A DNA stretch of 64,000 nucleotides from Brevinematales bacterium (GTDB lineage: Bacteria; Spirochaetota; Brevinematia; Brevinematales; GWF1-51-8), in NCBI GenBank assembly GCA_013177895.1, contig JABLXV010000040.1:1-64000 (forward strand), in the 5' to 3' direction. Shown here piece by piece: positions 1 to 64,000 of the stretch. Each line of letters starts with the position of its first letter. Position 1 is the first letter of the stretch. The translations under genes and the position numbers were made by a program. The notes beneath the pieces are model-generated. The model was not told where the DNA came from, did no database searches, and saw only the letters and a list, made by a program, of their open reading frames with translations.

Positions 1-2274
1 GCCTATAACCAGCTTCCCGAAAATCTCATTCAGGCGTTGATCGACACAGAAGATCAGGAATTCTATAACCATCACGGTTTCAACCCGTGGGCGATGTTCA
101 AGGGTGTTTTCATCAACCCGTTTATCGGTAAAGATATAGTCGGGGGTTCCGGTATTACCCAGCAGCTCGCGAAGATTCTTTTTACTGAGGGTGAAAAAAC
201 CGTATTCAGGAAACTTATCGAACTATGGTATGCAGTCCAGATAGAAAAGAAATACTCGAAAGAGGAAATTCTCGAACTTTATTTTAACCAGATGTACTTC
301 GGGCACGGGTGTTACGGGATAGAAGCGGCCGCGCAGTTCTTTTTCCAGAAAAGCGTATCCGACCTCAATTTAGCCGAAGCATCGTTCCTGGTAGGCTTGG
401 TTCAGGCTCCTTCCCGTTACTCCCCTATCTTCCAGCCCTATCTCTCCCAGAAACGTCATTGGACCGTACTGGTATCCATGGTAAATATGGGATTCATATC
501 GCAGGACGAGGCGCAGAACTCGTTCGAGAACTTCTGGGAAAACTATACCACCTCCTTTAAAACGGTCGGGCTGAGCGCGAGCCGTAACGAGAGCAATGTC
601 GCGCCGTTCTTTACCGAATATGTCCGAAAGATTCTGATTGAAAAATACGGCGAGGAAGAGGTTTATACAGGCGGCCTTCAGGTTTATACGACCCTCGATC
701 TCGATAAGCAGGTTGCCGCTAACGAAGAATTGAAAAAGGGTCTCGATAAAGCGCAGGCAACGTTCGACAGTGAGTTCAAACAGGCGCAGAATGCCGTGAA
801 AAAGAACAACGAAGACCTGGTCGATATGCTCAGCCTGTTTTTCGGGATGGATAGTATTACTTTGGGAGAGAAAAAATCGAAGATGAAGCTCGAGGGGCTG
901 ATACACGATTTCGACGACGTAGTTTATCTGTCTTCCTACATGTTCGGCCTCGATCAGGTCAATATCAAAATGAAGCAGAGAAATATGCTATCCAGCCTCG
1001 TTAACAAGAAGCAGGACCAGATAGAAGGCGCTCTCATCTCCATCAACCCCAAGAACGGTTATATCGAGGCAATGGTCGGCGGTAAGGAATTCAACTACGG
1101 CAACCAGTTTAACCGCGCGGTACAGGCATACCGGCAGATGGGTTCGTCGTTTAAACCGCTTTACTATGCTATCGCGATAGACGCACGCCTGATTACACCT
1201 GCTACGGTTTTTCAGGATATGCCGATCTACTACGAAAACCAGTACGGCCAGAAATGGATACCCCGTAACTATTCGGGAAACTTTAAAGGCGCGATACGGG
1301 TTCGTACCGCTCTCCAGTTCTCTGTAAACATTGTCGCCGTGCAGGTGTGGGACATGATTCAAAATCAAATCGGCTACGGCGCGATGGCGCATAAACTCGG
1401 GTTATTTTTCGGACTGGATTCCGACCAGATACAGGAGCGGGTCAAGCCGGATATGGCGTTCTCGCTAGGCGTGGGTATTTTCAGTCCGTTGGAGGTATGC
1501 CGCGCGTTCGCGACATTCGCCAATAACGGACTTCAGGTGTTGCCGATAGCCATACTGAAAGTGAAAGACCGTTACGGTCGTATCAAGGACGATTTCGAGT
1601 CGCAGAGAGACCTGACTGTCGAAGCCGAACAGGTTATTTCCCCCGGCGCGGCGTGTCTGATGCAGGACCTGCTGATGACGGTGCTTTTTAACGGAACCGG
1701 CGCGGAGGCTGTCGCGCAGACGGGATTCTACGGGATACCCGCCGGCGGTAAAACAGGCACTACGGCGAACTGGAAGGACGCATGGTTCGCGGGCTTTACT
1801 CCTAATCTCGCGACTGTCGTATGGATGGGATTCGACGATTCCACCAAATCGTTGGGACGCCACCAGATGGGCGGTAAACTTGCCGCGCCTATCTGGATGA
1901 GTTATATGAAAAAAGCGATGAAATACTCTAAAATAGAATCATTCGCCAAAGCCGGAGGGGTACAGGCCAGCATCTGCGCGGATACCGGTCTTCTGCCTAC
2001 CCCGTATTGTCCAAACGTTATCGTAGAGAACTTCCTCGCGGGGACTGTTCCTTCCCAGAGCTGTACTATTCATACATCGGAGGATTACAAACTCCAGCAT
2101 GAGATAGGTATGGAAACATTATCCGACTTCGATATTGTTACTACCCCCGACGGGGATAAGAAGCTGCCGGGCGATAAAAAGCCGGGCAACGATAAAAAAC
2201 AACCCGATACCCCGATCGATCAGGATAGCCTCGATCTGGGCGATCTGGATTTGAATATGGGTATCGGAGATTAA
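1..2274 (+). CDS. Class A penicillin-binding protein (PBP1A family), 5'-truncated
   Basis: Bifunctional peptidoglycan synthase that polymerises lipid II and cross-links stem peptides at the outer face of the inner membrane. The reading frame is open from base 1, so the N-terminal membrane anchor and part of the glycosyltransferase lie outside the window. Glycosyltransferase 51 motifs are visible: EDQEFYNHHGF (catalytic Glu region, near base 46), GGSGITQQLAK (near 151) and the ELYFNQMYFGHG stretch near 280. Transpeptidase motifs follow in order: SSFK with the acyl-serine near 1144, SVN near 1321 and KTGTT near 1750. The C-terminus is a Lys/Asp/Pro-rich tail of about 40 residues. The stop overlaps the next start (TAATG), so the two genes are probably translationally coupled. 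Family assignment is firm; the exact paralogue cannot be told. Confidence 0.95.
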   Translation, partial: AYNQLPENLIQALIDTEDQEFYNHHGFNPWAMFKGVFINPFIGKDIVGGSGITQQLAKILFTEGEKTVFRKLIELWYAVQIEKKYSKEEILELYFNQMYFGHGCYGIEAAAQFFFQKSVSDLNLAEASFLVGLVQAPSRYSPIFQPYLSQKRHWTVLVSMVNMGFISQDEAQNSFENFWENYTTSFKTVGLSASRNESNVAPFFTEYVRKILIEKYGEEEVYTGGLQVYTTLDLDKQVAANEELKKGLDKAQATFDSEFKQAQNAVKKNNEDLVDMLSLFFGMDSITLGEKKSKMKLEGLIHDFDDVVYLSSYMFGLDQVNIKMKQRNMLSSLVNKKQDQIEGALISINPKNGYIEAMVGGKEFNYGNQFNRAVQAYRQMGSSFKPLYYAIAIDARLITPATVFQDMPIYYENQYGQKWIPRNYSGNFKGAIRVRTALQFSVNIVAVQVWDMIQNQIGYGAMAHKLGLFFGLDSDQIQERVKPDMAFSLGVGIFSPLEVCRAFATFANNGLQVLPIAILKVKDRYGRIKDDFESQRDLTVEAEQVISPGAACLMQDLLMTVLFNGTGAEAVAQTGFYGIPAGGKTGTTANWKDAWFAGFTPNLATVVWMGFDDSTKSLGRHQMGGKLAAPIWMSYMKKAMKYSKIESFAKAGGVQASICADTGLLPTPYCPNVIVENFLAGTVPSQSCTIHTSEDYKLQHEIGMETLSDFDIVTTPDGDKKLPGDKKPGNDKKQPDTPIDQDSLDLGDLDLNMGIGD

Positions 2275-3899
2275 TGCGTTTCGCTATTATCGACGGATAT
2301 GTTGACGAGCCGACTTGTCTGGGCGTCCCGTTTTTCGTATCTACCTATATCCGTTATTGCGCGGGAGCTCTCGTATCCGCGGGAATCACTGATATTCGTT
2401 ACCGGACTATCGAGCAGGTGCGTGAATCCCAGTATGCCATGCAGGATATCGATTACGCGGTTATCATCGCGGGCAATCCCGTTCCGGGGAAGTATCTGGG
2501 CGGGATGCCTATCAAAGAATACGAGTTCGATAAAATCGCCGCCGCTAATAAAAAGACACGTTTTATTAGCGGCGGCCCTATTCTTTTAGACCCTCTCCCT
2601 CTTCATACTGACAATATTTCCTACGCCGAAGGCGATATCGAAAAATACCTGTACCTCACATTCGGCGGCGGTAACGGCGGTTCCACCCGCGCTATCGCCG
2701 ACCTGAACCGTTTCGCGACTGCCGGGGCGTTCATAGTGGAACAGCATCCGCGCTACCCTGATATCATCTGCGAGATCGAGACAGGGCGGGGATGCCCGCG
2801 CGCCGATCATTGTTCTTTCTGCATCGAAGGAACCTACCCGGTGGATTTCCGCGAACCCGGCGATGTTGTCGCCGAGATGAAGGAGTTGGAGCGTTACGGT
2901 ATCCGCCATTTCCGGCTGGGCAAACAGGCGGATTTTTATACCTATGGATGCGACATGTCCTCCATGAAGGACGGTTTTCCGAAACCCGACCCTGGGATTA
3001 TCCAGCGTCTTTACCTCGGTATCAAGGATTCCCTATCATCGCTCGAAACCCTCCATCTCGACAACGTCAATCCCGGCACTATCGCCCGCTATCCGATGGA
3101 ATCCGAGCGGATAACCCGCATTATCGCGGAAAATAATACTCCCGGGGACGTCGCCGCGTTGGGAATGGAGAGCGCCGACCCTAAGGTGATCGCCCTCAAC
3201 GGACTGAAGGCCTCCGCGGAACAGGTAAGTTTCGCTGTCGGGATGATTAACGGGATCGGCGGGATACGCGCGGACGGGATACCCAAATTCCTGCCGGGCA
3301 TCAATTTAATCCAGGGGCTCTCCGGCGAGGGCAAGGGCACGTTCGCGCTGAATTACGAGTTCCTGAAATCATTGCTCGATCATGGAATGATGCTGCGCCG
3401 GATCAATATCCGTCAACTGCGGATGAGCCGTTCGACCGAAATATATTCGAAAAAAAGCGATAAGAAGGCGGAAAAGATTCTCGACGCGGTATTCCGCAAC
3501 TACCGTGAGAAAATCCGCACCGAGATCGATATCCCGATGCTGAAAAAAGTCTACCCGGCGGGCACACTGCTCCGTAATGTAATAGTCGAGCAGCACCGGG
3601 GACCGTGGAGTCTCGCGAGGCCTCTCGGAACATATCCTATAGTGATCGATATCCCGCGCGAATTGCCGCTATTCTCCAAACACGATATCTTTGTCACCGA
3701 CCACCGCGAACGCTCGCTGATAGGGCTGACTTTTCCGTTTATCCCCGAGAAGGCGTCGCTGAATGAGTGGAAGGCTATCCCCGGGATCGGCAGGAACGCG
3801 GGCGCGGTAATCGCGGGACGGCTGTTTTCCGCGCAGAGCCTGTCGGGGTACGATATCCCGCCGGACGTTTTCGCGCGTCTCTTTCCCGAGTCCTTCTGA
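2274..3899 (+). CDS. COG1031-type radical SAM protein with C-terminal helix-hairpin-helix
   Basis: 541 residues. The N-terminus (IIDGYVDEPTCLGVPFF) and overall plan match the uncharacterised radical SAM family I know as COG1031, better known from archaea. A cofactor-binding-like N-terminal part of about 160 residues is followed by the cluster motif CPRADHCSFC (spacing C-x5-C-x2-C, residues about 173-182) instead of the canonical C-x3-C-x2-C. A radical SAM barrel follows. The C-terminal 50 residues contain IPGIGRNAGAVIAGR, a helix-hairpin-helix typical of nucleic-acid binding. The start overlaps the PBP stop (TAATG). No substrate is known to me; an RNA or DNA substrate is only suggested by the HhH. 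Confidence 0.85.
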   Translation: MRFAIIDGYVDEPTCLGVPFFVSTYIRYCAGALVSAGITDIRYRTIEQVRESQYAMQDIDYAVIIAGNPVPGKYLGGMPIKEYEFDKIAAANKKTRFISGGPILLDPLPLHTDNISYAEGDIEKYLYLTFGGGNGGSTRAIADLNRFATAGAFIVEQHPRYPDIICEIETGRGCPRADHCSFCIEGTYPVDFREPGDVVAEMKELERYGIRHFRLGKQADFYTYGCDMSSMKDGFPKPDPGIIQRLYLGIKDSLSSLETLHLDNVNPGTIARYPMESERITRIIAENNTPGDVAALGMESADPKVIALNGLKASAEQVSFAVGMINGIGGIRADGIPKFLPGINLIQGLSGEGKGTFALNYEFLKSLLDHGMMLRRINIRQLRMSRSTEIYSKKSDKKAEKILDAVFRNYREKIRTEIDIPMLKKVYPAGTLLRNVIVEQHRGPWSLARPLGTYPIVIDIPRELPLFSKHDIFVTDHRERSLIGLTFPFIPEKASLNEWKAIPGIGRNAGAVIAGRLFSAQSLSGYDIPPDVFARLFPESF

Positions 3900-3916
3900 A
3901 AACTCAATTTAATTAT

Positions 3917-3945
3917 TTGCGAATTCCCCGGATTCAGGTTATAAT
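3917..3945 (+). promoter_or_regulatory. Sigma-70-like promoter for tig
   Basis: TTGCGA at 3917-3922 and TATAAT at 3940-3945 with a 17-bp spacer, 36 bp before the trigger factor start. The -10 box is a perfect consensus match. Confidence 0.7.
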
Positions 3946-3981
3946 ATTCAGCTTTTTGTTATCTACTATGAAGGAGATTAT

Positions 3982-5253
3982 ATGGACATCTTTGTAAAGA
4001 AGTACCCCGATTGTTTACGTCAGGCGTATGTAAAGGTCGGTAAAATAGAACTGAACGATGCGTTCGATCATACTCTGAGCGAACTTTCCCAGCATGTCGA
4101 TTTCCCGGGATACCGCAAGGGTAAAGTTCCCTCCGACATCATCGAGAAGAACTACCAGAACGAAGTGGCGCAGTCGGTGATCGAGCATCTCGTGCACGAA
4201 TCGATCCATAAGATGAGCGAGGACGGCGTACGGCTCTATTCCAATCCGAAGTTCCAGCCCCTCGTAGGCCTTTCCCGTAATAGCGAATTCACGTTCTCCC
4301 TCGTATTCGAGGTCGAACCTGAGTTGATAAAAGATATCGACGTATCGAAAATAAACGTAGCATATGACGAATATTTCATCGACGATAAAATGATCGAACA
4401 GACAATGCGCCGTTCGATGGACCTTCTCGACCCCGTCAGCGGAAAGATCAAGTCCGGCGATATCGTAACCGTGAAGGTTAATAATAAGGATTATTTCCCT
4501 GAGAATAAGCAGAAAGTGATGAGCGCCGAGATGGTCGAATCTCTGATCGACAAGAAAGCCGGGGATACGCTCGATATTTCGTTCGATAACCTGAAAAACT
4601 ATGTTATCGACTTCATCGGTGTCATAAAAGAACCGTTGAATGTAGAGATTATTAAGGCGGAACGCCCCACGGAAAAACCTATCGACGACGAATTGGTCAA
4701 GCAGACTACCACGCATAAATCGGTCGCCGAATTAAAAGAGTCCGTCAAACGTCAGCTCGAAGGGATGGCGCAGGAATTGAACGCCCATTCCAAGAGCTCC
4801 GGTCTGGTCGGCTATCTCCGTGATAATGTCCAATACGACTTCCCCAAGTCGCTGTTTATCGATCACGCGGGAAAGAGCGCGTTTCATTTCGTCGAAACGA
4901 ACTATTTCGTAAGCGAGACCTCTTTGTCGGATTTACTGAAAGATGATAAACTGAAAGAGAAGAGCGACAAGGTTTTCAAGGACTCCTATTCCGATATCGT
5001 CGTCGCCCTTTTTATCGAGGATTTCGCCGATAAGAACAGCATTGAGCCGTCCAACGAACGCATCAATTACCTGCTCGCCCTCAGGGCGCAGGAAGCTCGT
5101 ATTTCCGCGGACGAATATAAGAAAAAACTCGCCCCCGAAGAACTCGACCGCATCAACCGCGAAGCCAAGAAGGACGAAGCGCTGTCGTATATTACCCAGC
5201 AGGTAAAGTTTTCGATCAAGAATAAACTTCCATTGATAGAGCCTAAAAAATAA
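3982..5253 (+). CDS. tig: Trigger factor (ribosome-associated chaperone)
   Basis: 423 residues, close to the usual 430. Trigger factor docks at the ribosome exit tunnel and shields nascent chains. The ribosome-binding signature appears as PGYRKGKVP at residues about 42-50 (family form GFRxGxxP). The middle segment (about 148-230) occupies the FKBP prolyl isomerase position but is poorly conserved, so isomerase activity is uncertain. The C-terminal helical chaperone arms fill the remainder. AAGGAG at 3971 lies 5 bp before the ATG. A strong promoter precedes it and the tRNA-Leu gene begins at the base after its stop codon, so the tRNA is probably cut from the tig transcript. Confidence 0.92.
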   Translation: MDIFVKKYPDCLRQAYVKVGKIELNDAFDHTLSELSQHVDFPGYRKGKVPSDIIEKNYQNEVAQSVIEHLVHESIHKMSEDGVRLYSNPKFQPLVGLSRNSEFTFSLVFEVEPELIKDIDVSKINVAYDEYFIDDKMIEQTMRRSMDLLDPVSGKIKSGDIVTVKVNNKDYFPENKQKVMSAEMVESLIDKKAGDTLDISFDNLKNYVIDFIGVIKEPLNVEIIKAERPTEKPIDDELVKQTTTHKSVAELKESVKRQLEGMAQELNAHSKSSGLVGYLRDNVQYDFPKSLFIDHAGKSAFHFVETNYFVSETSLSDLLKDDKLKEKSDKVFKDSYSDIVVALFIEDFADKNSIEPSNERINYLLALRAQEARISADEYKKKLAPEELDRINREAKKDEALSYITQQVKFSIKNKLPLIEPKK

Positions 5254-5337
5254 GCCCAGGTGGTGAAACTGGTAGACACGCTGGACTCAAAATCCAGTGG
5301 TAGTGATATCATGCGGGTTCGATTCCCGCCCTGGGCA
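5254..5337 (+). tRNA. tRNA-Leu (anticodon CAA)
   Basis: The acceptor arms GCCCAGG (5254-5260) and CCTGGGC (5330-5336) pair perfectly, with discriminator A at 5337. The anticodon stem CTGGA/TCCAG (5281-5285/5293-5297) encloses a 7-base loop with CAA at 5288-5290, reading UUG. The T arm is GCGGGTTCGATTCCCGC. There is a long variable arm as expected for a class II tRNA. CCA is not encoded. It starts directly after the tig stop codon. Confidence 0.97.
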
Positions 5338-5340
5338 TAC

Positions 5341-5375
5341 GAAGGGCTGTTCTTACAGGAATAGCCCTTCCTCTT
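5341..5375 (+). terminator. Hairpin terminator after tig-tRNA-Leu
   Basis: GAAGGGCT at 5341-5348 pairs with AGCCCTTC at 5363-5370, extended inward by a G-T pair and TTC/GAA around a TTACAG loop. The following CTCTTATT is only weakly T-rich. It starts 3 bp after the tRNA and separates it from the gcv operon. Confidence 0.7.
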
Positions 5376-5385
5376 ATTAACTTCC

Positions 5386-5404
5386 GCGGATTCATAAAAT
5401 CCGC
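5386..5404. promoter_or_regulatory. Small palindrome upstream of gcvT (possible operator)
   Basis: GCGGATT (5386-5392) and AATCCGC (5398-5404) form a perfect 7-bp inverted repeat with a 5-bp centre, 19 bp before the gcvT start. It could be a protein binding site or a small leader hairpin. No glycine-riboswitch-like structure fits in the 86-bp gap. Confidence 0.35.
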
Positions 5405-5423
5405 ACGGGAGGGGGACGGTCAT

Positions 5424-6515
5424 ATGAATATCAAGAATACCCCGATCTACGAATCGCATCTTCGCGCCAACGCGAGAATGACCGATTTCGCGGGATGGAA
5501 CCTGCCTATCCAGTACACCGGTATTATCGACGAAGCTCTCCACTGCCGGAAATCGGTATCTCTATTCGATACCTGCCATATGGGGCAATTCTCCTTCAAG
5601 GGCGATATCCGGAAGAGCGGTATCGAGAATGCATTCTGTTTCCCTATATCCGATATAAAAATAGGACGCTGCCGTTACGGGTTTATCCTCAACGGTATCG
5701 GCGGGATTATCGACGACCTCATCGTCTACCGTATCGCGGTGGACGAACTAATGATAGTAGTAAACGCCGCGACTACGGAAAACGACTTCAAGACTATCGG
5801 GCAGGATATCGCCGGCGGCTGCGAATATAAAAATATTTCCGATATTACCGCGAAAATCGACGTACAGGGGCCGCTTTCACGCGACCTGATGGCCGAACGT
5901 TTCGGCGAGCAGATCCGTTCCATCCCCTATTTCGGCTTCATGAAGATGAATATCATGGGCAGGGACGCGATAATCAGCCGCACAGGATATACCGGCGAGC
6001 TGGGATACGAAATCTATATCGACGCTTCTGCCGCCGCGAAACTTTGGGATTCCCTCCTTGAGGACGAGCGTGTAAAGCCCGCCGGACTGGGCGCGCGCGA
6101 TATACTCCGTCTCGAGATGGGGTATTGCCTCTACGGGAGCGATATCGACGATATGACCTCGCCTATCGAGGCGGATTTGGGCGTATTCGTCGTCACCGAT
6201 AAGGAATACCGCGGCATCAGGGGGATTCTCCAACAGAAGGAGCAGGGAGTTCCGCGTATCCGCGCGGGATTTATCACCCATTCCCGCCGTTCACCGCGCC
6301 ACGGATATAGAATATTTCACGACGATGCGATGTCCGGCGAGATCACAAGCGGGACATTTTCACCCACCCTCAATTCCGGCATCGGGATGGGGTATATCGA
6401 TACAGCGCTGGCGAAACCAGGCACGAAGGTAGTCCTGTCCGACGGACGGGTGTCTATCGACGCCGAAATCGCCGAATTCCCGCTCTATAAAAAAGGTACC
6501 GCAAGAAATAAGTAG
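5424..6515 (+). CDS. gcvT: Aminomethyltransferase, glycine cleavage T protein
   Basis: 363 residues, normal length. GcvT transfers the methylene group from aminomethyl-lipoyl GcvH to tetrahydrofolate and releases ammonia. The N-terminal MTDFAGWNLPIQY segment, the GGIIDDLIVYR stretch (residues about 93-103, containing the catalytic Asp of the family) and the GARDILRLEMGYCLYG block (about 223-238) are all present. A strong GGGAGGGGG ribosome site lies 8 bp before the ATG. It is the first gene of a six-gene operon gcvT-H-PA-PB-lipM-lipA, followed 14 bp later by gcvH. Confidence 0.96.
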   Translation: MNIKNTPIYESHLRANARMTDFAGWNLPIQYTGIIDEALHCRKSVSLFDTCHMGQFSFKGDIRKSGIENAFCFPISDIKIGRCRYGFILNGIGGIIDDLIVYRIAVDELMIVVNAATTENDFKTIGQDIAGGCEYKNISDITAKIDVQGPLSRDLMAERFGEQIRSIPYFGFMKMNIMGRDAIISRTGYTGELGYEIYIDASAAAKLWDSLLEDERVKPAGLGARDILRLEMGYCLYGSDIDDMTSPIEADLGVFVVTDKEYRGIRGILQQKEQGVPRIRAGFITHSRRSPRHGYRIFHDDAMSGEITSGTFSPTLNSGIGMGYIDTALAKPGTKVVLSDGRVSIDAEIAEFPLYKKGTARNK

Positions 6516-6529
6516 TTTCGGAGGATAAA

Positions 6530-6922
6530 ATGCAGTATCCCGATCAGTTACGTTATTCCCAATCCCATGAATGGGTCTCCGCGGACGGAAAGACCGCGAA
6601 AATAGGCATATCCGATTTCGCGCAGCATTCGCTCGGCGACATCGTATTCATACAGCTCCCGGAAATCGGGGCGAGCGTTAAAGCGGGAGATTCCGTATGC
6701 GAAATCGAATCCGTTAAGGCCGCTAGCTCTATCTACACACCCGTATCCGGTAAAATTACCGCGGTAAACGAGGCTTTGAACGATACGCCCGAACTGGTCA
6801 ACCAGAAGCCCTACGACGCGTACATATTCTTGGTGGAAATGTCCGATCCGTCGGAGATGAACGCCCTGCTCGACTCGAAGAAGTACGCCGAACTCTGCGA
6901 AAAGGAATCCGGTGCCCACTAA
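6530..6922 (+). CDS. gcvH: Glycine cleavage H protein (lipoyl carrier)
   Basis: 130 residues. GcvH carries the lipoyl arm that shuttles the aminomethyl group between the P, T and L proteins. The lipoylation site is Lys63 in CEIESVKAASS. The HEWV start motif and GDIVFIQLPEIG strand are typical. CGGAGG precedes the ATG. The stop overlaps the gcvPA start (TAATG). It is the expected substrate of the two lipoylation enzymes encoded at the end of the same operon. Confidence 0.97.
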   Translation: MQYPDQLRYSQSHEWVSADGKTAKIGISDFAQHSLGDIVFIQLPEIGASVKAGDSVCEIESVKAASSIYTPVSGKITAVNEALNDTPELVNQKPYDAYIFLVEMSDPSEMNALLDSKKYAELCEKESGAH

Positions 6923-8262
6923 TGCGGAACAGTTATACCCCGCACACGGAGCAGGATGTCAAATCCATGCTCGATACGATAGGCGTCGGCTCTATCGAGG
7001 AATTATTCAGCCCGATACCCAGGGAACTCCGGGTAAAAAGTTTTAACCTCGCGCCCGGTCTTTCCGAATTCGACGCGCTGAATAAAATGCAATCCCTGTC
7101 CGCGCGCAATAACACGCAGGACGTCCAGTTTATGGGGGGCGGGTTCTACGACCACTTTATCCCCGCTACCGCCGACGCGCTCGCGTCACGGGGCGACTTC
7201 TATACCGCGTACACCCCTTATCAGCCGGAAGCCTCGCAGGGCACATTACAGGCGCTCTATGAGTACCAGACATCGGTATGCAACCTTTTCGGTATGGATG
7301 TCTCTAATGCCTCGCTGTATGACGGCGGGACGGCGCTCGCCGAAGCGGTGCTCATGGCGTTCCGCGCGACACGTAACCGCGACACGGTGCTGATCGACGC
7401 GAATGTCAATCCGCTCTACCGCGATATCGTCAAGTCTTACCTCTCGCCGCTCGGTTTCAAGATAAAAGAAATTGCATCGAACGATTATCAACTGAACCGC
7501 AAGGAATTGATTTCCGCTATCGACGAACAGGTCGCGTCGGTCGTTCTACAAAACCCCAACTTTTTCGGCACTGTGGACGATTATACCGATATAGCGGATG
7601 CATCGCATTCCAAAGGCGCTCTGATGATCCTTTCGGCATATCCCCTCTCGCTGGGGCTTCTTAAATCTCCCGGAGAGATGAACGCGGATATCGCGACCGC
7701 CGAGGGACAATCCCTCGGTCTGCCGCTGAGTTTCGGCGGGCCGTACCTCGGGATACTGACCGCGAATGAAAAATATATCCGCAGTATGCCGGGACGTATC
7801 GTCGGGCGTACGGTCGATAAGGACGGGAACGACGCGTTCGTGCTGACCCTTCAGCCCCGCGAACAGCATATCCGCCGTGAGAAAGCCACGTCGAATATAT
7901 GCAGCAACCAGGGGCTTTGCGCCCTGCGCGCGCTGATATATATGTCTCTGATCGGGCGCGGCGGGCTGAAAGAACTGTCGAAAACCATCTATGATAAAAC
8001 ACAGTATGCTAAAAAGGCTCTTGCCGGGATAAAATCGTTAAAAATACCGGAGACTCCGTGTTTCAACGAGTTCGTGATAGAACTTCCGGGGGACGCGGGA
8101 CAGTTCAGGGACGCCCTGTCGAAAAAGGGTATTTCAGCGGGAATCCCCCTCGGGACGTTTTATCCCGCGATGAAAAACAGGCTGCTGGTCGCGGTAACGG
8201 AAAAACGGACGCGCGAAGAAATAGACGCGCTCGCGGCCGCAATCAGGGAGGCGGTATTATGA
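6922..8262 (+). CDS. gcvPA: Glycine dehydrogenase (decarboxylating) subunit 1
   Basis: 446 residues: the N-terminal half of the split P protein, which together with GcvPB decarboxylates glycine using PLP and passes the aminomethyl group to GcvH. Recognisable blocks are QFMGGGFYDHFIP near residue 70, FYTAYTPYQPEASQGTLQ near 93 and LTLQPREQHIRREKATSNIC near 308. The PLP lysine is in the partner subunit. It overlaps both neighbours: TAATG with gcvH and ATGA with gcvPB, consistent with equal synthesis of the two halves. Confidence 0.96.
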   Translation: MRNSYTPHTEQDVKSMLDTIGVGSIEELFSPIPRELRVKSFNLAPGLSEFDALNKMQSLSARNNTQDVQFMGGGFYDHFIPATADALASRGDFYTAYTPYQPEASQGTLQALYEYQTSVCNLFGMDVSNASLYDGGTALAEAVLMAFRATRNRDTVLIDANVNPLYRDIVKSYLSPLGFKIKEIASNDYQLNRKELISAIDEQVASVVLQNPNFFGTVDDYTDIADASHSKGALMILSAYPLSLGLLKSPGEMNADIATAEGQSLGLPLSFGGPYLGILTANEKYIRSMPGRIVGRTVDKDGNDAFVLTLQPREQHIRREKATSNICSNQGLCALRALIYMSLIGRGGLKELSKTIYDKTQYAKKALAGIKSLKIPETPCFNEFVIELPGDAGQFRDALSKKGISAGIPLGTFYPAMKNRLLVAVTEKRTREEIDALAAAIREAVL

Positions 8263-9719
8263 AAACTCCATTGATATTCGACGCATCCGTTAAGGGGCGC
8301 GGAGCGGCGGCATTACCCGCGTCCGGAGTGCCCGAACCGGCGGCTCTTCCCGCGAATATGACACGCCGAAACGAGGCGATACTCCCCGAATTGTCGGAAC
8401 TCGACGTCGTCAGGCATTTTACCAACCTGTCGCGGAAAAACTTTTCGGTGGATACCCATTTTTACCCGCTCGGTTCCTGCACCATGAAGTACAACATCAA
8501 GTCCTGCGAACGCGCCGCGGCGATGCCCGGCTTCAACGACCTGCATCCGTTTTATACCTACCTTCCCGGCGGCTCGCAGGAAGTTTCCGGCGCGCTGGAG
8601 ATGATCTACGATTTCGAGCGGATACTGTCCGAAATATGCGGGATGGACGGGTTCACCTGCCAGCCGATGGCGGGCGCGCACGGGGAATATGCGGGAATCC
8701 GCATGATCGAGGCTTATCATAAAGCTAAAGGGAACAATAAGAAGTACGTCATCGTACCGGATACGTCCCACGGGACGAACCCCGCGAGCGCGGCGATGGC
8801 CGGATACGAGGTAATCACGATACCGTCGCTACCCGACGGGAGTATGGATATCGACGCGCTGAAATCGGCGATAACGTCCGAAGCGGCCGCGATTATGATG
8901 ACATGCCCGAATACGTTAGGGCTATTCGAGACGGGGGTGCGGGAAATCTCCGAAATCGCGCATTCGCACGACGCGCTGATGTATTACGACGGCGCGAACC
9001 TGAACGCCATCCTCGGCAAGGTACGCCCCGGCGACATCGGTTTCGACGTCGTGCATATCAATGTCCATAAAACATTCGGCACCCCCCACGGGGGAGGCGG
9101 CCCCGGAGCCGGGCCTGTCGGAGTAAAATCCGTACTACTGCCCTATCTCCCGCTGCCGAAGATTGTCAAAGGAGCCGACGGCTCGTTCTCCGTCATCACG
9201 GACGACGCGGACTCTATCGGGAAGATGGCGCCGTTCTTCGGGAATTTCGGCGTACTGGTAAAAGCATATACTTATACCCTCCTTCTAGGAAAAGAAGGAT
9301 TGATAGACGTCGCGGAGAAAGCCGTGCTGAACGCGAATTACATCATGGAGAAGCTCAAGCCCTATTACGATCTGCCCTACGACCGCCGCTGTATGCACGA
9401 ATGCGTATTTTCCGCGTCCGCGCAGGGAAAACATGGCGTATCGGCGCTCGATATAGCGAAATTCCTCATCGACCGGGAAATCCATCCGCCTACGGTCTAT
9501 TTCCCGCTCATCGTGAAAGAAGCGATGATGGTCGAACCGACCGAAACGGAAAGCAAGGAAACCATCGACGGATTTATCGGGATTATGATAGAAGCGGCGA
9601 GGCTCGCGGAAACCGACCCCGCGATATTGAAGAACTCGCCCGTTCATGCTTCCATCGGACGCCCGGACGAGACTAAAGCCGCGCGCCAGATCGACGTGAA
9701 GATGAACTGCGGGTTGTAA
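8259..9719 (+). CDS. gcvPB: Glycine dehydrogenase (decarboxylating) subunit 2
   Basis: 486 residues from the ATG at 8259, which overlaps the gcvPA stop and has GGGAGG 9 bp upstream. The reading frame is open further left, but that stretch lies inside gcvPA. This is the PLP-bearing half of the split P protein: Lys271 in HINVHKTFGTPHGGGGPG forms the Schiff base. LGSCTMKYN near residue 71 and QPMAGAHGEYAG near 135 are family blocks. It ends 1 bp before the ligase-type gene that follows. Confidence 0.96.
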   Translation: MKTPLIFDASVKGRGAAALPASGVPEPAALPANMTRRNEAILPELSELDVVRHFTNLSRKNFSVDTHFYPLGSCTMKYNIKSCERAAAMPGFNDLHPFYTYLPGGSQEVSGALEMIYDFERILSEICGMDGFTCQPMAGAHGEYAGIRMIEAYHKAKGNNKKYVIVPDTSHGTNPASAAMAGYEVITIPSLPDGSMDIDALKSAITSEAAAIMMTCPNTLGLFETGVREISEIAHSHDALMYYDGANLNAILGKVRPGDIGFDVVHINVHKTFGTPHGGGGPGAGPVGVKSVLLPYLPLPKIVKGADGSFSVITDDADSIGKMAPFFGNFGVLVKAYTYTLLLGKEGLIDVAEKAVLNANYIMEKLKPYYDLPYDRRCMHECVFSASAQGKHGVSALDIAKFLIDREIHPPTVYFPLIVKEAMMVEPTETESKETIDGFIGIMIEAARLAETDPAILKNSPVHASIGRPDETKAARQIDVKMNCGL

Positions 9720-9720
9720 C

Positions 9721-10509
9721 GTGGAGAAATGGCGCTTACTGGTTCAGGGCTCGTTCGACGCGCCTACCAATATGGCGATCGACGAATTCCTGTTGAACAA
9801 CAGCGATACCCCGGTATTCCGGCTCTATTCATGGAACCCCGCGTGTTTTTCTATAGGCAGGTTCCAGAACCCGGATAACGTACTGAAACCGGGCGTCCCG
9901 TTCGTCCGGCGAATGACCGGTGGCGGCGCGATCTACCATGATGCGGAAATCACTTACAGTATGGTCTGTAAACCTTCCAAGCAGGAAAGCTATTCGGTCA
10001 AGGACGGATACCGGAAACTATCCGCGTTCCTTTTATCGGCATACCGGAAACTCGGTCAAGACGCCCGTTACGCGTGCGAAACGGATAACCCGTCCGGCCA
10101 TGAACTGGGCGCGCCGTCGGGATATTGTTTCTCCGGGCGCGAGGAGTTCGATATTGTCATCGGCGGGAAAAAAATCGGGGGGAACGCGCAGAGAATAGTC
10201 AAACACCGCGTTTTCCAGCACGGTTCGATACCGCTCCATATCATCCGGGGGAATTATCTCCCATTACTGGTCACTCCTTCCCACCATAGCGATTATACGG
10301 GACTATCCGAACTCATGGGCATATTTCCCGACCGGGGGCAAATCGCCGAGCTGCTGATCGAATCGTTTTCGGAATCGATGGGCGTCCGGTTTGAACAATC
10401 GGAGCTTACCCACGATGAATGGGCGGCGATTGAATGTCTGATAGGCGAAAAATATTCCGATCCCGAATGGAATTACCCCGGCACGAAGATGCGGGCCGAG
10501 ACAATATGA
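9721..10509 (+). CDS. Octanoyltransferase / lipoate-protein ligase family, LipM-like
   Basis: 262 residues from a GTG start 1 bp after gcvPB. It belongs to the BPL/LplA/LipB fold. RRMTGGGAIYHD (residues 63-74), GKKIGGNAQR (149-158) and QHGSI (166-170) form the acyl-binding pocket. Cys136 in GYCFSGREEF sits where octanoyltransferase LipM keeps its catalytic Cys (CFDAPS context), whereas ATP-dependent LplA ligases lack this Cys. Together with lipA directly downstream this favours octanoyl transfer from ACP to GcvH, followed by sulfur insertion. A lipoate ligase scavenging external lipoate is the alternative. The stop overlaps the lipA start. Confidence 0.82.
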   Translation: MEKWRLLVQGSFDAPTNMAIDEFLLNNSDTPVFRLYSWNPACFSIGRFQNPDNVLKPGVPFVRRMTGGGAIYHDAEITYSMVCKPSKQESYSVKDGYRKLSAFLLSAYRKLGQDARYACETDNPSGHELGAPSGYCFSGREEFDIVIGGKKIGGNAQRIVKHRVFQHGSIPLHIIRGNYLPLLVTPSHHSDYTGLSELMGIFPDRGQIAELLIESFSESMGVRFEQSELTHDEWAAIECLIGEKYSDPEWNYPGTKMRAETI

Positions 10510-11357
10510 GCGCTTATACTCCCAAGCCGGAATGGCTGAAAAAACGCATCGATTTCACCGAGCATAGCGAACTCCGGTCGCTCCTGTCCGCCGGCGGGCT
10601 TCACACGATCTGCGAGGAAGCGTTATGCCCGAATATTTCGGAATGCTGCAGCAAGAAACAGGCGAGCTTTCTGATACTGGGGCGTATCTGCACCCGGGGG
10701 TGCGAATTCTGCAATGTCGCTAAAGGGAAACCCCTGCGGGTCGATACCGGCGAACCGTCGAGGGTGGCGGAGGCAATCAGGAAGCTCGGGCTGTCCCACG
10801 CGGTAATTACAAGCCCGACAAGGGACGATCTTGCCGACGGGGGCGCGGGAGTATTCGCGGAAACTGTCCGCGCGGTGCGCGAGGTTAACCCCAATGCGAA
10901 GGTGGAACTTCTCGTCCCGGATTTCCGGGGAGATACATCGGCGATCAATACCGTATGCCAATCAGCGCCGGACGTATTCGGGCATAATATTGAAACAGCG
11001 CCCCGGTTGTATCATGTTCGAAAAGGCGCGGAGTATCGCCGTTCGATGGACATTCTCGCGTATGCGCATAAGAAGTATCCGCATATCCCGGTAAAGTCGG
11101 GATTGATGCTCGGGATGGGCGAGACTCGCGATGAGGTTCTCGGGGTGATGAAGGATTTGGTCGACGCCGGGTGCGGTTTTTTAAGTCTGGGGCAATATCT
11201 CGCCCCGGGAAGGGATTTTTACCCGGTGAAGGAATTTATCCGGCCTGAAATATTCGTCGAATATAAAGACGCGGGTCTCCAGATGGGATTCCTGCATATC
11301 GAAAGCGGCTCCTATGTCAGAAGCTCTTATCACGCGTCAGAATATCTTCATTCATAA
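10506..11357 (+). CDS. lipA: Lipoyl synthase
   Basis: 283 residues from ATG 10506, overlapping the upstream stop; an in-frame start at 10434 lies inside the previous gene and is less likely. LipA is a radical SAM enzyme inserting two sulfurs into octanoyl-GcvH. The auxiliary cluster cysteines are Cys36, Cys41 and Cys47 (CEEALCPNISEC). The radical SAM cluster is Cys62, Cys66, Cys69 (CTRGCEFC). The C-terminal RSSYHASEY carries the serine that ligates the auxiliary cluster. It ends the gcv operon. The gap to fliD is 99 bp with no clear terminator. Confidence 0.96.
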   Translation: MSAYTPKPEWLKKRIDFTEHSELRSLLSAGGLHTICEEALCPNISECCSKKQASFLILGRICTRGCEFCNVAKGKPLRVDTGEPSRVAEAIRKLGLSHAVITSPTRDDLADGGAGVFAETVRAVREVNPNAKVELLVPDFRGDTSAINTVCQSAPDVFGHNIETAPRLYHVRKGAEYRRSMDILAYAHKKYPHIPVKSGLMLGMGETRDEVLGVMKDLVDAGCGFLSLGQYLAPGRDFYPVKEFIRPEIFVEYKDAGLQMGFLHIESGSYVRSSYHASEYLHS

Positions 11358-11400
11358 CCCCTTTTCTTTTCAATAAAAATGAGTTATATTATGTATATAG

Positions 11401-11427
11401 TCAAATAAATTAAAAAAATACCGATTA
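11401..11427 (+). promoter_or_regulatory. Possible sigma-28 (FliA)-type promoter for fliD
   Basis: TCAA at 11401-11404 and ACCGATTA at 11420-11427 with a 15-bp spacer resemble TAAA-N15-GCCGATAA, matching 3/4 and 6/8 bases. The location 29 bp before a late flagellar gene is appropriate. The surroundings are A-rich, so chance is a real possibility. Confidence 0.35.
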
Positions 11428-11456
11428 TTAGAAGAGAGTCTTCGGGCAGGAAAAAA

Positions 11457-13508
11457 ATGAAAATAAAGATATGGATTCTTCTTCTATCAATATGCGCCAC
11501 CGGCTTTGTCTATGCCGCAAAAGTATACGCGCCACTACCCGGAGCCAGCGATAAATTCGATACGGAAGGTACAATCCAGAAACTTCTCGAAGTTGAAAAA
11601 TACCCGATGGTGAAGCTTGAAAATCAGAATAAAGACCTGAAGATCGAGATAGAGATACTGAAAGACTTTGAAGGATTTGTTAAAGATTTCGATAACAAGA
11701 CCGCCGACCTCTATAATTACAAGTCCCCGTTTAAAGAGATGCTGGGCACTTCCTCCGATCCGTCGATTGTCGAAGCTATCGCCGACCGTAACTCGCTTAA
11801 GAAAGATTATAAGGTTAAGGTTATCCAGACGGCGAAACCCGATTCGTTTATGAGTGAATCCGTATCGCGTTATAAAATGCTCTCACCCGGAAAATTTACC
11901 ATTACTATGGGAAAGGACGTTGCCGTGATCAATTTTTACGGCGGGACGGTCGACCAGTTCGCGGCGACCATACTCGAACAGGCGGGCGATTTCCTCGAGG
12001 TGCGGGTCATCAAGGACACCGCGGATTCGTCTATAATCTATATATCCGGTAAGAAAACCGGCCAAGCCTATAAAATGATATTCCAGGGCGATCTCAAACC
12101 AATGAACGAGTTGGGCATGCTGACACAGGGTACCGCTAAGGTGGAAACAAAGATTGTCAATTTTATCCGACTGACATCACTTACGACAAATATCCCGATC
12201 ATGGATAGTAAACAGGTTGTTCTGAAGCAGGGAACCGATGCGGAAATCGACCTGTCAGCGGAAAATATCGTTATTTCACCATCTACTTATATGTCGTACG
12301 AATGTATCGTAAAAGATAAACTTCAAGCGCCGACACAAGCAGATGAAACCATGCCGAAACTCCCCGAAGAATTGATGGGTAACGTTACCGTCAGTAATTT
12401 AATCAATAAGGTAACGGTTGAGGGACCGGGACTGATCCCGTTCTTTATGGAGAAACAAACCCCTACCTCGGTGGTATCGAATTTTACACGCATTATTACC
12501 CTTATCTTTGACGACGGAACGATTATTCCCGTGAATATTTCCAAAAGCGGGATATATACGAACAACCTGATGATGCAGAGCGGCAAACGGATTGTAAAAA
12601 TGATCCTGAAAAACGAGAACACCCATCGCGATTATACCCTCAAGGATATGAAATTCGTTACCGTGATAGACGACGGCGGAATTCAGGCAAAAAATCCCAT
12701 CTCGAAGGCATGCGACGCGATTATGACTATCGACGGTATCAAAATCGTCCGCGACAATAATACTATCATCGATGTTATACAGGGCGTGACGTTTAATCTG
12801 AAACGCGAAAGCCCCGCGGATATTCTCGTATCTATCGACCACGACTACGAACTGGTCAAGAAATCCATTATGGAATGGGTCGACAGCTACGACAAAGTGA
12901 TGAGCTATCTTTCTATTCTGACAAAACCAAACCTGGATAAAACCCCGTTAAGCGAAAGACCTGATACCGCGCTCGCTAATGGTATCTACCAGACCGAATC
13001 CAGTTTTAATAACTTCAGGAATATGCTCAGAAACGCCATTATGAACGCCTATGTCACATCGCTGGGAAATCAACTGGCGGTTTTAGCGCAGGTGGGGATC
13101 TATACAAAAAAAGCCGGACAGGCGGGTATGAATTCAGATGAATTTGAAAATGTGAAGGCCGGGATATTAAAAGTAGATACGGCAGAACTCGAAGGGGCGT
13201 TAAAAACCAAGTTCGATGCCTTAGCAGAATTATTCGGAAACGATACCGACCATGATAATATCAAAGATACGGGGGTCGCGATTGCGGCGAAAAAGGTATT
13301 GGATTTCGCGCTTGGCGCCGGGGGATTTATCAAGAATAAGACCCAGAAACAAGTCGATAAAATGAAGGAAAACGAAAAGGAAATTGCGAAAATAAAGATA
13401 CATCTTGAAGACTACGAGCAGGAATTGCGTATCAAGTACGGAAAAATGAACCAAGCCATCATCCAATCACAAGCCCAGCAAAAATGGATGGAAAATAACT
13501 TTAAATAA
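11457..13508 (+). CDS. fliD: Flagellar hook-associated protein 2 (filament cap) with N-terminal signal peptide
   Basis: 683 residues. FliD caps the growing filament and guides flagellin folding. The N-terminal family block appears as PLPGASDKFDTEGTIQKLL (residues about 24-42) followed by EVEKYPM. The C-terminal amphipathic helix ends in QAQQKWMENNFK. Unusually, it is preceded by a Sec-type signal: KIK, then a hydrophobic IWILLLSICATGFVYA, with likely cleavage after VYA. No ATG, GTG or TTG lies between the signal and the FliD block and AGGA precedes this ATG, so the signal is truly encoded. FliD is normally exported by the flagellar type III apparatus without a cleaved signal. No other flagellar gene is adjacent. 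Confidence 0.85.
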   Translation: MKIKIWILLLSICATGFVYAAKVYAPLPGASDKFDTEGTIQKLLEVEKYPMVKLENQNKDLKIEIEILKDFEGFVKDFDNKTADLYNYKSPFKEMLGTSSDPSIVEAIADRNSLKKDYKVKVIQTAKPDSFMSESVSRYKMLSPGKFTITMGKDVAVINFYGGTVDQFAATILEQAGDFLEVRVIKDTADSSIIYISGKKTGQAYKMIFQGDLKPMNELGMLTQGTAKVETKIVNFIRLTSLTTNIPIMDSKQVVLKQGTDAEIDLSAENIVISPSTYMSYECIVKDKLQAPTQADETMPKLPEELMGNVTVSNLINKVTVEGPGLIPFFMEKQTPTSVVSNFTRIITLIFDDGTIIPVNISKSGIYTNNLMMQSGKRIVKMILKNENTHRDYTLKDMKFVTVIDDGGIQAKNPISKACDAIMTIDGIKIVRDNNTIIDVIQGVTFNLKRESPADILVSIDHDYELVKKSIMEWVDSYDKVMSYLSILTKPNLDKTPLSERPDTALANGIYQTESSFNNFRNMLRNAIMNAYVTSLGNQLAVLAQVGIYTKKAGQAGMNSDEFENVKAGILKVDTAELEGALKTKFDALAELFGNDTDHDNIKDTGVAIAAKKVLDFALGAGGFIKNKTQKQVDKMKENEKEIAKIKIHLEDYEQELRIKYGKMNQAIIQSQAQQKWMENNFK

Positions 13509-13549
13509 CACTACCCTTCATTTATTCTAAAATATAAATTCTTTTTCTA

Positions 13550-13577
13550 TTGACAAATTTTTATTCAGCGTTAAAAT
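13550..13577 (+). promoter_or_regulatory. Promoter for the PC4-like gene
   Basis: TTGACA at 13550-13555 and TAAAAT at 13572-13577 with a 16-bp spacer, 24 bp before the start codon. Confidence 0.7.
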
Positions 13578-13601
13578 AATGGAAAATTAGTTGAGTATTC
13601 T

Positions 13602-13826
13602 ATGGAAGAAAAAACTGAAGTTATTGGGGAAATTAAATCAGGCAACATCCGTATAGCGATCAACCAATTCGGTAAAAGTACGTTGCTCGATATCCGAAAG
13701 TACTTTAAAACCGAAGAGGGTCAGCTAGCTCCGACAAAAAAAGGTATTTCCCTCACTAAAGAACAATTCATAGAAATTTTAGAAATCCTCAACCAAAAGA
13801 AGGAAGATATTTCCAAACTACTGTAA
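13602..13826 (+). CDS. PC4/YdbC-like ssDNA-binding domain protein
   Basis: 74 residues. The pattern (GEIKSGNIRIAINQFG, then LLDIRKYFKTEEGQLAPTKK, then a C-terminal helix) is that of the transcriptional coactivator p15/PC4 domain: a four-stranded sheet plus helix that dimerises and binds single-stranded DNA or RNA. Bacterial members such as YdbC are single-domain proteins of about this size. It has its own strong promoter and sits between fliD and an ABC permease gene that also has its own promoter, so it is probably monocistronic. Its cellular role is unknown. Confidence 0.8.
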   Translation: MEEKTEVIGEIKSGNIRIAINQFGKSTLLDIRKYFKTEEGQLAPTKKGISLTKEQFIEILEILNQKKEDISKLL

Positions 13827-13842
13827 ATTATTGATTTTTATA

Positions 13843-13870
13843 TTGACAGAAAGTTATAATCTGATACAAT
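13843..13870 (+). promoter_or_regulatory. Promoter for the ABC permease pair
   Basis: TTGACA at 13843-13848 and TACAAT at 13865-13870 with a 16-bp spacer. CGGAGG at 13897-13902 is the ribosome site for the ATG at 13910. Confidence 0.75.
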
Positions 13871-13909
13871 ATTTATCATAGAATTTAATTTTATCTCGGA
13901 GGCTTTGGT

Positions 13910-15604
13910 ATGGCAGAAAACGAGAGAGTAAAATTTGATGTAAAAAACATCAAAACGATGAACCTGAAATACCAGCGGGAAAAGCATATTAAAGAAGCGT
14001 TCGCCGCTTGGCTTTTTCTCCTGCCCAACTTTTTAGGTTTTTTGGTAGTTACATTTTTCCCTATTTTCGCGACTTTGATTTTATCATTTTCCGAATGGGA
14101 CGGTCTTTCTTATGCAAAACCTTCTGAGATAACTCTCAAGTTTTATTCCGATCAGCCCGCGGCTGAGGATATAAAAATTGAGAAGGGTACAGTTTTGTAT
14201 CTGAATACAACAAAAATTACATTTCGTAATGAAATTATTACGGTACCCTATGTTGTTAACGAAGATATTCAAATCCCGGATAATTCTCTCCAGTACGGGT
14301 TGTTTAACGTCAGTTACCTGAAAAACTGGAAAGATCCTCGTAACGTCCTCCCTGACGGTACTTTAATCATTCAGCCGATGATTGATAAAATAGAAACAAA
14401 TTACCAGAAGTATATTCGCCCTGAAGAAGTCTATTTTGACGATCAGAATATTAGTGCGATGAATATCCGGTTCGAACAGCCCCTAGGCGCACTGAGTATT
14501 TCCTATAACGGAACTCCGCAATTCTCCGGTAAGGAAATAGTAGTCACCAAGAAAACAAAAAAAGCGGAAGTTATCGCGAAAGGTACGGTGATTTTAGCCG
14601 ATTTATCGATTAAAACCCCCACCAAACAGGAAACGAAGACATGGACATATACCCTTGCTAACGATCTGATACTCAAGAAAGGCGAGACCAATGTTAAAGG
14701 TATCACTGCTCTTACCGCGAATGAGACCGGTCAGTTGGCAAAAGGTCCTTCACAGGTAATGAACAATCCTAAAAACGCAGAAGGTACTTTATTGACACTG
14801 AAAGACGGGGTTCCTCTTCCGATGAAAGTGAAGTTAGCCCAGATACCGAATATCGGAAACTTCGGTCTCCAGTTAATCGGTTTCGGCAACTTCGAAGAAC
14901 TTATCATGCGGGATACCCGCTTTAGAATGTATTTTGTCAATACATTGTTCTTTTTATTGGAAATACCTCTAGGTATGGTGCTTTCCCTGATTATGGCTCT
15001 CGCGATGAACCAGCCGTTAAAAGGTATCGTGGTCTTCCGCGTACTCTTCTTCCTTCCCGTTATTTCGAATATTGTGGCCATCGCGCTTCTATGGAGATGG
15101 ATTCTCAACTCGGATTACGGTTTCCTGAACGAGATGTTGCGGGCAATAGGAATATCTAACCCGCCGCAATGGTTCGGCGATAAAACATGGGCAAAAGTGG
15201 CGATTATTATGATGGACGTATGGAAAGGCGCCGGTTATAACATGATGCTCTATCTTGCCGGTCTCCAGGGTATTCCGCACTTCCTCTATGAAGCCGCGGA
15301 CATCGACGGCGCATCCGGATGGCAGCAGTTTATGAATATCACATGGCCTCTGCTCTCGCCGACAAATTTCTTCATTCTCATAATGGGTGTTATCGGAGGG
15401 TTTCAGGCATTCGGCTCTCAATATGTAATGACCAGCGGAGGTCCGGCAGGGTCTACCACTACTCTAGTGTACTATATTTACAATAATGCTTATAAATGGA
15501 GTAATATGGGATACGCAACAGCGATTGCGGTTATCCTGTTTATATTTGTGATGGTTATTACTGCTATCAACATGAAGCTTACAGAAGGGAATGTAGAGTA
15601 TTAA
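13910..15604 (+). CDS. ABC sugar-type permease, MalF/UgpA family, with large extracytoplasmic insertion
   Basis: 564 residues, much longer than the usual 290-320. TM1 (about residues 27-52, PNFLGFLVVTFFPIFATLIL) is followed by about 270 residues of soluble sequence and then by five further membrane segments from about residue 345. The EAA loop, which contacts the ATPase, is EAADIDGASGWQQFMNITWP (about residues 462-481). The insertion lies where MalF carries its P2 periplasmic loop, but it is longer and I see no recognisable domain in it. The partner permease follows 21 bp downstream. No substrate-binding protein or ATPase gene is adjacent, so the substrate cannot be named. Confidence 0.85.
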   Translation: MAENERVKFDVKNIKTMNLKYQREKHIKEAFAAWLFLLPNFLGFLVVTFFPIFATLILSFSEWDGLSYAKPSEITLKFYSDQPAAEDIKIEKGTVLYLNTTKITFRNEIITVPYVVNEDIQIPDNSLQYGLFNVSYLKNWKDPRNVLPDGTLIIQPMIDKIETNYQKYIRPEEVYFDDQNISAMNIRFEQPLGALSISYNGTPQFSGKEIVVTKKTKKAEVIAKGTVILADLSIKTPTKQETKTWTYTLANDLILKKGETNVKGITALTANETGQLAKGPSQVMNNPKNAEGTLLTLKDGVPLPMKVKLAQIPNIGNFGLQLIGFGNFEELIMRDTRFRMYFVNTLFFLLEIPLGMVLSLIMALAMNQPLKGIVVFRVLFFLPVISNIVAIALLWRWILNSDYGFLNEMLRAIGISNPPQWFGDKTWAKVAIIMMDVWKGAGYNMMLYLAGLQGIPHFLYEAADIDGASGWQQFMNITWPLLSPTNFFILIMGVIGGFQAFGSQYVMTSGGPAGSTTTLVYYIYNNAYKWSNMGYATAIAVILFIFVMVITAINMKLTEGNVEY

Positions 15605-15625
15605 TTAATCGCGAGGAGAATTCAA

Positions 15626-16615
15626 ATGGCAACTACATATTTAAGGAAAAAATATCAATCCACCGGCGGAGGCCAGAAACCCACGGCAACCGAGGAAAAG
15701 GCTGCCGCATGGAACCTCCAGCAGCAACGGAGGTGGTCGAGGATTTTACAGAATGCAGTGGCGTACATTATATTGATGCTTGTATCAATATTTTTCGTAA
15801 TGCCCTTATTCTATACTGTTAGTACCGCATTAAAATATGAGACCGATGTATTCGACGGGAAACTTATCCCCGATCCGGTAATACAGCCGGTATTATATAA
15901 TTTCTTCGGCAGATCCGGCACGGAAAAAGACCTGTCGTATGACGGGGCTTTCTACGCGGGTATGGGCAGTACGGGGCAGTTCCCCCCCTTCTCCGTCTAT
16001 TATTTCAACTCGTTTTTCGTAGGCGCGATGATCACCGTACTTCAGTTGCTTACCTGTTCGCTGGCGGCATACGCCTTCTCGCGATTATCATGGCCGGGGA
16101 GGGATAAAGTCTTCCTTGCCTATCTGGGTACCATGATGGTGCCCGGGCAGGTTACCATGATCCCGGTATTCATTCTTTTCAAAAATTTAGGCATTCTCAA
16201 TAGTTATCTCGCGCTGATACTACCCGGAGCGTTTTCCGCATACGGGACATTTATGCTTCGCCAGTACTTCCTCTCTATTCCTAAAGAACTCGAGGAAGCC
16301 GCTATTATCGACGGCGCTACTAAACTCCAGATTCTCCGGCAGATCATTATGCCGCTTTCCAAGACCGCGTTATCTACGATGGCGATATTCACCTTCTTAT
16401 ATGCATGGAACGACTTCATGTGGCCTCTCATCGTCGTTAACAGTGAAAGTATGAAAACATTGCCCATCGGGTTGCAGGCGTTCCAGAGCAGTTACGGCGC
16501 GCAATGGCATTTGATAATGGCCGCTTCGCTGATTGTGTTGATACCCGTGATCATCATCTTTATATTCGGGCAGAAATACATCACCCGCGGTATTATGATG
16601 ACCGGTATGAAATAA
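15626..16615 (+). CDS. ABC sugar-type permease, MalG/UgpE family
   Basis: 329 residues, a binding-protein-dependent transport inner-membrane component. TM1 lies at about residues 42-65 (VAYIILMLVSIFFVMPLFY). A modest periplasmic loop contains the AFYAGMGSTGQFPPF stretch. The EAA motif is EEAAIIDGATKLQILRQIIM (about residues 217-236). The protein ends in a typical GIMMTGMK tail. It forms a heterodimer with the preceding permease. GAGGAG precedes the ATG. The transport ATPase is presumably shared and encoded elsewhere, as is common for this family. Confidence 0.9.
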   Translation: MATTYLRKKYQSTGGGQKPTATEEKAAAWNLQQQRRWSRILQNAVAYIILMLVSIFFVMPLFYTVSTALKYETDVFDGKLIPDPVIQPVLYNFFGRSGTEKDLSYDGAFYAGMGSTGQFPPFSVYYFNSFFVGAMITVLQLLTCSLAAYAFSRLSWPGRDKVFLAYLGTMMVPGQVTMIPVFILFKNLGILNSYLALILPGAFSAYGTFMLRQYFLSIPKELEEAAIIDGATKLQILRQIIMPLSKTALSTMAIFTFLYAWNDFMWPLIVVNSESMKTLPIGLQAFQSSYGAQWHLIMAASLIVLIPVIIIFIFGQKYITRGIMMTGMK

Positions 16616-16620
16616 AGGCG

Positions 16621-16659
16621 GTTCCCCCTTGCGGGGACTGATGCAAAAATTAATTGCAT
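16621..16659. other. Two small hairpins after the permease genes
   Basis: GTTCCC (16621-16626) pairs with GGGGAC (16633-16638, one G-T pair), then ATGCAA (16641-16646) pairs with TTGCAT (16654-16659). Neither has a good T-run, so termination efficiency is unclear. They open a hairpin-rich, gene-free stretch that runs to about 16850. Confidence 0.45.
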
Positions 16660-16699
16660 ATATAACTATTATATACATAGCTCTTTATAACACGCCTAA

Positions 16700-16745
16700 T
16701 GGTCACTTCATTGCGCCTTGAAAAGGCGGTTATTAGAAGTGACCA
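16700..16745. repeat. Nested inverted repeat in the gap between convergent genes
   Basis: The outer arms TGGTCACTTC (16700-16709) and GAAGTGACCA (16736-16745) are a perfect 10-bp match. They enclose an inner hairpin CGCCTT (16714-16719) / AAGGCG (16723-16728) with a GAA loop. It is not followed by a T-run, so it is not a standard terminator. No reading frame covers it. Confidence 0.7.
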
Positions 16746-16767
16746 TAACAAAAAACGTCCATTTAAT

Positions 16768-16799
16768 AAGCCGTTCCGTATCCACGGGGTGGCTTTTTT
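16768..16799 (+). terminator. Intrinsic terminator, plus strand
   Basis: AAGCC (16768-16772) pairs with GGCTT (16791-16795), with additional TTCCGT/ACGGGG pairing inside, followed by TTTT. It would stop transcription from the permease genes about 150 bp upstream. Confidence 0.7.
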
Positions 16800-16819
16800 C
16801 ATGCGTAATTGATGCTATC

Positions 16820-16849
16820 AACAAAAACGGCTGCCCTTTCGGACAGCCG
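16820..16849 (-). terminator. Intrinsic terminator of the 11-gene minus operon
   Basis: Read on the minus strand, CGGCTGTCC GAAA GGGCAGCCG (16849-16828, one G-T pair) is followed by TTTTTGTT. It lies 20 bp after the acyl-CoA dehydrogenase stop. Confidence 0.88.
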
Positions 16850-16869
16850 CGCTATAAAATCAGAGATAA

Positions 16870-18597
16870 TTATGCTTCAATCTTCTCGTTTAATATTGCC
16901 GCGCTTCTTTCAAGAAGGGTCTTTGTATCGTTCACAATAATATCGTGCTTCATTTTGTTCTCAGGAACGGCAAAATCGATAAAGAACTGAGCGATATCCT
17001 TCTTTCTCTCGGAATACCTCGCATCACGGAGCATCAGATATCCGATGATAGTATTCATGGACATCTCTACCAGTCTGCGGGCATGGTATTCCTGATAATC
17101 CTCGTCAGCCTTCTCCTTCACGTAGTGGATAGCATCGAGTGCGAGCTTATGCATTTCACGCACCTTCTTGTGAAGCTCCTCCACCTCGGTGAAATCGAAT
17201 TCCTTCTCATATTTAGCGGTCAGTTCCTCGAACACGCCCTTCACAACACCGCCGATAGCCGCGACAACCTGTAACTGTGTCGTGCCCTCGTAGATATTGG
17301 TGATACGCGCATCGCGAGCAAAACGTTCCACCTTGAACTCACGCATAAATCCTGTACCGCCGTGAACCTGTATAGCGTCATAGGCGACCTGGTTCGCGAT
17401 TTCAGTGGAATAAGCCTTCGACATAGGAGTCATCAACGCGGCGAACTGGGTGTAAAGCTTCGTATCTTCACGAAGTTCTTTATCCATCTCGGGATGTTTT
17501 TCAACCTGATGCTCCAATCCTTCTTTGATATCCACTATAACCGATGTTTCATAAAGCAAAGTACGCGCGGCTTCAACCTTCATTTTCATATTAGCGAGCA
17601 ATTCCTTGACCGCCATGAACTCGCGTATCGATTTCTTAAACTGGATACGTTCGGTCGCGTACTTGTTCGCTTCACGGTAAGCCGCTTCAGCGATACCTAC
17701 TCCCTGCGCGGAGATCGCAAGACGGGCGCCGTTCATCAGGGACATAACGTACTTGATCAAGCCATACTTCCGTTTGCCGACCAGGATCGCGGGCGCATCG
17801 TTGAACTGCAATTCGCAGGTGGGAGATCCGTGAATACCGTATTTATGCTCGATACGGCGTATCTTCATATATTTATCGCGTTCGTAAACAAACATCGACA
17901 GACCGCGTCCGTCGGATGTGCCTTCCTCGCTGCGGGCGAGAACCAGCGATATTTCCCCGCATCCGTTGGTGATGAAGCGCTTCACGCCCTTCAAACGCCA
18001 CTGGCCTTTATCGTCCTGATAGGCCTTGAGATTGACCGCCTGCAGGTCGCTTCCCGCATCGGGTTCGGTGAGAGCCATAGAGCCGGTCACCTCGCCGGAA
18101 CAGAAGCGCGGGAGAAACTTCATCTTAATATCTTCATCTGCGAATTTATTGATGGTTTCCGCGATATCCTGCAACCCGAAAAGGTTCATCAGGGACGCAT
18201 CGGCGCGGGAAACAATCTCGATCGCGATGGAATAAAGCGTAATGGGGCAGTTCAGTCCGCCGTATTTTCTGGGAAGAGTAAATCCCATCAGATCGGCCTG
18301 TTTGAGACGATCCATCGATTCCTGAGTACCCTTCGCGTAACGGACTTCGCCGTTTTCGAAATGCGCTTCCTCGAGATCGACTTCGGTAGCGCGCGGGTCG
18401 ATAAAATTACCCGCAAGGTCGCCAACGATATCGAGAATTCTCTGGTAGGAATCCATCGCATCAGCGTTGTTAGACGGGGCATAGTCGACCTTACCTTTTT
18501 CAGCGAAATTGTCCTCTTTCAGCTCTATTGCGCGGTTTAGGTCAATATGCTTCATATGGAACAAAATGTCATCATTATCACGATAAAAATTCGGCAT
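16870..18597 (-). CDS. Acyl-CoA dehydrogenase, long form
   Basis: 575 residues from the ATG at 18597, with AGGAGG 5 bp upstream; an in-frame extension to 18636 lacks a ribosome site. It is an FAD flavoprotein that oxidises acyl-CoA to enoyl-CoA and passes electrons to ETF. TGSMALTEPDAGSD (FAD/substrate loop), FITNGCGEISLVLARS, QVHGGTGFMREFKVERFARD and IYEGTTQLQ are visible; the Glu of YEGT is the catalytic base position. About 180 residues beyond the usual 380-residue core form a helical C-terminal extension, as in the 560-600-residue ACAD subfamily. It sits 10 bp after etfA, its expected electron acceptor. The chain-length preference cannot be read from sequence alone. Confidence 0.93.
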   Translation of the reverse strand: MPNFYRDNDDILFHMKHIDLNRAIELKEDNFAEKGKVDYAPSNNADAMDSYQRILDIVGDLAGNFIDPRATEVDLEEAHFENGEVRYAKGTQESMDRLKQADLMGFTLPRKYGGLNCPITLYSIAIEIVSRADASLMNLFGLQDIAETINKFADEDIKMKFLPRFCSGEVTGSMALTEPDAGSDLQAVNLKAYQDDKGQWRLKGVKRFITNGCGEISLVLARSEEGTSDGRGLSMFVYERDKYMKIRRIEHKYGIHGSPTCELQFNDAPAILVGKRKYGLIKYVMSLMNGARLAISAQGVGIAEAAYREANKYATERIQFKKSIREFMAVKELLANMKMKVEAARTLLYETSVIVDIKEGLEHQVEKHPEMDKELREDTKLYTQFAALMTPMSKAYSTEIANQVAYDAIQVHGGTGFMREFKVERFARDARITNIYEGTTQLQVVAAIGGVVKGVFEELTAKYEKEFDFTEVEELHKKVREMHKLALDAIHYVKEKADEDYQEYHARRLVEMSMNTIIGYLMLRDARYSERKKDIAQFFIDFAVPENKMKHDIIVNDTKTLLERSAAILNEKIEA

Positions 18598-18607
18598 CGC
18601 TTCCTCC

Positions 18608-19621
18608 TTACTTCTTGAGTGATTTATATACTTCAATAAAGCGAGGGATCACTTCATTGAGATCGCCGACAATCCCATAATGAGCGAGCTTGAAAATAGG
18701 CGCTTCGGGATCGTTATTGATCGCGATAACGCGGTTGGATTCGCTCATACCGGCCATATGCTGGATAGAACCGGATATACCGATAGCAATATAGAGTTTG
18801 GGACGTACAGTCGTACCGGTCTGTCCGACCTGATGGTCTTTCGGGATAAATCCGGCGTCCACAGCCGCGCGGGATGCGCCGACTTCCGCGCCCAGGATGT
18901 GCGCAAGGTCGTGGATCAGTTTAAAGTTATCCTTTGAACCGACGCCGATACCCCCGGATACGATGATATGCGCGCCCTTGAGGTTGACACTCTTCTCATG
19001 CTGGATACGTTTCAGAACCTCCGTCCTGATAATATCCTTCGCAATAGTAGGAGTGAATTCGACTACCTCTCCCTTGCGGGATTTATCTACGGCATTCATC
19101 TTCATCACACCCTCGCGAACGGTCGCCATCTGAGGGCGATGATCGGGGCTGACGATTGTTGCGATTATGTTTCCGCCGAACGCGGGACGAATCTGGTACA
19201 AGATGTTCTTATACTGTTTGTCTTTTCTCGTAAAGTCGCCGATTTTAAGGTTCGTACAGTCGGCTGTCAGGCCTACGCGTATTTCCGACGCGATACGCGG
19301 GGCGAGATCGCGCCCGGTAACTGTCGCTCCGTAAAGTACGATCTGCGGCTGGTACTGCTTGATCATATCCGCCATCGTTCTCGCATACGGCAGCGTGGTG
19401 TAACGCGCGAGCGAGGGATCCTCGGCGATATAGACCGTATCCGCGCCGTAGCTGAACAATAAGGGCGCTAGGTCTTTGACTTTACCGCCGGGAATAACCG
19501 CGCCGGTTTTCACATTCAACGTTTTAGCAAGATCGCAGCCTTTCCCGAGCAGTTCGAGACTGACATCGGAAATCTTTCCGTCATGCTGTTCTATAAATAC
19601 CCATACTTCATTCGTGCTCAT
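18608..19621 (-). CDS. etfA: Electron transfer flavoprotein alpha subunit
   Basis: 337 residues from the ATG at 19621 (MSTNEVWVFIEQ), with AGGGGG upstream; the frame extends six codons further without support. The C-terminal FAD-binding segment is typical: GAEVGASRAAVDAGF, then DHQVGQTGTTVRP, then YIAIGISGSIQHMAGM with NNDPEAPIF downstream. With EtfB it forms the heterodimer that carries electrons to or from acyl-CoA dehydrogenase. It lies 10 bp after etfB and 10 bp before the dehydrogenase. Confidence 0.95.
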   Translation of the reverse strand: MSTNEVWVFIEQHDGKISDVSLELLGKGCDLAKTLNVKTGAVIPGGKVKDLAPLLFSYGADTVYIAEDPSLARYTTLPYARTMADMIKQYQPQIVLYGATVTGRDLAPRIASEIRVGLTADCTNLKIGDFTRKDKQYKNILYQIRPAFGGNIIATIVSPDHRPQMATVREGVMKMNAVDKSRKGEVVEFTPTIAKDIIRTEVLKRIQHEKSVNLKGAHIIVSGGIGVGSKDNFKLIHDLAHILGAEVGASRAAVDAGFIPKDHQVGQTGTTVRPKLYIAIGISGSIQHMAGMSESNRVIAINNDPEAPIFKLAHYGIVGDLNEVIPRFIEVYKSLKK

Positions 19622-19631
19622 TCCGGGCCCC

Positions 19632-20501
19632 CTAACCAATGATATGTTCGGTCATGAGTTCCTTTATCAGGGACTCTATGCCGTCTTTCGACTTATCAAT
19701 ATTCTTGAAATCGCGAGCTTCGAGAACGACGCTTTCGATTTCTTTCACCATAGTGGGAGAACCGGCCAAACCGCACTGTTCGGGAGCGGCTCCGAGATCA
19801 TCATGTCCCCATAGCTTGATGATCACGCTCGAGTTCTTCTCTCCGCCGTTGACATAATCGTCATCGTTGGACTGCGCCTCGAGAGGCGTCATCGCGCGCT
19901 TATACGCGAGCACTTTCTTGGCGGCAGACGGACGGGGATCGTTAGCCTCGTCGGTAACCGTAAGAAGCACCGGCAAAGAAGCGGAAACTTCTTCATATCC
20001 GCCTTCGATCGATCTCTCGATAGTGATCTTTTTGTCTTTGATATCGATGATTTTATCGACATAAGTGACCTGGTTGACTCCGAGTTTCTCGGCAGTCTGC
20101 GGGCCGACCTGCGCGGTGTCGCCGTCAATAGCCTGGCGTCCGCATAAAATAATATCGAACTCTCCTACTTTCTTCACAGCCAGCGAAAGAGCATAGGAGG
20201 TGGCAAGCGTATCGGCTCCGGCGAATATCTTATCCGACAAGAGAACCACATCGTCCGCGCCTCTGAATAAACTTTCGCGCAAAATGTCCGCGGCACGGGG
20301 CGGCCCCATCGAGATAACAGTGACCTTTCCGCCGTACTTATCTTTGATTTTCAACGCTTCTTCGAGCGCATTCAGGTCTTCCGGGTTAAAGATCGCCGGG
20401 AGCTTCGAGCGGTTGACCGTCCCTTCGGGGGTCATCGCGTCGCCGGTGATATTCTGAGTATCCGGAACCTGTTTGACCAATACAATCATGTTGTATTTCA
20501 C
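19632..20501 (-). CDS. etfB: Electron transfer flavoprotein beta subunit
   Basis: 289 residues from a GTG at 20501 that follows a GGAGGTG ribosome site; ATG 20489 (MIVLVKQVPDT) is the alternative. The N-terminal VKQVPDT and the GRQAIDGDTAQVGPQTAEKL segment (about residues 122-141 from this start) are clear. To my knowledge the DGDTAQVGP form occurs in ETFs of clostridial, electron-bifurcating type, while mitochondrial-type ETFs have a different sequence here, so a second FAD rather than AMP in this subunit is plausible. About 30 residues longer than typical at the C-terminus. Confidence 0.93.
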   Translation of the reverse strand: MKYNMIVLVKQVPDTQNITGDAMTPEGTVNRSKLPAIFNPEDLNALEEALKIKDKYGGKVTVISMGPPRAADILRESLFRGADDVVLLSDKIFAGADTLATSYALSLAVKKVGEFDIILCGRQAIDGDTAQVGPQTAEKLGVNQVTYVDKIIDIKDKKITIERSIEGGYEEVSASLPVLLTVTDEANDPRPSAAKKVLAYKRAMTPLEAQSNDDDYVNGGEKNSSVIIKLWGHDDLGAAPEQCGLAGSPTMVKEIESVVLEARDFKNIDKSKDGIESLIKELMTEHIIG

Positions 20502-20513
20502 GTTCACCTCCAC

Positions 20514-21530
20514 TTATGTATTTACGATATTTTTTATACGCAACAATTCATCATTCGCTTCGGAAACCATATCGCCGATAACTTTCTTGATAGGCTTGAT
20601 ATCGTGGAACAACCCGACGCTTTGCCCGGCCATCAACGACCCGTTATCGACGTCTCCGTCGACAGCGGCCTTACGTAACGCGCCGATCCAGAAGCTTTCA
20701 ACCTCATACTGTGCCTGTTCCTTGGTAACTTTTCCTTCCTCAAGATCGCGTATCAGCTTCAATTGGATTTTCCCGAATTCCTCGGAACCCTTATTCTTGA
20801 TCGCGCGGACGGCAACCACCGGAATACGGGGATCGTACTGCGGCGCGGCAATCGCATGACGTGCATGCGCGCGGATAAACGCTTTCTTAAAGTTGGGATG
20901 CACCTGACATTCGTCGGTCAGAACAAAGCGCGTCCCCAATTGAACACCCGCGGCGCCCATCAGGAGAATATTAGCCATCATTTTTCCGGTTCCGATACCC
21001 CCGGCAACAAAGATGGGAACCTCGTTGAACTGGTAGAGTACCTGCTGAAGGAGAATCATGGTAGAAACATACCCGATATGACCGCCGGCCTCATTCCCCT
21101 CGAGCACCAACGCGTCGATACCGTAACGGATTTGCTGATGCGCGCTGGTATCGTTGGATGCGAACGCGATGGTCTTTTTACCCGCGTCCTTCATACCGAC
21201 AACATCTTCCCGTTTCGGAAAGTTTCCGGCGAACACCACAAACGGCACGTCTTTCTTCTTCACAATCTCATACTGTTTCTTAAAATTCGGCGCGATCGTA
21301 ATCAAATTGACCGCAAAGGGCGACTTGATATTGGCGATACACTTATCGAGCTCCTGATCCAGCATCTCCGGGGGCATATTTCCACCCGCGAGTATCCCGA
21401 ATGCGCCGTTGTCGCACACCGCTTTCACTAAATCGTAAGTGCTGACCCATGTCATAGCACCGCACAGAATGGGATATTCCACCCCTAAAAAGTCTTTTCC
21501 TCTTTTCCATAATTTGTCTAATAAGTTCAC
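20514..21530 (-). CDS. Nitronate monooxygenase / FabK-like FMN flavoprotein
   Basis: 338 residues from a GTG start with GGAGGT upstream. The TIM-barrel NPD family is recognisable by PILCGAMTWVS near the N-terminus, FGILAGGNMPPEML, ALVLEGNEAGGHIG (residues about 140-153, active-site His region) and VPIFVAGGIGTGKM (about 172-185, phosphate-binding loop). Members are either nitronate monooxygenases or FMN-dependent enoyl-ACP reductases (FabK). Its position directly before etfB, in a run also holding accD and an acyl-CoA dehydrogenase, would suit a fatty-acyl role, but sequence alone does not decide. Confidence 0.85.
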   Translation of the reverse strand: MNLLDKLWKRGKDFLGVEYPILCGAMTWVSTYDLVKAVCDNGAFGILAGGNMPPEMLDQELDKCIANIKSPFAVNLITIAPNFKKQYEIVKKKDVPFVVFAGNFPKREDVVGMKDAGKKTIAFASNDTSAHQQIRYGIDALVLEGNEAGGHIGYVSTMILLQQVLYQFNEVPIFVAGGIGTGKMMANILLMGAAGVQLGTRFVLTDECQVHPNFKKAFIRAHARHAIAAPQYDPRIPVVAVRAIKNKGSEEFGKIQLKLIRDLEEGKVTKEQAQYEVESFWIGALRKAAVDGDVDNGSLMAGQSVGLFHDIKPIKKVIGDMVSEANDELLRIKNIVNT

Positions 21531-21549
21531 GAATTACCTCCGCTATTTA

Positions 21550-22020
21550 TTAAAATAAAGATTTCTCCATCGCGATTTCATCACAGTCCATCAGGAAAGG
21601 ACAGCTTGTGCAATCTCTCCATATTTTCTGCGGAAAACTTGCTTTGGGAACCTCAAGATAACCTAATCTACTGAAAAAATCAGGGGTACGTGTGAGTACA
21701 AAAGACTTTTTCACTCCATCGTCACGGAGGATATCCTCAGCATACGCAATCAGCAACTTTCCTATGCCCATCTTTTGAAGCGAGGCATCTACCGCAACCG
21801 AACGGATTTCCGCGAGTTCGGTGGAAAAAAACGAGATTGCGCAGCATGCGATAATTTTCCCCTCCAATTCCGCAACGATAAAATTCCTGATGTTCGATAT
21901 CACGTTTTCAACGGACCTTTCCAGCATCAGGTTATTTTTTGCGAATGAATTAATCAGTTCCGCGAGCTTATCCGCTTCCCCGACTTTCGGGGTTCTGATC
22001 TTTATCTCTTCAGAGGGCAT
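21550..22020 (-). CDS. Short ArgA-like GNAT acetyltransferase
   Basis: 156 residues. The GNAT fold is shown by SVAVDASLQKMGIGKLLI (acetyl-CoA binding loop, residues about 73-90) and FFSRLGYLEV. The C-terminal pattern IWRDCTSCPFLMDCDEIAM is characteristic of the short, kinase-domain-free N-acetylglutamate synthases of bacteria, which start arginine biosynthesis. No other arg gene is in the window. Its start lies inside the trxA 3' end (11-bp overlap), which indicates translational coupling. Confidence 0.78.
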   Translation of the reverse strand: MPSEEIKIRTPKVGEADKLAELINSFAKNNLMLERSVENVISNIRNFIVAELEGKIIACCAISFFSTELAEIRSVAVDASLQKMGIGKLLIAYAEDILRDDGVKKSFVLTRTPDFFSRLGYLEVPKASFPQKIWRDCTSCPFLMDCDEIAMEKSLF

Positions 22021-22333
22021 TGTTTATCATATCTATAATTTTATTCTTAGCAACCGCTCCGACAATTTTATCAAAAGGAGCGCCGTTTTTAAAAAGGATC
22101 ATAGTGGGTATGCCGGTAATTCCGAATTGTGCCGGCGTTTCAGTATTGGAATCAACATCCATTTTACCGACTTTTATTTTACCGGAAAACTCCGCGGATA
22201 CCTGTTCGATAACCGGGGCGATCATTCTGCAAGGAGCGCACCATTCAGCCCAAAAATCGACTAGTACCGGTATGGACGATTCGAGCACTTCACTTTTAAA
22301 ATTATCATCATTAATTTCAGGTAAATTCCCCAT
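22010..22333 (-). CDS. trxA: Thioredoxin
   Basis: 107 residues from the ATG at 22333 with AGGAAGG upstream; the frame is open 20 codons further into the preceding gene. The active site is WAEWCAPCRMIAP (Cys pair at about residues 32 and 35) and the cis-proline loop is GIPTMILFKNG. It is a general dithiol reductant. It overlaps the next gene by 11 bp and follows the J-domain gene by 11 bp. Confidence 0.96.
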   Translation of the reverse strand: MGNLPEINDDNFKSEVLESSIPVLVDFWAEWCAPCRMIAPVIEQVSAEFSGKIKVGKMDVDSNTETPAQFGITGIPTMILFKNGAPFDKIVGAVAKNKIIDMINNAL

Positions 22334-22344
22334 TTCACACCTTC

Positions 22345-22983
22345 CTAAATTGTATTTATCTGAATTCGAATACGTTTCATCTTCAAATTCCAATAATTCA
22401 TTTTACTCCTAAAACTGTTAAAATCGACCTCATAAATATCGTTATTCTTGGCATCGCGCGGAACTTCAAAACGAAACTTCTCCACCGTTTTAATAAATCC
22501 CAATCCCTCGCATCGATAACACGATGGATTTTGCCCCACACAAACCGGACAAACCGAACGCGAAGGAATATCGATAATGCCTACTGCCCCGGAATGTATC
22601 TCGCTTTTCGTGATATGAAAAATAATATCCTGTTCGATCTGCTTCGCCATATCCGAAAAAAAGATGCGTTTATCGGTCTTCATTCCCGCCTGCAGCATCG
22701 ATTTCATCGATAGACAATACTCAACCCGGTTCGGGGGTATCCGGTAACCGCTCTCGGGCTTATTATTTATTAAAGTACCGATTGCTTTATCATACTCCTC
22801 TCGTTTCTTATCGTCTATCAATGTTTTATATGCTTCCAGAATCACAATATACTCAGATTCTGAATCCCTGTTAATATCCGGGTGATACTTTAACGAAAGC
22901 CTACGGAAGCTTTCCTTAATTCTACCCTTATCAGCCGCATAATCGATATGAAGAATATCATAAAAAGTCTGTTCTTTTTTCAT
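22345..22983 (-). CDS. J-domain protein with a single zinc-finger pair
   Basis: 212 residues. The N-terminal J domain (residues about 5-68) contains the HPD tripeptide in LKYHPDINRD, which stimulates the DnaK ATPase. The rest differs from DnaJ: there is no Gly/Phe linker, and at residues about 145-162 only one CPVC...CYRCEGLG half finger remains of the four CxxCxGxG repeats. It is probably a specialised co-chaperone. No dnaK or grpE is adjacent. The ribosome site is weak. Confidence 0.82.
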   Translation of the reverse strand: MKKEQTFYDILHIDYAADKGRIKESFRRLSLKYHPDINRDSESEYIVILEAYKTLIDDKKREEYDKAIGTLINNKPESGYRIPPNRVEYCLSMKSMLQAGMKTDKRIFFSDMAKQIEQDIIFHITKSEIHSGAVGIIDIPSRSVCPVCVGQNPSCYRCEGLGFIKTVEKFRFEVPRDAKNNDIYEVDFNSFRSKMNYWNLKMKRIRIQINTI

Positions 22984-23002
22984 TTTTATTTTCTTGGTTG
23001 AA

Positions 23003-23770
23003 TTACATTGAGAAATCTCTACCTAAGTAAATTCTCCTCGCTTCCTCGTTACTGACCAAATCGTCATTGTTTCCGCTGACAAGAATCTTTCCCTCGTGAA
23101 TAACATACGCGCGGTCGACTATTTTCAATGTCTCACGGACATTATGGTCGGTAATCAATATGCCCAACCCACGTTCATTTTTCAAATGGATTATAATTTT
23201 CTGAATATCGGCAATCGCGATCGGATCTATACCGGTAAACGGTTCGTCAAGGAGTAGAAAACGCGGGTGAATCGCGAGAATTCTAGCGACCTCAGTCCTT
23301 CTCTTCTCGCCCCCGGATAACGTGTAGCCCTGCTGTTTGCGGATTTTATTCAATCCTAATTCATCGATCAGATCGTCAGTAATTTGATTTATTTCGTCCT
23401 TGGATTTCCCCTGAATATCGAGAACCGCTTTTATATTATCTTCGACGCTGAGTTTGCGGAATATCGACATTTCCTGGGGCAGATAACCTATTCCCATTCT
23501 CGCCCGCTGGAACATCGGCCGGTAAACAATATCCTTACCGTCTAAAAGTACGGTGCCGTCTTCCGGGCGAACCAATCCTACAATCATATAAAATGTAGTC
23601 GTCTTTCCCGCGCCGTTAGGGCCGAGCAGTCCAACAACTTCGCCTTGCTTAATATGGAAACTTACCCCGTTTACGACCCGGCGTTTTTTATAGACCTTAA
23701 CCAGGTTATCAGCGACAATGCCTTCACCAGAAAGAAATTGTGTAACATCTTCCTTTTCCTTTAAAAACAT
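23003..23770 (-). CDS. lptB: LPS export ABC transporter ATP-binding protein
   Basis: 255 residues. LptB powers extraction of lipopolysaccharide from the inner membrane with LptFG. Walker A is GPNGAGKTTT, the Q-loop region is IGYLPQEMSIFRKLSVEDN, the signature is LSGGEKRRTEVARIL and Walker B is FLLLDEPFTGIDP; the YLPQE-SIFRKL and EPF-GIDP sequences are typical of LptB rather than other ABC ATPases. The N-terminus carries about 16 extra residues. No lptA or lptC is next to it. Its presence supports an outer membrane with LPS. Confidence 0.93.
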   Translation of the reverse strand: MFLKEKEDVTQFLSGEGIVADNLVKVYKKRRVVNGVSFHIKQGEVVGLLGPNGAGKTTTFYMIVGLVRPEDGTVLLDGKDIVYRPMFQRARMGIGYLPQEMSIFRKLSVEDNIKAVLDIQGKSKDEINQITDDLIDELGLNKIRKQQGYTLSGGEKRRTEVARILAIHPRFLLLDEPFTGIDPIAIADIQKIIIHLKNERGLGILITDHNVRETLKIVDRAYVIHEGKILVSGNNDDLVSNEEARRIYLGRDFSM

Positions 23771-23779
23771 AAATATCCC

Positions 23780-24619
23780 TTAATGAGTATAGTTTATCAA
23801 TTCAAATATCGTTTTCTTCAAATCCTTTCGTTTCACGATAATATCGACAAATCCATGATCCTGTAGAAACGCGGCGCGCTGAAAACCGGGCGGAAGTTTC
23901 TGACGTATCGTTTGTTCGATAACACGGGGGCCTGCGAATCCGATGAGAGCCTCAGGCTCGGAAATAATAATATCTCCCAGCATCGCGAACGAGGCGGTGA
24001 CCCCTCCGGTGGTGGGGTCTGTTAAGACAGAAATAAATAATTCGCCTGCATCGGAGAGACGTTTTAACGCCGCGGAGGTTTTAGCCATCTGCATCAGGGA
24101 AAGAATCCCCTCATGCATACGCGCTCCGCCGGAAGCGCTGAATATCAGCATGGGGCGTTTATGTTTAATCGCTTCTTCGATAGCAATCGTTATCTTTTCG
24201 CCGACTACAGACCCCATACTTCCGCCGAGGAAGCTGAAATCCATGACGGCAAGTTCTACGGATACACCGTTCAACTTGCCATGTCCTATCACGACGGCCT
24301 CTTTTAACATGGTTTTTTCCATTGCGCCATGTACTTTTAATTCATAGCGTATTTTACCGTCGTTAAAATCCAACGGGTTAACCGAAACGATATTATTATT
24401 CGTTTCATTAAATGTACCCGGGTCGATTAATGACTGGATACGTTCGAACGCGTTCAATTTGTCATGGAACTCGCAGTTCGGACATACCTTCAGGTTTTCT
24501 TCCCAATCCTTGTTGTAGATCATCGAATTGCAGGATGGACATTTATGCCAAAGCCCGTCCTGAACCGGGTGATGCACCCCTTTTTTAATATTATATTTCT
24601 GCTTTAAAAACCACGCCAT
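23780..24619 (-). CDS. accD: Acetyl-CoA carboxylase carboxyltransferase subunit beta
   Basis: 279 residues. AccD with AccA transfers CO2 from carboxybiotin to acetyl-CoA, the first step of fatty acid synthesis. The N-terminal zinc ribbon uses Cys27, Cys30, Cys46 and Cys49 (KCPSC...VCPNC). The crotonase-like core contains FSASGGARMHEGILSLMQMA and LTDPTTGGVTASFAMLGD. GGAGGTG precedes the ATG. accA is not in the window. Confidence 0.96.
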   Translation of the reverse strand: MAWFLKQKYNIKKGVHHPVQDGLWHKCPSCNSMIYNKDWEENLKVCPNCEFHDKLNAFERIQSLIDPGTFNETNNNIVSVNPLDFNDGKIRYELKVHGAMEKTMLKEAVVIGHGKLNGVSVELAVMDFSFLGGSMGSVVGEKITIAIEEAIKHKRPMLIFSASGGARMHEGILSLMQMAKTSAALKRLSDAGELFISVLTDPTTGGVTASFAMLGDIIISEPEALIGFAGPRVIEQTIRQKLPPGFQRAAFLQDHGFVDIIVKRKDLKKTIFELINYTH

Positions 24620-24644
24620 TTCAGCACCTCCACCTTCAGTTCAA

Positions 24645-25307
24645 TTACTTAACTGCTTCCGTTAAAATCGCGACTGAATTGCTGGAACCGATTCTGTCGG
24701 CTCCGGCATGAATCAGATTTAACGCAGTTTCAAGAGTTTTAATGCCACCGGAAGCCTTAATACGGATGCTGTTGCCTCCTATTCTTTTCATTAATTGTAT
24801 ATCTTCTTCTGTCGCGCCGCCGGAACCGAATCCGGTGGATGTTTTTACGAAATCACATCCGGCTTCTATACATAGTTTTACAGCGGTTTCTTTTTCCGCG
24901 TCAGTAAGAAAGCATGTCTCGATGATCACTTTCAGGACTTTATCACCGGCGGCTTTTTTACAACGAATTAATTCGTTACGGATGTAAGGAAGTCTTTTAT
25001 CTTTCAGCTTGCTGATATTTATAACCATATCAACTTCTTCCGCGCCGTCAGCAATCGCTTTTTTTATCTCGCTTGCTTTTATCGTGTTTCGGTTCGCTCC
25101 CAACGGGAAACCGATCACCGTACAGACTTTTACATCGGATTCTTTCAGCCATCGCACGCAGTTTTTTACCCATGCCGGATTGACGCAGACCGAGAAAAAC
25201 CCATGTGCTCTAGCTTCAGCGCAGAGCTTCTTGATATCGCGCTCGCGGCAGTCGGCCTTCAGGTTTGTATGATCGAAGTACTTCGCAAAATTATTTGGGA
25301 TTGTCAT
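24645..25307 (-). CDS. deoC: Deoxyribose-phosphate aldolase
   Basis: 220 residues from the ATG at 25307 (MTIPNNFAKYFDHTNLK), overlapping the end of ctpA by 17 bp; the frame is open 13 codons further inside ctpA. It cleaves 2-deoxyribose-5-phosphate to glyceraldehyde-3-phosphate and acetaldehyde. The Schiff-base lysine is in CDFVKTSTGF, the second active-site lysine in IRIKASGGI, and the Asp of EEVDMVINIS completes the set. Length is normal for the bacterial class I enzyme. Confidence 0.95.
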   Translation of the reverse strand: MTIPNNFAKYFDHTNLKADCRERDIKKLCAEARAHGFFSVCVNPAWVKNCVRWLKESDVKVCTVIGFPLGANRNTIKASEIKKAIADGAEEVDMVINISKLKDKRLPYIRNELIRCKKAAGDKVLKVIIETCFLTDAEKETAVKLCIEAGCDFVKTSTGFGSGGATEEDIQLMKRIGGNSIRIKASGGIKTLETALNLIHAGADRIGSSNSVAILTEAVK

Positions 25308-26784
25308 ACACTTTAACCTTTTTCGCATAGTTTTGGAAATTATCAAGTATATTCAGCGCCTTGACTAATTGATCGTCGAATTCGAGATCGTAGACATTAG
25401 GCATATCCGATTCATGAATCTTCATTTTTACGAGCCATTTCAGGGAAATCATCGAGATTTTATAATTGAGTTTCAGCATATCCTGACGGAATTGGTTCAA
25501 GTCCGCATCGGTCGGTTTGGGATGTTTTGCGACGAAATCTTTGATAAAATTAGTCGACTGGATTTTATATAGATCGTTTTTCTCTTCGTTATCGATTTTT
25601 TCATACCAGTTCTTTTCTTCCACATCGGGCTGGAGCCCGATTTTATCGATCACATTCCCGCCGGGAGTAAAATACTTGGCGACAGTGTATTTCATAATCG
25701 AACTGTCTTCTGGGAAATCGAACGGTTTCTGTACGGAACCCTTACCGAACGACTTCATACCGACAATAACCGCGCGGCCGGTATCTTTCATCGCTCCGGC
25801 GAAAATCTCCGATGCGCTTGCGCTGCCCTGATCGATCATAACTATCACCGGCATATTCATCGGGACAATGGTATTCTCTTTTTTTGCATAGAACTCGCTG
25901 TTATTATCCGATAACCGCCCGCGGGTATAAACAATCAGACCCTCGTCGAGAAAACAATCTACGCAGTAGACTACGACATTCAGTAATCCGCCGGGATTTC
26001 CGCGAAGGTCGATAATTAATCCGCTGGGTTTTTTGGATAATATATCTTTCAGGTGCTTTTTCAGCTCGTCCGCGGTAGGCATACTAAATTCGCTGATGCG
26101 GACATATCCGTAGTTTTTGTTCTTTTCTTCGATCATGGCGGATTTAACGGTTTTAATGATTATTTCTTCGCGAACCAGAGTAACTTTGAACGGCTCATCG
26201 ATCCCCTGACGTACCACTGTAATGGTTACTTTTGTTCCCGGCTTCCCACGAAGCTTCGCGATTGCCTCCATCACAGTAATATCGCGCGTTGTAACTCCGT
26301 CGATTTCCACAATTTTATCGTTCGGCTTGAGGCCTGCCTTCCATGCGGGGGTGTCCTCAATCGGTGAAATGATAGTAAGCCACCCGTCACGTATATCGAT
26401 ATGGATACCTAATCCGCCGAATTTGGCGCTCATATCGATGTTAAATTCCTTAGCGAGCTGGGGCTCCATAAATACCGAATAAGGGTCGTCCAAAGCCATC
26501 AGCATCCCTTTTATCGCGCCGTAGAAAAGATTTTTCGCGGTAACTTTATCTTTATCGTAGTATTCTTTTTTAAGGGTATAGTATGCTTTTTTGAACATCG
26601 GGAAATATTTGAAGTAGTTATCATCCTCGGGGTCGGCTATCTCGGACATAGCGTTGGTAGAAGGCGATCCGCCGTAAGCAAGGTTATTCATAAAGAAGAT
26701 CCGGTTGGCTGTGATCAGTCCGATACCGAATACAAAAACGACAATAAAAACTATAAGAGCCTGATTCTTTTTATCCAAATTCAT
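25291..26784 (-). CDS. ctpA: Carboxy-terminal processing protease (S41 family)
   Basis: 497 residues from the ATG at 26784, with GGGAG 8 bp upstream; an in-frame TTG two codons earlier is less likely. A single N-terminal membrane segment (ALIVFIVVFVFGIGLITANR) anchors a periplasmic protease. The PDZ domain contains GGLGIHI and PAWKAGLKPNDKIVEIDG. The catalytic Ser lies in QGSASASEIFAGAMKD and the Lys in GMKSFGKGSVQ, with the usual spacing. It is the first gene of the 11-gene minus-strand run. Confidence 0.94.
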   Translation of the reverse strand: MNLDKKNQALIVFIVVFVFGIGLITANRIFFMNNLAYGGSPSTNAMSEIADPEDDNYFKYFPMFKKAYYTLKKEYYDKDKVTAKNLFYGAIKGMLMALDDPYSVFMEPQLAKEFNIDMSAKFGGLGIHIDIRDGWLTIISPIEDTPAWKAGLKPNDKIVEIDGVTTRDITVMEAIAKLRGKPGTKVTITVVRQGIDEPFKVTLVREEIIIKTVKSAMIEEKNKNYGYVRISEFSMPTADELKKHLKDILSKKPSGLIIDLRGNPGGLLNVVVYCVDCFLDEGLIVYTRGRLSDNNSEFYAKKENTIVPMNMPVIVMIDQGSASASEIFAGAMKDTGRAVIVGMKSFGKGSVQKPFDFPEDSSIMKYTVAKYFTPGGNVIDKIGLQPDVEEKNWYEKIDNEEKNDLYKIQSTNFIKDFVAKHPKPTDADLNQFRQDMLKLNYKISMISLKWLVKMKIHESDMPNVYDLEFDDQLVKALNILDNFQNYAKKVKVYDNPK

Positions 26785-26819
26785 GGTCAATCTCCCAAGG
26801 CCTGATTTTCGTTCGATAT

Positions 26820-26848
26820 ATTATAGACTAAGATATCGATATACACAA
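26820..26848 (-). promoter_or_regulatory. Promoter of the ctpA-to-acyl-CoA dehydrogenase run
   Basis: On the minus strand, TTGTGT (26848-26843) and TATAAT (26825-26820) are separated by 17 bp, 35 bp before the ctpA ATG. No other convincing promoter is visible until the operon end. Confidence 0.65.
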
Positions 26849-26938
26849 AGTTTTTTTCAAATTTTTTCTCCCTCGCAGGCTTCAAATTAGTTTATGCAAA
26901 TACGATTCATAAAATATAAAAAACTACCCCTCAAAGAC

Positions 26939-26967
26939 TTGCGGGAAAACGAAAAAGATTATATCAT
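26939..26967 (+). promoter_or_regulatory. Weak promoter candidate for the membrane protein/chemoreceptor pair
   Basis: TTGCGG at 26939-26944 and TATCAT at 26962-26967 with a 17-bp spacer, 27 bp before the start. Both boxes deviate from consensus. Confidence 0.35.
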
Positions 26968-26994
26968 TTTAATAATTGGAATTTGGAGATTGAT

Positions 26995-27909
26995 ATGCCG
27001 TTTGCCTTAGATTATGAAAATAATGCGATTACCGTTAAAACCGAAAACGTAATGTCACTTTGGAGCCTTCTCAAGGAATTGGTAGATACGCCCTATCTGA
27101 AAAGCTATGTGATAGAGAATTATGAGGGCGGTAACACATTGGTGCCGCGTTCCGCATGGGAAGACGATGGAGTGCTGTATCGTGAGGTCTCCGAGGATAT
27201 TTTTCTATTCCCTTATGAATCGATCGGGTTCATCCTCGACGATACCGTCAATAATGTGGACATTTATGTTATCGATAATTACTCCGCCGGTATGAATTAT
27301 AAAACCGATTATCTGGTATCTTTCTCTGTCCGCAACGTCGACCGGTTTACAATGAAGATGCGCGACCGTACAAAGATATCCTATATTCTCGCCTATTACC
27401 TGCTTTCCTATATGAAAATGAATTTCGATACGGGGTTTGTCTATACCATCGAACTGCTTCTGCGTTCGTCGATCAGCTATAAAAAACAGACTATCGAGCT
27501 TCTCCCTCCCACAGTTTCATTAGGTTTAGCTGAAATGCAATTCGTTCTGAAAATAACCGATGAAAATGAAAAGTTCCAATTCTTACAGTTTTTTTGCGGG
27601 AAAAAGTGTAAACGGAAAACTGTTAATGAGCGGGAAATCGTCAGTCTCGGTTATATAAAAAAAAAATTATTCAGTAAGATAGTTCTACTGAAATATCTTT
27701 ACTACGCGTTCCTTGCAGCCCTCCCTATCAGCCTATATATCCTTTTGGAAAAGATTTTAAAGATCGGTAAAATGAGGGTTTTCATTATTTTCGGATTTCT
27801 TTTCCTGATTATTGCCGGTAAATTTTTCTACTCCTTATATAAAAGAAAGAATATCTATAAGCACTATTCGAAAAAGATACAGTTGGAGCAATTTAAAGAG
27901 GAAAGCTAA
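26995..27909 (+). CDS. Unknown membrane protein coupled to a chemoreceptor gene
   Basis: 304 residues from the ATG at 26995, preceded by TTGGAG; the frame could also begin at a TTG at 26983. I do not recognise the family. About 230 soluble residues rich in Tyr and charged residues are followed by two membrane helices near the C-terminus (YYAFLAALPISLYILLEKIL and VFIIFGFLFLIIAGKFFYSL), joined by a short turn, and a basic tail. The soluble part is therefore probably cytoplasmic. Its stop overlaps the start of the chemoreceptor gene (TAATG), so the two products are made together and may act together. Confidence 0.8.
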   Translation: MPFALDYENNAITVKTENVMSLWSLLKELVDTPYLKSYVIENYEGGNTLVPRSAWEDDGVLYREVSEDIFLFPYESIGFILDDTVNNVDIYVIDNYSAGMNYKTDYLVSFSVRNVDRFTMKMRDRTKISYILAYYLLSYMKMNFDTGFVYTIELLLRSSISYKKQTIELLPPTVSLGLAEMQFVLKITDENEKFQFLQFFCGKKCKRKTVNEREIVSLGYIKKKLFSKIVLLKYLYYAFLAALPISLYILLEKILKIGKMRVFIIFGFLFLIIAGKFFYSLYKRKNIYKHYSKKIQLEQFKEES

Positions 27910-29759
27910 TGCAGCATCTCGGTATTAAAGTAAATACGTTCCTCAATTTTTCTTTATCACAGCTAGTTGTAGCTTTTATGATGTTTTTTCTTTTATCCGT
28001 TTTTTTCTACCTTTATAATCGTCTTCTTGGCGACTCCGTAGTGGAGCAAAAAAACGAAATCAGGCGTAATGTTGTTTTCAGCGGTATTCTGACCGTTTTT
28101 TCTTTCATACAGATATTGCTCTTTTTTACGACTGATCCAAGATTCTTATACTGGCTTATAAAACTCCAATACGCTTTGACACCCATGGTTTTCCTTTTTC
28201 TTTTTATCTTTTTATTAAGCATCATTAATACATCCTATAAAAATCTTCTTCGTATAGTTTTGTATTCCTTCGGCGGTATTTATACCATTTTCGGTGTTTT
28301 TATTCTGTTTTCAGATTTCTTAATCACTATACCCGATTTACCCGATACCGCAAATCCAATCGTTATCACTCCCTTATTACACAATATTTATGCCTATATT
28401 CAGGTATCATTTCTGCTACTGATAGGTGCTCTCATTTTCTTTCTCCTTCGTTCGAGGATCTCTAAAAATAAATATTATTCTTATGGTATCGCACTCGCGG
28501 TCAGCTTCATTTTTGTCTTACTGGATATATTTATTAATCTGAAAATTCTCAATATTAGTCTAATCAATATCAGTTTCAGCGGTATCGTGCTTTTTGAACT
28601 GGTCAGTACAATCACATTCTTTATCGAATATTATCACTTTCAGGTCAATGTTAGAAAACAGGAGGGATTGCTTTCGTCAATCCTCGATAAGCTGAAAAAT
28701 ATCATACAGGACGGTCAATCTACCATTTACGACCTTCAGAAAGGATCGTCGGATTTTAAAACACTTTCAAACGAAATCCAGAATAACGCGAAAGAAAACG
28801 AGCAATCTATCGACGCGACATTGAATTATACCAATAATGAGAAGATGCATATCAAGAATTTTTCTACAATGGTTATCAGCAATATCAGTACATTCGAGAG
28901 TATCCTCAATTCTATGATGGTACAGAATAAAAAAGTAGAGGATTTTTCGGAAATATTTAAAAAGGTTATCGAAATCATCGAGGATATTTCCTCCAAGGGA
29001 AGGATTGTATCGGGCGGGGTTGTCAACCTGAGCGCGGTTATAAAAGAGGCAAAAGAAAAAGCTATCGATAATCATGGGATTATTAAAGAAATCCATACGC
29101 ATATAAAAAACATTCAAAATGTTAATAAGACTATCGATAAAATATCCGACGATGCGAACGTACTCGCTATGAACGCCGCAATCGAGAGCGCGAATAACAG
29201 CGCGTTCGGTGCGGGTTTCATGGTGGTTGCAGAGGACCTGAAAGAACTATCCGTCAAAACGAAGCAGGAAACGTCGGAAATTGAGCAAATATTGAACTAT
29301 CTGCAAAGGGATATTACTCTGGGAATTGACGCGGCATTCAGCGTGATGGAATTCTTCTCGAAGCTCGAAAATACGATCGATAACGTGTTTAACTATATCA
29401 TCAATATTGTCGATCATACGAAGACGCTGATGGACGAAATAGAAAAATCGAACATCAGTCTTTCCGCCCTGGTTGAAATTACTTCGGAAATCGCGACTTA
29501 CGGGATTCAGCAGAAAGACCTGAATAATGAATTGAATGAGAGTATTATCGAAGTGAAATTTATGATAGAAAGCATTCGCCGCGCTATGGAAAATGAAAAG
29601 GAACTGATAAAAAATTCTTTCCAATTCTCGGAATTCATCAGTCAATCCTCAAATACCAACGACGGTTATACATTCGAATTGTATACTGTTTTTAATGAGA
29701 TACAAACGGAAATAAAGAATACCGGCGATGCCAGTTCCGAATTGAAACTGGTCGAATAA
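27909..29759 (+). CDS. 7TM methyl-accepting chemotaxis protein-like receptor
   Basis: 616 residues. Seven hydrophobic segments fill residues about 10-245, resembling the 7TM N-terminal sensor module of some histidine kinases and not the usual two-TM ligand domain. There is no HAMP. The cytoplasmic part (about 250-616) is a long coiled coil with the MCP hairpin tip LAMNAAIESANNSAFGAGFM followed by VVAEDLKELSVKTKQETSEI, the region that docks CheW and CheA. It should signal to the flagellar motor or an alternative Che pathway. Stop codon abuts that of the convergent gene with no gap. Confidence 0.88.
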   Translation: MQHLGIKVNTFLNFSLSQLVVAFMMFFLLSVFFYLYNRLLGDSVVEQKNEIRRNVVFSGILTVFSFIQILLFFTTDPRFLYWLIKLQYALTPMVFLFLFIFLLSIINTSYKNLLRIVLYSFGGIYTIFGVFILFSDFLITIPDLPDTANPIVITPLLHNIYAYIQVSFLLLIGALIFFLLRSRISKNKYYSYGIALAVSFIFVLLDIFINLKILNISLINISFSGIVLFELVSTITFFIEYYHFQVNVRKQEGLLSSILDKLKNIIQDGQSTIYDLQKGSSDFKTLSNEIQNNAKENEQSIDATLNYTNNEKMHIKNFSTMVISNISTFESILNSMMVQNKKVEDFSEIFKKVIEIIEDISSKGRIVSGGVVNLSAVIKEAKEKAIDNHGIIKEIHTHIKNIQNVNKTIDKISDDANVLAMNAAIESANNSAFGAGFMVVAEDLKELSVKTKQETSEIEQILNYLQRDITLGIDAAFSVMEFFSKLENTIDNVFNYIINIVDHTKTLMDEIEKSNISLSALVEITSEIATYGIQQKDLNNELNESIIEVKFMIESIRRAMENEKELIKNSFQFSEFISQSSNTNDGYTFELYTVFNEIQTEIKNTGDASSELKLVE

Positions 29760-30605
29760 CTATCTTTTTCCTATCGCTTTTTTCTTTTGGGATTTTGCCT
29801 CTTCCTCTTTCTTCTTTAGGTCGTGTTCGAGTTTTTCCTTCCATTTTTCTATCGTCTTTTTTGTTTCCTGCGCCAACGGCTGCTCATTTAGGATGATATA
29901 TATTCTAACGTTCATATTCATATAATCGATAGCGCGATTCATATCTCCGACCTGCATGGATGAAAGCTCATATTTCATCCTGAATTTCTGCGCGGCGGTA
30001 TCGGCGACACGTTTTATCATCTGGATCAGCGCGTTTATTTCAGAATAGTGTTCGGAACGCGGGTCGTACATCTTCGCCACACATTCCTTAAAATTGATCA
30101 TGTTCTTACAAAGCGCGGCGAATTTACCATAGAGTTCGACAAAATTCCATTTCCATTTAGACGTCGGTCCCTCCTCGTACTCGACTAATGTAATATCGTA
30201 TTCCAGCATTTGTAGAAGATGAAGGGTACGCGAGGGATTGAGCAGACTCAATGAGGAAAGAACATCCGCGTTTTCCGTAAGCGTAGAATCGATGTCGGTA
30301 CCGACAATGGATTCGATCAGTTTAATAGCCTGGTATATATTTTTTCTGGCATTACCGAGATAAGCGTCGTTTTTTATATTCATAATCTCGACACTTTTAT
30401 CGTTCATTTCGCAATACAGTCCGACTGTTTTCAGGTATGTCATAGCGGCAATAATCCTTTTATAATTGGTGTTCGGACCGCTCCCGGTACGCGATTCGCG
30501 TTCGAATTTTTCAGCTTTTTTATTCGTTTGGTCGACACGTTCTTTATATTCCTTCACGACCAGATTGTAGGCTTCCTTTTTCTGTTTGGTAATTCTTTGT
30601 ATCAT
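29760..30605 (-). CDS. Unknown helical protein
   Basis: 281 residues from the ATG at 30605, which has AAAGGA at suitable spacing (an ATG two codons earlier lies immediately after that site). No signal peptide or membrane segment is seen. The sequence looks all-helical, with a Lys/Glu-rich coiled-coil-like C-terminus ending in KKKEEEAKSQKKKAIGKR. I recognise no family. It is convergent with the chemoreceptor gene (stop codons adjacent) and divergent from the PAS kinase gene. Confidence 0.75.
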   Translation of the reverse strand: MIQRITKQKKEAYNLVVKEYKERVDQTNKKAEKFERESRTGSGPNTNYKRIIAAMTYLKTVGLYCEMNDKSVEIMNIKNDAYLGNARKNIYQAIKLIESIVGTDIDSTLTENADVLSSLSLLNPSRTLHLLQMLEYDITLVEYEEGPTSKWKWNFVELYGKFAALCKNMINFKECVAKMYDPRSEHYSEINALIQMIKRVADTAAQKFRMKYELSSMQVGDMNRAIDYMNMNVRIYIILNEQPLAQETKKTIEKWKEKLEHDLKKKEEEAKSQKKKAIGKR

Positions 30606-30620
30606 TGACATTCCTTTTAT

Positions 30621-30649
30621 TTGTTATTTTATCCGGAATCACTTATATT
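30621..30649 (+). promoter_or_regulatory. Promoter candidate for the PAS histidine kinase
   Basis: TTGTTA at 30621-30626 and TATATT at 30644-30649, 17-bp spacer. It overlaps a promoter candidate for the opposite strand. Confidence 0.45.
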
Positions 30650-30675
30650 ATATATTATCGACAAATAAAAACCAA
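30647..30675 (-). promoter_or_regulatory. Promoter candidate for the unknown helical protein
   Basis: On the minus strand, TTGGTT (30675-30670) and TATAAT (30652-30647) with a 17-bp spacer, about 40 bp before the start at 30605. The region is AT-rich. Confidence 0.5.
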
Positions 30676-30690
30676 AATAAAAGTAAGTAG

Positions 30691-31878
30691 ATGAAACAGA
30701 AAAAATTTTTTGAGAAGTTTTTACAGAATATTTCTAAAATCGATGAATATAATCTTAAAAATATCATCGAATTACTGGAATCTGAGCGGAGGACATTCCA
30801 CGAGGTACTCGACTGGTTAAGCGAAGGTATCATTGTTTTTGAGAACGATAATGTGCTTTTTATTAACCAGGAGGCTCTCAATATTTTGCGTATCCCCCAG
30901 ATAGATTTTCCCATAACGTTTAATGAACTCGAGAAAAATGTGTTTAACCGCGAATTGTATAGTCTGATAAAAAAATCGACCGATATCGTAGGTACGTTGT
31001 CCTATTCGGGGCCGAATTCCGGGGATATCAACGAGTATTACGAGCTTGAATTCAGCGGCAAAGAGTATCCTACACGTATCCTGAAAATCTGCGACTCAAC
31101 CTCCCAGAAACAACTGGAATTCCAATTAAAAAATCTCGAGAGTATCGGGGCTTTGAACACCCTCGCGGCCGGAATAGCACATGAGATTAAAAATCCGTTA
31201 TCGGCAATCGACCTCCATACCCAGTTAATCCGAAAGGGCATCGAAAAAGGGATGATTCAGGCTCCCGACGAGGTTTTACGCTATATTCAGATTATTCAAG
31301 AGGAAACCAAGCGCCTTAACAATATCCTGAACGATTTCCTGATATCGACGCGTAAACGCGAATTGAAGCTGTCTTTCGCCGACCTCAATCCGTTTCTGAA
31401 GGAAATCATCAACCTATTTCAGCCGGAATTCGACCTTTACCGGATAAAGGTCGAGGCGGATTTCGGTAATATTCACCGAATCTTTTTCGATAACGATTAC
31501 CTGAAGCAGGCGATCGTCAATCTTCTGAAAAACGCGATTGAGACGGTAAAGGATTCTCCTCAGAAGCTGATTAAAATTAAAACGAAATATGACTTGGGTA
31601 AAGACGCGATTATTATTGAAATTATCGATTCGGGCGCGGGCATCAATAAAAAAGACCTTCACAAAATATTCGACCCCTACTTCACTACCCATGATAACGG
31701 GACGGGTCTTGGACTGACGATAGTCTACAAGATCGTAAAGGAGCACGGGGGGGAGATTGCGGTTGACAGCAGGGGTATCAACGAAAAGTTCCGTCTGCCG
31801 AAACCGTTCAATACTGTTTTTACAATACTTATTCCAGCGAACAGGGGAACAAAAATGCTCCCGAACGCGGATCAGTAA
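30691..31878 (+). CDS. PAS-domain sensor histidine kinase (soluble)
   Basis: 395 residues with no membrane segment, so it is cytoplasmic. An N-terminal helix leads into a PAS-like domain (about 35-140). The dimerisation/phosphorylation helix has His164 in GIAHEIKNPLSAIDLH. The ATPase domain shows the N box (AIVNLLKNAIETV), G1 (IIDSGAGI), F box (IFDPYFTT) and G2 (GTGLGLTIVYKIVKEHGG). The helix sequence resembles NtrB-type kinases. No response regulator gene is adjacent. Its last codons overlap the convergent TPR gene by 7 bp. Confidence 0.93.
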   Translation: MKQKKFFEKFLQNISKIDEYNLKNIIELLESERRTFHEVLDWLSEGIIVFENDNVLFINQEALNILRIPQIDFPITFNELEKNVFNRELYSLIKKSTDIVGTLSYSGPNSGDINEYYELEFSGKEYPTRILKICDSTSQKQLEFQLKNLESIGALNTLAAGIAHEIKNPLSAIDLHTQLIRKGIEKGMIQAPDEVLRYIQIIQEETKRLNNILNDFLISTRKRELKLSFADLNPFLKEIINLFQPEFDLYRIKVEADFGNIHRIFFDNDYLKQAIVNLLKNAIETVKDSPQKLIKIKTKYDLGKDAIIIEIIDSGAGINKKDLHKIFDPYFTTHDNGTGLGLTIVYKIVKEHGGEIAVDSRGINEKFRLPKPFNTVFTILIPANRGTKMLPNADQ

Positions 31879-33962
31879 TCGACCTGAAAGATATTCTTCA
31901 GATAATTTTTCGCATCGGGGCTGCCTAAATCCGCGGCTATCATCAAATCTCTGATCGCATATTTCTTAATCCCCATATTTTTATACGCGAAAGCCCTTCC
32001 GATATAAGCATTTATAAAACCCGGATTAAGTTTTATCGCTTTATTAAAGTCGCTGATCCCGTCTTTATACTTCTTCAGCATACTGTACGCCAGCGCGCGA
32101 TGGTAATATGCCAGATAGTTCTTAGGATCATTTTTTATGATTTTATCCAGGTCTTTCAGCGCTTCGCTATACTTTTTTATTTCCAGAAGTACTATTGCCC
32201 GTCCGGTTAACGCTTCAATCATATCGGGTTTTATTTTCAGCGCGTGATTATAATCCGCGAGCGCCTTATCGTATTTCTTCATCGAATAATAAAGATTCCC
32301 CCGCGAGAGTAATAATTCCTTCTTGGAGTATACTACTCCCCAGTTATAATTGATCGCCAGCGCTTTATCGTACTTCACCAGCGCGATTTCTTTCTTTCCC
32401 ATCTGTTCCAAGATCAAACCATAAATATAATATGCCTTGGAGTACTCGTTGTTCAAGTCGATAGTCTTTTTTATATGATACACGGCGTTCTTATTATCCC
32501 CGATCTTATAATAAACGAGACTGAGATTGCAATAGGCATAATCGTACTTAGGGTCGAGCTCTATCGCCCGTTGGAGCATCGTCATAGCCGCGTCGTAGTT
32601 TTTTCCCGTGAGGCAGTAAGCCAATCCGAGCGCGTTAAGATTTTTTACACTATCCGGGCTCAGTGCGAGCGAAGAAAGAAAATTCGTGATCGCATGATAA
32701 AAATCACGCTCCGAAAGGAATTTTATACCCTGCTTGTAAAACTTTTCCGCCTGCTTCAGAGGCGCGTCATATAAAAGTTCAGGCTTCAGGACTGTCTGGA
32801 CTTCGGGCGGTATCGATACCGGTTCAATAATCTTCTCCTGATCGAAAACGTTGGTGATTTCGTTTGTTTCCTCAATATCCGTATTGATTACCACATCGTC
32901 AGTGACATTCTCATTAGTTTCAATATCAGTATTATCGATAACGATGAGATTATTCGTCCGCCCCGTGGAAGGCGTGTTAGTAGCGCTTACCGTAATATCA
33001 TTGGTCTCCGCCGAATTATCCAGATAATCCATTTGGAAACTGCCGATATCCGAGCTTAACGTTTTCGCGGTCTGCATATCCTCATTCGCTTCCGTTTCCT
33101 TTCCTATCGCGAGGAATGCCTGTGAACGGTGATAGTATGCCTGAGCATTTTCAGGGCCTAATTCGATGGCTTTAGTGAGGTCGTCGATTGCCTTTTCGTA
33201 ATCCTCTTTCTGTAGAAATGCCACCCCGCGTAAGTAAAATGCCTCTTCGCTGGTGTCGTCGAATGATATCGCCTTATTCAAATTATCGATCGCGAGCGCA
33301 TAATCTTTTTTCTTCAGATATACCTTTCCCAATATGTAATATGCCTGTTGGTACTCGGGGTCGAATTTGAGCGCGTTTTTCAGCATCTGGATTGCCTGAT
33401 CGTACTCTTTTTTACCGATCAGTACGGTCGCGTAGTTTTTATACACCCGTGACGAAGTATTATCGAGCGCGAGCGCCTTTTCGCTGGCGTCCGCCGCTTC
33501 GTCGTACATATTCAGGAGACTGTAGGTATAGGCCAGATTGACATAGGCGTTGGTATAATCCGGTTTTAGACGTATCACAGTACTGTAATTGGAGATCGCC
33601 TCGGTGTATTTTCCCATATCGAGAAAGATAAATCCGATATAATAATAAGCGTCCGGCTGATCGGGAGCTAGGGAAATCGCTTTCTTATAATCCGCGGATG
33701 CGCTATTGTAATCGTCGTTGTCGACATATGCGTTACCGCGGGAGTTATACGCGAGCACCAACGCATTCGACCCGTCAATTTCAGCATCCCATTTGCTGAT
33801 CGCCCCTGAATAGAGATCGATAGCGTTATCGTATTCCTCGTTATAATACGCCACATCCGCTTTAGCCATCAGCATATCGAAACTTTCCCCGCCCTGCGCG
33901 AACGAGAGTATTGAAAATACCGAAATAAATAAAAACGCTATAAACCGCTTCAAATGGTTCAT
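31872..33962 (-). CDS. Secreted tetratricopeptide-repeat protein
   Basis: 696 residues from the ATG at 33962 (MNHLKRFIAFLFISVFS), which opens a clear Sec signal with likely cleavage after LSFAQ; the longer frame to 34016 would bury it. Two blocks of TPR units, about seven or eight each (e.g. ALVLAYNSRGNAYVDNDDYN and AYYHRALAYSMLKKYKDG), flank an Asn/Thr-rich linker at about residues 310-400. It is probably a periplasmic protein-interaction scaffold. The partner is unknown. It overlaps the convergent histidine kinase gene by 7 bp. Confidence 0.88.
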   Translation of the reverse strand: MNHLKRFIAFLFISVFSILSFAQGGESFDMLMAKADVAYYNEEYDNAIDLYSGAISKWDAEIDGSNALVLAYNSRGNAYVDNDDYNSASADYKKAISLAPDQPDAYYYIGFIFLDMGKYTEAISNYSTVIRLKPDYTNAYVNLAYTYSLLNMYDEAADASEKALALDNTSSRVYKNYATVLIGKKEYDQAIQMLKNALKFDPEYQQAYYILGKVYLKKKDYALAIDNLNKAISFDDTSEEAFYLRGVAFLQKEDYEKAIDDLTKAIELGPENAQAYYHRSQAFLAIGKETEANEDMQTAKTLSSDIGSFQMDYLDNSAETNDITVSATNTPSTGRTNNLIVIDNTDIETNENVTDDVVINTDIEETNEITNVFDQEKIIEPVSIPPEVQTVLKPELLYDAPLKQAEKFYKQGIKFLSERDFYHAITNFLSSLALSPDSVKNLNALGLAYCLTGKNYDAAMTMLQRAIELDPKYDYAYCNLSLVYYKIGDNKNAVYHIKKTIDLNNEYSKAYYIYGLILEQMGKKEIALVKYDKALAINYNWGVVYSKKELLLSRGNLYYSMKKYDKALADYNHALKIKPDMIEALTGRAIVLLEIKKYSEALKDLDKIIKNDPKNYLAYYHRALAYSMLKKYKDGISDFNKAIKLNPGFINAYIGRAFAYKNMGIKKYAIRDLMIAADLGSPDAKNYLKNIFQVDY

Positions 33963-34093
33963 ACTATCCGCCTTCGATTTACTGTGGAATGTTTCTGATA
34001 AAACATGCCTCTCCAACCCCTCATTGATCCAGTATTACGGAATCTTTTTAAGAGTTGCTATATTATCGGAGTTTTTCTTTTTAGTATAAGGAT

Positions 34094-35056
34094 TTAGACA
34101 TTGACAGGGTAATAACATGCGGCCGCGGAACCGTCTGGAAACAATTGGGGCTCCGGTTCAATTTTGGTACATTTTTCCTGACAGTAGTCGCAGCGCGGAT
34201 GGAATTTGCATCCATCGGGAAGGTCGAGCGGATTCGGGACATTACCCGGGATAATCTCCAGACGGGTGATATCCCGGTCGATACGCGGGATGGAATTCCA
34301 TAATTTGAAGGTGTACGGATGATGCGGGCTATTGACGATGTTCCGCGTGCTCCCTATTTCCGCGATTCGTCCGGCGTACATGACTATAATGCGGTCGCAG
34401 ATGTTTTTTGCCACAGACAGGTCGTGAGTGATAAATACGATGGACATCCCTTTAACCTGATTCAAATCTTTCAGGAGTTTCAGTATCTCGGACTGCACGG
34501 TTACGTCGAGGGAGGTGGTAGGCTCGTCCGCGATCAGGATATCCGGGGAGTTCGATAACGCTATCGCGATCATCACGCGCTGTTTCATTCCCCCGCTGAG
34601 CTGGTGGGGATACGAACGGAGCCATATTTCGGGATTGTTGATTTTCACATCGTTCATCAAGTCGACCGCCCGTTTTTCTGCATCCTCGCGGGTCAACGAT
34701 TTATTTTTTACCAGCATCCCCTCGGTGATCTGGTCGCCGATGGTCAATACTGGGTTCAGGCTGGCTTGGGGATCCTGGAAAATATACGCGATTCGGCTGC
34801 CGCGTATACTGAGGAGAGTATTCTCGTCAGGAGAAGTGATATCCGTATCGCCGGCAATCATTTTATCCGCGGAAATCATCGCGTTATCGGAAAGGAGACG
34901 GCATATAGCCAGCATCGCGGTGGTTTTCCCGCACCCGGATTCGCCGACAAGCCCGACAATTTCACCCTTCGGGATAGAGAGGTCGATCCCCCGGACAGCG
35001 TGGACTTCGCCGCGCATGCTTTTAATGCGGACATGGAGATTTTTCACTTCCAGCAA
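34094..35056 (-). CDS. oppD: Oligopeptide/dipeptide ABC transporter ATPase (OppD/DppD type)
   Basis: 320 residues from a TTG start at 35056 with GGGAGGG 6 bp upstream; GTG 35047 is an alternative. Walker A is [12 protein letters not shown], the signature [15 protein letters not shown] and Walker [14 protein letters not shown]. The C-terminal oligopeptide-transporter extension [15 protein letters not shown] carries the Cys residues that in some members bind an Fe-S cluster. It ends a four-gene minus run beginning with oppB; oppC, oppF and the binding protein are not adjacent. Confidence 0.92.
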
Positions 35057-35069
35057 CTGCGTCCCTCCC

Positions 35070-35717
35070 TTACTGCATATAGAATTGCAACGTCTTCATC
35101 TTGAGCTTGGTGAGAACCTGTTTGACAATATCCATCCACCGTTCGGTCTTCTTCTTTTCATCGTAGGATTTCTTAAAGGCGATGTCTATTTTGATCATCA
35201 ACCCGTTCTTAATCTGGCTATCGACTATCTCGAAGGGATAATAAGCGTAGGCCTTGTCGTTTTCCCTGATAATATTAAAAACGGTGTCTCCGTTGGTGAG
35301 AGCCAGTTTTGCATACCCGGTCGACGATTTCAAGTAATCCATGCTGATAAAAAGGTTGTTGATTCGATTCAATTCGAACAAAGAATTATCGAAGATGATT
35401 TTTACCGAGGCCTCGTTATTCTCCATCGTTTTCCACAACTGGAACGAATGGGTAACGCTGCCGAGATCGCTGGAAAACTGGTAAAAATAGTTCGTTTCTT
35501 TAGTTTTAAAATCCTTCAGCTCCGGGAGCCACTTCACAATCGTATCGAGCATATTCTGATACATAATATCTATCGCTTCGACGCCGTTCCTGATCGCTGT
35601 ACCGTAGAACGCTTTTCTATAACTGTCGACGCTGATTTTCATTTTATCCGTCGCTGCGTCGGCATAGATGGTATTAAATGCAATCATTAGTCCCAGAACC
35701 GGAATAAATATTTTCAT
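35070..35717 (-). CDS. Unknown secreted protein between opp genes
   Basis: 215 residues starting with a Sec signal ([21 protein letters not shown], cleavage probably after YADA). The mature part has alternating beta-type strands ([33 protein letters not shown]) and an amphipathic C-terminus; I recognise no family. The size and secretion might suggest a LolA-like or outer-membrane-associated protein, but no diagnostic motif is seen. Its start overlaps the end of the metallophosphoesterase gene region closely (1-bp gap) and it precedes oppD by 13 bp. Confidence 0.75.
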
Positions 35718-35718
35718 T

Positions 35719-36588
35719 CTATCCCTCCTTTATCAGAACCCGGTTGATTTCCGGGCGCGCAAAAAAACGGAACGGGAGATAACGGCTCGAGCCGCACCCC
35801 CTCGAAACAAATAACCACGTCCCGTTTATATTCGAAAGCCCTACGGCGCGATTTCCCTTGATCTTACTGCTGGTGACGAACGGGACTCCGAAAAAAGTCA
35901 CCTGCCCGCCGTGCGTATGCCCGGACAGTATAATATCCGCCATTGATGAATGCTCTATTATAGCGTCGGGATAATGCGAAAGGAGGATTTTTAACCCGCC
36001 TTCATGGGAAATATCCGGCAACTTCCCTATCTTTTTATTGATCGTCCATGGATCCGCGCCGGTTATCGTGATATCATCCCCGCCTATTTTTATATTAACC
36101 GTTACATCCCGCATTACGGAAACACCCTTCTCTTCCAATAAAGCGATGACCTTTGAGGTATCGGTATCGCGGTGATCGATCTTCCAGAAAATCCTGAATA
36201 TATGCAATATATTATATACCATATAATCGTGGTTTCCCAGAACCGCGTATATCCCATGTGCCGATCTCAATTCGGATAAAAGTGCCCGCAAAAGGGGCGC
36301 TCCGTCCTCATGATCCATGTAATCCCCGGTCAGAAAAATCAGGTCCGGGAGTTTGCCGGCTATGGTTTTGCGGATATTCCCGATAATCCGATCGTACCGC
36401 TTTTTACTCATTTTACGGTAGAGATGCAGGTCGCTGATCTGCAAGATATCTATCATACCCTTAACCTTTGCGGTACGGATAACGGTCTCCGAGATAACCC
36501 CGCTGTTTGCCTCATTATAACTTATTACCATAATAGCAGTTAGAGCGACGGAGAAAATCACAATGAGTATATAATACCATTCAATCAT
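35719..36588 (-). CDS. Membrane-anchored metallophosphoesterase
   Basis: 289 residues from ATG 36588; the frame is open to 37023, but that part runs through oppB and has no family match. One N-terminal membrane helix (YYILIVIFSVALTAIMVI) precedes a calcineurin-like domain. The five metal motifs are present in order: ISDLHLY, LTGDYMDH, LGNHDY, LLSHYPD and SGHTHGGQ. It resembles the YkuE/YaeI-type phosphoesterases that act at the membrane on lipid-linked or small phosphoesters. It lies 11 bp after oppB, which is an odd partner. Confidence 0.9.
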   Translation of the reverse strand: MIEWYYILIVIFSVALTAIMVISYNEANSGVISETVIRTAKVKGMIDILQISDLHLYRKMSKKRYDRIIGNIRKTIAGKLPDLIFLTGDYMDHEDGAPLLRALLSELRSAHGIYAVLGNHDYMVYNILHIFRIFWKIDHRDTDTSKVIALLEEKGVSVMRDVTVNIKIGGDDITITGADPWTINKKIGKLPDISHEGGLKILLSHYPDAIIEHSSMADIILSGHTHGGQVTFFGVPFVTSSKIKGNRAVGLSNINGTWLFVSRGCGSSRYLPFRFFARPEINRVLIKEG

Positions 36589-36599
36589 GCCCGGTTGTC

Positions 36600-37574
36600 C
36601 TATTCGTACTTGATACGCGGATCGACTATCGCGTACATAATATCCGATAAAAGAAGCCCTATCAGCGTGAGTACCGCGGAAATAGTGGTCAGCCCCATAA
36701 TAACGAACCAGTCGCGCGAGGTGACGGCGCGGAAGAATAACCGCCCCATTCCGTCGATCTGGAATATTTCCTCGACAATGACGCTTCCGCTGATTAAGGT
36801 CGGAAGTATCGCCCCGAATATAGTAATCAGGGGTATCAAAGCGTTTGAAAACGCGTGCTTCCGCATGACCATACTGCGCGGAAGCCCCTTTGATTTTGCG
36901 GTGATGATATACTCCTGCCCGAGTACCTCGAGTATCGAACCTCGAGTAATACGTGTCAAAAACGCCAGCCCCGAATAACTCATTACCGTAACCGGAAGTA
37001 TCGAATGACGGACGACGTCCCATATCTTACCGAAAAACGGCAGGTAATCGAAATCCTCGGATACGATGCCCGAAAGGGGTAATAGATTTAATTTGATACT
37101 GAATATCGAGATAAGAAAAATAGCCACCCATGGTACGAATAACGAATAAAGGACGAAGAACAGCACTCCGGTGGACTTATCGAATAACCCGTCGCGTTTG
37201 ACGGCGGAACGAATCCCGATGGGGATGGATATGAGAAAAATGACGATTATTTCCATGATATTCAAATAGAGTGTGACGGGTATCTTCTCCGCGACAATTT
37301 CCATGACCGGGCGTTTTTCCATCAGCGAATCGCCAAAATCGAGAACGACCATCTTACCGACCCATATCCCGTACTGCACGATCAACGGTTTATCAAACCC
37401 GTAATAGGCCATAAACTTATCGTGCGCGGCTTTGGAATACTTGGTTGCCATCCCACCGCTCATTGCCTGTACAGGATCTCCCGGCGCAAGACGCATGATA
37501 AAAAATGTGATTAAGGTGATTCCCAGTAATGTGGGAATACTGATAAGGATTCTTTTTAAGATATACTTCAGCAT
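36600..37574 (-). CDS. oppB: Oligopeptide/dipeptide ABC permease (OppB/DppB type)
   Basis: 324 residues. The N-terminal MLKYILKRILISIPTLLGI and FFIMRLAPGDPVQ blocks are characteristic of OppB/DppB permeases. Six membrane segments are visible. The EAA-type cytoplasmic loop reads EYIITAKSKGLPRSMVMRKH (about residues 219-238). It should pair with an OppC-type permease, but the next gene is a phosphoesterase, so the partner must be encoded elsewhere. A good promoter precedes it. Confidence 0.93.
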   Translation of the reverse strand: MLKYILKRILISIPTLLGITLITFFIMRLAPGDPVQAMSGGMATKYSKAAHDKFMAYYGFDKPLIVQYGIWVGKMVVLDFGDSLMEKRPVMEIVAEKIPVTLYLNIMEIIVIFLISIPIGIRSAVKRDGLFDKSTGVLFFVLYSLFVPWVAIFLISIFSIKLNLLPLSGIVSEDFDYLPFFGKIWDVVRHSILPVTVMSYSGLAFLTRITRGSILEVLGQEYIITAKSKGLPRSMVMRKHAFSNALIPLITIFGAILPTLISGSVIVEEIFQIDGMGRLFFRAVTSRDWFVIMGLTTISAVLTLIGLLLSDIMYAIVDPRIKYE

Positions 37575-37601
37575 AATTCTGCCTTATTTTGATGCCGAAG
37601 T

Positions 37602-37630
37602 ATTGTAACATTAAAACACGAGTCCTTCAA
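37602..37630 (-). promoter_or_regulatory. Promoter of the oppB run
   Basis: On the minus strand, TTGAAG (37630-37625) and TACAAT (37607-37602) are separated by 17 bp, 27 bp before the oppB start. Confidence 0.65.
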
Positions 37631-37654
37631 GTTTCTGGGATACTGGCTTTTTTG

Positions 37655-40600
37655 TTATTCTTCCTGAAGGAATCCAAGGTTGTACAATTCGGATTTTTGG
37701 AAATGAGTAGGTTCTTTTTTGCCCTTTTCACGGCCATACACGCCGATACCTTTAATCTCATCTCCTTTTATTACAGGTACGATCATAATTTCCTCGAGAG
37801 CGGCGAGATCATCTATATCAAAACGGTCGGTCAGGTATTTCGCTTTGGTTAAATCTCCACGAATATCGACGCTCTTTTTTCGGCTCAAATATTTGATATA
37901 AATCGGGTCGTCCATCGAGAAGGACATTTCGTTCTTAAAGCCCTGATTCATCAGTTCTCCGAACTCTTCCCCGGACTTTTTCACCACCGAGATCTTACCG
38001 AAATTAAGATTATTTGCCGCTAAATCCATTGCGACATCGGCATAGGATTCGACATGACCAATCGTGCTGATTTTAACGGGGGGTTCCATAAATACTTTAT
38101 TAAAATCGATCGGCTTATGTGGTTCGATATCCTGTACCGAGCTGGTTAGTTCTGTCGGGGATTCAATTTCCTGTATCGAACCCGAAGGTTCTACAGGGAA
38201 TTCAGGGATTGTTTCACTAGCTTCGGGAGCGGGAGCCTCCTCTTCAAGATCGAGATCGATCGCGGATAATTCGCTCATATCGAGCGTGATACTATCGTCA
38301 TCTTCCGAGGCGGTTTCCGCGGAGGGCACATCCATTATCATCGCGTCAAGATCAAATTCGGGTATTTCCTGACCCTCCGGCAGATCAAAACTGCTCTCAT
38401 TATCCATTTTCGGTTGTTCCGTCATCATTGGCTCGTCAAACGTCCCTTGTTCGTCCTGGGATTCCCCCATGTCAAATTCTGGGACATCAAGGGGTTCTTC
38501 GACCTCAACTAGGTTATCCTCCATCATCGGCTCAACCGGTCCGTTGTCGTCCGCCATTTCCACATCGATCGCGGCTAATTCGTTCATATCTAATGTAATA
38601 CTATCATCGTCATCTGCGGCCTGAGTATCGGGAACATCGGCTATCATGGAATCTATATCAAACTCGGGAATTTCCATCCCGGAAGAGATACCTTCCAACA
38701 TATTTTCATTTTCGGGAGTTTCTATCGACGCCGAAGCAGGTATTCCGCCCTCCGGTTCGCTTTCAGGCGCTGTCTCAAGCGGAATCTCAAACTCGTCCAT
38801 TTCCATAGGAGTTTCCGATGGAATATCTATCTGCGCCATACCGTTTGAAGATTCAGCATCAACTTCATATTGCGACAAATCTTCTTGGGGCTCAGTGGGA
38901 ATTTCGAATTCAGGAATTTCTTCAGTCTGCCCACCGCCCATATCGAATTCGGGGGTTTCTTCCGTAGGCATCGCGCCCATATCGAATTCGGGAGTTTCTT
39001 CCGCAGGCATAGTACCCATATCGAATTCGGGGGTTTCCTCTGTCTGCACACCGCCCATATCGAATTCGGGAGTTTCCTCTGTCTGCATACCGCCCATATC
39101 GAATTCGGGGGTTTCCTCCGCAGGCATCGCGCCCATATCGAATTCAGGGGTTTCTTCCGCAGGCATCGCGCCCATATCGAACTCGGGAGCGTCCTGTCCG
39201 ATGTCTGTGAGTGATATTTCAGGAGATGTCATCGGGTTTTCAGAGGTTTCTAGTTCGTCCAATTGTCCAATAGAGTTTTCATCGAAACTGACGATATTTT
39301 CCTCAATATCGCCCATCCCTGCCATAATATCTTCTTGTTTTATATCGCCTTCATTCATTTCTTCGGAGAACGCAAATTCATCCGCTTGAGCGGATTCCAT
39401 ATGGGGTTCAATTTCTGCGTCGGAAACTTCCTGAATACCTGCGTCCCCGGGCATCTCTATCGTTTCTTCACCGATCAACTCGTTATCGTCCTCGGAAAGC
39501 ATATCAAATACCGGCTCATTTGATTCGGGTGCGGCTTCCCCGGGTTCCGTCATCATATCGAAGGAGAAATCCTCTCCGGCGGGAGCGGCTGAGAATTCGC
39601 CGTTATCCTCGACTCCCTGCAATATCCTTTCCTGCTCGGCAAACATCTGGGTACTGGAGGGTTGTTCTTCCGTCATCGCAGGCTGGGAAAATTCATCAAA
39701 CGAAGGTTCGTTCCATTCGGGAACCGCGGATTCACCGGAAACCACAGGTTCGTTAAAATCGGGGGCGGCAATCTCGCCGGGCATTTCAGGCTCATCCCAC
39801 TCTGGAATGGAGGCTTCTTCCCCTGCCGATGCCGAACCGTAGTCTTCAGGTGTAAAATCGCTTTCACCGGGAGCCTCATACATCGATGAAGGTAGTTCAT
39901 CCTCCGAAGGCGACCATTTCTCGTCTATCGGCATTTCCGTCAGCGAATCGGAACTGGTCATAATCATCCGCTCTATTCCGTTACTGGCTTCGCTTTTACT
40001 GTATGTTTCGTTACGCTCGATATCGTCGACAAGATCCTCAATCTCTTCATTTGAAGGGATACTGAACTTTTTCGACGGGGCGACCGCTTCTTCTTCGATA
40101 TCCTCCTGCATATCCGAAAATCTTTCTTCTTCGGAAAATGCTTTCGGTATATAATAATGCTCTTCGGTGGCCTCGCGTCCTGTCTGGACAAGCGCGAAGA
40201 CGAGCAATCCCAGAAGGATAATATTAATGATGATGAACAGAATAGCTTCCCACGGCAGGAAGTGGTCGTCTTTTGCCATATGCACGATCTTTAAACCCAT
40301 CAGGCGTGAAATAACCCCGATGGTCGTGCCCTTAGCTTCTTCCTTACTCTTCTGGGAAGACTGGGAATCATAATAATTGATTATTTTATTGATCGTGTTC
40401 GTATCGACCTGTTTAGACGCGAGGAACAGGTAATTATCGGCTGAGAAAGGAATAATCAAATCTTTTTCGGTTATTCCGGTTAATAATCTATCTGTTTTAT
40501 AATAGATGAATAGATAACCCTGGGGTGACGTATCGCCGGACGTCTCATATATAGGAAGGATGGAGATAAATTCGATGTTGTTTAAAAAATAATAGTAAGG

Positions 40601-41035
40601 GTCTTTTGTTTGAGAAAAGTGGGTTTTTATTTCGGTGAGTAATTGATCCTTTATCTTTTTGGTGATAATTTCCGTCTCGACTGTAGAGAAATTCACCGCG
40701 CCAAAGCTGTCGATAAGTTGTATTTTATTGCATGATTTGATATGTTTCCTGATTTCTTCGAACTGCGGAATATACTGGCGGATATCGTCGCCCATAGCCT
40801 GACTGAAGAAAATATTCTTAACCAGTTTTTCATTCGCCAACGTAGTTACTTCAGTACCTACGTCCTTTAGATTACTGACAATCGCGGCGTTAATAGGCAT
40901 CGTTTTATTAGAGATAAAGCTGTCGTAGGATTTGCTGAAAATCCCCATACGATTCCGCGCGAAGTAGACAATAATAAATAAAGAGGCGATGGCAAAAACA
41001 AGTAAAACGATTAAGAGAATTCTCTTATATACCAT
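37655..41035 (-). CDS. Large membrane sensor-like protein with acidic repeat linker and GAF-like C-terminus
   Basis: 1126 residues. TM1 (about 5-27) and TM2 (about 262-284) enclose an extracytoplasmic domain of about 230 residues that looks Cache-like. A very acidic, Pro/Met/Ser-rich region of about 640 residues follows, almost certainly disordered, with seven copies of a 13-residue unit of the type PEFDMGAMPAEET. The last 170 residues form a folded domain resembling GAF (ISVVKKSGEEFGEL, then MIVPVIKGDEIKGIGVYGR). No kinase, cyclase or MCP output is seen, so the linker and GAF part may act by binding partners. The gene is downstream of a 139-bp gap holding the nifJ terminator. Confidence 0.82.
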   Translation of the reverse strand: MVYKRILLIVLLVFAIASLFIIVYFARNRMGIFSKSYDSFISNKTMPINAAIVSNLKDVGTEVTTLANEKLVKNIFFSQAMGDDIRQYIPQFEEIRKHIKSCNKIQLIDSFGAVNFSTVETEIITKKIKDQLLTEIKTHFSQTKDPYYYFLNNIEFISILPIYETSGDTSPQGYLFIYYKTDRLLTGITEKDLIIPFSADNYLFLASKQVDTNTINKIINYYDSQSSQKSKEEAKGTTIGVISRLMGLKIVHMAKDDHFLPWEAILFIIINIILLGLLVFALVQTGREATEEHYYIPKAFSEEERFSDMQEDIEEEAVAPSKKFSIPSNEEIEDLVDDIERNETYSKSEASNGIERMIMTSSDSLTEMPIDEKWSPSEDELPSSMYEAPGESDFTPEDYGSASAGEEASIPEWDEPEMPGEIAAPDFNEPVVSGESAVPEWNEPSFDEFSQPAMTEEQPSSTQMFAEQERILQGVEDNGEFSAAPAGEDFSFDMMTEPGEAAPESNEPVFDMLSEDDNELIGEETIEMPGDAGIQEVSDAEIEPHMESAQADEFAFSEEMNEGDIKQEDIMAGMGDIEENIVSFDENSIGQLDELETSENPMTSPEISLTDIGQDAPEFDMGAMPAEETPEFDMGAMPAEETPEFDMGGMQTEETPEFDMGGVQTEETPEFDMGTMPAEETPEFDMGAMPTEETPEFDMGGGQTEEIPEFEIPTEPQEDLSQYEVDAESSNGMAQIDIPSETPMEMDEFEIPLETAPESEPEGGIPASASIETPENENMLEGISSGMEIPEFDIDSMIADVPDTQAADDDDSITLDMNELAAIDVEMADDNGPVEPMMEDNLVEVEEPLDVPEFDMGESQDEQGTFDEPMMTEQPKMDNESSFDLPEGQEIPEFDLDAMIMDVPSAETASEDDDSITLDMSELSAIDLDLEEEAPAPEASETIPEFPVEPSGSIQEIESPTELTSSVQDIEPHKPIDFNKVFMEPPVKISTIGHVESYADVAMDLAANNLNFGKISVVKKSGEEFGELMNQGFKNEMSFSMDDPIYIKYLSRKKSVDIRGDLTKAKYLTDRFDIDDLAALEEIMIVPVIKGDEIKGIGVYGREKGKKEPTHFQKSELYNLGFLQEE
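38937..39192 (-). repeat. 39-bp in-frame tandem repeat array
   Basis: Copies begin (plus-strand CCCATATCGAA edge) at 38937, 38976, 39015, 39054, 39093, 39132 and 39171, exactly 39 bp apart. Each encodes a 13-residue unit (PEFDMG core plus a variable half such as AMPAEET or GVQTEET). The seventh copy decays after about 20 bp and a degenerate copy lies on the other side. Being in frame and contiguous it is a coding repeat, liable to copy-number change. Confidence 0.92.
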
Positions 41036-41131
41036 GTATAACCCCTACATTCTCGAAACTGTGCAGAAATGGCTTATTTGTTTTTCGGCAGTCAGCATAT
41101 ATAAACTAAAAGCCTTTAAAAGAAATTTAAA

Positions 41132-41160
41132 TATCAAAAGTGGGGGCCGAAACCCCCACT
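41132..41160 (-). terminator. Intrinsic terminator of nifJ
   Basis: On the minus strand AGTGGGGG (41160-41153), a TTTCGG loop, and CCCCCACT (41146-41139) are followed by TTTGATATTT. It lies 14 bp after the nifJ stop. Confidence 0.85.
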
Positions 41161-41174
41161 CCGATATAAAATAT

Positions 41175-44100
41175 TTACTTCGAGAAATCCATCGCGGCAA
41201 GACGCTTATATGTCATATAACGTTCTTTCGAATGCTTCTCCGCCGCTTCGAAAAGCCCCTGCGCTTCCGCGGGGAACGATTTCGCAAGCGAGGAGAACCT
41301 CACCTCGCCCTTAATGAAGTCCTGGAAACTTCCCGTAGGTTCAGGCGAATCGAGGGTGAACGGGTTTTTCCCTTCATCGGCGAGCATCGGATTATAGCGG
41401 AACAGATGCCAGTAACCCGACTCGACGGCTCTCTTCTCTTCTTCCTGAGATTTCCCCATACCCGCACGCAGACCGTGGTTGATACACGGGGAATACGCGA
41501 TGATTAATGAAGGCCCCTGGTATGCTTCTGCCTCCATCAGGGCTTTATGGAACTGGTTCTTGTTCGATCCCATCGCGACCTGCGCTACATAAACATAGCC
41601 GTAGCTCATAGCCATCATACCGAGGTCTTTCTTACGTACACGTTTCCCAGCCGCGGCAAATTTCGCTACCGCTGCCGTCGGAGTGGATTTCGACGACTGT
41701 CCGCCGGTATTGGAATAAACTTCCGTATCCAGCACGATCACGTTGATATCCTCGCCGGATGCAAGAACGTGATCCAACCCGCCGTAACCGATATCATAAG
41801 CCCATCCGTCTCCGCCGACTACCCATATCGAGCGCTTGACGAGGTATTGCGAGAGCTTCTTGATCTCTTCGATAACCTCGCCCTTCTCTTTCTTGAGCGC
41901 TTCTTTCACTTTATCCGATGCGGTTTTCGACGCTTCTGCGTTATCCTTATTCGCGATCCATTCCTTAAACGCTTCTGCGGTCGCGGACGAGACGGAACCC
42001 ATAGCGGTTTCCATCAGATGCTGAAGTTTAACGCGCAGTTGGGAGACCGAGAGGAGGAACCCGTAACCGTATTCCGCGTTATCCTCGAAGAGCGAGTTCG
42101 CCCATACGGGGCCGCATCCCTTTGCGTTCGGACGATACGGAGTCGAAGGCGCGGAACCGCCGTAGATCGACGAACAACCGGTGGCGTTCGCGACCATCAT
42201 CCGGTCGCCGAACATCTGGGTGACAACCTTCAAATAGGGAGTTTCTCCGCATCCCGCGCAAGCGCCGTGGAATTCGAACAGGGATTGCGCGAACTGGCTT
42301 CCCTTGATATTACTCTTGGTCATTAAAGTATCTTTATAGGTAACGTTTTTGGAAATAGCCTCCCAGTTGGCAATTTCCTTGCTCTGGGTTTCCAACGGCT
42401 TCATTACGAGCGCGTGCATGGTTTCGCCGGTTTCTTTATTCTTCTTCCCGGGGCATATATCCGCGCAGTTTCCGCATCCGGTACAGTCGAGTACGCTGAC
42501 CTGAATGAGGAATTCCAACCCGGTCAATTCCTTTCCTATAGCGGGAAGTGTCGCTTTATCGGCGGAAATCTTCTTCTTCTCGTCGGCGTCGACCAGGAAC
42601 GGGCGGATGACGGCGTGCGGACATACGTACGCACACTGGTTACACTGGATACAATTTTCAGGCACCCACTCCGGCACATTGATCGCAATACCACGCTTTT
42701 CGAATTGGGTCGTACCTGCGGGGAACGTACCGTCCTCACGGCCTACGAACGCGCTGACAGGCAGGCTGTCGCCTTCGTTCAGGTTCATTACATGCGCGAC
42801 TTTCTTATAGAATTCAGGATACTCAGCGGGAGCGTCGTTCACAAAACCGCCTTTGAGGCTCTTCCATGACGGATCGATATCGATCTTGATTAACGCGTCG
42901 CTTCCGCGGTCGACCGCTTTATTGTTCATATCGACAACCTTGTCGCCTTTCGAACCGTAGCTGTCCTTGATCGCGCCCTTCATATACTTCACCGCTTCGT
43001 CAAAGGGTATCACGTTCGAGAGTTTGAAGAACGCGGACTGCATGATGGTGTTCGAACGGTTACCGAGGCCGAGCTCTTCCGCTATCGCGGTAGCGTTGAT
43101 AATATAGAAGTTAATGTCGTTATCCGCCATATACTTCTTCATAAAATCGGGAATATGGTTTTTAACTTCGTCCTTATCCCAGATACTGTTCAAAAGGAAC
43201 GTGCCGCCCTTCTTCATCCCTTTCAGAAGGTCGTACTTTCCAAGATAGGCAGGAACGGAACATGCGACAAAATTCGGATGATTTACATAGAACGGGAGTT
43301 GAATCGGCTTTTTCCCGAAGCGAAGATGGGAAATCGTGATACCGCCGGATTTCTTGGAATCGTAGGCGAAATATCCCTGGGCATACATATCAGTATGGTC
43401 GCCGATAATTTTTATCGAGTTCTTATTCGCGCCGACAGTACCGTCGGAACCTAATCCCCAGAACTTACATTCGGTCGTCCCGGCGGGGGTCACATCGACA
43501 GGCTCGCTGAGAGGCAGGGAAAGGAATGTCACATCATCGGTGATACCGATAGTGAAATGGTTTTTCGGCTCTTTCGTCTTAAGGTTATCGTAGACGGCGA
43601 CAATCTGCTCGGGAGTCGTATCCTTCGAGGAGAGGCCGTAGCGCCCGCCGACAATCAACGGGGCGTTTTCCTTATCGTAGAACATACTGCGGATATCGAG
43701 GTATAACGGTTCACCCTCGGCTCCTGGTTCTTTGGTACGTTCGAGCACCGCGATTCTCTTTACCGATTTCGGGAATATTTTAAAGAAGTATTTTGCCGAG
43801 AACGGGCGGTAGAGGTGTACGGTGATCAGTCCGACTTTCTCGCCCTTAGAAGCGAGATAATCGATAGTCGAACGTGTGGTATCGGTTACCGAGCCCATCG
43901 CGATAATGATATTTTCAGCATCGGGAGCGCCGTAATAGGTAAACGGATGATATTCGCGCCCGGTCAGCTTGGAAATCTTCTGCATATATTCTTCGACGAG
44001 GTCGGGAATTTTTTCATAGAACGGATTGGAAGCCTCGCGCGCCTGGAAGAAAATATCCGGGTTCTGCGCGGTTCCGCGTGTTACCGGGCTTTCAGGGCTG

Positions 44101-44723
44101 AGAGAGCACTTTCTGAAACGGTCGAGCGATTCCTGATCAAGAAGGGTCGCGAAGTCCGAATAATCGAGGACTTCCGCCTTCTGGACTTCGCTCGATGTAC
44201 GGAAACCGTCGAAGAAGTGCACGAACGGCACTCTGGACTTGATGGCGACAGCATGCGCGATAGGCGCGATGTCCGCGATTTCCTGCACGGAACTGCTCGC
44301 TAGAAGCGCAAATCCGGTCTGACGGGTCGCCATCACGTCGGAATGATCCCCGAAGATGGAGAGGGCATGCGCCGCGACAGTTCTCGCGCTGACATGCAGT
44401 ACGCCGGGGAGTAGTTCGCCCGCCATTTTATACATATTGGGAATCATCAGCAGTAGCCCCTGCGAGGCGGTAAACGAACTTGTTAGCGCGCCTCCCTGCA
44501 AAGACCCGTGCATCGCGCCCGAGGCGCCCGCTTCTGACTGCATTTCCACCACTTTTAATACATTACCCCACATATTCTTCTTCCCTTCCGCTGCCCATTC
44601 GTCGCAGTATTCTGCCATCGTGGACGAAGGGGTGATGGGATAAATAGCCGCGACTTCGGAGAACGCATATGCCGCATAAGCGGCGGCGTAGTTCCCGTCC
44701 ATCGTCTTCATAGACTTACCCAT
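41175..44723 (-). CDS. nifJ: Pyruvate:ferredoxin (flavodoxin) oxidoreductase, single-chain
   Basis: 1182 residues, normal for the homodimeric enzyme, which oxidises pyruvate to acetyl-CoA and CO2 with reduction of ferredoxin. The N-terminal KTMDGNYAAAYAAYAFSEVA and YPITPSSTMAE begin the TPP/pyrimidine domain. Two 4Fe-4S ferredoxin motifs are seen (CIQCNQCAYVCPHAV and CTGCGNCADICPG). The proximal-cluster/TPP region has FEFHGACAGCGETPYLK and VVGGDGWAYDIGYGGLDHV. AGGAGG precedes the ATG. It follows recR by 27 bp and may be read from the dnaX operon, although a promoter in the recR 3' end cannot be excluded. Confidence 0.97.
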   Translation of the reverse strand: MGKSMKTMDGNYAAAYAAYAFSEVAAIYPITPSSTMAEYCDEWAAEGKKNMWGNVLKVVEMQSEAGASGAMHGSLQGGALTSSFTASQGLLLMIPNMYKMAGELLPGVLHVSARTVAAHALSIFGDHSDVMATRQTGFALLASSSVQEIADIAPIAHAVAIKSRVPFVHFFDGFRTSSEVQKAEVLDYSDFATLLDQESLDRFRKCSLSPESPVTRGTAQNPDIFFQAREASNPFYEKIPDLVEEYMQKISKLTGREYHPFTYYGAPDAENIIIAMGSVTDTTRSTIDYLASKGEKVGLITVHLYRPFSAKYFFKIFPKSVKRIAVLERTKEPGAEGEPLYLDIRSMFYDKENAPLIVGGRYGLSSKDTTPEQIVAVYDNLKTKEPKNHFTIGITDDVTFLSLPLSEPVDVTPAGTTECKFWGLGSDGTVGANKNSIKIIGDHTDMYAQGYFAYDSKKSGGITISHLRFGKKPIQLPFYVNHPNFVACSVPAYLGKYDLLKGMKKGGTFLLNSIWDKDEVKNHIPDFMKKYMADNDINFYIINATAIAEELGLGNRSNTIMQSAFFKLSNVIPFDEAVKYMKGAIKDSYGSKGDKVVDMNNKAVDRGSDALIKIDIDPSWKSLKGGFVNDAPAEYPEFYKKVAHVMNLNEGDSLPVSAFVGREDGTFPAGTTQFEKRGIAINVPEWVPENCIQCNQCAYVCPHAVIRPFLVDADEKKKISADKATLPAIGKELTGLEFLIQVSVLDCTGCGNCADICPGKKNKETGETMHALVMKPLETQSKEIANWEAISKNVTYKDTLMTKSNIKGSQFAQSLFEFHGACAGCGETPYLKVVTQMFGDRMMVANATGCSSIYGGSAPSTPYRPNAKGCGPVWANSLFEDNAEYGYGFLLSVSQLRVKLQHLMETAMGSVSSATAEAFKEWIANKDNAEASKTASDKVKEALKKEKGEVIEEIKKLSQYLVKRSIWVVGGDGWAYDIGYGGLDHVLASGEDINVIVLDTEVYSNTGGQSSKSTPTAAVAKFAAAGKRVRKKDLGMMAMSYGYVYVAQVAMGSNKNQFHKALMEAEAYQGPSLIIAYSPCINHGLRAGMGKSQEEEKRAVESGYWHLFRYNPMLADEGKNPFTLDSPEPTGSFQDFIKGEVRFSSLAKSFPAEAQGLFEAAEKHSKERYMTYKRLAAMDFSK

Positions 44724-44750
44724 TTTATCCTCCTATACTTTTTTTATATA

Positions 44751-45347
44751 TTACTTCATTTCTTCCCTATTCCTGATAGCCTGCGCGAGGCTTCCTTTTC
44801 CGGCGTACTGGATGTCCGTACCGACCGGGATACCCCTCGCCGGCAGGGTGATCTTCAACCCCTTTTCCTCGAGCATCTGCGCGATATACAGCGCGGTCGC
44901 GTCGCCCTCGGTAGTAGAACTCAGCGCTACTACTATTTCCTTCGCCGTACCGTCCGACGCACGCCGCAGTAACGACTTCAGTTCCAGATCGTCGGGGGTA
45001 ATTCCGTTTAACGGCGAAATCAGCCCGCCGAGGACATGGTACATCCCGCGATAGCTCGCGGTCTCCTCGATATAGTAAATATCGATCGCGGTCTCCACCA
45101 CGCAGATGACCGTTTCGTCGCGCGACGCATCGCCGCAGATCGCGCAGGGGTCGCTGTCCGTAATATTACCGCATATCGAGCAGAGCCGCATATCTGCTTT
45201 AAGCCTGATTATCGAGTCGGCCAATTCATTCGCGAACTCATCGGGCTGTGAGAGCAGGTAAAAGCTCAGGCGTTCCGACGTTTTCCGGCCGATACCCGGC
45301 AGGCGCGAAAATTCGCGGACAAATCGCTCTATATTCTGGGGAAGCAT
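44751..45347 (-). CDS. recR: Recombination mediator RecR
   Basis: 198 residues. RecR acts with RecF/RecO to load RecA on gapped DNA. The N-terminal helix-hairpin-helix (FSRLPGIGRKTSERLSFYLL), the zinc finger CSICGNITDSDPCAIC and a Toprim domain (ICVVETAIDIYYIEE, later ALSSTTEGDATALYI) appear in the standard order. The start is 4 bp after the ybaB stop. Confidence 0.96.
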   Translation of the reverse strand: MLPQNIERFVREFSRLPGIGRKTSERLSFYLLSQPDEFANELADSIIRLKADMRLCSICGNITDSDPCAICGDASRDETVICVVETAIDIYYIEETASYRGMYHVLGGLISPLNGITPDDLELKSLLRRASDGTAKEIVVALSSTTEGDATALYIAQMLEEKGLKITLPARGIPVGTDIQYAGKGSLAQAIRNREEMK

Positions 45348-45351
45348 AAAA

Positions 45352-45657
45352 TCATTGCTTACCCATCAGCATATTCGCAAGACCGGAATTTTTGAACTGT
45401 TTCTTCAGCATTTTATCAATCTCTTTTACAGCAACACTATGCGCCTCTTTGGTGAGTTTCGCAAGTTCCTCGCGGGGAAGATTGGCGGTATCCTCGCTGA
45501 ACTCGATGCTTTTAATCGCCTTATCGCCGTCGAGAGTGATCGTGATATATCCCCGTTTCGAACGCCCTGTCGCGCGAAGGTGTTCCGTCTCCTTCTTGGC
45601 ATCGTCCGCCATTTTTTTGATACGTCCGACTTCTTTAAAATTATCCATTATTCCCAT
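45352..45657 (-). CDS. ybaB: YbaB/EbfC nucleoid-associated protein
   Basis: 101 residues. A small DNA-binding dimer. The ITITLDGDKAIKSIEFSED segment and the amphipathic C-terminal helix with LANMLMGK are typical. GGAGGAAC precedes the ATG. The dnaX-ybaB-recR order is widely conserved and supports the assignment. Confidence 0.94.
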   Translation of the reverse strand: MGIMDNFKEVGRIKKMADDAKKETEHLRATGRSKRGYITITLDGDKAIKSIEFSEDTANLPREELAKLTKEAHSVAVKEIDKMLKKQFKNSGLANMLMGKQ

Positions 45658-45670
45658 ATTGTTCCTCCGC

Positions 45671-47359
45671 TTATTTGTCTATTTTTGCGTCAAATTTATC
45701 CTTTAATAACCCGCTGACAGAGAAAAGCCCGCTGTCGGGATTACCTTCGTTTACAGGCTTTGTTTCAGGAGCCGGCTTCTCATGTGTCACCGGGGCTTTT
45801 ATCTCCTCTCTTTCAGGACTTTCCACTGCGGTAGCATTCCCCGCTGTGGAATTCTCGAATATAAACTGAAACGTTTTCCCCGTCTCGGTTTCCATATCCT
45901 TCGCGATCTCACCGGCGCGGGAATTGAAAAATTCTACCGAATGCGCGCTCCCAATTCTCACGCGTATCGTGTTGTTCATCTCCTCGATAGATACCAGTTC
46001 GGCGGACATGCTTTTCCGCAACGGGTTCTTCTGGAGTATGCGGCGAACCGTGTCATTCACATTATCAGTGGATTTCACGGCTGCGGGCACAAATTCCACG
46101 GGCTTCGGTTCGAGTTTTTTATAGGCGACCGGTTTATTATCAGGTGGGGGAGTTTCCGCGGGAGCCGGGATAGCCTGCTTAACCGCCGGCATTTCGCGCG
46201 GGATATTCGACCCGGTGTTTCCCGCCGCGAGACGGACGATCTCGTTACGGATTTCCGCTAACGGTATCATATTTTTATAATCGAGCGCCTTGAAAAGCGC
46301 GTTTTCCAGTACGAATCGTTCCAAGAGGTCGCTCCGCAGTCCGGTATAGCAGTTTACCATAATCTGAATGATGCGCGTGATCTCCTCGTTAGTGAGCGGC
46401 TGAAACACTTCCATCGTTTCCTGATAGCGTTTTTCCGACAAATCCACCATTTCATGCTCGCGCGGGAGGTTCCGGACGAGAAGCCCCTTTTTCATATAAT
46501 CGATAAAGTGCTTAACGAATAAAGGGATATCCCCGAAGTTTTCAAGGTAATCGTGCACCACTTCGAGCACACGGACGGAATCGGACCGGATGATCGCGGT
46601 AGTCACATTCTTAAAATATTCCTCGTCGGGGATACCGAGCACTTCGATCACTGTTTTCTCGGTGATATTCCCGTCGGAGTACAGGACGATCTGGTCGTAA
46701 ATACTCTGCCCGTCGCGCATCGAGCCGTCGGCGGCGTCCGCGATCAGGAACAATCCTTCCTCGGTCGCGTGTATCTTTTCTTTATCAGAAATATTTTTCA
46801 GTTGGGTGACAATCACCGATGCGGGGATTTTCTTGAATACATAGTGCTGACAGCGCGAGCGGATAGTGGGGATTACTTTATGAGGCTCGGTAGTGGCGAG
46901 CATGAATATCACATGCTCCGGGGGTTCCTCGAGTGTTTTCAGAAGCGCGTTGGAGGCCTCGAGGGTCAGCATATGCACTTCGTCGATAATATATATCTTA
47001 TAACGGCCCTTGAGAGGCATATACGCGACCGTATCGCGGACTTCGCGGATATTATCGATACCCCGGTTCGACGCGCCGTCGATCTCACGGACATCGAGCG
47101 AATTCCCGCTCATAATATCCACGCAGACCGCGCATTGATTGCACGGTTCGGCGGTTATCCCGGTATCGCAGTTCAACGCTTTAGCGAGGATGCGCGCGGT
47201 AGTAGTCTTCCCTACTCCGCGGGGGCCGGAGAATAAAAAAGCGTGCGGGATTTTACCCGACGATAATGCGTTGGTTAACGCGCGCGTGACATGTTCTTGT
47301 CCGATGACTTCACCGAAAGTCTGAGGCCGCCATTTTCTGGCGGTTACTTGGTATTCCAT
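45671..47359 (-). CDS. dnaX: DNA polymerase III subunit gamma/tau
   Basis: 562 residues. The clamp-loader ATPase contains Walker A GPRGVGKTTTARILAKALNC, zinc-binding Cys residues (CDTG...CNQCAVC), the DEVHML Walker B and the SRCQHYVFKKI sensor region. Domain III is followed by a Pro/Glu/Thr-rich linker and a tau-like C-terminus with a conserved-looking segment at about 420-500. I did not identify a programmed frameshift site, so whether a short gamma form is made is open. The upstream gap (129 bp) must hold its promoter. Confidence 0.95.
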   Translation of the reverse strand: MEYQVTARKWRPQTFGEVIGQEHVTRALTNALSSGKIPHAFLFSGPRGVGKTTTARILAKALNCDTGITAEPCNQCAVCVDIMSGNSLDVREIDGASNRGIDNIREVRDTVAYMPLKGRYKIYIIDEVHMLTLEASNALLKTLEEPPEHVIFMLATTEPHKVIPTIRSRCQHYVFKKIPASVIVTQLKNISDKEKIHATEEGLFLIADAADGSMRDGQSIYDQIVLYSDGNITEKTVIEVLGIPDEEYFKNVTTAIIRSDSVRVLEVVHDYLENFGDIPLFVKHFIDYMKKGLLVRNLPREHEMVDLSEKRYQETMEVFQPLTNEEITRIIQIMVNCYTGLRSDLLERFVLENALFKALDYKNMIPLAEIRNEIVRLAAGNTGSNIPREMPAVKQAIPAPAETPPPDNKPVAYKKLEPKPVEFVPAAVKSTDNVNDTVRRILQKNPLRKSMSAELVSIEEMNNTIRVRIGSAHSVEFFNSRAGEIAKDMETETGKTFQFIFENSTAGNATAVESPEREEIKAPVTHEKPAPETKPVNEGNPDSGLFSVSGLLKDKFDAKIDK

Positions 47360-47434
47360 TCAGATAGCGCTCCGAAACAACGGTCACATTATTTTAAGCC
47401 ATTTTAAAGAAAATTGGAAATTTTATCTAGATAG

Positions 47435-47456
47435 ATTCGTGAAATAATTCACGAAT
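47435..47456. repeat. Perfect AT-rich palindrome upstream of dnaX
   Basis: ATTCGTGAA (47435-47443) and TTCACGAAT (47448-47456) with a 4-base ATAA centre. It lies 33 bp after the nuclease stop and 75 bp before the dnaX start. It lacks a strong T-run, so an operator is as likely as a terminator. Confidence 0.55.
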
Positions 47457-47488
47457 AGAATATGTAAGTTATTTTATTGCAATGATAT

Positions 47489-48097
47489 CTATTGACGCCA
47501 GCGGGAGTTCCATTTTCGTTTCTTTTTCGCCCACCCAGCGCGCAGAATCAAACGGATAACGATTAAAAGGATAGACGCCGATCCGAAAATTATCCCCAAC
47601 GCGAGCGGATCATTCGGCTCGGCGGTCTTTTTCGGGCTCGACTTCCGGTAATCCCACGGCGGTATCGGGTTCGCCGATTCCCAAAGGCCTATCCCAGCGC
47701 TCTTGGCGTTCTCCTGCAACTTCTCCCATTCCCCGCAGATAGGCTTATTGCAGTACTGCTTATAGACCCATGCCCATCCCGCGCGGATCAGTTCCTCGTT
47801 CAGGCATAAACCTCCGGCATATGCCAAACCTACAGTCCGGCCGTACTGATCGGTGTCTATCGTTTCAATTTCCAGCATGCCCGCCTTGACGAATTCGACG
47901 GTGAACAGGTAGGCGCCGTTGCCGTACTCCTGCGACGCTTCGGGGCAATCTATCCCCCATAGCCGCAGGTCAACCGACGAGCCGCCGGATAAAAGTTCCA
48001 GCGTATCCCCGTCCTTTACCCTTACAACCTCCGCCTGCCACGGAAAAGCAATGTATGGAAGAATAAGAAAGATAAGCGCAGTAAAAAATGTTTTCAC
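47489..48097 (-). CDS. Secreted/membrane-anchored thermonuclease-family nuclease
   Basis: 202 residues from a GTG start. A signal sequence (FFTALIFLILPYIAFPWQA) precedes a staphylococcal-nuclease fold. The SNase motifs VKDGDTLEL, LRLWGIDCPE, YGRTVGLAY and ELIRAGWAWVY are present, with the usual Arg/Asp/Glu active-site residues in the first three. A second hydrophobic helix at about residues 168-187 (LGIIFGSASILLIVIRLIL) and a strongly basic tail (AKKKRKWNSRWRQ) close the protein, so it probably stays membrane-attached by its C-terminus. It lies 10 bp after the GH57 gene. Confidence 0.88.
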   Translation of the reverse strand: MKTFFTALIFLILPYIAFPWQAEVVRVKDGDTLELLSGGSSVDLRLWGIDCPEASQEYGNGAYLFTVEFVKAGMLEIETIDTDQYGRTVGLAYAGGLCLNEELIRAGWAWVYKQYCNKPICGEWEKLQENAKSAGIGLWESANPIPPWDYRKSSPKKTAEPNDPLALGIIFGSASILLIVIRLILRAGWAKKKRKWNSRWRQ

Positions 48098-48107
48098 TAA
48101 AACCCCG

Positions 48108-49703
48108 TTAGCCGTACACTCTGAAGTCGATCTCCGGGAAAATATTGTCCCGGTACTCGGTTTCGGATAGCCATTTCTTGTCGAACTTTTTTGTCTGTAC
48201 CATATTGCACAGCTTGTTAAACCGTCCTATATGGTCGCGGGTGCGTTTCTGGGCGTATTCCACCATCGTGTTGGTTTTCATAATAAACGCCCAGTCCGAG
48301 GATTGCGCGAGGAGGAGTTCCCTCGCCGCCTGGTTGAGCGCCCTGGATACCAACGGATCGGCAGTGCTTTTATACTTGATGGCCATTTCTATCATCTTTT
48401 CATCCGCTTTATGCAGGTGACGGTATATCCAGTCGTTGGTATCGTTCAGCCAGAATTCGTTATATCCCATATATCCCCAACTGCACATCGGCGGGGTTGC
48501 TGTCTGGTTCTCCGGGTAACGCTGCATATACTCCGGGGGCGTAATCGTGCTGATGATTGAAGAATTATGCATCGCTTTCAGCAGGTTATAGATAAAGTCC
48601 GGGCCTTCGTACCACCAGTGTCCGAACAATTCCGCGTCGTACATGGATACGATGCACGGCTCGCGATCCATCTGGTCTGACAGATACTCGACCTGACGCT
48701 CGCGGTTCTGGACAAAATTGTTGCCGTGATCGATAGTACGACTATATGCGACTTCGGGGTCGTAAAAATGCTTATGCTCCATCGGGGTATCTTTACTGGT
48801 AACCCGGTGATACTTGATGCCGGTCGCGATACGCAGGCCGCTTTCATGGATATAGGGCTTGATGTACTCGTAGTCGAGGTCGAAGCCTATATCGCGGTAA
48901 AACTCCCGGTAGTTCGGGTCGCCGGGGTATCCTTCGTCGGCGCTCCATACAGAATTGGAAGTCTCGATATCGCGGGCGAAGTATGCCATATGATTATTGG
49001 TAACCATCGGCGCGAAAACCCCGTATTTAGGGCGGCGGTCGGCGTGGAGAATACCGTGGGTATCGACAAAAAAGTACTTGATATCGCCCTCGGCGAGGAT
49101 ATTCTCGAGGCCGGGATAATACCCGCATTCCCCGTTCCACATACCTCGCGGGGGACGTCCGAAATGCCGTTCGTAATCCTTGACCGCGGTAAGCACCTGA
49201 CCGCGCACGGCGTTGGGATACATATCCATCAGCGGGAGAAATCCGTGGGTCGCGCCGCAGGTGACTATTTCGAGTTTCCCCAAGTCCTGGAAACGTTTGA
49301 ACCCGAGCAGGATATTTTTATGGTACTTGTTGACGAAAGTGTCGTAGGCTTTTTTAAACTTATACTGGTAGCTTTTCGACGCTTTATGCAGCTCAGGCTG
49401 ATACATAGTACGGATTATTTCTTTCTCGGCAAGTTCCATGAGGAGTTCGAGGTGATGCACATAACGATCCTGCAACAACGGATCGGCGAGCATATTTGCC
49501 AGCGGGGGGGTAATCGACATCGTCACCCTGAAATCCGACCCTTCGTCGATCAGACGCTCGTACACCTCTAGAAGAGGGATATAGGTTTCCGTGATAGCTT
49601 CGTACAGCCAGCGTTCTTCGAGCGCGTCTTTATATTCGGGGTGTCTGACGAACGGAAGATGCGCGTGAAGTACCAGCATCCAATAACCGCGCGGATTTCC
49701 CAT
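48108..49703 (-). CDS. GH57 family 1,4-alpha-glucan branching enzyme
   Basis: 531 residues. The N-terminal LVLHAHLPFVRHPEY opens the GH57 barrel. The catalytic nucleophile is expected at Glu192 (MWNGECGYYPG, aligned with WLPECAY of the Thermus enzyme) and the acid/base Asp356 in MYDAELFGHWWYEGP. The C-terminal helical domain (about 420-530) with WIYRHLHKADEKMIEMA and SSDWAFIMKT is the substrate-binding part seen in branching enzymes but not in GH57 amylases. It forms alpha-1,6 branches in glycogen. No other glycogen gene is adjacent. AAGGAG precedes the ATG. Confidence 0.88.
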   Translation of the reverse strand: MGNPRGYWMLVLHAHLPFVRHPEYKDALEERWLYEAITETYIPLLEVYERLIDEGSDFRVTMSITPPLANMLADPLLQDRYVHHLELLMELAEKEIIRTMYQPELHKASKSYQYKFKKAYDTFVNKYHKNILLGFKRFQDLGKLEIVTCGATHGFLPLMDMYPNAVRGQVLTAVKDYERHFGRPPRGMWNGECGYYPGLENILAEGDIKYFFVDTHGILHADRRPKYGVFAPMVTNNHMAYFARDIETSNSVWSADEGYPGDPNYREFYRDIGFDLDYEYIKPYIHESGLRIATGIKYHRVTSKDTPMEHKHFYDPEVAYSRTIDHGNNFVQNRERQVEYLSDQMDREPCIVSMYDAELFGHWWYEGPDFIYNLLKAMHNSSIISTITPPEYMQRYPENQTATPPMCSWGYMGYNEFWLNDTNDWIYRHLHKADEKMIEMAIKYKSTADPLVSRALNQAARELLLAQSSDWAFIMKTNTMVEYAQKRTRDHIGRFNKLCNMVQTKKFDKKWLSETEYRDNIFPEIDFRVYG

Positions 49704-49732
49704 ACACTTCTCCTTAATTATTATTCAGAATA

Positions 49733-49760
49733 ATATTAAAGCAAGAAATATAAAAGTCAA
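49733..49760 (-). promoter_or_regulatory. Promoter of the GH57-nuclease pair
   Basis: On the minus strand TTGACT (49760-49755) and TAATAT (49738-49733) with a 16-bp spacer, 29 bp before the start. Confidence 0.6.
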
Positions 49761-49818
49761 TACTTTTTATTATCGGAGAAGTAAAAGGCATATATAGAAA
49801 TGAGTTATCGTTCTTCCT

Positions 49819-49847
49819 TTGACTAATATAGGCTTTCATATTATAAT
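49819..49847 (+). promoter_or_regulatory. Promoter of the DUF4015 gene
   Basis: TTGACT at 49819-49824 and TATAAT at 49842-49847 with a 17-bp spacer, 30 bp before the ATG at 49878. Confidence 0.75.
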
Positions 49848-49877
49848 TATCGCTCAATCAAATCCGAGGAGCGTCGC

Positions 49878-51935
49878 ATGTTATTTCGCTTAGCCGTTTT
49901 TATCCTTTTTCTCATCCCCTGCGCCGGTTTCAGCCAGAATCCCCCTTCAGGCCCGGTTAACGACCCGGATAACCTCATTCTGGTCGGTTCGTCGAAGGGT
50001 TTATTTTACTGGGACGGCAAGAATACTTTACAGCCGTTATGGACAAAAACCGAAGTGACGCGCATTCTCAAGGTCTCCTACGGGTACTTTTTCCTGACCT
50101 CCCTCGGTATCGTCTATTCGAAGGACCTGAAGAAATTCGAGTACAGAAACGAGGGCTTTCATGCGCAGGTATTGAAACTTTATCATAACGAAACGAAGAG
50201 CTTCACCAATATCTTCAAGCCCCTGAGCGACCTGAAGGCCGACCCCGTCAACCCGATGAACCTTGTCGCCTCGTCGAAGGACGGCGTATACTACTCCACC
50301 GACGGCGGAAAAAAATGGGCTTTTATCGATAACATCAACTCGTTCACGGGCATCCAGTCCGCCGCGATATTCACCGACCCCGACCTGAAAATCATCATGG
50401 CGCACCCGTTCAAAGGGGTATATCTGAAAAATATCACGAAGAAGGGGAAATGGGAGAATATATCGAAGGGTCTGCACGGGTATTTTATCGGCTACGAAGA
50501 GGTGTCCGATTTTATCGTTGTTCCCAACGGTAAGGATATCGAAATAATCGCGAGCCAGAACTTTTTCCCGGCGATTTTCAAGATGAGTCTGAAATCCAAA
50601 GTGTGGAAAGGCGTATACTATCCGGGCGATACGTCCCAAGACTATATCGACGCTATCGACGGGTTATTCCTGAAGGACGGCAACCTCTATTTTAATATGT
50701 CGAAGGGTATTAAAAAACTCCCCCTCTTCCCGGTCGCGAAAACCAATATGGTTACGGGAGTCCCGGACCTGAGCTTTCAGAGCAAGCTGGAGAACGAACT
50801 TTCCGCTAGAATCGACTGTATTCTGTGGGTCGAGAACGGTAGTATAAAGTTCAATATGAGCGAACTCTGGATGTACTCCAAGTTCAATAAAAAGAAATAT
50901 TTCGATATGGCGAATAACAAGAAGGGTCTCTATCTGCCCTATTTCTTCGCGCGAAGCTCTTCCAAACTGGAAGAAGTCACCGGTATCATGCAAAAGACCG
51001 GGCTGAATACAATCGTAATCGATATGAAGGACGATTTCGGGATACTCCGTTTTAACCCGACGAGTCCCCTGCTGAAACAGATCGGGAAAGTTTCAAATCC
51101 CGTCGACCTTGAGACATTTATCCCCAAGATGAAAAAAATGGGGATTTACCTGATCGCACGCATCGTGGTATTTAAGGATCAGGTGCTTTTCAAATATAAC
51201 GGGTACGAGTACTCGGTGAAGAATAAGGGGTCGAAGAACCCGTGGATAGGCTATGAGATCGATAAAAAGACCAAGAAAACCAACCAGACGATGGAATACT
51301 GGGTCGACCCTTACTGCGAAAAGGTCTGGGAATACAATGTCGCGATCGCGAACGACCTGATCAAGCAGGGCTTCGACGAGATACAGTTCGACTACATCCG
51401 GTTCCCCACCGACGGTTATAATATCTACAGTGCGTCATTTTCCTATAAAGAGAAAGGAATGGATAAAGACAGCGCGCTCATGTCGTTCCTGAACTACGCC
51501 CGCGAGAATATTAAAGCGCCGCTGTCTATCGACGTGTACGGCGCGAACGGGTGGTACCGTTCGGGATTGTTCACCGGGCAGGACGTGGAAACGCTCGGGA
51601 AGTATATCGACGCGATTTCGCCGATGTATTACCCGTCGCACTTCGAGCAAAATTTTTTAGCCTATAAACCGCAGGAACTCCGCCCCTACCGTATCTATAA
51701 GTTCGGGGGATTCCGCACTTTCTTTATCTCGAAGTACTCTCTCGTGATACGCCCGTTCGTGCAGGCCTTCAAGATCGGCGTCAGCTATGACATCAAGTAC
51801 TACGGGCCTCGTTATATGTGGTATGAGATCAAAGGCTTACAGGATTCGGTGAATCAGGGATATTTATACTGGAACGCCGCCGGGAAGTACCAGGACTTAT
51901 TAAAGGTATATACCGACGAGATGACGAACCAGTAA
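49878..51935 (+). CDS. Secreted DUF4015 putative glycoside hydrolase with N-terminal propeller-like domain
   Basis: 685 residues. A Sec signal (FRLAVFILFLIPCAGFSQ) is followed by about 300 residues resembling a beta-propeller with Asp-box-like repeats (KDGVYYSTDGGKKWAFI). From about residue 340, FARSSSKLEEVTGIMQKTG and TIVIDMKDDFGILRF begin a TIM-barrel-like domain of the DUF4015 (COG1306) type; later blocks are YLIARIVVFKDQVL, WVDPYCEKVWEYNVAIAND and GFDEIQFDYIRFPTDG, which hold the acidic residues expected for sugar hydrolysis. The substrate is unknown. GAGGAG precedes the ATG. Confidence 0.85.
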   Translation: MLFRLAVFILFLIPCAGFSQNPPSGPVNDPDNLILVGSSKGLFYWDGKNTLQPLWTKTEVTRILKVSYGYFFLTSLGIVYSKDLKKFEYRNEGFHAQVLKLYHNETKSFTNIFKPLSDLKADPVNPMNLVASSKDGVYYSTDGGKKWAFIDNINSFTGIQSAAIFTDPDLKIIMAHPFKGVYLKNITKKGKWENISKGLHGYFIGYEEVSDFIVVPNGKDIEIIASQNFFPAIFKMSLKSKVWKGVYYPGDTSQDYIDAIDGLFLKDGNLYFNMSKGIKKLPLFPVAKTNMVTGVPDLSFQSKLENELSARIDCILWVENGSIKFNMSELWMYSKFNKKKYFDMANNKKGLYLPYFFARSSSKLEEVTGIMQKTGLNTIVIDMKDDFGILRFNPTSPLLKQIGKVSNPVDLETFIPKMKKMGIYLIARIVVFKDQVLFKYNGYEYSVKNKGSKNPWIGYEIDKKTKKTNQTMEYWVDPYCEKVWEYNVAIANDLIKQGFDEIQFDYIRFPTDGYNIYSASFSYKEKGMDKDSALMSFLNYARENIKAPLSIDVYGANGWYRSGLFTGQDVETLGKYIDAISPMYYPSHFEQNFLAYKPQELRPYRIYKFGGFRTFFISKYSLVIRPFVQAFKIGVSYDIKYYGPRYMWYEIKGLQDSVNQGYLYWNAAGKYQDLLKVYTDEMTNQ

Positions 51936-52985
51936 TCAGAAGCACTTACCGGTGCTCTTTTTACTGCATGTATCCGCGCCGCATTTATAGCATATTTCGT
52001 TCACGAGCGGACGGCCGTCGAAGAAATCACGGATATTCGATAATGTGGTATGCGCGATATTATGGAGCGCCTCACGGGTAAAGAACGCCTGATGGGACGT
52101 TACCAGCACATTGGGGAAGGTCAGAAGACGCGCGAGGATATCGTCGTCGATAATATTCCCGGAAAAGTCCTCGAAAAAGTAGTCGCTCTCTTCCTCGTAA
52201 ACATCCAGTCCCGCCGAGCCGACTTTTTTCGCCTTCAGTCCCTCTATCAGCGCGACCGTATCGATCAGCGCGCCCCGGCTTGTGTTAATAATCATCACGC
52301 CGGGTTTCATCTTTTTTATCGCATCCTCGTTTATCAGATGGTAGGTATCCTTCGCTAACGGGCAATGGAGCGAGATAATATCGGATTCGTTGTAGATGGT
52401 ATCCAGAGCGGCGTATTCGAAACCCTGCGTTTTCGCGGCGTCGGGATTGGGGAAGGTGTCGTATGCGAGAACCTTCATGCCGAACCCCTTCAGGATATCG
52501 ATCAGGACGCGCCCTATCCTGCCCGTACCGATCACCCCCGCGGTTTTACCGTACATATCGAAACCGAGGAAACCGTTGATATTAAAATTATTGTCGCGCG
52601 TGCGGTAGTATGCCTTGTGAATCTTCCGGTTGAGCGAGAGGATCAGCCCCGCCGCGTGTTCGGCCACAGCATAGGGAGAATACGCGGGAACCCGCAGGAC
52701 ATGGATTTTCTTATAAACGGCGTGGAGATCGACATTATTGTACCCCGCGCAGCGTAACACTATCAACCGCACGCCCTTTTCGTAGAGGGCGCTGACGACT
52801 TCCTTGTCGATAACATCGTTCACGAATGCGCAGACCACCGGATAACCGGAGGCGAGAATAGCGGTATCATGCCCGAGGCGCGAATGCTGGTATTTTATCT
52901 CATATCCGAATTCCTTATTGACCGTCTTGAACGACTCCTCGTCATAAGGCTTCGCGTCGTAGAATGCAATGCGTACATTATCCAT
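51936..52985 (-). CDS. D-lactate dehydrogenase-type 2-hydroxyacid dehydrogenase with Cys-rich tail
   Basis: 349 residues. NAD-dependent reduction of pyruvate or another 2-ketoacid is expected. The Rossmann motif is GVIGTGRIGR, and the catalytic Arg (INTSRGALID), Glu (AGLDVYEEESDYF) and His (TSHQAFFTREAL) are in place. The VYEEESDYFFEDFSG stretch is typical of fermentative LdhA-type enzymes. The last 18 residues, CYKCGADTCSKKSTGKCF, carry four Cys and look like a small metal site not found in most homologues I know. A strong promoter precedes it. Confidence 0.9.
   Translation of the reverse strand: MDNVRIAFYDAKPYDEESFKTVNKEFGYEIKYQHSRLGHDTAILASGYPVVCAFVNDVIDKEVVSALYEKGVRLIVLRCAGYNNVDLHAVYKKIHVLRVPAYSPYAVAEHAAGLILSLNRKIHKAYYRTRDNNFNINGFLGFDMYGKTAGVIGTGRIGRVLIDILKGFGMKVLAYDTFPNPDAAKTQGFEYAALDTIYNESDIISLHCPLAKDTYHLINEDAIKKMKPGVMIINTSRGALIDTVALIEGLKAKKVGSAGLDVYEEESDYFFEDFSGNIIDDDILARLLTFPNVLVTSHQAFFTREALHNIAHTTLSNIRDFFDGRPLVNEICYKCGADTCSKKSTGKCF
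51941..51962 (+). terminator. Terminator embedded in the convergent gene
   Basis: AGCAC (51941-51945), loop TTACCG, GTGCT (51952-51956), then CTTTTT. It lies 6 bp after the plus-strand stop and inside the last codons of the minus-strand dehydrogenase. Confidence 0.55.
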
Positions 52986-53013
52986 GACAATCCCCCGGAA
53001 TTTTTATATAAGT

Positions 53014-53042
53014 AATATATTACCTATATACTTATATGTCAA
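53014..53042 (-). promoter_or_regulatory. Promoter of the D-2-hydroxyacid dehydrogenase
   Basis: On the minus strand TTGACA (53042-53037) and TATATT (53019-53014) with a 17-bp spacer, 28 bp before the start at 52985. Confidence 0.75.
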
Positions 53043-53047
53043 GTTTT

Positions 53048-53446
53048 TCAGCATTGCGGGCGCATCTGGGCTAATACTTCAAGGCTTTTCTTTTCCCCTT
53101 CGAGCTTGGCGATAATCTTATGGGCGTCTAACAGCCGGCGGGAGATTTTTTTAATCAGCATGACCCCGAAGTTCGGGTCGTTTTTAACCTGCTCGAATAC
53201 GCTGTCTTTATCGAGCGCGAGAAGTTCGGTATCCTCCAACGCATCCAGCGAGGCGGTTCGTTTCGATCCCAGGAAAAGGCTCATTTCACCGACGCAGTCG
53301 TTTGCGCCGATCTCGCCCAGAACCACCATTTCTCCGTTGATCATCTTATAGACCCGTATTTTACCCTTCCGAATAACATACATCTCATCCGCCTGGGTCC
53401 CTTCCTGACAGATGACCTGATTTTTTAAGACCTTCAGAATCCTCAT
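53048..53446 (-). CDS. Stand-alone cyclic-nucleotide-binding domain protein
   Basis: 132 residues. One CNB domain: the beta roll GTQADEMYVIRKGKIRVYK and the phosphate-binding-cassette region CVGEMSLFLGSKRTASLDAL, the latter matching the GE...RTA pattern. No DNA-binding domain follows; the C-terminus is a helix ending LEVLAQMRPQC. It must therefore act through a partner. GGAGGG precedes the ATG. It is divergent from a glutaredoxin gene, with which its promoter overlaps. Confidence 0.88.
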   Translation of the reverse strand: MRILKVLKNQVICQEGTQADEMYVIRKGKIRVYKMINGEMVVLGEIGANDCVGEMSLFLGSKRTASLDALEDTELLALDKDSVFEQVKNDPNFGVMLIKKISRRLLDAHKIIAKLEGEKKSLEVLAQMRPQC

Positions 53447-53477
53447 AGGATTCCCTCCTTCTCATTCACCCCATTAT

Positions 53478-53506
53478 AATATAGTATAACTTGCCGGAAA
53501 GCTCAA
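53478..53506 (-). promoter_or_regulatory. Promoter of the CNB-domain gene
   Basis: On the minus strand TTGAGC (53506-53501) and TATATT (53483-53478) with a 17-bp spacer. It overlaps the divergent glutaredoxin promoter. Confidence 0.55.
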
Positions 53507-53519
53507 ATTTAATTATTAT
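53491..53519 (+). promoter_or_regulatory. Promoter of the glutaredoxin gene
   Basis: TTGCCG at 53491-53496 and TATTAT at 53514-53519, 17-bp spacer, in a very AT-rich stretch. Confidence 0.45.
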
Positions 53520-53547
53520 ATATTATTATAATATTAGGAGGCATGAT

Positions 53548-53802
53548 ATGCTGAACGTGTATAGCGTGGATTGGTGCCCCGACTGCCGTAGAACGATTAA
53601 TTACCTGGATGGGGAAAAAATAGAATATCAGTATATCGATATCGAATCCAGCCCGAAAGAAGTGGTCGAAAAAGTGATCCGGGCAAACGACGGCAGAGAT
53701 TGGGTATCTCCTACATTCGAGCATAACGGTAAATGGATGGCCTTCCGCAGTATCAGGAACGAGCAGCTTCCGGGGATAATGAAAGAATTGGGCGTCGGAT
53801 AA
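53548..53802 (+). CDS. Glutaredoxin-like protein
   Basis: 84 residues from the ATG at 53548 with AGGAGG upstream; the open frame to 53491 runs through the promoter and is not coding. A mini-thioredoxin fold with the redox pair CPDC (residues about 9-12, VDWCPDCRRTINYL), close to the CPYC/CPDC of glutaredoxins, and the TVSP-like loop represented by DWVSPTFEHNGKW. It probably reduces disulfides or mixed thiols. The stop codon touches that of the convergent lipoprotein gene. Confidence 0.88.
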   Translation: MLNVYSVDWCPDCRRTINYLDGEKIEYQYIDIESSPKEVVEKVIRANDGRDWVSPTFEHNGKWMAFRSIRNEQLPGIMKELGVG

Positions 53803-54489
53803 TTATTTTCCTATGTCGAAGGAGAAATAATTCGTCGCCTCCCGCATCATTTCATTATATGCATATTTTTCCGGTAGCAGGAAGAGTGGCTTTTTATTAT
53901 TCTGTATCATGAAGTACCCGTATTTATTGGATACGAATCCCAACGTAGGCTTCATATACTCCGTGAGGTCGAACGCATAGGCGGGGTACTTCGTATCCCC
54001 GATTTTTACGCACTTCTCCATCCCCTCTTTCACATCGACGATATAAACCGTTTTCGGGTTCACGTTGGCCTTGGTGTCCATTTTTAGCTTCACCCATTCC
54101 TGACTTTTATCCTTCGATTCCGTATCGGGATTTTTCGGTTCGTAAAAAACGATGATTCTCCAATGGTTTTCCACAGATACCGGTTCTTTCCTGATAGTCG
54201 CGGCATAAACCCATCCGTAGGTGTCATCCGCGGCACGTTTTACCTTTACCCAGTTAGTATTAAAATCGATGCAGCGGATATTTATCATGGTTAGCATGTC
54301 GCTTTTTTCGCCGTAGTAAATAACTTTCTCACCTTTATCGAGCTGGGTGATAACCTTACTGTCCAATCCGGGAGCCTCGCGGAAACTCACGTTCTCGATC
54401 CACGTGTAATAAGCCTCCGGTTTCGCGCAGGAAAACAATGTCAATAGAACTACCACCGCCATAAAGACAGACATCGGCAACGATTTCAT
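53803..54489 (-). CDS. SH3-like domain lipoprotein A
   Basis: 228 residues. The lipobox LTLFSC ends the signal sequence at about residue 21. Residues about 30-100 read as a bacterial SH3 fold (ENVSFREAPGLDSKVITQL, then NWVKVKRAADDTYGWVYAAT). The rest is unrecognised. It is the third gene of a three-lipoprotein run: 9 bp after the previous gene. The shared plan with the upstream gene (SH3 part, then a YPAYAFDLTEYMKPTLGF block matching YPSGSLLLNLYLKAEYGF) indicates old duplication. Confidence 0.82.
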   Translation of the reverse strand: MKSLPMSVFMAVVVLLTLFSCAKPEAYYTWIENVSFREAPGLDSKVITQLDKGEKVIYYGEKSDMLTMINIRCIDFNTNWVKVKRAADDTYGWVYAATIRKEPVSVENHWRIIVFYEPKNPDTESKDKSQEWVKLKMDTKANVNPKTVYIVDVKEGMEKCVKIGDTKYPAYAFDLTEYMKPTLGFVSNKYGYFMIQNNKKPLFLLPEKYAYNEMMREATNYFSFDIGK

Positions 54490-54498
54490 TTCTTCCCC

Positions 54499-55605
54499 CT
54501 ACTTGTTAGTATTTCCGAAATTTTTTACATCGATGATTTCTTCGTCTATTTTTATCTGGTAATACCCCTCGATCAGAGTCTGATACTCCTGCCCGTCCAT
54601 CACGCGGATATAAATGGGGGTATTGTTCATAAAGAAAAAGAAAAAACCGGGACGATAGAAGAATCCCGCGAGATGGTAAAAATTCGTCAATGTCAATGCT
54701 ATATCCCCTTTTAATACAACCGAGTCCTCGTTCCGCGTATTCGCCTGAAATAAGGGGATTCCCGCTTTAGCCGCGAGCATTATCATCTCGTCCGACGCGG
54801 TTATCCACATATCGTTCGTTTCCTCGGGATGCGGGTTATACGCGATGATAAACCGCTGAAAATTCTGGTATATTTTTTGAAGTTCGGGAGTTATATATTG
54901 CCCGCTGGAAAACACCTCGAAATAGGAATAAATCTCCTGAATATCGTTATCGGTTTCTACATCGATGGGTATAAACTTGGGCTGCTTCCCCAGTTCGATT
55001 ACCAGATATCCCGGTCGGGTGTTCGAGAAGCCGTACTCCGCCTTCAGGTAAAGGTTGAGAAGCAGCGACCCCGACGGATAAGGCCCGTCTCCGATAGGGA
55101 CACATTCCTGATTGACCCCTGAGTTCTGAGAGCGGTCGATCACTTTATAATAGATACCGTACTGCTTCAGCATATCCGCCGAGGACGTGAACGCGTTAAG
55201 AAGCGTATAACTCGAATAATTCGAGTACCCGTCCATAAACTGGTTATACCCGATGACGATCTTGTCATACACCGGGAGGACGATCTTCTGGGTCGAAAGT
55301 GTCCCGCCGTGTACCCATCCCGCCTTTCCGTCCATCTTACGGATCACCTCGTACCACGGGGCGTTAAACTCCTGGCAGCGGTAGACCATCTGCATATTGA
55401 TATTGGTAAATTTCCCGGTATAGAGAAGCGCCTCTCCGACGTTCAGTTTCTCGATCACGGCGGACTGGATCGACGGTTCTTTCTGGAGATTGACGGTTAT
55501 CCACGGATAACAGATGGTGTTGGAAAGGGAGGCTCCGCCCCCGGAACCGTTACCCCCGCAATTCGCGAGCAATAGAGCGATAAAAATAAGCGGTATTTTT
55601 TTCAT
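54499..55605 (-). CDS. SH3-like domain lipoprotein B
   Basis: 368 residues. The signal ends in a lipobox LLLANC at about residue 16, followed by a Gly/Ser-rich spacer. An SH3-like segment (WITVNLQKEPSIQSAVIEKL, then PWYEVIRKMDGKAGWVHGGT) is followed by about 260 unrecognised residues, including a segment paralogous to lipoprotein A and, nearer the C-terminus, IYQNFQRFIIAYNPHPEETN resembling IYSNYLQLVIAYDPEDAYDQ of the upstream lipoprotein. Its start overlaps the stop of that gene (ATGA). Confidence 0.82.
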   Translation of the reverse strand: MKKIPLIFIALLLANCGGNGSGGGASLSNTICYPWITVNLQKEPSIQSAVIEKLNVGEALLYTGKFTNINMQMVYRCQEFNAPWYEVIRKMDGKAGWVHGGTLSTQKIVLPVYDKIVIGYNQFMDGYSNYSSYTLLNAFTSSADMLKQYGIYYKVIDRSQNSGVNQECVPIGDGPYPSGSLLLNLYLKAEYGFSNTRPGYLVIELGKQPKFIPIDVETDNDIQEIYSYFEVFSSGQYITPELQKIYQNFQRFIIAYNPHPEETNDMWITASDEMIMLAAKAGIPLFQANTRNEDSVVLKGDIALTLTNFYHLAGFFYRPGFFFFFMNNTPIYIRVMDGQEYQTLIEGYYQIKIDEEIIDVKNFGNTNK

Positions 55606-56138
55606 TGTACCTTTTCCTGATTAGTATTATATAAATCGATCCCGAAAAAACGGTTCATCGCGAGCCCCGCGTCCAAACCGGATTTATCCACAAAAAAGAG
55701 GTTATATCCCGTCTCCGACGAATCGGGATATCCCACTAGAATATACCCCTTCTTCGACGTCAGTCCGGCCGATTCCAATAATAAAGGGGTAATATTTATA
55801 ATTTTTTTCCCGATCTTTGCCGCTTTGGGATTTTTAACATTGAAAAAAGCGATTTTATGTTCGCCGAGTCCGACCGAAAAAAACTCATTATCGTAGAACC
55901 ATCTCTGGTCATAGGCGTCTTCCGGGTCGTATGCTATAACAAGCTGCAAATAATTGGAATATATCTGCTCCATCAAACCATCCAGTTCGGGATTTTTTGA
56001 TTCCCGGTCGTCGACATAACAGTCTTCTACCATAAAAGTGTCTTTTAGATTTGTTGAGCCGCTCTGGGAGTCGTTTTGTCCGCCTCTCGCGCATGAAATA
56101 ACCGAAAAGAGCGCAATGATAATAAAAAGTAGACGCAT
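55602..56138 (-). CDS. Lipoprotein C, first gene of the lipoprotein operon
   Basis: 178 residues. The lipobox FSVISC is at about residue 16, followed by ARGGQNDSQSG. No SH3 part is seen. The IYSNYLQLVIAYDPEDAYDQ segment is shared with lipoprotein B, as is the following pattern of short strands ending in a hydrophobic NRFFGIDLYN. The function is unknown. It has a strong promoter with a very short leader, and overlaps lipoprotein B by 4 bp. Confidence 0.8.
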   Translation of the reverse strand: MRLLFIIIALFSVISCARGGQNDSQSGSTNLKDTFMVEDCYVDDRESKNPELDGLMEQIYSNYLQLVIAYDPEDAYDQRWFYDNEFFSVGLGEHKIAFFNVKNPKAAKIGKKIINITPLLLESAGLTSKKGYILVGYPDSSETGYNLFFVDKSGLDAGLAMNRFFGIDLYNTNQEKVQ

Positions 56139-56155
56139 AAAATACCTCGTTGAAT

Positions 56156-56183
56156 ATTATACCGGAAAACTGAAAAAATTCAA
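56156..56183 (-). promoter_or_regulatory. Promoter of the three-lipoprotein operon
   Basis: On the minus strand TTGAAT (56183-56178) and TATAAT (56161-56156) with a 16-bp spacer, only 17 bp before the ATG at 56138, implying a leader of about 10 bases. Confidence 0.7.
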
Positions 56184-56194
56184 TACTTTTACTA

Positions 56195-56222
56195 TTGCGG
56201 AAATATTTTTTGTTTTTATAAT
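56195..56222 (+). promoter_or_regulatory. Promoter of the degenerate histidine kinase gene
   Basis: TTGCGG at 56195-56200 and TATAAT at 56217-56222 with a 16-bp spacer, 36 bp before the ATG. It lies 11 bp from the -35 box of the divergent lipoprotein promoter. Confidence 0.65.
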
Positions 56223-56258
56223 TACTACATAATATAATACTCAAAAAGAGCGGGAAAT

Positions 56259-57701
56259 ATGAAGATTCTGGAAAAATTTAAGAACCCCCTGAAAAAACTG
56301 ACTGCAACCGAGAAAGATGATTTCCATAGAAACATCAATTCTGAAAATACAAAAAGACTCTTCTGGATGAGCGTTATTATCGCACTTATTACATTTATCC
56401 CGGTTATTTCAATCTTTGTATTTCAATCGAAGGGTCAATGGATTGATAATCCGGTCTACACCTATTACCTGCTGGTTTATATCGCACGTATTGTGTTCTG
56501 CACTCTCATCGCGATCATGTCATTTATTTTTCTAAAAAAACCTCATAAAATGCATCATTCCTCTCGCAGGTATTTTGCGGAAATATTCGCGGTATACATC
56601 ATCCTTGACGGGAGCGCGAATAGTATCATGGTGCAAACCCTTCAGGGCGGAATTACCGTATATGTGATCGCCGTTCTGGTGATTTCAACTGTCTTATACT
56701 ATCCGGCTCTTTTCAATATCATTTTTCTCGCATTAGGATTTGCCGCGCTGTCTACCGGAATTATCCTGATTCAGCAGAACACCCGGATAATAATGGGCGA
56801 TATCATCAACGCTTTATTTACCACATCACTCGGACTATTTCTATCCAGGATGATTTATTTATCGAAGGTCAACGACTTTGTTAATCATATCACTATAAAA
56901 AAACAAGCCCGGGAGCTTGAATATATTAATTCCATTCTTACCACCCGTGTGGAAAGCCATTCTTCTCAACTGGAAAACACTCATAATAAACTGCATGACG
57001 AGGAACGTAAAAAAATATCTACCGAGAAACAAGTCCGGCAATATCAGGAAGATTTACGGGAGGTTTTTCAGGTTTCGTTCTTCTATCTAAAAATCCCGCT
57101 TGAGAAAATTAACTCCTATTTCAATCATCTTATCAATAACCCGGAGAAAATCGCGGCGGACAAGGAATCGTTTTTACTTTGTCTTGATGAAATTAATAAG
57201 GCCGAGCACGCGCTGTTACTTCTCCTCGATAACATCGGAGTTTATATGAGCGAAACTCCCTTCGCTCCGGTCGATCTGAATTATGTGATGGAACAGGTGC
57301 TCGAGAATAATTCCCTGAAGATTAAAGAGAAGAGACTAGATATTCAGCATACTAAACTCCCTGTCATCATGGGAGACAAGCACCAGATATTCCGGCTCTT
57401 TCAGGGAATCATTGAATATCTCGCGTTCGAGGACAGCGCCTATCCCAATCCGAAAATTCATTTAAGTTACGAAGCCTCCGGGGATAAAATGATCTTTATC
57501 GTCCAGACGAATAAAAAAATATCCGAAGAGGATGCGAAGGGCGTTTTTTCTCTCGAACACCTTCTGATCGAAGGGGCGAAAAGGAATTCGGTCAATCTGA
57601 CGAACTGTAAAAGGATTATCGAACATCATGGCGGGGAAATGCGGCTGGATACGGAAAACCCGCGGGGTTTGCGGATTGAGTTCAATCTGCCGAAGTCCTG
57701 A
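56259..57701 (+). CDS. Degenerate (pseudo) membrane histidine kinase
   Basis: 480 residues. Six hydrophobic segments occupy residues about 33-208, followed by a coiled coil (about 215-270) and a kinase-like core. Where the phospho-acceptor helix should read HELKTPL the sequence is FFYLKIPLEKINSYF, so the His is replaced. The N-box position reads IFRLFQGIIEYLAF without the ATP-binding Asn. The G2 box GLGL is replaced by SVNLTNCKRIIEHHGGEM, although the trailing EHHGG is kept. It therefore looks like an intact gene for a catalytically dead kinase, perhaps a regulator by binding. It diverges from the lipoprotein operon. Confidence 0.82.
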   Translation: MKILEKFKNPLKKLTATEKDDFHRNINSENTKRLFWMSVIIALITFIPVISIFVFQSKGQWIDNPVYTYYLLVYIARIVFCTLIAIMSFIFLKKPHKMHHSSRRYFAEIFAVYIILDGSANSIMVQTLQGGITVYVIAVLVISTVLYYPALFNIIFLALGFAALSTGIILIQQNTRIIMGDIINALFTTSLGLFLSRMIYLSKVNDFVNHITIKKQARELEYINSILTTRVESHSSQLENTHNKLHDEERKKISTEKQVRQYQEDLREVFQVSFFYLKIPLEKINSYFNHLINNPEKIAADKESFLLCLDEINKAEHALLLLLDNIGVYMSETPFAPVDLNYVMEQVLENNSLKIKEKRLDIQHTKLPVIMGDKHQIFRLFQGIIEYLAFEDSAYPNPKIHLSYEASGDKMIFIVQTNKKISEEDAKGVFSLEHLLIEGAKRNSVNLTNCKRIIEHHGGEMRLDTENPRGLRIEFNLPKS

Positions 57702-57703
57702 TT

Positions 57704-58489
57704 CTACGGTTTCTTTACCTTATTTGTTATTTCCAGCGCTTGGGGATAAATATCCGGGTTGCACGCGAGTATCGTCGTGTTTTCAGGCGAATAAGCATTC
57801 CCGTAATAATCGGATACGATTCCCCCCGCCTCAGTGACAATCAGACTGCCCGCCGCCGTATCCCACGGTTTCAGCCCCTCCTCGTAGAACACCTCGCCCA
57901 TCCCGCACGCGATATACGCCAGATCGATCGCCGCCGATCCCGGACGGCGGAACGCCTCGAACTTCTCGACAAACGTCCGCATGGGCTTCATTACCTCGTC
58001 GACACGGTCGCGCCTATACGGGAATCCCGTGATCACCAGGGATTTCACGGGATCGGAGATTTCCGATACCCGGACGGGCTCGCCGTTATGGAACCCCCCG
58101 TTACCCAACGACGCTTCGTACATGTCGTTCAGTATGGGATTATAGATCACCCCCGCGACTATTTTGCCGTCGGCTTCGACTGCTATAGAAATCGCGATCA
58201 GGGGGATGCGATGCGTGAAGTTGACGGTCCCGTCGAGAGGGTCGATAATCCAGCGAATCCCGGAGGCGGACCTGATATCGGTGGATTCCTCGCCGAGCAC
58301 GCCGTGGCCGGGGAAATCCCGCCGGATCGCGCCGACGATCATTTCCTCGGAACGGCGGTCGTATTCGGTGACAGGGTCGCCGATCCCTTTGAAATCGATC
58401 TTTTTCGCATGATGGAATCCTTCGCGTATGATTTCACCCGCATCGAGGGCGTATTTTTTCGCGAAGGATAGAAATTGCTTGTCCGGCAC
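57704..58489 (-). CDS. Inositol monophosphatase family protein
   Basis: 261 residues from a GTG start directly after the pheA stop (TAAGTG). The metal-binding motifs are complete: GEES near residue 67, WIIDPLDGTVNFTH near 80-93 and KPWDTAAGSLIVTEAGG near 208-224. The family (SuhB/ImpA) dephosphorylates inositol-1-phosphate or related sugar and nucleotide phosphates. It is the last gene of the trpS operon. Confidence 0.93.
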   Translation of the reverse strand: MPDKQFLSFAKKYALDAGEIIREGFHHAKKIDFKGIGDPVTEYDRRSEEMIVGAIRRDFPGHGVLGEESTDIRSASGIRWIIDPLDGTVNFTHRIPLIAISIAVEADGKIVAGVIYNPILNDMYEASLGNGGFHNGEPVRVSEISDPVKSLVITGFPYRRDRVDEVMKPMRTFVEKFEAFRRPGSAAIDLAYIACGMGEVFYEEGLKPWDTAAGSLIVTEAGGIVSDYYGNAYSPENTTILACNPDIYPQALEITNKVKKP

Positions 58490-59575
58490 TTACAATTCGC
58501 CCTTGGGGTATGAACCGAGGATTTTCAGGAAAATCGAGTCTTCCTTGATCTTCTCGATCGCTTTATTGACGTCTCCGCTCTGGATACTCCCGTCTATATC
58601 GATAAAGAACAGGTAGTCCCACGGACGGCGGCGCGACGGACGCGACTCGATCTTCGAGAGATTGAGGCCGAACACCTGAAACGGCGACAATAGCCTGAGA
58701 AGCGCGCCGGGTTTATCCTTCACCGATACGAGAATTGTCGTCTTCTCGGGGTTCTTCACCGGGCTGCTCTCCGGTGCGATGATCCAGAAACGGGTATAAT
58801 TTTCGGGATTGTCCTCGATATTCCGTTCGATAATATGCAGGCCGTAACGGTCCGCGGCGATTTCCCCGGCGATAGCAGCGGAGAACTTGTCCCACGGCAC
58901 CTGGCTTGCCGCTTTGGAGTTGCTCGACGTTTCGATTTTCTCGACATTCGGCATATGTGTTTCCAGCCAGATACGGCACTGCGCGAAGCTCTGCGGATGC
59001 GAGTAAATCCGTTTGATCTGCGACTTGTCCTCGACCATACCCATCAGGTTGTGGTTGATAGTCAGGAAAGTCTCGGAGATGATTTTTACAGGCGAATCGA
59101 CAAATTCGTCAAGCGTCTGGTAAACCGTTCCGCCGAGAGTATTCTCAATCGGGACTATCCCGAAATCGATTTTACCGTTCTCTATCTCGCGAAAAATATC
59201 CGACGTACCGGGCAGGGGGTGGAAATTGACCGAACTGCCGAAATGCTTGATCGCGGCCTGTTCGGTGTACGAGCCCTCGGGGCCGAGAAAACCGACTTCC
59301 AGCGGGGCTTCGAGGGAACGCGCCGCTGAGACGATTTCCGTGAAGATATGCATGAGCGCCTTGGGCGGAAACTCGTTCTTCGCGGCCGCCAGCACCCGTT
59401 CCTTCACATCCTTCTCGCGGTCGGGCTGATAAATCGGGAGATTCTTGCTCTTCTTGTACTCCCCGATATCCTTTACCAGTCTGGCGCGGTCGTCCAGAAG
59501 ATTGACGATATTAATATCAACTGAGTTGATTTTTTTCCTCAATTCCTCGAGGAGTTCCTGATCCTGCTTCTCCAT
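58490..59575 (-). CDS. pheA: Bifunctional chorismate mutase / prephenate dehydratase
   Basis: 361 residues, three domains: AroQ-type chorismate mutase (about 1-85, LRKKINSVDINIVNLLDDRA), prephenate dehydratase (about 93-270, VGFLGPEGSYTEQAA and FGIVPIENTLGGTVYQTLDE) and a C-terminal ACT regulatory domain (about 278-355, with GALLRLLSPF and SKIESRPSRRRPWDYLFFID; the ESRP motif binds phenylalanine). It makes phenylpyruvate from chorismate and is probably inhibited by phenylalanine. GGAGGT precedes the ATG. Confidence 0.96.
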   Translation of the reverse strand: MEKQDQELLEELRKKINSVDINIVNLLDDRARLVKDIGEYKKSKNLPIYQPDREKDVKERVLAAAKNEFPPKALMHIFTEIVSAARSLEAPLEVGFLGPEGSYTEQAAIKHFGSSVNFHPLPGTSDIFREIENGKIDFGIVPIENTLGGTVYQTLDEFVDSPVKIISETFLTINHNLMGMVEDKSQIKRIYSHPQSFAQCRIWLETHMPNVEKIETSSNSKAASQVPWDKFSAAIAGEIAADRYGLHIIERNIEDNPENYTRFWIIAPESSPVKNPEKTTILVSVKDKPGALLRLLSPFQVFGLNLSKIESRPSRRRPWDYLFFIDIDGSIQSGDVNKAIEKIKEDSIFLKILGSYPKGEL

Positions 59576-59592
59576 AAAATACTCGACCTCCG

Positions 59593-60435
59593 TTAGAATT
59601 TCATGCTCTGGAGACTTGTTTTTATCGTCTCCAAATTAGCCTCGATATCGGCAACCGTCAACCCGAGTTTACCGTATTCGGCGGGGTTCACGGTCTTATT
59701 GACTTTATAATCGGTGCCGCTTCCCCGCGCGATTGAGTACGCGAGACGGTCGGCAATATCTATAATATAAGCATCCTTTTTAAAAATATCCGGCGCTTTA
59801 GAGAACGAGTGGTGAAAACGCACCACGTTCTCCAGAAAGCTCGGCAGGTTCCACTGCTCGATCAGCTTGGACCCGATAAACGCGTGGTCGAACCCCAGCA
59901 GCATCTCTTCCGCCTCGCTGAAATCCAATCCCCCCTCGTTTACCTGGGCTTTCAGTTTCTCCACATTATCGAGAAGATAGATGTCCAGAAGGAGTTTCCC
60001 GGTATCGTGCAGCAATCCGCCGACGAAAAACCTCTCCACATTAGCCAGACGCATCAGCTTCGCGATAGAACGCGCGACCATCGCCACAGTGATCGAGTGC
60101 TCCCATAGTTCGCCGCGCTTGAGGCCGTAGGTATCCAGCCCCTTGGAAAGCATCTGCCGCGTCAGAAGCGAAAGCACGAGACTTTTCAACGTATCCAGGC
60201 CGAGTATGACTATCGCTTCTTTCACGCTGATAATCTCGCGCGGGTAACCGTAATAAGCCGAATTGGCGAGCTTGAGTATCTTCAGCGTAAGCACCTGGTC
60301 GTTCTCGATTATGCTCTGGAAATCGGCGGGAATAGAGTTTTCCGAGTCGATCAGCGTCAGGATTTCCATCGCGATATGCGGCAATACCGGTAAATCGTCC
60401 GCTTTGCCTAAAATCTTTTCAATCAGGTCTGCCAT
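59593..60435 (-). CDS. HDOD domain protein
   Basis: 280 residues, a single HDOD domain, an HD-related fold lacking the full metal site. Typical blocks are LPVLPHIAMEILTLI, LTLKILKLANSAYYGYPREI, VKEAIVILGLDTLKSLVLSL and GGLLHDTGKLLLDIYL; the last retains an HD pair. HDOD proteins are signalling or regulatory proteins of poorly known mechanism. AAGGGG precedes the ATG. It lies 15 bp after scpB and 17 bp before pheA. Confidence 0.92.
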   Translation of the reverse strand: MADLIEKILGKADDLPVLPHIAMEILTLIDSENSIPADFQSIIENDQVLTLKILKLANSAYYGYPREIISVKEAIVILGLDTLKSLVLSLLTRQMLSKGLDTYGLKRGELWEHSITVAMVARSIAKLMRLANVERFFVGGLLHDTGKLLLDIYLLDNVEKLKAQVNEGGLDFSEAEEMLLGFDHAFIGSKLIEQWNLPSFLENVVRFHHSFSKAPDIFKKDAYIIDIADRLAYSIARGSGTDYKVNKTVNPAEYGKLGLTVADIEANLETIKTSLQSMKF

Positions 60436-60450
60436 AAATTCCCCTTTCCG

Positions 60451-61083
60451 TTAGGATATTAAATTCAAATCACCGCCCTCTTCACCTTCTTCATCCTCTG
60501 GGATATCCTCGACAGTATCCGGGCTTCCCGGTTCGTCGAACGCGAGATTGTCCAATACCGGCAGATCGCTCAAGTCCTTCAATTTGAACAGTTCCAGAAA
60601 CCGCTTGGTGGTAGAATACACCGGCGACTGGACAACCCCCTCGGTATACCCCGATATGTTAATCAGTTTATATCCCAGTAACGTATTGACGCTTCTCGTG
60701 CTCGAAACGCCGCGCACTTTATCCACATCCTCTTTCGAGATGGGCTGCTTATAGGAAATCACCGCCAGCGTCTCAAGGACGCTGCGCGTCAGACGGTTAT
60801 CGTTACGCCGTCCGAACAATTCGGTCAACTCATCCTTGAACGATGGATTGGATACCATCTGGAACCCGCCCGCGACCTGGATCACGTTCAGCCCGGAGTT
60901 CCGTTCGCTATAATCCTTGTTCAGCTCGTCGGCGAGCAGTTTGATCTCATTTTTCGATATATCGAAAATATCGGTCAATTCGTCGATAGAGACCGGTTTT
61001 CCGCTCACAAAAAGCACGGACTCGAACAGCCCCTTCAGCTCATTCCTGGAATATGTTTTATTGATGAACAACGAACCTTTCAT
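60451..61083 (-). CDS. scpB: Segregation and condensation protein B
   Basis: 210 residues. ScpB binds ScpA-SMC in chromosome condensation. Two winged-helix domains are recognised by LKGLFESVLFVSGKPVSIDE, then SVLETLAVISYKQPISKEDV and RGVSSTRSVNTLLG. The C-terminus is a strongly acidic tail. It starts 15 bp after the scpA stop. The smc gene is not in the window. Confidence 0.95.
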   Translation of the reverse strand: MKGSLFINKTYSRNELKGLFESVLFVSGKPVSIDELTDIFDISKNEIKLLADELNKDYSERNSGLNVIQVAGGFQMVSNPSFKDELTELFGRRNDNRLTRSVLETLAVISYKQPISKEDVDKVRGVSSTRSVNTLLGYKLINISGYTEGVVQSPVYSTTKRFLELFKLKDLSDLPVLDNLAFDEPGSPDTVEDIPEDEEGEEGGDLNLIS

Positions 61084-61098
61084 TTTCTGTCTCCCCCG

Positions 61099-61833
61099 TT
61101 ATGAAAGCCGCACTTCTTCGCGTTCCTGAATATCGATGTCACTGAAAAGCTGTAATTGTTTCAGCAGGACTTTCTGCCGGAAACTCAGTTCCGTCGAACC
61201 CACGAACGAAGCGATGGTATCTATTTTAGATTTATCATCCTTAGTCAATTCGCTGAATTTGAGAATCTTTTTCACTTTAAGTAAGCTCATTATCAGTTCC
61301 ATTTTCTCCTCGACCTTTACTTCGCGCCGTTTAATCGGGATAGCCTTCTTGATAAACGCGCCCTTATAGCGGCGGAGGACGTTAATCAGGTCGCCGAGGT
61401 AAATCTCATCGAGTGCGACCGACCCGGTATCCGCGAAGGGATTTCGGAGGAAGCCGCGCGGGTAATAAATATCCCCGTTCTCTTTCATATTTTCGAGTAT
61501 TCTCGCGGCGTTGCGGAATAGTTTGTATTCCTTCAATTTCTCCAACAGGTCAATCCCTTCGTTGAGCTCATCATCCTCGACCTTTAAATTCGGCAGCAGT
61601 TTTTTTGTCTTCATATATACCAATGTCGCCGCGACGACGAAAAATTCGCTCGCAAGGTCGATATTGAATAACTGCATCGTTTTCAGGTAATGAAGGTACT
61701 GGTCGGTCACTACCGATATTGCAATCTCGGTAATACTGAGTTTCGACGCGCCGATCAGCTCGTTTAACAGATCGAGCGGCCCCTCGAAATTCTTCAGTTT
61801 TAACTGGTATCCGCTTTTTATTATTCCCAGCAT
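61099..61833 (-). CDS. scpA: Segregation and condensation protein A
   Basis: 244 residues. ScpA is the kleisin that bridges the SMC heads. The N-terminal block LKNFEGPLDLLNELI is diagnostic, followed by VTDQYLHYLKTM and AATLVYMKTKKLLPN. The C-terminal winged helix is present (KVKKILKFSELTKDD). It starts 3 bp after the trpS stop. Confidence 0.95.
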   Translation of the reverse strand: MLGIIKSGYQLKLKNFEGPLDLLNELIGASKLSITEIAISVVTDQYLHYLKTMQLFNIDLASEFFVVAATLVYMKTKKLLPNLKVEDDELNEGIDLLEKLKEYKLFRNAARILENMKENGDIYYPRGFLRNPFADTGSVALDEIYLGDLINVLRRYKGAFIKKAIPIKRREVKVEEKMELIMSLLKVKKILKFSELTKDDKSKIDTIASFVGSTELSFRQKVLLKQLQLFSDIDIQEREEVRLS

Positions 61834-61836
61834 TCC

Positions 61837-62844
61837 CTATCCCATATATCTGTTTTTTGAATTTATTCCGATCGCAGCACGGACAAGTTCCATTGTCTCA
61901 CGAGCGGCTTTCCCCGCGCGTATCGCCCCGTCGCGCATAATATCATTGACCATATCCTTCCGTGTCGCAAGTTCGGTACGTTTTTTATAAAAATCCTCGA
62001 AATACGTTTTCATGGTCTCAATCAGCTTCTTTTTACAGTCCACACACCCTATCGCGGCGCTTTCACAATCGGAACGTACCCCATCGATCAAATTCTGATC
62101 GGAGGAGAACGCGAGATAGTACGGGAAAAGATTGCATTCGTCGGGATGCCCTGGGTCGTTTCGCTTGATACGTTTGACGTCGGTCACCATAGACATCACC
62201 TTTTTCCGCATCGTCTCTTCATCGTCGCGGAGGTAGATTGCGTTATCATACGATTTACTCATCTTGCGCCCGTCGAGACCGTTCAGCTTAGTCACCTTGC
62301 CGAGTATAGGTTCGGGCTCCTTGAGCACATCGGTCTTATATAAAAAATTGAACCGCCTGACAATTTCGCGGGTGATTTCCAGATGCGGAAGCTGGTCTTT
62401 CCCGACCGGGACGCGGTCAGCCTGGTATAATACGATATCCGCGGCCTGCAGGACGGGATACCCCAGAAATCCCATATTATCAACGTCCTTTCCGGAAAGT
62501 TCTTCCTTCTGTTCCTTAAACGTCGGGTTGCGTTCGCACCAGCTGACAGGGGTGATCATGGAAAGCAGGGTAAAAAGTTCCGAATGCTCGGGGACATCCG
62601 ATTGCAGGAAAAGCACCGATTTTTTGGGATCGAGCCCGGCCGCGACCCAGTCAACAACCATATTATAAATATAATCATTTGCCTGTTCCTTAAATACGGT
62701 CGGGCTGGAGGTCAGCCCATGCAGGTCGGCGACCATATAAAACGCGTCGAATTCGGATTGAAGTTCCACCCAGTTCTTGAGTGCGCCGACATAATTCCCG
62801 AGATGCAGGTATCCGGTAGATCTCATTCCGCTCAGAATTCTCAT
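61837..62844 (-). CDS. trpS: Tryptophan-tRNA ligase
   Basis: 335 residues from the ATG at 62844 (MRILSGMRSTGYLHLGNYVG), with GAGGAG upstream; its ATG overlaps the stop of the preceding gene (ATGA). It charges tRNA-Trp. The class I motifs are GYLHLGN (HIGH-like, residues about 11-17) and GRKMSKSYDN (KMSKS). CVDCKKKLIE near the C-terminus is consistent with the branch carrying an internal Cys pair. Second gene of the operon. Confidence 0.96.
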   Translation of the reverse strand: MRILSGMRSTGYLHLGNYVGALKNWVELQSEFDAFYMVADLHGLTSSPTVFKEQANDYIYNMVVDWVAAGLDPKKSVLFLQSDVPEHSELFTLLSMITPVSWCERNPTFKEQKEELSGKDVDNMGFLGYPVLQAADIVLYQADRVPVGKDQLPHLEITREIVRRFNFLYKTDVLKEPEPILGKVTKLNGLDGRKMSKSYDNAIYLRDDEETMRKKVMSMVTDVKRIKRNDPGHPDECNLFPYYLAFSSDQNLIDGVRSDCESAAIGCVDCKKKLIETMKTYFEDFYKKRTELATRKDMVNDIMRDGAIRAGKAARETMELVRAAIGINSKNRYMG

Positions 62845-63437
62845 AGTATCTCCTCGATCTGCTTGATGAAGCAATTTTTTTCAGAGTCAAAATAGTACTT
62901 TATCTGGAACAGGTATTCGTCCTTATAAATTATATTATAAAAAATATTGTTCTCGCTGATTACTTTACTCTTCTTCTCCCATTGAATATCGAGGGTTGTT
63001 TCGATATTGGTCAACGGAGCTTTCTTCTTCCATTCATAAAATTCCCTCTCGAAATCGGTGGTCATCGTCGAGGCGGTCATCTTAAAATCCAGTACGAACG
63101 CGTCGAAATACCGTATCTTTCTCCCGACATCGATGAGAAAATCCTTGTACGGGACCTCGGATTCCTTTCCGAAAACATACTTGATTTCGAAAAGATATTG
63201 CGTCGTGTGGATAATATCCAGAAAAATCTGGTTTTCGCCGATCTTCTTGGAGTTATTGCCCCAATGCATATTCAGCGTCACTTCTCGGAATTTCCTAAAC
63301 ATATCCCTGCGCCAATTCCCGAATACCGAATCGTAGCTTAGTGTCGTAAAATTCGCCTTAGTATCGAAGTGGCGGTTCAGGAAATAGAATTCCCCAAGGG
63401 TATTCCCGCACATAAATAAATACTTTTCAAGTTCCAT
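62841..63437 (-). CDS. Unknown protein with an internal duplication, first gene of the trpS operon
   Basis: 198 residues from the ATG at 63437 (MELEKYLFMC); a TTG at 63452 is a less likely start. No signal or membrane segment. Two segments of about 38 residues match each other: LNMHWGNNSKKIGENQIF then DIIHTTQYLFEIKYVF, and LDIQWEKKSKVISENNIF then NIIYKDEYLFQIKYYF. Between them is an aromatic-rich stretch with FEREFYEWKKK. I recognise no family. Its stop overlaps trpS by 4 bp. Confidence 0.78.
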   Translation of the reverse strand: MELEKYLFMCGNTLGEFYFLNRHFDTKANFTTLSYDSVFGNWRRDMFRKFREVTLNMHWGNNSKKIGENQIFLDIIHTTQYLFEIKYVFGKESEVPYKDFLIDVGRKIRYFDAFVLDFKMTASTMTTDFEREFYEWKKKAPLTNIETTLDIQWEKKSKVISENNIFYNIIYKDEYLFQIKYYFDSEKNCFIKQIEEIL

Positions 63438-63472
63438 TAACGTACCCGCCAAACAAGATCAATCTGTAGTAT

Positions 63473-63500
63473 ATTATAATGAAAAACGGCGAATAAGTAA
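63473..63500 (-). promoter_or_regulatory. Promoter of the trpS operon
   Basis: On the minus strand TTACTT (63500-63495) and TATAAT (63478-63473) with a 16-bp spacer, 35 bp before the first start. The -10 is perfect, the -35 weak. Confidence 0.5.
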
Positions 63501-63559
63501 ATCTTTCTGCGGCGCAGACTGCCCCGGAAACGAAATATATTTCCCATACCGATATAAAT

Positions 63560-63605
63560 CCCGTGCCGATGCAATTTTACCTGCACCGGCACGGGTATTT
63601 TTATC
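63560..63605. terminator. Long hairpin between the GNAT-like gene and the trpS operon
   Basis: CCCGTGCCG (63560-63568) pairs with CGGCACGGG (63587-63595), and TGCA/TGCA can pair inside. On the plus strand it is followed by TATTTTTATC; on the minus strand by ATTTATAT. It most probably terminates the minus-strand gene ending at 63648, perhaps in both directions. Confidence 0.65.
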
Positions 63606-63647
63606 ATTCATCGACATACCATAGCGTGAGTAGCCCTAAGTACAAGG

Positions 63648-64000
63648 CTAGATGCTTTTATCCCAGACGCGCATCTTTTTATAGACCGTCCCGCCCATCT
63701 TCTCGATCGGCGAGATGATCGCGATATTATCCTCGAGCTCCCATGATAATTCGCCGTCCGTCAGCTTCAGCTTCTTACCGGCCTCAAACGGGAACACATA
63801 CAGAAGCGAATCGATACCCTGTCCGCGGAATTCCGGCATCACCCCGGCGAGGAACAGACGCCCGCGTTTAAATTTGGGTTTCGGCTTCAGGAATATTTTC
63901 CATATAAGATTAATAAGCTGCATAAAATCCTGCATCCAGAACGGGAACTTGCGCGCCCATCGCGTGCATTCCATCCAGTCATAGAGGGCGACAGCCATAC
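63648..64000 (-). CDS. GNAT/YghO-like protein, truncated at the window edge
   Basis: The frame is open to the edge of the window; an ATG at 63998 exists but the sequence there (VALYDWMECTRWARKFPF) already looks like the interior of a larger protein. The C-terminal GNAT-like part contains RLFLAGVMPEFRGQGIDSLL (acetyl-CoA loop), then GELSWELEDNIAI and the end KMGGTVYKKMRVW, which resembles the C-terminus of the roughly 370-residue YghO-type N-acetyltransferase-like family. Function unknown. Followed by a long hairpin. Confidence 0.7.
   Translation of the reverse strand, partial: MAVALYDWMECTRWARKFPFWMQDFMQLINLIWKIFLKPKPKFKRGRLFLAGVMPEFRGQGIDSLLYVFPFEAGKKLKLTDGELSWELEDNIAIISPIEKMGGTVYKKMRVWDKSI

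Follow-up and report, generated by a model that had tools for sequence, protein, structure and literature searches.

The window analysed here, i.e. the whole stretch of 64,000 nucleotides, carries on its forward strand an open reading frame (positions 11457–13508) for a protein of 683 aa, annotated as the precursor of the flagellar filament cap protein FliD. Pfam analysis of this ORF identified a FliD_N domain (PF02465) at residues 33–128 (11553–11840, + strand; 1.1e-13, 52 bits versus a curated cut-off of 24.8) and a FliD_C domain (PF07195) at residues 418–672 (12708–13472, + strand; 3.1e-38, 132 bits versus a curated cut-off of 25.4). The protein also matched the NCBIfam model NF005188 (FliD) with a value of 6e-102, yet below the equivalog cut-off of that model. 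The source genome (G000) contains one fliD gene, since searches with the FliD_C and FliD_N profiles found no second, leaderless FliD elsewhere in it.

An AlphaFold2 model built from 15 sequences of the class Brevinematia (mean pLDDT 82.5) revealed a long N-terminal helix (residues 36–86) and a C-terminal helix (residues 624–681), which represent the terminal helices of D0/D1, while residues 1–31 are unstructured (pLDDT of about 35). When the model was compared with the PDB using Foldseek, the best matches were all FliD structures (E values down to 3e-20), the top ones having TM-scores of 0.38–0.49 by query and 0.6–0.7 by target. The window protein thus displays the fold expected of FliD, composed of D0/D1 terminal helices and a D2/D3 plate (AlphaFold2, Foldseek). 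The gene is flanked by lipoate and glycine-cleavage genes and by an ABC transporter; this neighbourhood was not retained beyond the genus in the relatives checked and is therefore not informative. Two other features of the window deserve mention: a sugar-type ABC permease (13910–15604) with an insert of about 250 residues after membrane helix 1, ahead of the BPD_transp_1 domain, and, on the complementary strand (37655–41035), a protein of 1126 aa that has a membrane segment at its N-terminus and a series of near-identical AEETPEFDMG repeats.

The fliD reading frame opens with MKIKIWILLLSICATGFVYA|AKVYAPLPGAS..., of which the part MKIKIWILLLSICATGFVYA (11457–11516, + strand) has the build of a Sec-type signal peptide: a KIK n-region, a core of some 15 uncharged residues and the site V-Y-A|A. 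The segment that follows contains AKVYAPLPGASDKFDTEGTIQKLLEVEK and AKVYAPLPGASDKFDTEG. Signal peptidase I is predicted to cut after codon 20 (VYA|A; 11516/11517) or after codon 21, and the predicted mature protein spans 11517–13505 (+ strand). In an alignment, its first residue would lie within a few residues of the start of the leaderless spirochaete proteins, which begin like MSDISIPGVTSKYNTEE (compare MSDISIPGVTSKYNTEE with AAKVYAPLPGASDKFDTEG). The next in-frame start codons, ATG at codon 51 and GTG at codon 52, are both situated within the first long helix, and therefore no standard start (ATG, GTG or TTG) can bypass the leader. A previous sequence-only reading of this DNA had proposed such a signal (KIK, hydrophobic core, VYA), followed by the canonical FliD N-terminal block at a mature start near residue 22, with no internal start that would avoid it; these proposals agree well with our data. 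The span that it gave for the signal (11457–11540) includes about eight codons of the predicted mature protein.

The signal was evaluated with a rule-based score, and, by these rules only, it has a positively charged n-region, a hydrophobic uncharged core, small residues at −3 and −1 and a true start. The test was positive for all 16 FliD proteins detected in Brevinematia, as compared with 17 of 385 short background ORFs, and for none of the canonical FliDs tested, with the exception of one spurious distal TTG in L196. By this measure, the leader goes beyond chance. The cores of the class leaders comprise approximately 12–18 residues, and in almost all of them a cut after A, S or G (−1) is possible immediately ahead of the canonical N-terminus; the W or F found at −3 in L006, L007 and L015 is not ideal for signal peptidase I.

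The expression signals of the gene are also positioned for the leader ATG. A Shine-Dalgarno sequence (AGGA; 11448–11451, + strand) is located 5 nt ahead of this codon, and several relatives within the class carry purine-rich, often AGGAGG-like, sites at the matching place. Further upstream is a sigma-28 (FliA)-type promoter-like site, TCAAATAA-N11-ACCGATTA (11401–11427, + strand), which has the conserved CCGA(T/A) core and a weak −35 part. Among the 16 class fliD genes, 15 have this FliA-type −10 core at −33 to −57 from the leader ATG, versus 2.4 expected from shuffled sequences; the pattern was spotted on eight of these genes and then found in seven of the eight others. FliA-type sigma factors occur throughout the class, including the source genome (the match in G017 falls under the cut-off), and fliD is probably transcribed together with the late flagellar genes from a FliA promoter, as judged from these sites.

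The class sample consisted of 18 Brevinematia genomes, with relatives named "Brevinematales bacterium" (MAGs) and Spirochaetes bacterium GWF1_51_8, i.e. a spirochaetal lineage. FliD was detectable in 16 of them (five families, eight genera), and went undetected in G002 and G016, whose assemblies are 73% and 84% complete. A signal-like leader precedes FliD in each of these 16 genomes. Outside the class, the FliD N-termini were read in 95 genomes of the phylum (in G137 a contig end falls at the canonical start), and a leader was found in only two, G030 and G237. Orthologues without the signal, which the sequence-only reading had named as evidence against its proposal, therefore number 0/16 within the lineage and 93/95 elsewhere in the phylum. 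The window protein resembles a regular FliD in being encoded by one gene, alongside flagellins, FlgK, FlgL and the export gate. It departs from the expectation that FliD, as a type III substrate exported unprocessed, has no signal peptide. Because all 16 FliDs of the class carry the leader, we classify the protein as a homologue of FliD that is probably the cap but has another export signal, rather than as an ordinary FliD.

Signal peptides change rapidly in sequence while their hydrophobicity stays constant, and the FliD leaders follow this pattern. Between G000 and G003, leader codons 2–20 differ by 14 nonsynonymous and 2 synonymous changes, as opposed to 4 nonsynonymous and 14 synonymous changes in the 40 codons after the leader. 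Leader identity within families amounts to 18–75%, versus 52–95% over the following 94 columns. The leaders thus drift faster than the mature part and retain their hydrophobic character. In a quick tree of FliD sequences without leaders, which contains long branches, the class formed one clade (SH-aLRT 97), neighboured by the leaderless G027 together with the leader-bearing G030 (SH-aLRT 84). Given this neighbourhood, the leader may have had more than one origin.

Several individual genomes show particular features of the gene. The fliD gene of G030 adjoins two flagellin genes. The homologue of G237 (L164, G237:C8) is a 570-aa protein in which a lipoprotein-like leader (LVICCDNSS) and then a spacer precede the FliD domain; flagellin was not detected in this genome (96% complete), and the protein is possibly a repurposed cap protein, a probable lipoprotein by its sequence. 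In G005 (L005/L168) a repeat-like insertion (translated ...CHPEENERSHWFDYNGKILHVVQNDK...) lies directly 5′ of the leader and obscures the exact fliD start. In the single-contig genome G007 the gene (L170:9371–11035) is broken: homology ends near residue 542, beyond which a short piece is found in a different frame; the C-terminal end is lost, and unrelated ORFs follow.

The remaining flagellar components were well represented: flagellins, FlaA (2–4 matches per genome), hook/rod-type proteins and FlhA were each found in 18/18 class genomes. The sequence-only reading had made its proposal dependent on periplasmic flagella, and the spirochaetal affiliation of the lineage, together with the presence of FlaA throughout the class, suggests that the flagella are indeed periplasmic. 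FlgK, FlgL and FlgE of G000, G004, G006 and G013 (four families), the flagellins of G000, G004 and G006, and FlgD of G000 and G006 all begin at the canonical start, without a leader (the identities of the G000 axial proteins were verified by Pfam), whereas FlaA of G000 and G006 has one. The idea that leaders are a general property of axial proteins was accordingly ruled out for the genomes read. The presence of FlhA throughout the class argues that type III export persists; judging from these sequences, this route remains in place, and of the axial proteins inspected FliD alone deviates. The flhA gene of the source genome (G000:C79:13114–15077) is split over two overlapping frames (matches 1–157 and 157–656), which on the sequence is a frameshift or sequence error.

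Flagellin-like proteins with a Sec-type leader of their own were also observed. They are encoded outside the window at L115:892–1848 (G000:C13), where an adjacent paralogue is present, and at L171 (G003) and L172 (G001). They were found only in genus g1; G002 gave a weak match. The D1 part of Flagellin_N was matched with 5e-14 and Flagellin_C weakly, and there are seemingly two flagellin-D1-like segments.

We consider it reasonably likely, on the strength of these sequence comparisons, that FliD of Brevinematia is exported by Sec, cleaved by signal peptidase I and caps the filament from the periplasm. FliD would be synthesised with a Sec signal peptide that can be cleaved off; SecYEG would transport this precursor across the inner membrane, and signal peptidase I would remove about 20 residues from it. 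The mature protein, whose N-terminus would resemble that of an ordinary FliD, would fold in the periplasm, arrive from outside at the hook-filament junction or at the tip of the periplasmic filament and cap it; flagellins and the proteins of the hook-filament junction would still pass through the flagellar type III channel. The sequences themselves show the leader, its conservation in the class, the leaderless starts of the other axial proteins inspected, the FliD fold and one fliD per genome alongside flagellins and FlhA, whereas export by Sec, cleavage, diffusion to the filament tip and a role as cap are inferred. Capping by this route is plausible because spirochaete filaments grow within the periplasm, because FlaA, an accepted Sec-delivered filament component of spirochaetes, already reaches the filament in this way (PMC9254593), and because externally supplied capping proteins can act: according to PMC6066329, which cites Ikeda et al., such proteins can act when added to the medium. 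FliD supplied from outside is known to work in Salmonella. The N-terminal loop of FliD participates in flagellin folding at the cap (PMC12221982), so cleavage that restores an N-terminus of native length would make sense. Leptospira FliD appears in a table of a homology and fold-recognition step (PMC2387172). Several points count against the proposal. FliD elsewhere has, to our knowledge, always been taken as a type III substrate. G237, moreover, keeps a FliD-like probable lipoprotein while flagellins are undetected, so an exported FliD need not be a cap. The bulky −3 residues of L006, L007 and L015, the NF005188 match under the equivalog cut-off and the fact that an anchor and a cleaved signal look alike in sequence also speak against it. 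Of the earlier suggestion of a different assembly route, the Sec-type signal is therefore supported, and the route is the best explanation of the sequence data, with a repurposed periplasmic FliD as the other possibility.

That second possibility is the main rival, although we regard it as rather unlikely: FliD would be exported by Sec and would serve not as the tip cap but as a periplasmic derivative of FliD involved in coating, tethering or otherwise servicing the filament in the manner of FlaA, the filament being capless or capped otherwise. The several FlaA matches per class genome, as a known Sec-delivered filament protein, the Sec-signalled flagellin-like proteins of genus g1 and the retention of a signal-bearing homologue by G237, in which no flagellin was detected, speak for it. 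On the other hand, the protein is the sole FliD in each genome, it retains the N- and C-terminal helices from which D0/D1 of the cap is built, FliD structures were matched over its length, its FliA-type promoter resembles that of a late flagellar gene, and no other cap candidates were seen.

An uncleaved leader, acting as an N-terminal anchor that keeps FliD at the inner membrane, e.g. as a scaffold, appears improbable. One hydrophobic segment behind a positive n-region would be able to anchor a protein, and a cleaved signal cannot be told from an anchor by sequence; however, the cores are short and almost all have a small residue at −1, and the cut site falls just ahead of the canonical N-terminus, at the spacing predicted for a removable leader. 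It is similarly improbable that the hydrophobic N-terminus is an atypical signal recognised by the type III gate of the flagellum, with FliD still travelling through the channel. A short hydrophobic N-terminal export signal is carried by early rod and hook subunits (PMC8983047), but this known signal consists of a few small non-polar residues on early subunits, whereas FliD has a full n-h-c signal peptide; furthermore, no such segment was seen in the remaining axial proteins inspected from the same genomes, and in the rest of the phylum FliD as a rule lacks a leader. Finally, although a minority of random ORF starts look signal-like (17/385, as above), an artefact caused by a wrong start codon or chance extension of the ORF was rejected as having almost no probability, since G000 and G001 contain no standard alternative start that skips the leader, the leader is class-wide despite strong divergence, and the ribosome-binding site and promoter are placed for the leader ATG.

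The Sec-delivered cap that we favour can be set against several known systems. With the FliD/HAP2 cap (PF02465 and PF07195; spirochaete type NF005188) the Brevinematia protein shares the domain order, fold, single copy, D0/D1 helices and late-gene type promoter. FliD/HAP2 elsewhere, however, begins with the D0 segment itself and relies on flagellar type III export, whereas the Brevinematia protein has a Sec-type leader. FlgH, FlgI, FlgA and FlhE are Sec-exported flagellar proteins of Gram-negative bacteria, and Sec use would be common to them and to Brevinematia FliD; unlike FliD, they are ring, ring-assembly or periplasmic chaperone proteins outside the distal axial structure. The sheath protein FlaA, present in the same genomes, is likewise a component of the filament that has a signal peptide and reaches the periplasm through Sec (PMC9254593), but it is unrelated to FliD, lies on the outside of the filament and is neither an axial or cap protein nor a type III substrate. 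OrgC of the Salmonella SPI-1 injectisome is described in PMC6066329 as a cap-like assembly factor that works when supplied externally; it differs from Brevinematia FliD in being a natural type III substrate and in having a different fold.

No earlier report of a FliD with a signal peptide or of its export by Sec was found in the literature searched on FliD, periplasmic flagella and Brevinematales, which covered few subscription journals, and Sec-type delivery, as suggested by the sequences, is probably a previously unreported route for this part of the flagellum. Distal axial flagellar proteins are, as far as we know, thought to reach their place only via the channel of the flagellum itself. 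With a signal peptide on the filament cap throughout the class, Brevinematia would provide an exception in nature to this channel-only delivery, made possible by flagella that never leave the periplasm. With about an even chance of being correct, a broader picture can be drawn of a two-route flagellum, in which flagellin would come through the channel and the cap from the periplasm by Sec, capping would be uncoupled from the order of type III substrates, broken filaments could possibly be recapped, and the Sec-signalled flagellin-like proteins of genus g1 may join from outside. The idea of a Sec route is directly testable in cultured Brevinematales such as Thermospira aquatica. If true, it would mean that delivery of the cap is separable from type III export, which bears on how caps are loaded and replaced.
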